Virus record (IMG/VR): IMGVR_UViG_3300018080_000681
Coordinates: 1-20,633 of that record
From: a virus
Direction: 5' to 3' (one strand)
Length of the DNA stretch: 20,633 nt
Below, in pieces: positions 1 to 20,633 of the stretch (the stretch's first letter is position 1; every line of letters starts with the position of its first letter). The position numbers were made by a program, and so were the translations under genes. The notes beneath the pieces were generated by a model. That model did not search any database and was not told where the DNA came from. It was given only the letters and a program-made list of their open reading frames with translations.

Positions 1-1
1 C

Positions 2-175
2 GATCATTCTAACAATTCATTTAGAGGTTGGTTGTGTGATGGTTGCAATAGAGGGATAGGCATGTTGGGGGATGATATAAAAGGAGTGAAAAAGGCTGTT
101 AAATATTTAAATCGTACAAAAAAACAAAAGAAAAGTGAAAAAAATACATTCATACAGCTTTCTTTGTTTGATTAA
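2..175 (+). CDS. Recombination endonuclease VII family protein, C-terminal fragment (cut by window edge)
   Basis: Frame 2 is open from the window edge to a TAA at 173-175 and gives 57 residues. The fragment starts DHSNNSFRGWLCDGCNRGIG and continues with MLGDD and a KKAVKYL helix. This matches the C-terminal half of the T4 gp49-type endonuclease VII / HNH fold: a D-H pair, then R-G-x-L-C-x-x-C-N, then G-x-L-x-D and a helix ending in A-x-x-Y-L. The family resolves branched DNA or acts as a free-standing homing nuclease in phages; the fragment cannot separate these roles. The upstream zinc-binding half and the start codon lie outside the window. The gene runs straight into half of a terminator hairpin that an insertion seems to have interrupted. 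The family call is firm; the exact role is inference. Confidence 0.82.
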   Translation, partial: DHSNNSFRGWLCDGCNRGIGMLGDDIKGVKKAVKYLNRTKKQKKSEKNTFIQLSLFD

Positions 176-189
176 ACCCGCCTCAATTA
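174..189. terminator. Left half of a terminator hairpin, apparently split
   Basis: The 16 bases AAACCCGCCTCAATTA overlap the stop of the endonuclease VII fragment and are identical to 2859-2874. At the second place they form the left arm and loop start of a perfect 11-bp hairpin. Here the right arm TTGAGGCGGG is missing; the sequence goes directly into the 3' end of the minus-strand nuclease gene, whose stop codon lies inside the shared segment. The likely reading is that a terminator was cut near its loop by insertion of that gene. Confidence 0.5.
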
Positions 190-1689
190 TTTATTTTTCT
201 TATATTTCAATTTATAAATTTCTGCCCTACAAGATTTGCATCGGGTAGAGTAACCATCAGATTTGGTTTTATCTGGAGAAAAGTCTTCAAATGCCTTGAT
301 GTTTTTACATTTATTGCATTGTTTTTTACCTTCAACAGCATATGGGTTTATTTTCTTTTTTCCTGGTTTCTTGCCAATTATATGTCCATTTTCTACTATA
401 CAAATAAATCTCCCATTTTTTTTAATATTTCTTTCATAAGAAATTTTAAGAATTTCATGTTCTTCATTGCAGAAATCACAAAACACAACTATTTTATCGT
501 TTTGTATTGAATTGTTATAATGTTTTTTGGCTTTAATTAAATTTCTATTTTTCCTTATTTTTTCAAAATCAACATTTGATACTTGGGATAAATATTTATC
601 TGCCCATTTAATTACAAAATATTCGCTGGAAAATCCTAATTCCTTTTCTGTCCATAATTCAAAATTCCAATTATTTCGTTTAGCATACTTTTTATTGTCT
701 TCTATTTGTTCTGCAAATTCTTTTAATCTTCTTTTAGGTTTAATTTCTGTAACAGTTGTTCCAGCTTTCCTTACAACAACAAAATCTGTAAAGCGATTTT
801 TACCATTAATAACAAAAGAAGTATGGTCAGAATATGTTATTACTTCATCGTCATTATCTAATAAAATCGCTGCCCTAAGTTCATAACTTGAAGCACAATA
901 AATAATCCCAGATTTATGAGATTCATGGTAAATTGTTCTTCTTTTGCTCAATGGGTTTTTAATAGTTAGATATTTTGTTAAATTTATTGCCCATTTTATT
1001 TTCCCCGCATCATAAACTCTTAATAGATTGTTATTCTTAGACCACTGGAATTCAGTTATTTCTTTAGGACAACCCGTTCTACTCTTTTTTTGACTTTGTT
1101 TGCTGTAGTAATTTAAATAATTATCTTCTTTTACATAAAAATAATCTGGTGGCAATTCACAGTCTTTGATAAAATTCATTTTTTCATAAACTTTTCCACT
1201 TGACCATCTTTTATCACTAAAACTTATAATTTTATCAATTCCCTTTTTTAGTGCCCATCTTTTTGCAGCATTCATTAATTTGCTTGCTCCACCAACAACT
1301 CTATAAGATGGATTGAAGCACAATCTGTCTAATAAAATACCTCCTTTCTTTCTGTGGTGTCTTCCTAAAGAAAGAACGCCCAAAAGATCATCATCTTTAA
1401 AGATTCCCCATGCTTGTAATGCTAATGTGTTGCTTCCTTGTATGTGGTAATCATCACAGAATTGTCTCATAGTATGCAAACTGATTTCTCTAATATTGCA
1501 TTTCCTAGCAAATATTTTATAAAGATTATTTGAATAAGAATTAAAATGATTTTTAATTTGCTTTTGTCTACTTGCCCATTCATGAGGGAAAATTACAAAA
1601 TTGCCTTGTTGTATGAATTTTAGTACATCATTTCTTTCAAGTAGTTTTAAATTATCACAAATGTATACATTATCAAATAAATTTCTCAT
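187..1689 (-). CDS. GNAT-like acetyltransferase / TnsA-like PD-(D/E)XK nuclease / zinc-ribbon fusion, probable homing-type nuclease
   Basis: A 500-residue protein with three visible parts. Residues about 60-200 look like a GNAT/Mom-like N-acyltransferase fold, with IQGS, GVLSLGRHHRK, DRLCFNPSYRVVGGASKLM and an SDKRWSSGKVYEKMNF end. I know this kind of domain fused to phage nucleases, where its role is unclear. Residues about 262-350 fit a TnsA-like PD-(D/E)XK nuclease: E270 (SSYELR), D302 (RFTDFVV) and E315-x-K317 (TEIKPK). The C-terminal part has C404-x2-C407, then a zinc ribbon C458-x2-C461 and C484-x2-C487 with the FxxFSPDKTKSDGYSTRCKSC pattern typical of phage HNH/GIY-YIG partners. The ATG at 1689 has an AAAAGGA 6 bases upstream. 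The gene lies opposite to its neighbours, and its 3' end overlaps half of a split terminator, suggesting insertion. Domain calls are by motif only. Confidence 0.7.
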   Translation of the reverse strand: MRNLFDNVYICDNLKLLERNDVLKFIQQGNFVIFPHEWASRQKQIKNHFNSYSNNLYKIFARKCNIREISLHTMRQFCDDYHIQGSNTLALQAWGIFKDDDLLGVLSLGRHHRKKGGILLDRLCFNPSYRVVGGASKLMNAAKRWALKKGIDKIISFSDKRWSSGKVYEKMNFIKDCELPPDYFYVKEDNYLNYYSKQSQKKSRTGCPKEITEFQWSKNNNLLRVYDAGKIKWAINLTKYLTIKNPLSKRRTIYHESHKSGIIYCASSYELRAAILLDNDDEVITYSDHTSFVINGKNRFTDFVVVRKAGTTVTEIKPKRRLKEFAEQIEDNKKYAKRNNWNFELWTEKELGFSSEYFVIKWADKYLSQVSNVDFEKIRKNRNLIKAKKHYNNSIQNDKIVVFCDFCNEEHEILKISYERNIKKNGRFICIVENGHIIGKKPGKKKINPYAVEGKKQCNKCKNIKAFEDFSPDKTKSDGYSTRCKSCRAEIYKLKYKKNK

Positions 1690-1722
1690 TTATATTCCTT
1701 TTAAATTATTATAATAATTCAT

Positions 1723-1744
1723 ATATGTCTTTGCAAGGACATAT
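1723..1744. repeat. 10-bp inverted repeat between divergent nuclease genes
   Basis: ATATGTCTTT, then GC, then AAGGACATAT. All ten positions pair, one as a T-G wobble. It lies between the start of the minus-strand fusion nuclease and the plus-strand KYGV gene. It could be an operator, a hairpin left by a mobile-element end, or a processing site; the sequence does not decide. Confidence 0.5.
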
Positions 1745-1765
1745 TCTGTCATAATCGGCGGCGTG

Positions 1766-2626
1766 ATGGGATTAAAACTAGGGAAGCCACAGGCTTGTCC
1801 CGTGGTACGTCACATAAACGGCGTCGAACATCACATGAAAAGTGATATCTCAAAAGAAAATCAAAAGAAATCAATGCGAGAAAAGTATGGAGTAGATCAC
1901 CCATACCAATCACCAGAAATAATGGCTAAAATGCGAGCTAAAAATAAAGAGAAATATGGAGTAGAAAATGTAGCCTCTCTTCCAGAAGTCCAAATTAAAA
2001 TGGCTGAAACCCGCCTCAAAAAATATGGAGTCGAACATTATAATCAACTTCCTGAAATGCGAAAATACTTAAGAGAACACTGCACAGAATGGCTTGCTGA
2101 AAGTTATAAAAATCCTTGGGCTAAAGGGATTACTCGTCCTGAAGAGTGGAATCAGAAACAGAGTATAACAGTATCAAATTTAATTGAAAAAGGAATATGG
2201 AAAGGAGGAAGTAAAACGCATCGAGGTAAATATAAGTCAAAAAAATGTATAAGAAAACAACCAATGTTTAGATCGGGTTATGAATTGCAAGTGCATTTTT
2301 ATTTAGATAAAAATGAAAACGTTGATTGTTATGATTATGAACCTTTTCAAATCCCTTATTATGATACTGAGGGCAAACTACGACATTACACGGTAGATTT
2401 TATTATAAAATTTAAATCTGGTTCTATTTTGCTTATTGAAGTTAAAAATAATTATTCTAAACCACAATTTTTAACACACCCTAAATATAAAGTTCTTGCT
2501 GAACTTTGTGAAGAGTATTTAATAGATTATGAAATATGGGCGAATGATGATATTAAATCCTTGAATCTTGATATAAAGCAATTACTTATTGATGATAGGG
2601 TAACATTATTTAATCTAACTGACTAA
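1766..2626 (+). CDS. KYGV-repeat / TnsA-like nuclease, 5'-truncated paralogue
   Basis: 286 residues from ATG 1766 (an in-frame GTG is at 1763); no clear Shine-Dalgarno sequence precedes either. The first ~18 residues come from the IS605-like junction and have no counterpart in the paralogue at 2948-4108. From 1820 on, 114 codons match the paralogue without gaps, with 7 amino-acid differences by my count: GVEHHMKS, then EKYGVDHPYQS, EKYGVENVASL and KKYGVEHYNQL repeats, then TEWLAESYKNPWAKG. After NQKQ the proteins diverge. The C-terminal half is a TnsA-like PD-(D/E)XK nuclease with YELQ, TVDFII and LIEVKN as the E, D and E-x-K positions. The N-terminal cysteine domain and one KYG repeat are lost. 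It may be translated from an internal start or be dying. It ends in its own hairpin terminator. Confidence 0.6.
   Translation: MGLKLGKPQACPVVRHINGVEHHMKSDISKENQKKSMREKYGVDHPYQSPEIMAKMRAKNKEKYGVENVASLPEVQIKMAETRLKKYGVEHYNQLPEMRKYLREHCTEWLAESYKNPWAKGITRPEEWNQKQSITVSNLIEKGIWKGGSKTHRGKYKSKKCIRKQPMFRSGYELQVHFYLDKNENVDCYDYEPFQIPYYDTEGKLRHYTVDFIIKFKSGSILLIEVKNNYSKPQFLTHPKYKVLAELCEEYLIDYEIWANDDIKSLNLDIKQLLIDDRVTLFNLTD
1781..1813 (+). mobile_element. Possible IS200/IS605 (TnpB-type) right-end remnant
   Basis: The hairpin GGGAAGCC-ACA-GGCTTGTCCC is followed by CGTGGTACGTCAC. An alternative pairing is CCAC (1787-1790) with GTGG (1802-1805). A terminal hairpin of the form GGGAAGCC...GGCTTGTCCC ending in a TCAC-type border is what I recall for right ends of many IS605/TnpB elements and the 3' end of their omega RNA. 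Just after the TCAC the sequence becomes homologous to the interior of the second KYGV nuclease gene, so 1813/1814 looks like an element border. No tnpB or tnpA remains nearby. The resemblance is from memory and needs a database comparison. Confidence 0.42.
1820..2161 (+). repeat. Copy A of a 342-bp duplicated segment (KYGV repeat domain)
   Basis: This segment aligns without gaps to 3308-3649, also 342 bases. Protein identity is 107 of 114 by my count, while many third codon positions differ (for example CCTTGGGCTAAAGGG against CCGTGGGCTAAAGGA). Similarity drops sharply at both ends: left at the IS605-like junction, right after the codons for NQKQ. It marks a duplication whose nuclease half was later replaced or diverged. 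Confidence 0.85.
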
Positions 2627-2630
2627 AAAG

Positions 2631-2660
2631 AAACCCGCTCTTTTCAGAGCGGGTTTTTAT
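2631..2660 (+). terminator. Intrinsic terminator after the truncated KYGV nuclease
   Basis: AAACCCGCTC, loop TTTTCA, GAGCGGGTTT, then a T-rich tail. The perfect 10-bp stem begins four bases after the gene's TAA. Read on the minus strand it is also followed by a T-rich run, so it may also stop the short gene arriving from the right. Confidence 0.85.
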
Positions 2661-2803
2661 TTTCTTACTATATATCTACGCTTGTGCGTATATGTAGTGT
2701 AAAAATTACAACGCCTGTCCAAGTTGTCTTTGTATAAAATGTGTTTTGGGAAGTCTGCTATTAGCTTCTCTTGTTTGCAATAAATGCAAATTTTAGTTTT
2801 CAT
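2657..2803 (-). CDS. Short zinc-knuckle protein, probable remnant of a homing-type nuclease
   Basis: 48 residues from ATG 2803. A longer version from a TTG at 2842 is possible but has no better ribosome binding site. The start MKTKICIYCKQEKLIADF is the usual opening of phage nuclease zinc ribbons (C-x2-C-x3-K-x4-F). The second cysteine pair is broken: after YKDNLDRRCN comes FYTTYTHKRRY instead of CKxC. It is very short and has no nuclease domain, so it is more likely a decayed piece than a working gene. It fills most of the 320-base gap between the two KYGV genes. Whether it is expressed cannot be judged. Confidence 0.35.
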   Translation of the reverse strand: MKTKICIYCKQEKLIADFPKHILYKDNLDRRCNFYTTYTHKRRYIVRK

Positions 2804-2860
2804 GTAAATAATATAATTAAAAATTCCCTGTTTGGCAAGCAAATGAGAGGTTAAATAAAA

Positions 2861-2888
2861 ACCCGCCTCAATTAATTTTGAGGCGGGT
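2861..2888 (-). terminator. Strong hairpin terminator, minus-strand orientation
   Basis: ACCCGCCTCAA (2861-2871) pairs perfectly over 11 bp with TTGAGGCGGGT (2878-2888), with loop TTAATT. On the minus strand the stem is followed by GTTTTTATTT, a good T run; on the plus strand the tail is weak. No minus-strand gene ends here, so it may be left over from an older arrangement, or block leftward read-through from the capsid operon. Its left part is repeated at 174-189. Confidence 0.7.
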
Positions 2889-2909
2889 AATTTCTTGCTT
2901 GCGTTACTA

Positions 2910-2917
2910 TATAAATT
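2910..2917 (+). promoter_or_regulatory. T4-late-like promoter octamer (TATAAATT)
   Basis: TATAAATT differs from the T4 late consensus TATAAATA at the last base. It lies 30 bases before the chosen ATG (2948), leaving a short leader that contains AGGAG at 2935-2939. Placement and match support late expression; it is inferred from consensus only. Confidence 0.5.
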
Positions 2918-2947
2918 ATGGTAAGATACACAAAAGGAGACAATTAT

Positions 2948-4108
2948 ATGTATCTACAAGAACTAAATGGCATTTTACCTGCTCAAAAAATTAAAATCAA
3001 GTATGATTGTGATGGAGGATTTGAGAGGTGTGGCAAAGAATGGGAACTTAAACTTAAAGATGCTCAAAAGAACTTTGGAAAGAACAATGGAAAACACATG
3101 TGCAGAAAATGCACGCTACGTCATAAAAACCCCATGTATGATAAGAAAAATGTAGAAAAAGTTAAAAAAACTAATTTAGAAAAATATGGAATAGAATTGC
3201 CACTTAATTCAAAAAAGCACATTGAAGCACGAAAAGAACAATTTAAAGACCCTGAATTTAAAGAAAAATGGCTAGAAAAACATCGCCAAACCTCCCTGGA
3301 GAAATATGGTGTTGAACACCACATGAAAAGTGATGTCTCAAAGAAAAATCAAAAGAAATCAATGCGGGAAAAGTACGGAGTAGATCATCCATACCAGTCG
3401 ACGGAAATCATGGCTAAAATGCGAGCTAAAAATAAAGAAAAATATGGAGTAGAAAATGTAGCTTCTCTTCCTGAAGTTCAAATAAAAATGGCACAAACTA
3501 GATTAGAAAAATATGGCGTTGAACACTATAACCAATTGCCAGAAATGCGGGAGTATTTAAGAGAAAATTGCACGGAATGGCTAGCAGAAAGCTATAAAAA
3601 TCCGTGGGCTAAAGGAATTACACGCCCGGAAGAGTGGAATCAAAAACAAAGGGAGACAGTTGCGAAACGCATTGTTGAAGGTAAGTGGCCTGGTGGTTTT
3701 ATATCTAATTGTCGTGGACGCTATAAAGCAATAAAATGTAGGAAAAAAAATCCTCGGTTTTTATCTAGTTTAGAATTGCAAATGCATTTCTTTTTGGATA
3801 ATCATCCTGATGTAATTTGGTATGACTACGAATGTCTTGTTATCCCTTATTTAGACAAAGAAGGCAAAAAGCATTTATATTTCCCAGATTTTGTAGTTAA
3901 ATATAAAAAAGATCCTATAGAACATATTATTGAAACAAAAACATGGAAAGATAAAGATTCTATTACTGTTCAATTAAAACACGACGCAGCTATCGATTAC
4001 GCCACTGAACGCAATATGACATACACTATTTTATTTGATGAAGATATACAAGAATTGGGATTAAATTTAGAAGTCATAAAACAATTGGCCGTAGTTGAGT
4101 TATATTAA
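2948..4108 (+). CDS. KYGV-repeat / TnsA-like nuclease, full-length copy
   Basis: 386 residues. The ATG at 2948 is preferred over one at 2918 because AGGAG lies 8 bases upstream and a late-promoter-like octamer lies just before the longer start. The N-terminus has C21, C28, C52 and C55, a probable zinc-ribbon. Then come five repeats with the core EKYG(I/V)(E/D): LEKYGIELPLNS, LEKYGVEHHMKS, REKYGVDHPYQS, KEKYGVENVASL and LEKYGVEHYNQL. Such repeats occur in phage free-standing nucleases and probably recognise DNA. After WAKGITRPEEWNQKQ comes a TnsA-like PD-(D/E)XK nuclease: SLELQMHF (E), FPDFVV (D) and IIETKTW (E-x-K). A bidirectional terminator follows the stop. It sits beside the capsid operon, a common site for homing nucleases. 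The target is unknown; a defence or recombination role is the alternative. Confidence 0.72.
   Translation: MYLQELNGILPAQKIKIKYDCDGGFERCGKEWELKLKDAQKNFGKNNGKHMCRKCTLRHKNPMYDKKNVEKVKKTNLEKYGIELPLNSKKHIEARKEQFKDPEFKEKWLEKHRQTSLEKYGVEHHMKSDVSKKNQKKSMREKYGVDHPYQSTEIMAKMRAKNKEKYGVENVASLPEVQIKMAQTRLEKYGVEHYNQLPEMREYLRENCTEWLAESYKNPWAKGITRPEEWNQKQRETVAKRIVEGKWPGGFISNCRGRYKAIKCRKKNPRFLSSLELQMHFFLDNHPDVIWYDYECLVIPYLDKEGKKHLYFPDFVVKYKKDPIEHIIETKTWKDKDSITVQLKHDAAIDYATERNMTYTILFDEDIQELGLNLEVIKQLAVVELY
3308..3649 (+). repeat. Copy B of the 342-bp duplicated segment (KYGV repeat domain)
   Basis: Partner of 1820-2161: the same length, no gaps, 107 of 114 residues identical by my count, with many synonymous base changes. 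The copy lies within the intact nuclease gene, which continues on both sides. Confidence 0.85.
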
Positions 4109-4142
4109 AAAAGAGCCCCAGTAAAACCGGGACTCTTTTTTT
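4107..4142. terminator. Bidirectional terminator between KYGV nuclease and capsid operon
   Basis: AAAAAAGAGCCCC, loop, then CCGGGACTCTTTTTT: a G-C stem flanked by A and T runs, so each strand ends with six or more T. It overlaps the stop codon of the plus-strand nuclease and lies 37 bases beyond the stop of the capsid gene, closing both convergent units. Confidence 0.85.
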
Positions 4143-4178
4143 ATTTTGTCGTAAGTCCTTGCTACACAAGGCTTTCCG

Positions 4179-5654
4179 TCATATCACAAAATTGGCTATC
4201 GAGAGGCGTGCGTAAAATTTACTTCCCTCACGTAATAGCTTTTTACCATAGCGTGTTAATATGCCTTTTCTCGGACAAAAACTTTCAGGGTCTAACACAA
4301 CCGGAGTTTGTGTCAGGGGCACGTATGGAAGGTAGAAATAACCAGCATCCATATAGCTGTCACCCTTGTAACCCATAAGGACTTGACCTTGTGGGAACAG
4401 AGGATCTTTATACAGACGCCAACGGCTATTTACCGTACCAACGTACTGGATACCAAGAGAACTTGTGAAAGTCTCAGAAGGTGCAGGAGCGAAGCCGGCA
4501 GTAGCTGTTTCAAAGATAGAAGCAACTTCGGGAGAAGTAACAAGCCAGTTACAACCACCACGAAGAGTCTTTCTATGAACAACGTTGCTGACTTCTACTA
4601 TCTTCACGTAGAGGCTTTCATAACGCTCTTTGATTGTGTCACCCAAAGCAGTGTTGAAGTCCCAAGAAGCCACAGTACCGGCATTGTTACGCAGATCTGT
4701 TAGCACTTCTCGGTCAATTTCCAAGTTAATTTCCTGAGCCAAAACGGCTGTCAATTCAGCTTCGGCGTCAAGGTTGTGCTGGCTACGAAGGTCTTGTTGA
4801 GCTTCATAGGACCAAACAGCCTTAAGCTTTCTTGTCTTGGCAGCGACTTCTTCGCTTTCCACAACCAAGTTAATTTCGGGCAGATCAGGGTTACATTCCA
4901 TGTTGTACTCATAGTTGGCTACAACAGAGTTTGAACCAGGACCAGCTCCCCCGCCACCAGTGTCAGACCAAGCAATTACTAGCTCACCTGTGGTGAGATC
5001 TAGAGAACTACCTGCTGCTAGTGGAGTGTAATCAGGAGCACCAATTGCATTAACGGTGAAAGTACCACTCTCATCGATGGCATACGTAGCAACGGCTGTT
5101 GCACCATCATAGATCGTACCAGTCATCGTACCTGCCAAAATTGGTGTGTGTTCAAGCGGAGCGAAAACACTTGTCATATCTAAACCATCATCAGTAGAAC
5201 TCGTTTCATTCTGAACGAACTGGTGAGAGTAGTAGATATCAAGGTTTGCATCACCACTTGCCAACTGTTGAAGCGAATTAGCATCATCAGTTGGATAGCC
5301 ACCATTATTGTCAGCACCACGGGTTGAACCCTTGTTGCTGGAATAACGGAAGCGAAGATAATAGACTAAACCAGTTGGACCGAGTAATGGTTGTACGGAT
5401 ACAATCTTGTTAGCGATCAACTGGGGATAAATACGACGTACAAGCGGAATAGAAATACGCTTGAATTGGGCGATATCGCCTGTATCGGTTGAAGTTTCAT
5501 TGAAAAGCAACTGGTTTTCAAGCATAACGGCAGTGTTTTTACGAACAAATTCATCGTCCAAATCACCATTTACACTGTCAAGAAGACCAGTCTTATTCCA
5601 CTTGGCTTCACAAATTTTGCTTTCATTCAAAAGTCTTGAATTGCCACTAAACAT
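4179..5654 (-). CDS. Major capsid protein, T4 gp23 type
   Basis: 491 residues; forms the hexamers of the head shell. The family signature is at residues 61-100: IAQFKRISIPLVRRIYPQLI followed by VQPLLGPTGLVYYLR, close to the gp23 R-x-x-P-Q-L-I-A-N and GPTGL motifs. VWSYEAQQDLRSQHNLDAEA with EINLEIDREVL later, and FCPRKGILTRYGKKLL near the end, also fit HK97-fold gp23 proteins. Residues about 167-251 look like an inserted beta-rich domain (TMTGTIYDG..., LDLTTGELVIAWSD, a GGGGAGPG linker, VVANYEYNME). T4 gp23 loses an N-terminal segment to the prohead protease; here L-x-E sites at LLNE (8-11) and LLFNE (49-53) are candidates. A GAGGT element precedes ATG 5654. It is last in the head operon, before the terminator. 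Confidence 0.93.
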   Translation of the reverse strand: MFSGNSRLLNESKICEAKWNKTGLLDSVNGDLDDEFVRKNTAVMLENQLLFNETSTDTGDIAQFKRISIPLVRRIYPQLIANKIVSVQPLLGPTGLVYYLRFRYSSNKGSTRGADNNGGYPTDDANSLQQLASGDANLDIYYSHQFVQNETSSTDDGLDMTSVFAPLEHTPILAGTMTGTIYDGATAVATYAIDESGTFTVNAIGAPDYTPLAAGSSLDLTTGELVIAWSDTGGGGAGPGSNSVVANYEYNMECNPDLPEINLVVESEEVAAKTRKLKAVWSYEAQQDLRSQHNLDAEAELTAVLAQEINLEIDREVLTDLRNNAGTVASWDFNTALGDTIKERYESLYVKIVEVSNVVHRKTLRGGCNWLVTSPEVASIFETATAGFAPAPSETFTSSLGIQYVGTVNSRWRLYKDPLFPQGQVLMGYKGDSYMDAGYFYLPYVPLTQTPVVLDPESFCPRKGILTRYGKKLLREGSKFYARLSIANFVI

Positions 5655-5674
5655 AAGTTTAACCTCGTTTTATA

Positions 5675-6607
5675 TTATTTAATGCCTGCGAGTTTTTTGA
5701 TTTCTGCAAGATTACCAAAACCCTCACTCAGCGTAGTTTCTTCTTGGTTGTCTTCTTTGACTACTTCCGGTTCATCAAATTCAGCAATCAATTTTTCGTC
5801 AGTTACGACTTGTCCTCTCCCCGTTGCGTTCGCTGCTTTTCCAACTCTTTCTTTCTGTTCTGAGATAACCTTTTTACCCTTATCAGATTCTTGGGTTTCT
5901 CTATATTCTCTCAAGACCTGTGCGGCCTCGTTTAATTGTTCTTGCATTTTTGTATTATCAGTAGAGATACGAATATTACGTCCCTCCATGATTTTCACTT
6001 GCGCCTTCATCTTCTCAAGCTCTTGTCGAGCTTCTTCTAGTTTAGAACTAGTAGCAAGTTGTGCTTCTTCTTCAGAGAGATAGTCAGAAGTGAGTTCAAC
6101 AATTTTATCAAGGACAACTTTGTGTTCAGCCATACGCGGATCATTAATAATATCACGCTTAGCTTGTTCATAAATTTCTTTACCCTTGTGTTGTAGAAAT
6201 GCATCAACCTTATCAACGATATATTCTTTCATATCATTGAGTTTGGAATCATATTCTTCCAACATTGTTGTCTCAATATCAGTATTTTTGCCTTTTTCAG
6301 ATTCAATCATCTTATAAGCTTCTTCATACTGTTCTTCGAGCATCTTTTCGAACTCTTCTTTAAGAGTTTCTTTTCTCATCTCTTGGTCCTTAATAATGGC
6401 AACGGCCTGTTGATAACCTTCGTAAGCAACTCGTTCCGCTTCCTCAAGCTCGGAAGAGAGATTTTTGTAGGCTTCTTCAAGATTTGCCTCATACTCGCTT
6501 TCGAGTTCCTTTTTAGCCTCTTCTACCATTTCTTGGACAACAGAAGCTACTTCGTTAGTTTGTTCTTCTGGTAATAACTGTTTTAGTGCTTCTAATAGCT
6601 TATCCAT
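5675..6607 (-). CDS. Prohead core scaffolding protein, T4 gp22-like
   Basis: 310 residues, very rich in Glu, Lys and Gln with long heptad-like stretches (residues about 20-120 and 175-235), so mostly coiled coil. The gene lies between the prohead protease and the capsid gene, exactly where T4 gene 22 lies, and this position plus composition makes the call; sequence similarity to gp22 is not obvious by eye. Candidate protease sites of the L-x-E type occur at both ends (QLLPEE at the N-terminus, GNLAEIKK near the C-terminus), which suits a core protein degraded during maturation. ATG 6607 overlaps the protease gene by 8 bases and is preceded by GAGGT, so translation is probably coupled. Confidence 0.82.
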   Translation of the reverse strand: MDKLLEALKQLLPEEQTNEVASVVQEMVEEAKKELESEYEANLEEAYKNLSSELEEAERVAYEGYQQAVAIIKDQEMRKETLKEEFEKMLEEQYEEAYKMIESEKGKNTDIETTMLEEYDSKLNDMKEYIVDKVDAFLQHKGKEIYEQAKRDIINDPRMAEHKVVLDKIVELTSDYLSEEEAQLATSSKLEEARQELEKMKAQVKIMEGRNIRISTDNTKMQEQLNEAAQVLREYRETQESDKGKKVISEQKERVGKAANATGRGQVVTDEKLIAEFDEPEVVKEDNQEETTLSEGFGNLAEIKKLAGIK

Positions 6608-7325
6608 CGATTAACCTCGCTTTAAATTCGGAAGTCTGTCTGTGTACAAGACCGCTCAAAATAACAACTAGAGCATCTTTGTTGTTCTTATTATGTATGC
6701 TCGTAGCTTCATTTTTGGGCAGACTATTTTGTGGCGTAATAACTTCACGTTGATTATTAGCCACTCGTTGTTGGAACGCAGCATAGGTAGAAGGATCAGC
6801 TACAGCGTCGAAAGTAATCAACTTATAGCTTTCGCCTATAATAAAAATACCTTCTTCGTTTACCTTTCCGTTACCAACTCCACGGGATGAGATGCCCACG
6901 CGAACATCATCATCAATTAAACTTTTTAAAACCTTACCACAGGGAGTATTAAGAATTTCACCTTCTCCCATAAGAGTGTTGCCATCCCACCAAAGTTTAG
7001 TAACAAGATGAGAAGCATCTTTAAAGTGAACAATACTATCTGTTGGGTGATCTAATTCACCCAGCAGCCCTCTGTTTTTTACAGTTTCTTCAAGTCTTTT
7101 AATACTCGCATCAAGGACGCCATATGGATACATCCTTTTATTTTTATTTACTGCCTCTGCCTCTTGAAATTTGCCTTTAAAAGAGGCTAATTTCCTTCCA
7201 GAGCCAGAAGATTCATTTAAATCACATTCATTTAGCAAGAAGCCAACATTTTCGACAAGCAGCCTATCAATGTACTCCTTGCCTGGAGTTGGATCATGCT
7301 CTACTAACAATAGAGGTTTGTCCAT
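6600..7325 (-). CDS. Prohead maturation protease, T4 gp21 / S78 type
   Basis: 241 residues from ATG 7325, which has AGGAG 5 bases upstream at 7331-7335; the longer start at 7349 would overlap the preceding gene and lacks such a site. The enzyme is a serine protease that cuts scaffold, capsid and internal proteins in the prohead, usually after (L/I)-x-E. Visible motifs: an N-terminal sheet with KRMYPYGVLD; GLLGELDHP with the catalytic His93; VGISSRG with the nucleophile among Ser146-147; and TFDAVADPS with Asp173. The tail after residue 190 is Asn- and Lys-rich and probably flexible. It is followed at once by the scaffold gene, the standard protease-scaffold-capsid order. Confidence 0.92.
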   Translation of the reverse strand: MDKPLLLVEHDPTPGKEYIDRLLVENVGFLLNECDLNESSGSGRKLASFKGKFQEAEAVNKNKRMYPYGVLDASIKRLEETVKNRGLLGELDHPTDSIVHFKDASHLVTKLWWDGNTLMGEGEILNTPCGKVLKSLIDDDVRVGISSRGVGNGKVNEEGIFIIGESYKLITFDAVADPSTYAAFQQRVANNQREVITPQNSLPKNEATSIHNKNNKDALVVILSGLVHRQTSEFKARLIDG

Positions 7326-7338
7326 ATAAACTCCTAAA

Positions 7339-9174
7339 TTATTGGTCAATTACTAAATCTTTCTCTTTACCTTTATTCATTTTATAAGACTGAGGCGTTT
7401 CAGCCTTTGGAACGTAAGGATTTTGTAAATTGGGCCATGTGTCAGAACCTTGATCTTGGCCTAAGCCGCCATCATGGTTTTTATCAACGCTGGGTTCGCC
7501 CTTCATCGTATAATCACCATATGGTTTTGGCACATATGGGTTTTGTAGAGAGGGATACGTATCCGAATCACCTACATTGCCCCAACTTCGATTTCTCATA
7601 TTGCCAGCCAAACTGCCCTTATAATTTTTTCCATCACTAACTGGAGCTACATCGCCCCAATCACCGGAAAAATCATTTTTAGGACTGTAAGGAACGCCAG
7701 CGTTTTGAGCCATTCGAGGATGGTCACCACTTGTTGTGATATGAACTTTATTACTTGGATTCCATTCGCTTGAATTAAGATTGGTTTCCATTAAACACTG
7801 TACCCATTCGGCTACTGTTTCAGCCAAATCAACATCAGGTTCAATTTCGCCTTCCACAATAGCGTGTAGATCACGCAAAAATTCCTGAGCTTCCTCAGCT
7901 AAGATTTCATCGCCATCTCTGTTGGCTTGTGAATAAATTTCACCAACAACAGTGTAGAGATCATAGAAAACCCGCATTTCCACGCCAGCACTTTCATCCA
8001 ATTCAGAATAAAACTCGCCCACAGCTTCTTGGAAACATTCATATTTTTGACAATCGGTTTGATTAGCAAGCCTAAGAATCCTATCAATGCTGTCGGTGTG
8101 GACTTCATGGGCTGTTCTTAAAATGCCCTCTGCCATAAAATCACAAATTTGATCGTCATAAGCAGAAACACCTACAATTTCTAATGCTTCTTGAATAATT
8201 TTTGCAAGTTCAGATTGTGTTAAATAAATAACATTCGGCCATTGCGTAACAATACCTTCTAAAGATTCCTGCAAATCATCTGAATCCTCAAAAGCATTGT
8301 GTCGTTTTAATTCTGCAACAGCCTTGCAAAAGTCTGTACTTTCAGCTAATTTTTTACTGCCATCACGCAAGCACTTAACTTCGTGATTGAGAGTTTTCCA
8401 ATTAAAACTAAGAATCTTGCCTTCATTTCGAACATTAATGGTAGGAATGCGAAGGGCAATTACATTACCCTTTTCATCGTGCTTGGCAACGGATTCTTTT
8501 AATGCTGGTCCCAAAGCTCTAAAATCAACATATTCCAATACGTTTTGAGCAGTGGTATTAATTTGATTAATAACTTCATTGGCCATTTTTAGGCCAACCT
8601 TGTGTCGTCTACGTTCCGCAGCCTGTCTTTCACGTCTCTTTTGAGCCGGACCCTTTAGCCGATTGGCCTTTTTTCGGCCTCGCAACATAGCAGCCTTGCG
8701 TGCGCCGGAATAATGCTTCCGAGGTTTTCTTACAAGCTTCTTCTTAACGCTACCATCTGCGGTTTGAACAGCCCTATAAGATGCCTCTTCCATTTGTCTT
8801 TTTACAACTGGTAAGCTAACGTAATCATCAAAAATTTCATGGGCCTTCATTTCGTTGTCGTCTATTAATTCTTCAACTAAACTGCGAAGGACTCCTCGGG
8901 CATTTTGTTTTTCTTGTTCCTCGTCAACCACCAACTCCTCAATACCTTCTAAGGTAATTGCATCCTTTTCTAATGTGTAGGACGCATAAATGTAGGTATC
9001 ATCTAATGTTTCATAAAGAACATGTGAATCGCCATAACAATGCAAAGAAACGGCTTCTTGTTGCAATGCTTGAGCTAACACATCCTCTGCACCAACTAAT
9101 TCTCGTTCGGCATTGGATAATGATTCACTTTCGATCTTTCTAAATACATCAAAGTCAATTAGTTTTCGCTTCAT
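7339..9174 (-). CDS. Head-region protein of unknown function, 611 residues
   Basis: I do not recognise a family. The start is placed at ATG 9174 (MKRKLIDFDVF) because AAGGAGT lies 6 bases upstream; a longer start at 9201 lacks a site. Residues 144-196 form a strongly basic stretch (KKKLVRKPRKHYSGARK, RGRKKANRLKG, KRRERQAAERRRHK) that could bind DNA. The middle is acidic and helical (about 270-480). The C-terminal ~130 residues are Asn-, Gly- and Pro-rich and carry two near-copies of SDT(Y/W)P(S/N)LQNPYVPK at 537-550 and 577-590. The gene lies between portal and protease, where T4 has genes 67 and 68 for prohead core proteins, so a head-internal or assembly role is likely but is inference from position. 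Its stop lies within the protease leader. Confidence 0.7.
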   Translation of the reverse strand: MKRKLIDFDVFRKIESESLSNAERELVGAEDVLAQALQQEAVSLHCYGDSHVLYETLDDTYIYASYTLEKDAITLEGIEELVVDEEQEKQNARGVLRSLVEELIDDNEMKAHEIFDDYVSLPVVKRQMEEASYRAVQTADGSVKKKLVRKPRKHYSGARKAAMLRGRKKANRLKGPAQKRRERQAAERRRHKVGLKMANEVINQINTTAQNVLEYVDFRALGPALKESVAKHDEKGNVIALRIPTINVRNEGKILSFNWKTLNHEVKCLRDGSKKLAESTDFCKAVAELKRHNAFEDSDDLQESLEGIVTQWPNVIYLTQSELAKIIQEALEIVGVSAYDDQICDFMAEGILRTAHEVHTDSIDRILRLANQTDCQKYECFQEAVGEFYSELDESAGVEMRVFYDLYTVVGEIYSQANRDGDEILAEEAQEFLRDLHAIVEGEIEPDVDLAETVAEWVQCLMETNLNSSEWNPSNKVHITTSGDHPRMAQNAGVPYSPKNDFSGDWGDVAPVSDGKNYKGSLAGNMRNRSWGNVGDSDTYPSLQNPYVPKPYGDYTMKGEPSVDKNHDGGLGQDQGSDTWPNLQNPYVPKAETPQSYKMNKGKEKDLVIDQ

Positions 9175-9230
9175 ATTATGACTCCTTAAGCCGATGTACA
9201 TGATAATTAACTTGTATGGTCTATATATGT

Positions 9231-9279
9231 TAGTGGTTGAGTTTTCTATTAATCTTTTAAGATAAAATTACAACCACTA
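9231..9279. repeat. Inverted repeat in the divergent control region
   Basis: TAGTGGTTG (9231-9239) and CAACCACTA (9271-9279) are perfect 9-bp inverted copies. Between them lies a smaller palindrome, ATCTT-TT-AAGAT. The right arm ends two bases before the perfect late-promoter octamer at 9282. The pair lies in the 162-base gap between two divergent genes, so an operator or stem-loop affecting both directions is plausible. Confidence 0.6.
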
Positions 9280-9281
9280 CT

Positions 9282-9289
9282 TATAAATA
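9282..9289 (+). promoter_or_regulatory. T4-type late promoter (TATAAATA)
   Basis: An exact match to the T4 late promoter consensus, 48 bases before the ATG of the 154-residue protein, with nothing else between except an AAAAAAGG ribosome binding site. In T4 this octamer is read by RNA polymerase with the gp55 sigma-like factor. It should drive the two overlapping plus-strand genes. Confidence 0.75.
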
Positions 9290-9336
9290 GATACTAATAA
9301 TATTGTATGCACCAACACGCAAAAAAGGTTTTATAA

Positions 9337-9801
9337 ATGATAACTTTCAAAGATTACGTTCAAAACAGACGATTATTTGAATATGATGCATCTACTGATT
9401 TTATGGGAGGCGCACAAGACCCAGGCGGCTCTTTAGGCGGTAATTCCCCTCAAAAAGTCCCTAGTAGTGATTCAGGAAAATGGAAATTTTCTAGAGGTGA
9501 TGGTGGACATAGTAGTGAACAATCAGATAAAGCTTTGGCACAATTAAATAATTTAGTACGAATGGTTATTGAACACTCACCACCAATAGTATTAAGTTTT
9601 TTAACAAAAGTTAGTAGTCAAATGGGAGATAATTTTAATCAGCAATTGCAAGATATGCATAATTCTGGCGCTTGGACACAATTACAAAGCATGAGAACTA
9701 TGATGACCAATCGCCATCAAAGCGATGATGGGTTAGAAACTATAGCTCCCAATGATGCTGATTCTGGCGGAGGGGCAGGAGGAGAAGAAGGTGAAGAGTG
9801 A
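9337..9801 (+). CDS. Small late protein, possibly head-internal, unknown function
   Basis: 154 residues from ATG 9337 with AAAAAAGG upstream and a perfect late-promoter octamer 48 bases before. No family recognised. The N-terminus ITFKDYVQNRRLFEYD resembles T4 internal-protein capsid-targeting sequences (MKTYQEFIAE type) and has a possible (L/I)-x-E protease site, LFE. Residues about 24-60 are Gly- and Ser-rich. About 65-120 is a helical segment (LAQLNNLVRMVIEHSPPIVL, FLTKVSSQMGDNFNQQLQDM). The tail GGGAGGEEGEE is acidic; its codons also supply the ribosome binding site of the next gene, which it overlaps by 11 bases. The pair is probably co-translated. A packaged or head-assembly role is inference. 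Confidence 0.65.
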   Translation: MITFKDYVQNRRLFEYDASTDFMGGAQDPGGSLGGNSPQKVPSSDSGKWKFSRGDGGHSSEQSDKALAQLNNLVRMVIEHSPPIVLSFLTKVSSQMGDNFNQQLQDMHNSGAWTQLQSMRTMMTNRHQSDDGLETIAPNDADSGGGAGGEEGEE

Positions 9802-10702
9802 ATTTAATTTTAAATTATGGCTTACCGAAATGGCGCTTGCACAAGTGTCAAAAGCACAAGTCCCAATGGACAATGAGGATCTTGAGTTTCTTCAACAATT
9901 TCCCAAAAAAACAATTATTTGGCAACAAGCTCTAAAGTGGAGATACAATGATTTACTTAAAATGGCATTAGATGAATTGGGTTTTATTAAATCTGGATTT
10001 AAAGATAAACAATTAGTTGTTGTAAAGTATCATGGCAAACCTATAGAAATAGAAGCAAAAACAGGCATTAAAAATCTTGTTAGAAAACTTAAGAATTTAG
10101 ATTTTGATTTAAGAAATGATCCTAGATCGCCCAATTTAATAGGCATGGATTTAATGAAACCTCATAATGCCATTCATGTATTAAAAGGCGCAAACAAAAG
10201 AAAAGGATGGCTTGATGTTGGATTAGAACCTGGATTTACATATTGGAGACCAAATCACAATAAATTTGGTTCTATTGGACATACTGATCTTGACCCGGAA
10301 GGGATAAAAACAAGAGAAAAAATGATGAAACAATTAGCAATTGAATCTGAAGATTTTGTACTCCAAGCATTAAATAATTTAAAATTAAGGAATCATATTA
10401 ATTATTCGAACATGTATTCCAAACGAAATGATTTGCAAAGCAAAGCACTTTCACTATTGGTTGCTAATACAAATCATCCTTCATTTAACGATAAAGCATG
10501 GAGAAAAAGAATGGTTTTTAGACTTGTAAACATCGAAAGCCAACGAGATTGGGGACACGGAACAAGACGGCAAATCGCTGCGGGCGTGATGCGTAAAAAA
10601 GGTCGTCCTAAATCTTCATCATCGAGCTTTGATCGTCCCTGGAATGCAGAAGGAGAGTGGGAACCACTATCGCCACATTCTGATTTAAACCCATATTTGT
10701 GA
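9791..10702 (+). CDS. Late protein of unknown function, 303 residues
   Basis: The start is taken as GTG 9791, since AGGAGG at 9777-9782 lies 8 bases upstream; an ATG at 9752 lies deep in the previous gene with no such site. The N-terminus SEFNFKLWLTEMALAQ again looks like a short aromatic/hydrophobic leader ending in L-x-E, as in proteins packaged in T4-type heads. The body is basic, with KYHGKPIEIEAKTGIKNLVR (a possible small beta unit), NAIHVLKGANKRKGWLDVGLEPG, and a C-terminal basic/serine stretch MRKKGRPKSSSSS. No enzyme motif recognised. It converges on the portal gene with a 46-base gap that shows no clear terminator. Confidence 0.68.
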   Translation: MKSEFNFKLWLTEMALAQVSKAQVPMDNEDLEFLQQFPKKTIIWQQALKWRYNDLLKMALDELGFIKSGFKDKQLVVVKYHGKPIEIEAKTGIKNLVRKLKNLDFDLRNDPRSPNLIGMDLMKPHNAIHVLKGANKRKGWLDVGLEPGFTYWRPNHNKFGSIGHTDLDPEGIKTREKMMKQLAIESEDFVLQALNNLKLRNHINYSNMYSKRNDLQSKALSLLVANTNHPSFNDKAWRKRMVFRLVNIESQRDWGHGTRRQIAAGVMRKKGRPKSSSSSFDRPWNAEGEWEPLSPHSDLNPYL

Positions 10703-10748
10703 ATTGCCAATGGCGGATTTTCTGAAAGATGTTCACTAAATTCTTAAT

Positions 10749-13313
10749 TTACTCAGTTGAATAATCAATTTCTTCTTCGTCTTTTTCTTTACTATAATTG
10801 AGAATCTGAAGATCGTATTTTTTCAAATCATCTTCTGTAGGATCGGGCAATAATATTTTGGCAGTTCGATTGCCATCCTCTTGAGATTCGCCATTTTCAG
10901 AATCATTTAATTGAGGCGGACCATCATTAGAAAATGCAGGACCACCCATTCCACCACCGGGCATAGGCGGAGCGCCACCCATTGGTGGCGCTCCCACGTC
11001 GGGTTCTAACATTGGGTTCGGACCACCAGGCTGTGAGCCGATTTCTTGCTCTCCCTCACCAGGCATTCCAACCCCCAAAAGTGCAGGATTTTGAGCCAAA
11101 ACTTGAATTTTAAGATCTTCAAGTTTTTGTATTTTTAATCTTGATAACTTTTCTTTTGCATCATCTTCTGAAAGTTTAAGCCAATCAATATAAATGTCGT
11201 AATCACTGAATAGTTGAGAACCCTTCACATTCGAAGCGTTGTTAATACGATTAGTAATCACCTCAGCGCGACTCATTTCTCGCCAATCCGAAGGGGGCGT
11301 CATTTTAATTTTTAAGTCTTCATAAGATTCTTCAGGAAAACCACGCAGTTTTAAGTGTTTATCCGCAATATCCCATAAACAATCTTCTAAAGATGCTTGG
11401 AGTCGTTCGGTTAATCGAGCGAATTTAACATCTTGTGCTGATAATGTGATTCTGGTAGCATTTGGATCTTCGTTATTGAAGTAGTTTTTAGGAAAATTCA
11501 TTGCTGTGAATAATTTGTTCCTAAAATAAATGGCGTCATCAATTTCACCCAAGTTCTGAGCACCTGGAAGTGTTTCAACTCGTGTATTAGATTGTGGACG
11601 AATTGGAATCCAATAATCTTCATCCGCAGCGGGCGGATGCCATCTCTCTTCCACTTGCGAAGCTCCCGGCAACCCCGTTCTACTGCTGCCTACTTTCTTT
11701 TTGCGGAATTGATCTTTCATTCTTTCCATGAAAGCCTCCGCTTTAAATGGTGGCAATCCTCCAACATCAATGTAAAACACACGACGCTCCGGTGCCCTGG
11801 TGAGCCTATACACGACCATTGCATCTTCCATCAGACGTAATTGATGTGCTGGTCCTCTTGCCGCCTCAATTAATGAAACTCCATATGGATAGAATGTCTT
11901 TCTATCATCACCAATACGACCATGCACGACTTGTTCGGGAGAAAATCGTATAGCAGTAGATTGTCTTAATTCTGCTTCGGTTGCTTGAGTTACAGGTGCT
12001 TTGGTTAATGATTCGTGATCTGGACCTTCTTTGCTCTGTTGAAATTCTATTAAACGCCCCTTAGTAGTCTCAATGCGATACATAGATTCTGGCGGTAACA
12101 TCATAACTTTGAGAATTCCATCCTTAGGATTATCCATATTGGTAACAAGTTCAATAAAAATATCACCATAAATAAATAAATTTTTAGCCCAATTCCAAAT
12201 CCTTCTATTAATATTCAACATTTTGTAATGGAAGAACATGAATTCCAACTCTTCCTTCACGTCTTGATTCTTTACTTCAATTTTACAAATGCAACCATCA
12301 TCATTTACTTGACAATTATGAAATATTGCCGATTCACCGCAGAAATTTTCATGATCCCGAACAGATAGATCATATACTGGCATTTCATCCCAAGGAATAA
12401 TTCCCACAACCCGTCTATGTTTTTCTTTCTTAGACAACCAACGTATTTCTTTAAATGAAAAACCAGTTTTATGAATCCAAGATTCTATTGTTTTCCATTG
12501 ATGTCCCATTTGTTGCTGAATCTGTTTAGTAGTCAAACCTGCGGCTATCAGTCTTGCAGCTTTATTGATTTCTTTAAATTTCTCTCGCTTTTTGCCTAAT
12601 TTCCACTCATCAATAAATTGTCGCTCATGTTTCCATCCGTCAAAAGTAAAAATTCTTGGGAATTGATTAATTTTTAATTTTGTAAGATTTTGATTTGCAG
12701 GCATCCGATAAAATGGCATTAATTCATTACCAAACTGAAGTTGCCCTGCCATTCTCCATTCGCCATTTTTAAGTAAAACTCTGTGATCTAACGTGCAAAT
12801 AAAATGTGTACCGTCATCAAGTGCAATCTTAACTGTTTTTTCAACTTTAACTTTACGAGGCGAATAGGCCCATCCTAAGCTATAATCCCCCTTTTCGAAA
12901 TCCCAACAATAAACCAAAAACTCTTCATTTTGTTTGTTTTCGGTTAGCCATTTGATAGTTTTAGGTCCATCAAATAAAGTAGAAATGATAGTATTGCCTG
13001 CTAAACATGATTCATCTGCGAATACAGTCATTGCTGTTTCAATTTCAGCTACATTTCTAAGGCGTTCGTATTCTTTGTAACGGCTTTGACGATTGGAAAC
13101 AGATGACAAATCTACAAAGTCATTTGAATCTCGGAGGCGGATCATACCTCGGCTGCCACCCCAAAAACTGCCATCTTGGCGAATATCAGGAATTGCATCC
13201 GGTTGGGAAACACCAGCACCCGTTAGTTTTTTATTATCTAGCGCAGCAGAAAGAGGGTCTTTTGTTCCCAAAGCATATTGAAATAATTTAAAATAATCCC
13301 ACCATGCAGCCAT
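10749..13313 (-). CDS. Portal (head-tail connector) protein, T4 gp20-like, containing an intein
   Basis: 854 residues as encoded, 623 after splicing; T4 gp20 has 524. Portal proteins form the dodecameric ring that docks terminase and passes DNA. Family features: RNVAEIETAMTVFADES before the intein, and CQVNDDGCICKIEVK, WAKNLFIYGDIFIELVTN, VMMLPPESMYRIETT, APERRVFYIDVGGLPP, LPGAQNLGEIDDAIYFRNKL and MNFPKNYF after it, in gp20 order. The C-terminal ~100 residues hold a Pro/Gly/Met-rich linker (GGAPPMPGGGMGGP) and an acidic tail, longer than in T4. ATG 13313 has GGAAGG 7 bases upstream. The gene lies downstream of the giant protein and upstream of the 611-residue gene. Without splicing the portal fold would be broken after residue 102. 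Confidence 0.93.
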   Translation of the reverse strand: MAAWWDYFKLFQYALGTKDPLSAALDNKKLTGAGVSQPDAIPDIRQDGSFWGGSRGMIRLRDSNDFVDLSSVSNRQSRYKEYERLRNVAEIETAMTVFADESCLAGNTIISTLFDGPKTIKWLTENKQNEEFLVYCWDFEKGDYSLGWAYSPRKVKVEKTVKIALDDGTHFICTLDHRVLLKNGEWRMAGQLQFGNELMPFYRMPANQNLTKLKINQFPRIFTFDGWKHERQFIDEWKLGKKREKFKEINKAARLIAAGLTTKQIQQQMGHQWKTIESWIHKTGFSFKEIRWLSKKEKHRRVVGIIPWDEMPVYDLSVRDHENFCGESAIFHNCQVNDDGCICKIEVKNQDVKEELEFMFFHYKMLNINRRIWNWAKNLFIYGDIFIELVTNMDNPKDGILKVMMLPPESMYRIETTKGRLIEFQQSKEGPDHESLTKAPVTQATEAELRQSTAIRFSPEQVVHGRIGDDRKTFYPYGVSLIEAARGPAHQLRLMEDAMVVYRLTRAPERRVFYIDVGGLPPFKAEAFMERMKDQFRKKKVGSSRTGLPGASQVEERWHPPAADEDYWIPIRPQSNTRVETLPGAQNLGEIDDAIYFRNKLFTAMNFPKNYFNNEDPNATRITLSAQDVKFARLTERLQASLEDCLWDIADKHLKLRGFPEESYEDLKIKMTPPSDWREMSRAEVITNRINNASNVKGSQLFSDYDIYIDWLKLSEDDAKEKLSRLKIQKLEDLKIQVLAQNPALLGVGMPGEGEQEIGSQPGGPNPMLEPDVGAPPMGGAPPMPGGGMGGPAFSNDGPPQLNDSENGESQEDGNRTAKILLPDPTEDDLKKYDLQILNYSKEKDEEEIDYSTE
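12315..13007 (-). other. Intein (231 residues) within the portal gene, with a helix-turn-helix insert
   Basis: Portal residues 103-333. Splicing blocks are all visible: block A starts with Cys103 (CLAGNTIISTLFDG); block B is HFICTLDHRVLLKNGEW with the T-x-x-H pair; block F is MPVYDLSVRDHENF; block G ends FHN followed by Cys334 as the +1 residue, with the penultimate His present. Removal joins ADES to CQVNDDG. Between blocks B and F, about residues 195-300, there is no LAGLIDADG motif; instead a segment INKAARLIAAGLTTKQIQQQ then MGHQWKTIESW reads as a helix-turn-helix, with basic flanks. This is either a mini-intein with the DNA-binding remnant of a homing nuclease, or a compact unknown homing domain. 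It should self-splice. Confidence 0.92.
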
Positions 13314-13341
13314 AATGATACCTTCCTAATCTTTAATATAG

Positions 13342-13349
13342 TAGTTATA
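13342..13349 (-). promoter_or_regulatory. Weak late-promoter-like octamer upstream of portal (TATAACTA)
   Basis: On the minus strand the 66-base gap between the giant gene and the portal contains TATAACTA, one base off TATAAATA, 29 bases before the portal ATG. The gap is AT-rich, so chance is quite possible. Confidence 0.3.
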
Positions 13350-13379
13350 TGAAGTATAACATTTTTGGGAATTGATTAT

Positions 13380-16300
13380 TTAAGAAGCATTTTCAGGTTC
13401 TTTTATATAATTCTTGGCATTCTTCAGATATTTCTTCATCACCACTGCATAAGTTCTTGCACTTATTCTGTTTTTAAAGAACAGCCACTTTAAGTGATCT
13501 TTCCATTCTTTTACTGATTTAAAATAAGAAAAACTTGTTAGTGTTGTAGCGGGATCGTAATGGAGACTGTATGGGAAACTTTCGGGTGGTTCCCATGTGG
13601 TTCTCGATATCCAAGGAATTTCTTTTATTCTTATTAAAGCCTGTTTATATGCATCTTTATTTATTTTGCCTTTATACATAACCCATCGCAAATATTTTAT
13701 ATAACTTCTTTTTGATTTAAAATATTTCATAACCTCTTCAGGTTGAGTTAAAATATAATCGGTTCCATAATCATTATCTATTTCTTTTGGCATTTTGTAT
13801 TTACTAAGCTCTTTAGGCAACGTTTTATCTGATAATTTAACTTCTTTTTCTATTGATGCCAATGCTGCCGTTGCAGTAAGATAGGTGGTTTTATTGTTTG
13901 CAAGCATCCATATAACTGTTTTAATGGCTAATTCTTTATTCTCTGGTTTATTTTTCAACTCAAGTTCTCTTATCAGTTTTTGGGAATTTAACCGATAATC
14001 ATATACATCATATGGAACTTTTGATTCTATTTCTGAATTTTCTGGCACGCCATATTTAAATATTAGGTGAAATTTGCCTAAAATTTCATTGTACTGAGAC
14101 TGAGATATTACTTGTGTTGCTAGTAATACATCTGCCAAGCGTTTTAATTTATTTACATTATTAATTCCCATTTTCATTAATGCTTCATAGGGCATTGTTG
14201 CTAATTGCTCTATGGAATATCCATTCTTTTTAGCTAATTTTAAATCTATTCCATTTAGATCCATATTCCATATTTTCGCCCATGTCTTTTTATATGATGC
14301 GGCTTGTTTTTCATTTATAGATTTTGTTGCTAAAAAATAATCAATTAATTTTTCATATTTTATTTTTCCTAATTCTAATATTTCTATTTTATTTAATTCA
14401 GCGGGAGTTTCATGATTCGTTGCTTCAGCAGGAATTTGTTTAAATGTGGGATCATTTTCAAATACTTCTCTGGTTTTAATTACAGGCAACCATTTTTCTA
14501 TAACTTTTTTATAATCATTTTGATTTATAATATTTTTCTCTAATTGATATCGAGCTAAATTTATCAATCCTGTTTCTGTTTTTGCCATTGTAAGCATCTG
14601 GGCTTTGTTTACACGATCAATAGGGTAATTGCGATTATAAATATCCATTTTTTCAAGATTTTCGTCATTCCAAAACCAATCCCAACGATGAATTTGATCA
14701 TTTATTTCACTTTGTGTACCAATTAAACCTCTTGCTGCTTGGTGTTTAACCAAAGCATACCACGCATCCTTTCCATAACGTTCTATTTGCGACAAAGCAA
14801 GATCCCTAACGTGTGTCCATTTTATTTTGTCTGGTAAGTGTGAAACCTCTTTGTGATAAGGATATAAGATGTCTAATTTTTGCAAGTCTTTGGGGCTTGT
14901 CAAAGGCTTTTCTTTGCTTGAATACCGAGGAACATTAACTAATTTTCCACCATTCCCCACCCAAACTTGCTGAATTAAATTTCGCACCACATCTATTTTA
15001 TTTCTAAATGCCCTCCAAGGACCATGTAGCCAAGCTTGATATTTTGGTTCTCTTATGAGTGATTCAAATTGCGATTTAATTTGATTTAATTTATTTCGCG
15101 TGTCAGTAATATGGTTGGTAATTACATATATTCCTTCAGGTTTTATAGAACCCTTAATGACTTTTTGCTCGAAAGTTTGTGAAAGTCTATTAAATGTTTG
15201 AATGATTTTAATTAAATAGCTTGTCCCAACATTGAGTTTTTGCCAATTATCATCATGGTATGAACTATAAGCTTTATTAATTTTGTTTTCTATTTCGTTG
15301 CTTACATCTTCAATTGCTTGACGTATGCCGATAAATGTTCTTTCTAAAGAGCCTGCATCTGTACGGTAATTAATAGTACGGCCTACTCGCTGTTTTTCCT
15401 TCTCGCGTACATAATCAAACCTTCCTCTATTTTGATTATAATTCGTTGTGTATGGAGTCATGCCACTTTTAAAATTTTCCCATGCGTAAGCATGCTCGCC
15501 GGGAATAGGAGCATCATCTGGAATTCCCTTAATTTTTTTAAATTTGCTTTTTAAAAAATCATTCCATTCTTTTTCTTTCTCGTAAGGTATATCTTCATCA
15601 AAATCAATACCACGCTTCTTTTTAAATTGTGTCATTAAGTTATAGTATGAAATTTTGGGGCGACCATGTACGTCTCTTGGATCAAGATGGGATCGATTAT
15701 CAACCTTTGCAATTGGAATTAAAGATCCTGAATCGAAAAATACACCTTGTTTGGGTTCGCCTGAGTGTATGACACTCCAACCCTCACGGTCTGTAAAACC
15801 ATCAATTCCCAACCCTCTTAAAACTGCTGTCCATTCCTGCCACTGTTTGGCATCCTTCCCTCCCGACATCATGGCGCTTTTAATGCTACTATCTGTTACT
15901 GTTAAATTTTCTGTTGGAATTAAAATATGCTCGTCGCCCACTCCGGTAGATATTTTAACTTCTGCTTCGGTTTTTCCGTCCTTAGTTTTAACTGCAAGAA
16001 CCTCTCCCGTTTTCCCCGCATATTTCCCACTCTCAATATCAACTGTTTTGCCTTTTTCTATTTTTTTATTTAGTTTTAATTCCTTTCCCATCTGCTTCGC
16101 TTGGGCGAGTCCTAAGCCCAATATTGGATGTGATTTGCTAGACTTTCGTATGGTGCCGTACTTTTTTTTGTCTCTTCTTTCTATTGCTAGATTATTTGCC
16201 ATCCACAAAATGAATCCCGCTCCATTTTTAACTCTATCTGGATTGTGGTTCCAGAGCGTGCCATACAACGCAGTAAACCAACTTAAATGATTAATTTCAG

Positions 16301-17666
16301 CATATTTCTTTATTCTTTGATGGAAAGGAAATTGTAATGTGTTTATTATGGGATCAATTAAAGTTCGTTTATAATTACTTACAAATTTATTGAGGCGGCG
16401 TAATACGAGAGTTGCTATGTTTGCCCACTCTTTTGATTGAATAATATCTTGTAAAGTTTGTCCTGTTTTTTTTTGTTCCTTTTTTAATGCAAGAAATTTT
16501 TCCCATTTTTGTAATATTGTGCCACCCGATTGATTGTCACTAAAATAATTAAGAGCATGTTGATTATCTTTATCATCAAATACATTTTGTATAGAGATAG
16601 ATTTAGGAACATTTGGATTTAATTTAAGATACTTTTGAGAATATTTAACTGTTAAATTATCAAAATCTGGATCTGTATACTTTTTATCCCAATCATTCCA
16701 ATTATCATAATTACCATCAACATCTATCTTTTCAATAAAATCTCTGAGGGATGATATCAAAAATTTTGCATCCTTTTTTTTATCATCAAAATCATCATTA
16801 TTTTCCATGCCTTGCAAAAAATCTAAGGCCATTTTTCTATCTTCTTGTACTTTTAGAATGCCTTGAACCGGATCAATATAAGACGATCCAAATCTATCTG
16901 TCATTCTAACTATTAGTTTTTTTAATTGATCTTCTAAGTGTTTTAAAAGATCTTCCTTATGTAATGATGTTTTAATATCCACGGATTCAGCGGATAATTG
17001 TGGAATGCCTAAATATTGATGTGCCCATGCAATAATTTTCTTGCGCTCTTCTCTTAATGCATCATTAAAATTAGGTATTTTAGACAATTTATTTTTAACA
17101 TCAGTAACATTTCTGCGAAGTGTTTGAAAATCATATATACGACTACCACTATAATAACCATTACTTGGTCTTCGTCTTTCTCGTTTCTTTACTACTGCAT
17201 CTTTCGCAGAAGTAGAATAAATTGCAGGTTTTCTACTTCGGGATTTAGAATATGTCCTTCTAATTTTAAAAACTTGCATAAATGGGCGATTTTTGAAATC
17301 TCCTTTTGCAGACTCATCAATAATAGAAGAAATTGGATAAGCATAAATTCCTAAAGGCGTGCAACCATTGTCTGCGTTTACATTAACTCCCAATTTATCC
17401 ACTTCTGTAAAAGCAACCCAAATATCTCTTTCTGGAACGCCTTTTCTTTTTTCACTGGCAACAATGTGTTTTAATAACCGAATATTGTCGCTCATTCGCC
17501 AGTTTCGTCGTGTGATTGGATCAATAAACTTGGTTTGATCGCCTTTGGGTTGGATGCCTCTATATAATTTTCGACTTTCGCATAGATATTCTTCCAAATC
17601 AAGAAGTATTACTTCTGCTTGTTGAATGGCAAAAAATTCTGAAAATTCTAATTTTGATTCCGACAT
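13380..17666 (-). CDS. Giant (1428-residue) late protein, probably virion-associated, unknown function
   Basis: No confident family. Residues about 30-120 contain LYRGIQPKGD, WRMSDNIRLLKHI and TPLGIYAYPISSIID. I recall YRG and 'PLGIYAYP' patterns in ADP-ribosyltransferase-like domains of phage proteins, and T4 packages Alt, but the full R-S-E set is not evident, so this is weak. About 533-590 is a KOW-like small beta domain (KGKTVDIESGKYAGKTGEVL). About 619-660 has GIDGFTDREGWSVIHSGEPK then QGVFFDSGSLIPIAKVD. From about 1037 to the end there are at least five degenerate ~26-36-residue helical repeats. Much of the rest is Lys/Asn-rich and charged. The N-terminus KLEFSEFFAIQQAE resembles a capsid-targeting leader. 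ATG 17666 has no Shine-Dalgarno sequence. It lies between terminase and portal, so packaging or injection with the DNA is a reasonable guess. Confidence 0.75.
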   Translation of the reverse strand: MSESKLEFSEFFAIQQAEVILLDLEEYLCESRKLYRGIQPKGDQTKFIDPITRRNWRMSDNIRLLKHIVASEKRKGVPERDIWVAFTEVDKLGVNVNADNGCTPLGIYAYPISSIIDESAKGDFKNRPFMQVFKIRRTYSKSRSRKPAIYSTSAKDAVVKKRERRRPSNGYYSGSRIYDFQTLRRNVTDVKNKLSKIPNFNDALREERKKIIAWAHQYLGIPQLSAESVDIKTSLHKEDLLKHLEDQLKKLIVRMTDRFGSSYIDPVQGILKVQEDRKMALDFLQGMENNDDFDDKKKDAKFLISSLRDFIEKIDVDGNYDNWNDWDKKYTDPDFDNLTVKYSQKYLKLNPNVPKSISIQNVFDDKDNQHALNYFSDNQSGGTILQKWEKFLALKKEQKKTGQTLQDIIQSKEWANIATLVLRRLNKFVSNYKRTLIDPIINTLQFPFHQRIKKYAEINHLSWFTALYGTLWNHNPDRVKNGAGFILWMANNLAIERRDKKKYGTIRKSSKSHPILGLGLAQAKQMGKELKLNKKIEKGKTVDIESGKYAGKTGEVLAVKTKDGKTEAEVKISTGVGDEHILIPTENLTVTDSSIKSAMMSGGKDAKQWQEWTAVLRGLGIDGFTDREGWSVIHSGEPKQGVFFDSGSLIPIAKVDNRSHLDPRDVHGRPKISYYNLMTQFKKKRGIDFDEDIPYEKEKEWNDFLKSKFKKIKGIPDDAPIPGEHAYAWENFKSGMTPYTTNYNQNRGRFDYVREKEKQRVGRTINYRTDAGSLERTFIGIRQAIEDVSNEIENKINKAYSSYHDDNWQKLNVGTSYLIKIIQTFNRLSQTFEQKVIKGSIKPEGIYVITNHITDTRNKLNQIKSQFESLIREPKYQAWLHGPWRAFRNKIDVVRNLIQQVWVGNGGKLVNVPRYSSKEKPLTSPKDLQKLDILYPYHKEVSHLPDKIKWTHVRDLALSQIERYGKDAWYALVKHQAARGLIGTQSEINDQIHRWDWFWNDENLEKMDIYNRNYPIDRVNKAQMLTMAKTETGLINLARYQLEKNIINQNDYKKVIEKWLPVIKTREVFENDPTFKQIPAEATNHETPAELNKIEILELGKIKYEKLIDYFLATKSINEKQAASYKKTWAKIWNMDLNGIDLKLAKKNGYSIEQLATMPYEALMKMGINNVNKLKRLADVLLATQVISQSQYNEILGKFHLIFKYGVPENSEIESKVPYDVYDYRLNSQKLIRELELKNKPENKELAIKTVIWMLANNKTTYLTATAALASIEKEVKLSDKTLPKELSKYKMPKEIDNDYGTDYILTQPEEVMKYFKSKRSYIKYLRWVMYKGKINKDAYKQALIRIKEIPWISRTTWEPPESFPYSLHYDPATTLTSFSYFKSVKEWKDHLKWLFFKNRISARTYAVVMKKYLKNAKNYIKEPENAS
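13383..14558 (-). repeat. Degenerate SHOCT-like helical repeats in the giant protein
   Basis: Five segments share the pattern L-x(4-6)-I-x4-Y/A with a following basic helix: YQLEKNIINQNDYKKVIEKW (about 1037), YFLATKSINEKQAASYKKTW (about 1106), VLLATQVISQSQYNEILGKF (about 1177), WVMYKGKINKDAYKQALIRI (about 1326) and WLFFKNRISARTYAVVMKKY (about 1392). The last two are also preceded by YFKS and a further helix. The form is like SHOCT helices (L..L...g.I...e(y/f)...k), known as small oligomerisation or sorting modules. Repeats were found by eye. Confidence 0.6.
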
Positions 17667-17683
17667 ATTACTTATCTATATAT

Positions 17684-18265
17684 ATGAAAACAGTTCTTTT
17701 GTTAGTTAGTCATTTAGGGGCTTCCTCTAATGCTTTATTTGATGCACTGAATAAAAATTCTAGAATTCAGGGTTTTAGGACAGATCGACCATATTACAAT
17801 ACAGATACTTTGCAACATTTAACTGCCTATGAACATAAATTGAGAAATACAGCAGCAATTTATATGGATGAACTCTTATATAATTTTAAATTTGCTGCTA
17901 AAAATCTGTATAAAATCTGTAAATTTGTGTATTTAATCCGAGAGGCTAAACCATCTTTAAATAAAATAATAGCCAAAGGGTATTCTCAATATGCAGCAGA
18001 TAATTATTATCGATATAGATTAAGACGAATTTGCGAAATGGCCAAACGAACTCCCGGTGCCCCCCTTTTAACTTGGGAGGACATGGTTTCAGGTCGAGGA
18101 TTTCCACTAATAGAAGAATATTTAAATCTCAAAGAACCTATCAAAAAAATCAATGTTGGACCTGAAGCGACAGATGTGGTAAAATATAAAATTGCAGAAA
18201 AAGCACAAGAAGCATATGAGCGACACTTTTTGTATTTGAAAAAATTTAATTTAAGATTAACCTAA
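17684..18265 (+). CDS. Sulfotransferase-like protein
   Basis: 193 residues from ATG 17684 (MKTVLLLVSHLGASSNAL). The layout fits a small sulfotransferase/P-loop fold: strand LLLVSH followed by GASSNALFDALNKNSRIQGF in place of the 5'-phosphosulfate loop (R-S-G-T-T); KFVYLIREAKPSLNKII at 80-96, matching the 3'-phosphate strand-loop-helix (y-l-x-R-x-P-x-x-x-x-x-S); YRLRRICEMAKRTPGAPLLT-WEDM at 111-134, like the R-x-x-x-x...v-x-Y-E-D-L segment; and a C-terminal PLIEEYLNL. Key residues are altered (SH-LGASSN, AKPSLN), so activity is uncertain. Only 17 bases separate its start from that of the divergent giant gene, leaving no room for a Shine-Dalgarno site. It converges on the next gene with a 9-base overlap. 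Cargo or modification of virion or host surface is speculation. Confidence 0.55.
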   Translation: MKTVLLLVSHLGASSNALFDALNKNSRIQGFRTDRPYYNTDTLQHLTAYEHKLRNTAAIYMDELLYNFKFAAKNLYKICKFVYLIREAKPSLNKIIAKGYSQYAADNYYRYRLRRICEMAKRTPGAPLLTWEDMVSGRGFPLIEEYLNLKEPIKKINVGPEATDVVKYKIAEKAQEAYERHFLYLKKFNLRLT

Positions 18266-18604
18266 CAGCGTATCAATTTCAGTTGATTTGTCATTATTTT
18301 TTGGTTTAAGTTTCTTTTGTTCTTCTTCAATCATACTATCAATAATATCGAGAGCATTAGCAAGTTGTTCAGGTGACCATTGTTTTGCCACAGGTGATTG
18401 TTGCATTGGAGCATTTGTCACTCTCGCAATACCAGGAACAGAATTTATTTGCATAGATTCTCTTTTTGTTCTTTTTTTTTCTAATTTGGTTATTTCCCGG
18501 AAAGCTGTGTTTAAATGAAATCTAGCTGATGAAAGCGCAAAATCATCTGGAAGATTTCTGATCGCTTCTACTAAATGTAATTTTGCTTTTGAAGTATTGC
18601 CCAT
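18257..18604 (-). CDS. Small protein downstream of terminase, unknown function
   Basis: 115 residues from ATG 18604; only a weak GGCGAG precedes it. No family recognised. The N-terminal half is helical and repeat-like (SKAKLHLVEAIRNLPDDFAL, FHLNTAFREITKLEKKR) and recalls the short helical hairpins of phage small-terminase or connector proteins, but that is only an impression. The C-terminal half has WSPEQLANALDIIDSMIEEE, an acidic helix, then a Lys/Asn tail. It follows terminase by 45 bases, has a TATAAACA octamer on its strand at 18614-18621, and its 3' end overlaps the convergent sulfotransferase-like gene by 9 bases. Because of its position a packaging-related role is possible. Confidence 0.6.
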   Translation of the reverse strand: MGNTSKAKLHLVEAIRNLPDDFALSSARFHLNTAFREITKLEKKRTKRESMQINSVPGIARVTNAPMQQSPVAKQWSPEQLANALDIIDSMIEEEQKKLKPKNNDKSTEIDTLLG

Positions 18605-18613
18605 TGTCTCGCC

Positions 18614-18621
18614 TGTTTATA
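18614..18621 (-). promoter_or_regulatory. Late-promoter-like octamer (TATAAACA)
   Basis: On the minus strand, TATAAACA lies 9 bases upstream of the ATG of the 115-residue protein, one base off TATAAATA. Together with the spacing between terminase and this gene it may give a separate late transcript with a very short leader. Confidence 0.4.
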
Positions 18622-18649
18622 TTACATAGTGCCAACTGCGATGAAACAA

Positions 18650-20521
18650 TCAAAAAAAGTTAAAAAATAAGGGGAAAAGGGGCAAAATTGCCCATCCAAA
18701 TTCTTCTAACAGACGAGCATTCTTACGTTTAACATTAAAAATGACGCCGGGTGTAACCTCTCCTTGATAGATAGAAAAAATATCATCATCATCTTCAATA
18801 AAATCTTCAGGAGCCCCATTTTTTAATTCTTGTTTAATTTCCTCATAAACTTCTGATTTAAATACATCCATTAATTCCTTTGGGATGTCTGCTCCAACGG
18901 GAATGTCTCGCATTGACTGATCCCGAATGTAAATAGCAATCGCCAAAGCCATAATTGCATCGTCATGTTTCCCTCTCTGAGCTTCTGGTTTATTTCTAGA
19001 AGTATTGTAAATAAATGTTTTTAATTCATGAATTAATCTTGGACTATTAATAATTACACTTTTTTGTAAAATTCTACTTTGAAGTGCTTGCATAACCATT
19101 GGTCGTACTGCAATTGTAGTTTTTATGCCTGCCTGTTGTCTTTTAGCAGCATCATAATATAAATTTTCATACATCAAAGTATTTTGAAGGGCGCTAATTA
19201 CTGCGCCTCCTGAAGATGCCATATTTTCAACAACTACCTTTGCTGTATTGTAAAATATCCCAGTTTGATTTATTATTTGAGAAAATTCATGAGGCGGAAT
19301 TTTATTGCTATAGAACTCTGCCACTTGTTCGAGGGTGGAATCATCAATTATTGAAAATGCGCTGCTATCGCCCCCTTCTCCAACGCCATCTGCACAATCC
19401 GCAGCTAGCGTATATTCATGACCATCTACAGGTTCTTTCCAGACCCATAATGCGCCTTCTTCTTCTGCATATTCTTCATGATCGTTACACCATTTGGGAA
19501 ATAAAATACGTAGAGGACCATCTTTTGTCCTAATATTTGCATCTATATCTGCAATGATATGACCTGGAATATAAGTTTCGCCCGAACCCAGAAATGATCG
19601 CATAACTTCCTGTTGCCAACCTTTTTCTCCAAGTTGTGCTCGTTGATCGGCAACCCAGTCAGGATCATTATAATCCGGGTGTTCCCAGAAGTCTAAATCA
19701 ATAACATGAAATTTATTTTTCTTAACTTGAGCATTATGATAAATTTCTTCATACCAATTACCTAAACCATTAACCGTACTAATTGCAATACAATTACCAC
19801 CTGTACTTAAGGTGGGATACATAGCTTTCCAATGTTCTTCCATCCCATCAATAAAGGCGGCTTCATCCAAAATCATATAAGTTAAAGCACGGGTTCGGGC
19901 TGCTTCTGGACCTTGAAAGTCAATACGACTACTGGTAATTAAGAATTCTTTAACGTGGTCATTATTTTTCCCCATCTCGGGTTGCAACCAGGTTGGCAAC
20001 CATTGGATGGCTCTGGCTACCATACCAGCACCCGTCATAGCTTCACGGTCGGTCTTTGACATTACCATCATGGTTTGATCTTTTTTAAACATGCATCGCC
20101 ATAAAGCCCAAATAGCCGTGGTAGTCGTTAATCCACCCTGCCGGAATTTAGAAATTATAGTAAATCTGTGTCTGTCGTATTCATCAATAACCCGCCTCTG
20201 ATAATTGTATAAAACAAAGGGCAGAAGACCCCGAATAGGATGCATAATTTTAATATATTTGTGACAAAAGTAAGGGAAATTATTAATACACTTTATAATT
20301 TCTTCTCTTTGTTTTGTTGGATTACGTCCATATGCTTCAATTTCTGCATCTGATTCATCTGGATCAATAGTCAATTCATCAGCAGATAAAGTGTAATAAG
20401 GGAATTTTTCTTCTGCTTTAATTACATTTAATGTCTCTGGATCAAGAACGCTGTATTGCTGATTAAATTCATTAGCATAATAATCTTCCAAAGTCTTATA
20501 TTTGTCTCGCCATACACTCAT
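18650..20521 (-). CDS. Terminase large subunit (DNA-packaging ATPase/nuclease), T4 gp17 type
   Basis: 623 residues from ATG 20521 (MSVWRDKYKT); an upstream ATG at 20572 would run through the divergent promoter repeat and is less likely. The ATPase half has an adenine-side YNYQRRVIDEY (106-116), the Walker A-like SKFRQGGLTTT (124-134), MVMSKTDREA (152-161), Walker B TYMILDEAAF (214-223) with D219 and E220, and the coupling motif ISTVNG (247-252). The nuclease half has AADCADG (D375), VVVENMASSGG (E432) and KHDDAIMALA (D520/D521), an RNase H-like triad. The canonical Walker A lysine position is Leu; Lys125 at the loop start may serve, as in other deviant terminases. It has no Shine-Dalgarno sequence, and its promoter-like CATAAATA lies just before the start. 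It packages DNA through the portal encoded downstream. Confidence 0.95.
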   Translation of the reverse strand: MSVWRDKYKTLEDYYANEFNQQYSVLDPETLNVIKAEEKFPYYTLSADELTIDPDESDAEIEAYGRNPTKQREEIIKCINNFPYFCHKYIKIMHPIRGLLPFVLYNYQRRVIDEYDRHRFTIISKFRQGGLTTTTAIWALWRCMFKKDQTMMVMSKTDREAMTGAGMVARAIQWLPTWLQPEMGKNNDHVKEFLITSSRIDFQGPEAARTRALTYMILDEAAFIDGMEEHWKAMYPTLSTGGNCIAISTVNGLGNWYEEIYHNAQVKKNKFHVIDLDFWEHPDYNDPDWVADQRAQLGEKGWQQEVMRSFLGSGETYIPGHIIADIDANIRTKDGPLRILFPKWCNDHEEYAEEEGALWVWKEPVDGHEYTLAADCADGVGEGGDSSAFSIIDDSTLEQVAEFYSNKIPPHEFSQIINQTGIFYNTAKVVVENMASSGGAVISALQNTLMYENLYYDAAKRQQAGIKTTIAVRPMVMQALQSRILQKSVIINSPRLIHELKTFIYNTSRNKPEAQRGKHDDAIMALAIAIYIRDQSMRDIPVGADIPKELMDVFKSEVYEEIKQELKNGAPEDFIEDDDDIFSIYQGEVTPGVIFNVKRKNARLLEEFGWAILPLFPLFFNFF

Positions 20522-20558
20522 ATTATTATTTATGAGAGTAAAAACATAAATAATAATA
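20521..20558. promoter_or_regulatory. Symmetric divergent promoter region: perfect 14-bp inverted repeat
   Basis: TATTATTATTTATG (20521-20534), a 10-base spacer, and CATAAATAATAATA (20545-20558) are perfect inverted copies. Each arm reads outward as CATAAATAATAATATG, so each strand carries a late-promoter-like CATAAATA (20545-20552 plus; 20527-20534 minus), one base off the T4 consensus, followed within a few bases by a start codon (terminase to the left, a new gene to the right). Neither start has a Shine-Dalgarno sequence. Promoter and start would be mirror images. Confidence 0.65.
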
Positions 20559-20633
20559 TGGACAATCAACATAAAAAAGATATGGAGGTGTTACCTAAAA
20601 AACGGGGAATTATCACAACGGGTACGATTATGA
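20558..20633 (+). CDS. N-terminal fragment of a divergent gene (cut by window edge)
   Basis: The frame is open from ATG 20558 to the window end: MDNQHKKDMEVLPKKRGIIT then TGTIM, 25 complete codons. It mirrors terminase across the inverted repeat, with the same CATAAATAATAATATG start context. The piece is too short to assign a family. It could instead start further downstream, outside the window. Confidence 0.45.
   Translation, partial: MDNQHKKDMEVLPKKRGIITTGTIM

Follow-up and report, generated by a model that had tools for sequence, protein, structure and literature searches.

The window analyzed here, i.e. the entire stretch of 20,633 nucleotides of IMG/VR virus record IMGVR_UViG_3300018080_000681, harbors two KYGV-repeat nuclease genes on the plus strand, a truncated copy 1 (1820-2626) and an intact copy 2 (2948-4108), which are followed on the minus strand by the gene for the major capsid protein gp23 (4179-5654; PF07068, E 4.7e-83). 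The insertion locus is defined by the 3' end of this capsid gene. Upstream of the two copies, the contig begins within an endonuclease VII-like (HNH) gene, of which only the 3' end is present (1-173, plus strand; PF02945, E 3.7e-8; phrog_2633, E 1.2e-11), and this is followed by a minus-strand gene (187-1689) for a protein with Mom/GNAT-like, TnsA-like nuclease and endoVII-like zinc finger parts, with matches to PF00583, PF08722, PF25680 (weak), to the C-terminal part of phrog_3339 and to phrog_1035. This divergent Mom/GNAT-TnsA neighbor is paired likewise, as judged by synteny, in the relatives L006 and L014. A small CxxC zinc-finger ORF lies between the two copies (2657-2842, minus strand; phrog_1035/2255, E about 2e-3 only); it resembles the C terminus of endoVII/GNAT nucleases and is perhaps a fragment. 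A search for group I introns or other structured RNAs around the copies yielded no Rfam match near threshold.

An intact and a truncated copy

Copy 2 probably starts at ATG 2948 rather than at 2918, since AGGAG precedes the former at 2935-2939 and the resulting protein begins MYLQ, as in its relatives, and it is 83% identical to three of these (L002-L004) over its entire length. Its conserved KYGV half (3308-3649, plus strand; PF24308, E 1.2e-22, 81.4 bits against a cut-off of 27) is modeled as helical repeats with a 23-residue period, with YG[VI] at residues 90, 130, 153, 176 and 199, and is only slightly basic (21 K+R and 17 D+E in 114 residues), which lends DNA binding little support. The TnsA-like nuclease half (3650-4108, plus strand; PF08722, E 2e-10, 41.5 bits against a cut-off of 26.5) has invariant columns, and its catalytic-pattern residues E286, D324, E339 and K341 are unchanged across 23 proteins. 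A structure model of copy 2 matched TnsA (1t0f) with a Z of 11.4, a comparison dominated by the nuclease domain and not by the KYGV part, and a PDB sequence search with the family profile returned no match.

Copy 1 consists of a conserved KYGV half (DUF7487; 1820-2161, plus strand; PF24308, E 2.8e-16, 60.5 bits, cut-off 27) and a nuclease half (2162-2626, plus strand; PF08722, E 2.9e-7, 31.4 bits, cut-off 26.5) that also has the invariant columns, and both C-terminal halves at the locus are indeed TnsA-like, as the first-pass annotation had proposed. The catalytic-pattern residues E174, D212, E226 and K228 of copy 1 (numbering of the ORF from 1763) are intact, and its nuclease half has its nearest relative in L093 (58%). 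At its 5' end the gene is truncated, lacking the zinc-ribbon N domain and the first KYGV repeat. The earlier placement of the KYGV protein start at 1763/1766 had to be abandoned, as the first 17 residues of that ORF come from reading through the right end of an IS605-type element (1783-1813) and homology to copy 2 begins at 1820 (perhaps 1814). No ribosome-binding site was seen for copy 1; ATG 1835 is a possible internal start.

Copy 1 is not intact, in that an IS200/IS605 (TnpB) right end at 1763-1813 replaces its first 130 codons. The full feature, a right end or omega-RNA-like 3' end on the plus strand (1716-1813), abuts copy 1 and has an RNA fold z of -2.8. It follows the pattern GAAGCCAC..GTGGTANNTCAC, i.e. 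GAAGCC-stem-GGTAnnTCAC, which has one match in the window and none in 100 shuffles, and matching ends lie directly 3' of TnpB ORFs in IMG/VR, e.g. in L138 (PF07282, PF01385). The identification of this GC-rich block came via the structured pattern only and not via its exact sequence, searches with which gave no viral match and one chance match in a coding gene. Only the end of the element remains: neither the interval 1690-1819 nor the window's ORF list as a whole contains a tnpB or tnpA ORF.

Conserved repeat halves and diverged nuclease halves

As first described from the letters of the sequence, the gap-free alignment of 1820-2161 with 3308-3649 spans 114 codons, of which 107 encode identical residues and 7 differ (codon alignment), so that the two KYGV halves share 85% of their nucleotides and 94% of their amino acids; mechanical repeat detection in the window likewise returned a direct repeat (1820-2119 and 3308-3607) with 85% identity over 300 nt. 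The abrupt loss of similarity directly after NQKQ was also recovered, the ML change point falling at copy-2 residue 245 (range 243-245), with identity between the copies going from 94% before it to 37% after it.

By NG86, the repeat halves differ with dN 0.037 and dS 1.46, a dN/dS of about 0.03 that is far from neutral, and the nuclease halves with dN 0.66 and dS 1.78, the two halves diverging at different rates; neither of the outcomes that the first-pass annotation had named as refuting was thus observed. Where both copies carry the same residue, the codon is identical in 61% of columns vs 53% expected at random (P=0.05), and this agreement, barely above random, places synonymous sites near saturation despite 94% protein identity. 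The KYGV half is under strong purifying selection, and the copy is not a recent one. The earlier proposal that selection acts on this half in both copies is supported by dN/dS, with the qualification that copy 1 has been truncated by the IS605-type end, so that selection there describes the past and maybe not the present. The near-random synonymous codon agreement rules out that the two KYGV halves were recently homogenized by gene conversion. A likelihood-ratio test on dS did not separate exchange from selection (2dlnL 1.3), with ML codon dS saturated and its upper bounds infinite.

Relatives and turnover at the gp23 locus

Relatives with an alignable KYGV half were gathered by two scans and one gp23 scan, which yielded 21 further distinct members, all at the gp23 3' end in T4-like phages; scans with the copy 1 nuclease half alone added none beyond the known family set. 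The relatives are stand-alone ORFs between gp23 and variable genes, without a surrounding intron or intein. Across 51 distinct gp23 loci, the site holds a convergent KYGV gene in 21, an inverted one in 2, another TnsA/GNAT-type gene in 16 and something else in 12, and occupancy switched at least 18 times on the gp23 tree. Two genomes (L070 and L071) share 94.2% identity until the stop codon of gp23 is reached, differ beyond it, and farther on carry a KYGV-VSR-GNAT gene that is 99.7% identical, from which it follows that this gene moved after the genomes had split. Weak covariation with gp23 (Mantel r 0.43 for the repeat half and 0.13 for the nuclease half) indicates that vertical inheritance accounts for some of the pattern.

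Repeat-half and nuclease-half identities are poorly correlated across the family (r=0.17), and individual pairs are discordant in either direction. L014 and L009 share 97% of gp23 and 89% of the repeat half with a nuclease half only 32% identical, and their blastn alignment is unbroken except for 546 bp that correspond to the nuclease half and spacer. Conversely, L006 and L014 are 76% identical in the repeat half and 97% in the nuclease half, and copy 2 and L082 are 71% identical in the nuclease half and 55% in the repeats. Monophyly of the nuclease types on the repeat tree was rejected by AU tests (p 3e-6 to 3e-5), as was a clade of copy 1 and copy 2 on the nuclease tree (p 1e-8); on the repeat-half trees, neither copy 1 with L093 (p 0.43) nor copy 2 with L111 (p 0.32) was rejected. 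Change points fell at residue 245 in 50 of the 90 strong pairs, and at about 150-200 where the pair has a nuclease type in common.

That modular exchange is real in the KYGV-TnsA family follows from the discordant identities taken together with the AU tests and the change points. The suggestion that one KYGV unit is paired with exchangeable cutting domains, with the break at the domain border, thus stands for the family; for the window pair, where the grouping of copy 1 with L093 on the repeat tree is not rejected, exchange is likely and is formally inseparable from very unequal rates.

Discussion

Frequent changes of occupancy, the inverted gene, and a KYGV fusion relative with 99.7% identity beside a 94% flank lead us to regard the KYGV-TnsA genes as probable free-standing homing endonucleases at the gp23 3' end of T4-like phages, a reading drawn from comparative sequence data. 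In this model, the N-terminal zinc-ribbon and KYGV repeats would probably anchor the enzyme at its DNA target, and the C-terminal TnsA-like PD-(D/E)XK domain would cut. Any genome that lacks the gene or has a rival allele would be cut close to the gp23 locus, and repair from the donor would copy the gene. Between alleles that share the KYGV half and gp23 and have unrelated nuclease halves, a crossover in the conserved last KYGV repeat or linker (residues about 176-244), together with a second in or near gp23, could replace the nuclease half as a cassette and keep the KYGV half. Copy 2 would then be the intact resident, and copy 1 a family member, either older or incoming, whose nuclease half is of the L093 type and whose 5' end was subsequently broken at the point where the IS605/TnpB-type element now abuts. 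The invariance of E, D and E-x-K in the 23 proteins suggests that they have been kept active.

The same patterns can be read without exchange, as ancient duplicates whose KYGV half was constrained by one fixed target and whose nuclease half drifted fast. Such an origin would accommodate nearly saturated synonymous sites at 94% amino acid identity in the KYGV half, as well as the AU result for the repeat tree, where a nuclease-like position of copy 1 is left unrejected (p 0.43), but it is improbable in view of the reverse pattern in L006/L014 (nuclease 97%, repeats 76%) and copy 2/L082 (71%, 55%), the rejection of shared histories by AU, and the sharp ending and restarting of nucleotide homology around the nuclease half in close phages; for the family as a whole, these observations refute selection alone. 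We also find it hard to credit that the genes are inert passengers in a spacer that follows the late capsid operon and tolerates recombination, shuffled by ordinary phage recombination: the boundaries do coincide with the stop codon of gp23 and with the KYGV block of highest conservation, where homologous recombination would be expected as well, yet the catalytic-pattern residues are invariant in 23/23 proteins and the recently moved 99.7% tract covers the nuclease gene itself.

A role in domesticated defense, either as nucleases for superinfection exclusion or against satellites, like Odn of ICP1, or as the restriction part of a Mom-like system, has precedents. Odn is an anti-satellite nuclease derived from a homing endonuclease gene (PMC8263062), and Mom-REase fusions of jumbo phages were predicted to act as restriction-modification systems (Iyer et al. 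2021; PMC7824862). The Mom/GNAT-TnsA protein as a divergent neighbor in the window, L006 and L014 would fit such a role, which we nevertheless consider unlikely, as many loci with a KYGV nuclease have no detected GNAT neighbor, and unrelated nucleases that replace one another rapidly at a fixed position, here at gp23, are what homing genes usually show.

Homing is also the annotated function of the closest described proteins. The first-pass annotation knew of no described function for the KYGV pairing, but PHROGs 3339 and 12131 of the relatives, whose KYGV proteins adjoin virion genes, are already annotated as homing endonucleases. Members of phrog_3339 (F-LimVIII of Dickeya phage LIMEstone1, gp045 of Klebsiella phage K64-1 and Campylobacter phage 'Hef') likewise have KYGV (DUF7487) repeats followed by a nuclease of PD-(D/E)XK-fold type, and several of the genes sit in gaps between virion genes, e.g. 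tail tube/tail sheath. They differ in a C-terminal part that is VSR/DUF559-like and Mom/GNAT-like rather than TnsA-like, so that KYGV repeats are, as anticipated, fused to other domains elsewhere (a VSR/DUF559-like nuclease, a Mom-like GNAT); both window copies match phrog_3339 only at positions 91-267, not in the C-terminal part, the identity of about 24-39% being confined to the KYGV part. The nuclease halves match the T4 gp4 head completion nuclease (phrog_218; E 1.8e-15 and 9.6e-14), a virion morphogenesis nuclease without KYGV repeats, and the fold match of the copy-2 model is to TnsA of Tn7, itself a transposase subunit. A far weaker fold match (Z 6.2) was obtained to I-Bth0305I, an EDxHD/VSR-like homing endonuclease in which a nuclease domain is joined to an extended repetitive DNA-binding part (PMC3943268), and which is intron-encoded and belongs to another catalytic motif family.

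A parallel in architecture is offered by homing endonucleases of the T5orf172 type that carry CapR/DUF723 domains (Barth et al. 2023; PMC10448857), which have a repetitive DNA-binding half, combine homologous binding halves with unrelated nucleases and the reverse, and are sited at borders of exchanged structural-gene regions, although they consist of a T5orf172 nuclease and zinc-finger binding repeats. Domain swapping among phage homing endonucleases is thus already known from the T5orf172 family, and the KYGV/TnsA version is new; our literature search found no paper on DUF7487 or one linking KYGV with homing endonucleases. It is conceivable, if doubtful, that KYGV serves large phages as a general address module for cutters (TnsA-like, VSR-like) and Mom-like modifiers, with gp23 alleles competing by swapping nuclease halves while one address is kept, such that cleavage chemistry or position rather than target choice would be under selection.

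The common view is that phage homing enzymes evolve via altered recognition. In the KYGV-TnsA family, it is the cutting half that has been repeatedly replaced and the presumed recognition half that persists, at one fixed site next to the virion gene of highest conservation. As a natural allele series, the 21 relatives would allow recognition and cleavage to be tested separately, and they suggest a testable function for DUF7487.

Gene neighbourhood and domain composition

The window, 20.6 kb long, is an entire IMG/VR contig of a T4-like phage, in which Pfam searches identified the major capsid gene gp23 (4179-5654, minus strand), the prohead protease gp21, the portal gene gp20 and terminase. 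Downstream of gp23 lies a cluster of nuclease genes, comprising in order the end of an endonuclease VII gene cut by the contig end (1-173, plus strand), a Mom/GNAT-TnsA-zinc finger gene (187-1689, minus strand), KYGV copy 1 (1820-2626, plus strand), a small zinc-finger ORF, and KYGV copy 2 (2948-4108, plus strand). A terminator-like sequence, AAACCCGCCTCAATTA, occurs at 174-192, after the GNAT-TnsA gene, and at 2859-2888, between the KYGV copies. Elsewhere, gp20 (10749-13313, minus strand) carries an intein splicing domain (PF14890, residues 119-333, E 4.7e-11) of about 215 residues, ending ...FHN/C and apparently without an endonuclease domain, i.e. a mini-intein near free-standing nucleases.

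The KYGV half corresponds to DUF7487 (PF24308) and consists of helical repeats that recur every 23 residues. The nuclease half is TnsA-like (PF08722) and also matches phrog_218, the PHROGs family of the 'head closure' nuclease gp4 of T4. The copy 2 model matched TnsA with Z 11.4 over 152 residues (3.1 A), compared with only 5 to 6.5 for unrelated nucleases, and its E286, D324, E339 and K341 are invariant across 23 proteins. The first-pass annotation had described a conserved repeat half and an abrupt loss of similarity after NQKQ, and both observations were borne out: the copies have 114 gap-free codons in common (1820-2161 and 3308-3649), differ there at 7 amino acids and are 85% identical in nucleotides, and immediately past NQKQ, at copy 2 residue 245 (range 243-245), protein identity drops from 94% to 37%. 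Synonymous positions in this block are almost saturated, since identical residues have the same codon in 61% of cases where chance predicts 53%, and dN and dS (NG86) were 0.037 and 1.46; codon maximum likelihood was in accord, with unbounded dS estimates. These values point to an old block under strong conservation of its protein sequence, and not to a recent duplicate.

Exchange of halves among relatives

Scans with each of the two KYGV copies gave nearly identical sets of IMG/VR contigs, in every one of which the gene adjoins gp23, and a gp23 scan added more, for a total of 21 distinct relatives; several of the contigs compared are fragments. Identity in the repeat half was nearly uncorrelated with identity in the nuclease half (r 0.17, 253 pairs). 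The clearest natural experiment is a set of four contigs (L006, L009, L010 and L014) with gp23 proteins that are 95-97% identical. Within it, L014 and L009 are 89% identical in the KYGV half and 32% in the nuclease half, with a blastn match that is unbroken to the junction, interrupted for 546 bp, and restarted just before gp23, whereas in L006 and L014 it is the nuclease half that is shared (97% amino acid, 95% nucleotide identity) and the KYGV half that is less alike (76%). The pairs L005/L012 and L071/L082 repeat the L014/L009 pattern. In AU tests, limited by alignment lengths of 114 residues and about 150 residues, monophyly was rejected for each nuclease type when imposed on the repeat half (p 3e-6 to 3e-5), and for repeat-half groups when imposed on the nuclease half (p from below 1e-50 to 1e-3). 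When two proteins resemble each other in the KYGV half, identity mostly breaks off at residue 245; when they resemble each other in the nuclease half, similarity starts within the conserved KYGV repeats, at about residues 150-200, the pattern expected if a homologous crossover in the conserved last repeats were combined with a second crossover near gp23.

For the window pair itself, exchange is the likely but unproven origin, judging from the two trees. The nuclease tree places copy 1 with L093 and copy 2 with L111, L082 and L065 (supports 99/99 and 100/99); joining the two copies there is rejected (p 1e-8). The repeat tree makes the copies sisters (support 94/92), yet copy 1 with L093 is not rejected in this case (p 0.43). 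If a single tree were to fit both halves, the KYGV half of L093 must have evolved at many times the rate of the copy 1 KYGV half, with equal rates in their nuclease halves.

A truncated copy beside an IS605-type end

Copy 2 starts at ATG 2948 with AGGAG in front, as in its relatives; no such start signal was found for copy 1, which is without the 130 residues preceding the second KYGV. The 17 codons ahead of its block read through GAAGCCACAGGCTTGTCCCGTGGTACGTCAC, a pattern with a single occurrence in the window and none in 100 shuffles. Most of its 47 occurrences in IMG/VR resemble IS605 right ends, and 11 of the 47 have a TnpB C-terminal motif upstream at a regular 99-129 nt (4% of random positions had the motif anywhere within 1.8 kb). 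On one contig (L138) the pattern lies directly 3' of a TnpB gene (PF07282, PF01385), and that contig and the window have in common CTAGGGAAGCCAC..GGCTTG.CCCGTGGTACGTCAC. We therefore assign 1716-1813 (plus strand) as the right end of an IS200/IS605 (TnpB) element, without a transposase gene, abutting copy 1, where recognisable KYGV homology begins at 1820. Read most simply, these sequences record an IS605/TnpB-type insertion, accompanied by a deletion, in which copy 1 lost its 5' part. If 1716-1813 were transcribed as omega-RNA, its guide would begin ATAAACGGCGTCGAACATC, running into the KYGV gene.

Turnover at the gp23 locus

Of the 51 distinct gp23 loci whose flanks were long enough, 23 have a KYGV nuclease at this site (2 inverted), 16 another TnsA/GNAT-type gene, and 12 something else (several HNH), the non-KYGV classes depending on similarity thresholds. 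On the gp23 tree the occupant changes at least 18 times. Contigs L070 and L071 are 94.2% identical across the upstream genes and gp23 to its end, then entirely different; past the differing segment, their KYGV-VSR-GNAT genes (L070:8429-9903, L071:11302-12776) are 99.7% identical over 1475 bp. Being more similar than its genomic neighbours, this gene bears the signature of recent movement. The inserted segment of L071 encodes a 790-residue HNH and helicase-like protein (8725-11097) adjoining the KYGV nuclease. The inverted KYGV-TnsA genes of L047 and L093 lie at nearly the same place, 156-1340 nt after gp23. TnsA-like nucleases at the gp23 site of two further contigs (L067:7608-8774, L108:1385-2557) have a C-rich N-terminal domain resembling that of copy 2, with NUMOD3-like motifs replacing the KYGV repeats.

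Relation to known systems

Phages of Dickeya, Salmonella, Escherichia, Klebsiella and Campylobacter have proteins, annotated as homing endonucleases (phrog_3339), in which the KYGV repeats are followed by a VSR/DUF559-like domain and a GNAT-like one; their genes often separate tail tube from tail sheath. KYGV is thus paired with at least two kinds of nuclease. The KYGV-VSR-GNAT fusion in relatives of the window matches the Mom family, and Mom-REase fusions have been described, with a predicted restriction-modification role (Iyer et al. 2021, PMC7824862). KYGV-repeat matches reach about 8 and 17 places per genome in Prevotella Lak phages and the uncultured jumbo phage LR756500, respectively, a high load of putative homing genes.

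Free-standing homing genes of T4 sit beside essential genes, and one gene can be the target of homing enzymes from different classes (Edgell et al. 2010, PMC2988022). Barth et al. 2023 (PMC10448857) described T5orf172 enzymes in which binding and nuclease halves are swapped, and homing genes located at the edges of structural regions that have been exchanged. Half swapping is thus already described, and the KYGV-TnsA family at gp23 is a further case. What it adds is a family fixed at gp23 that retains the presumed address while exchanging the cutter, and has many alleles at this single locus.
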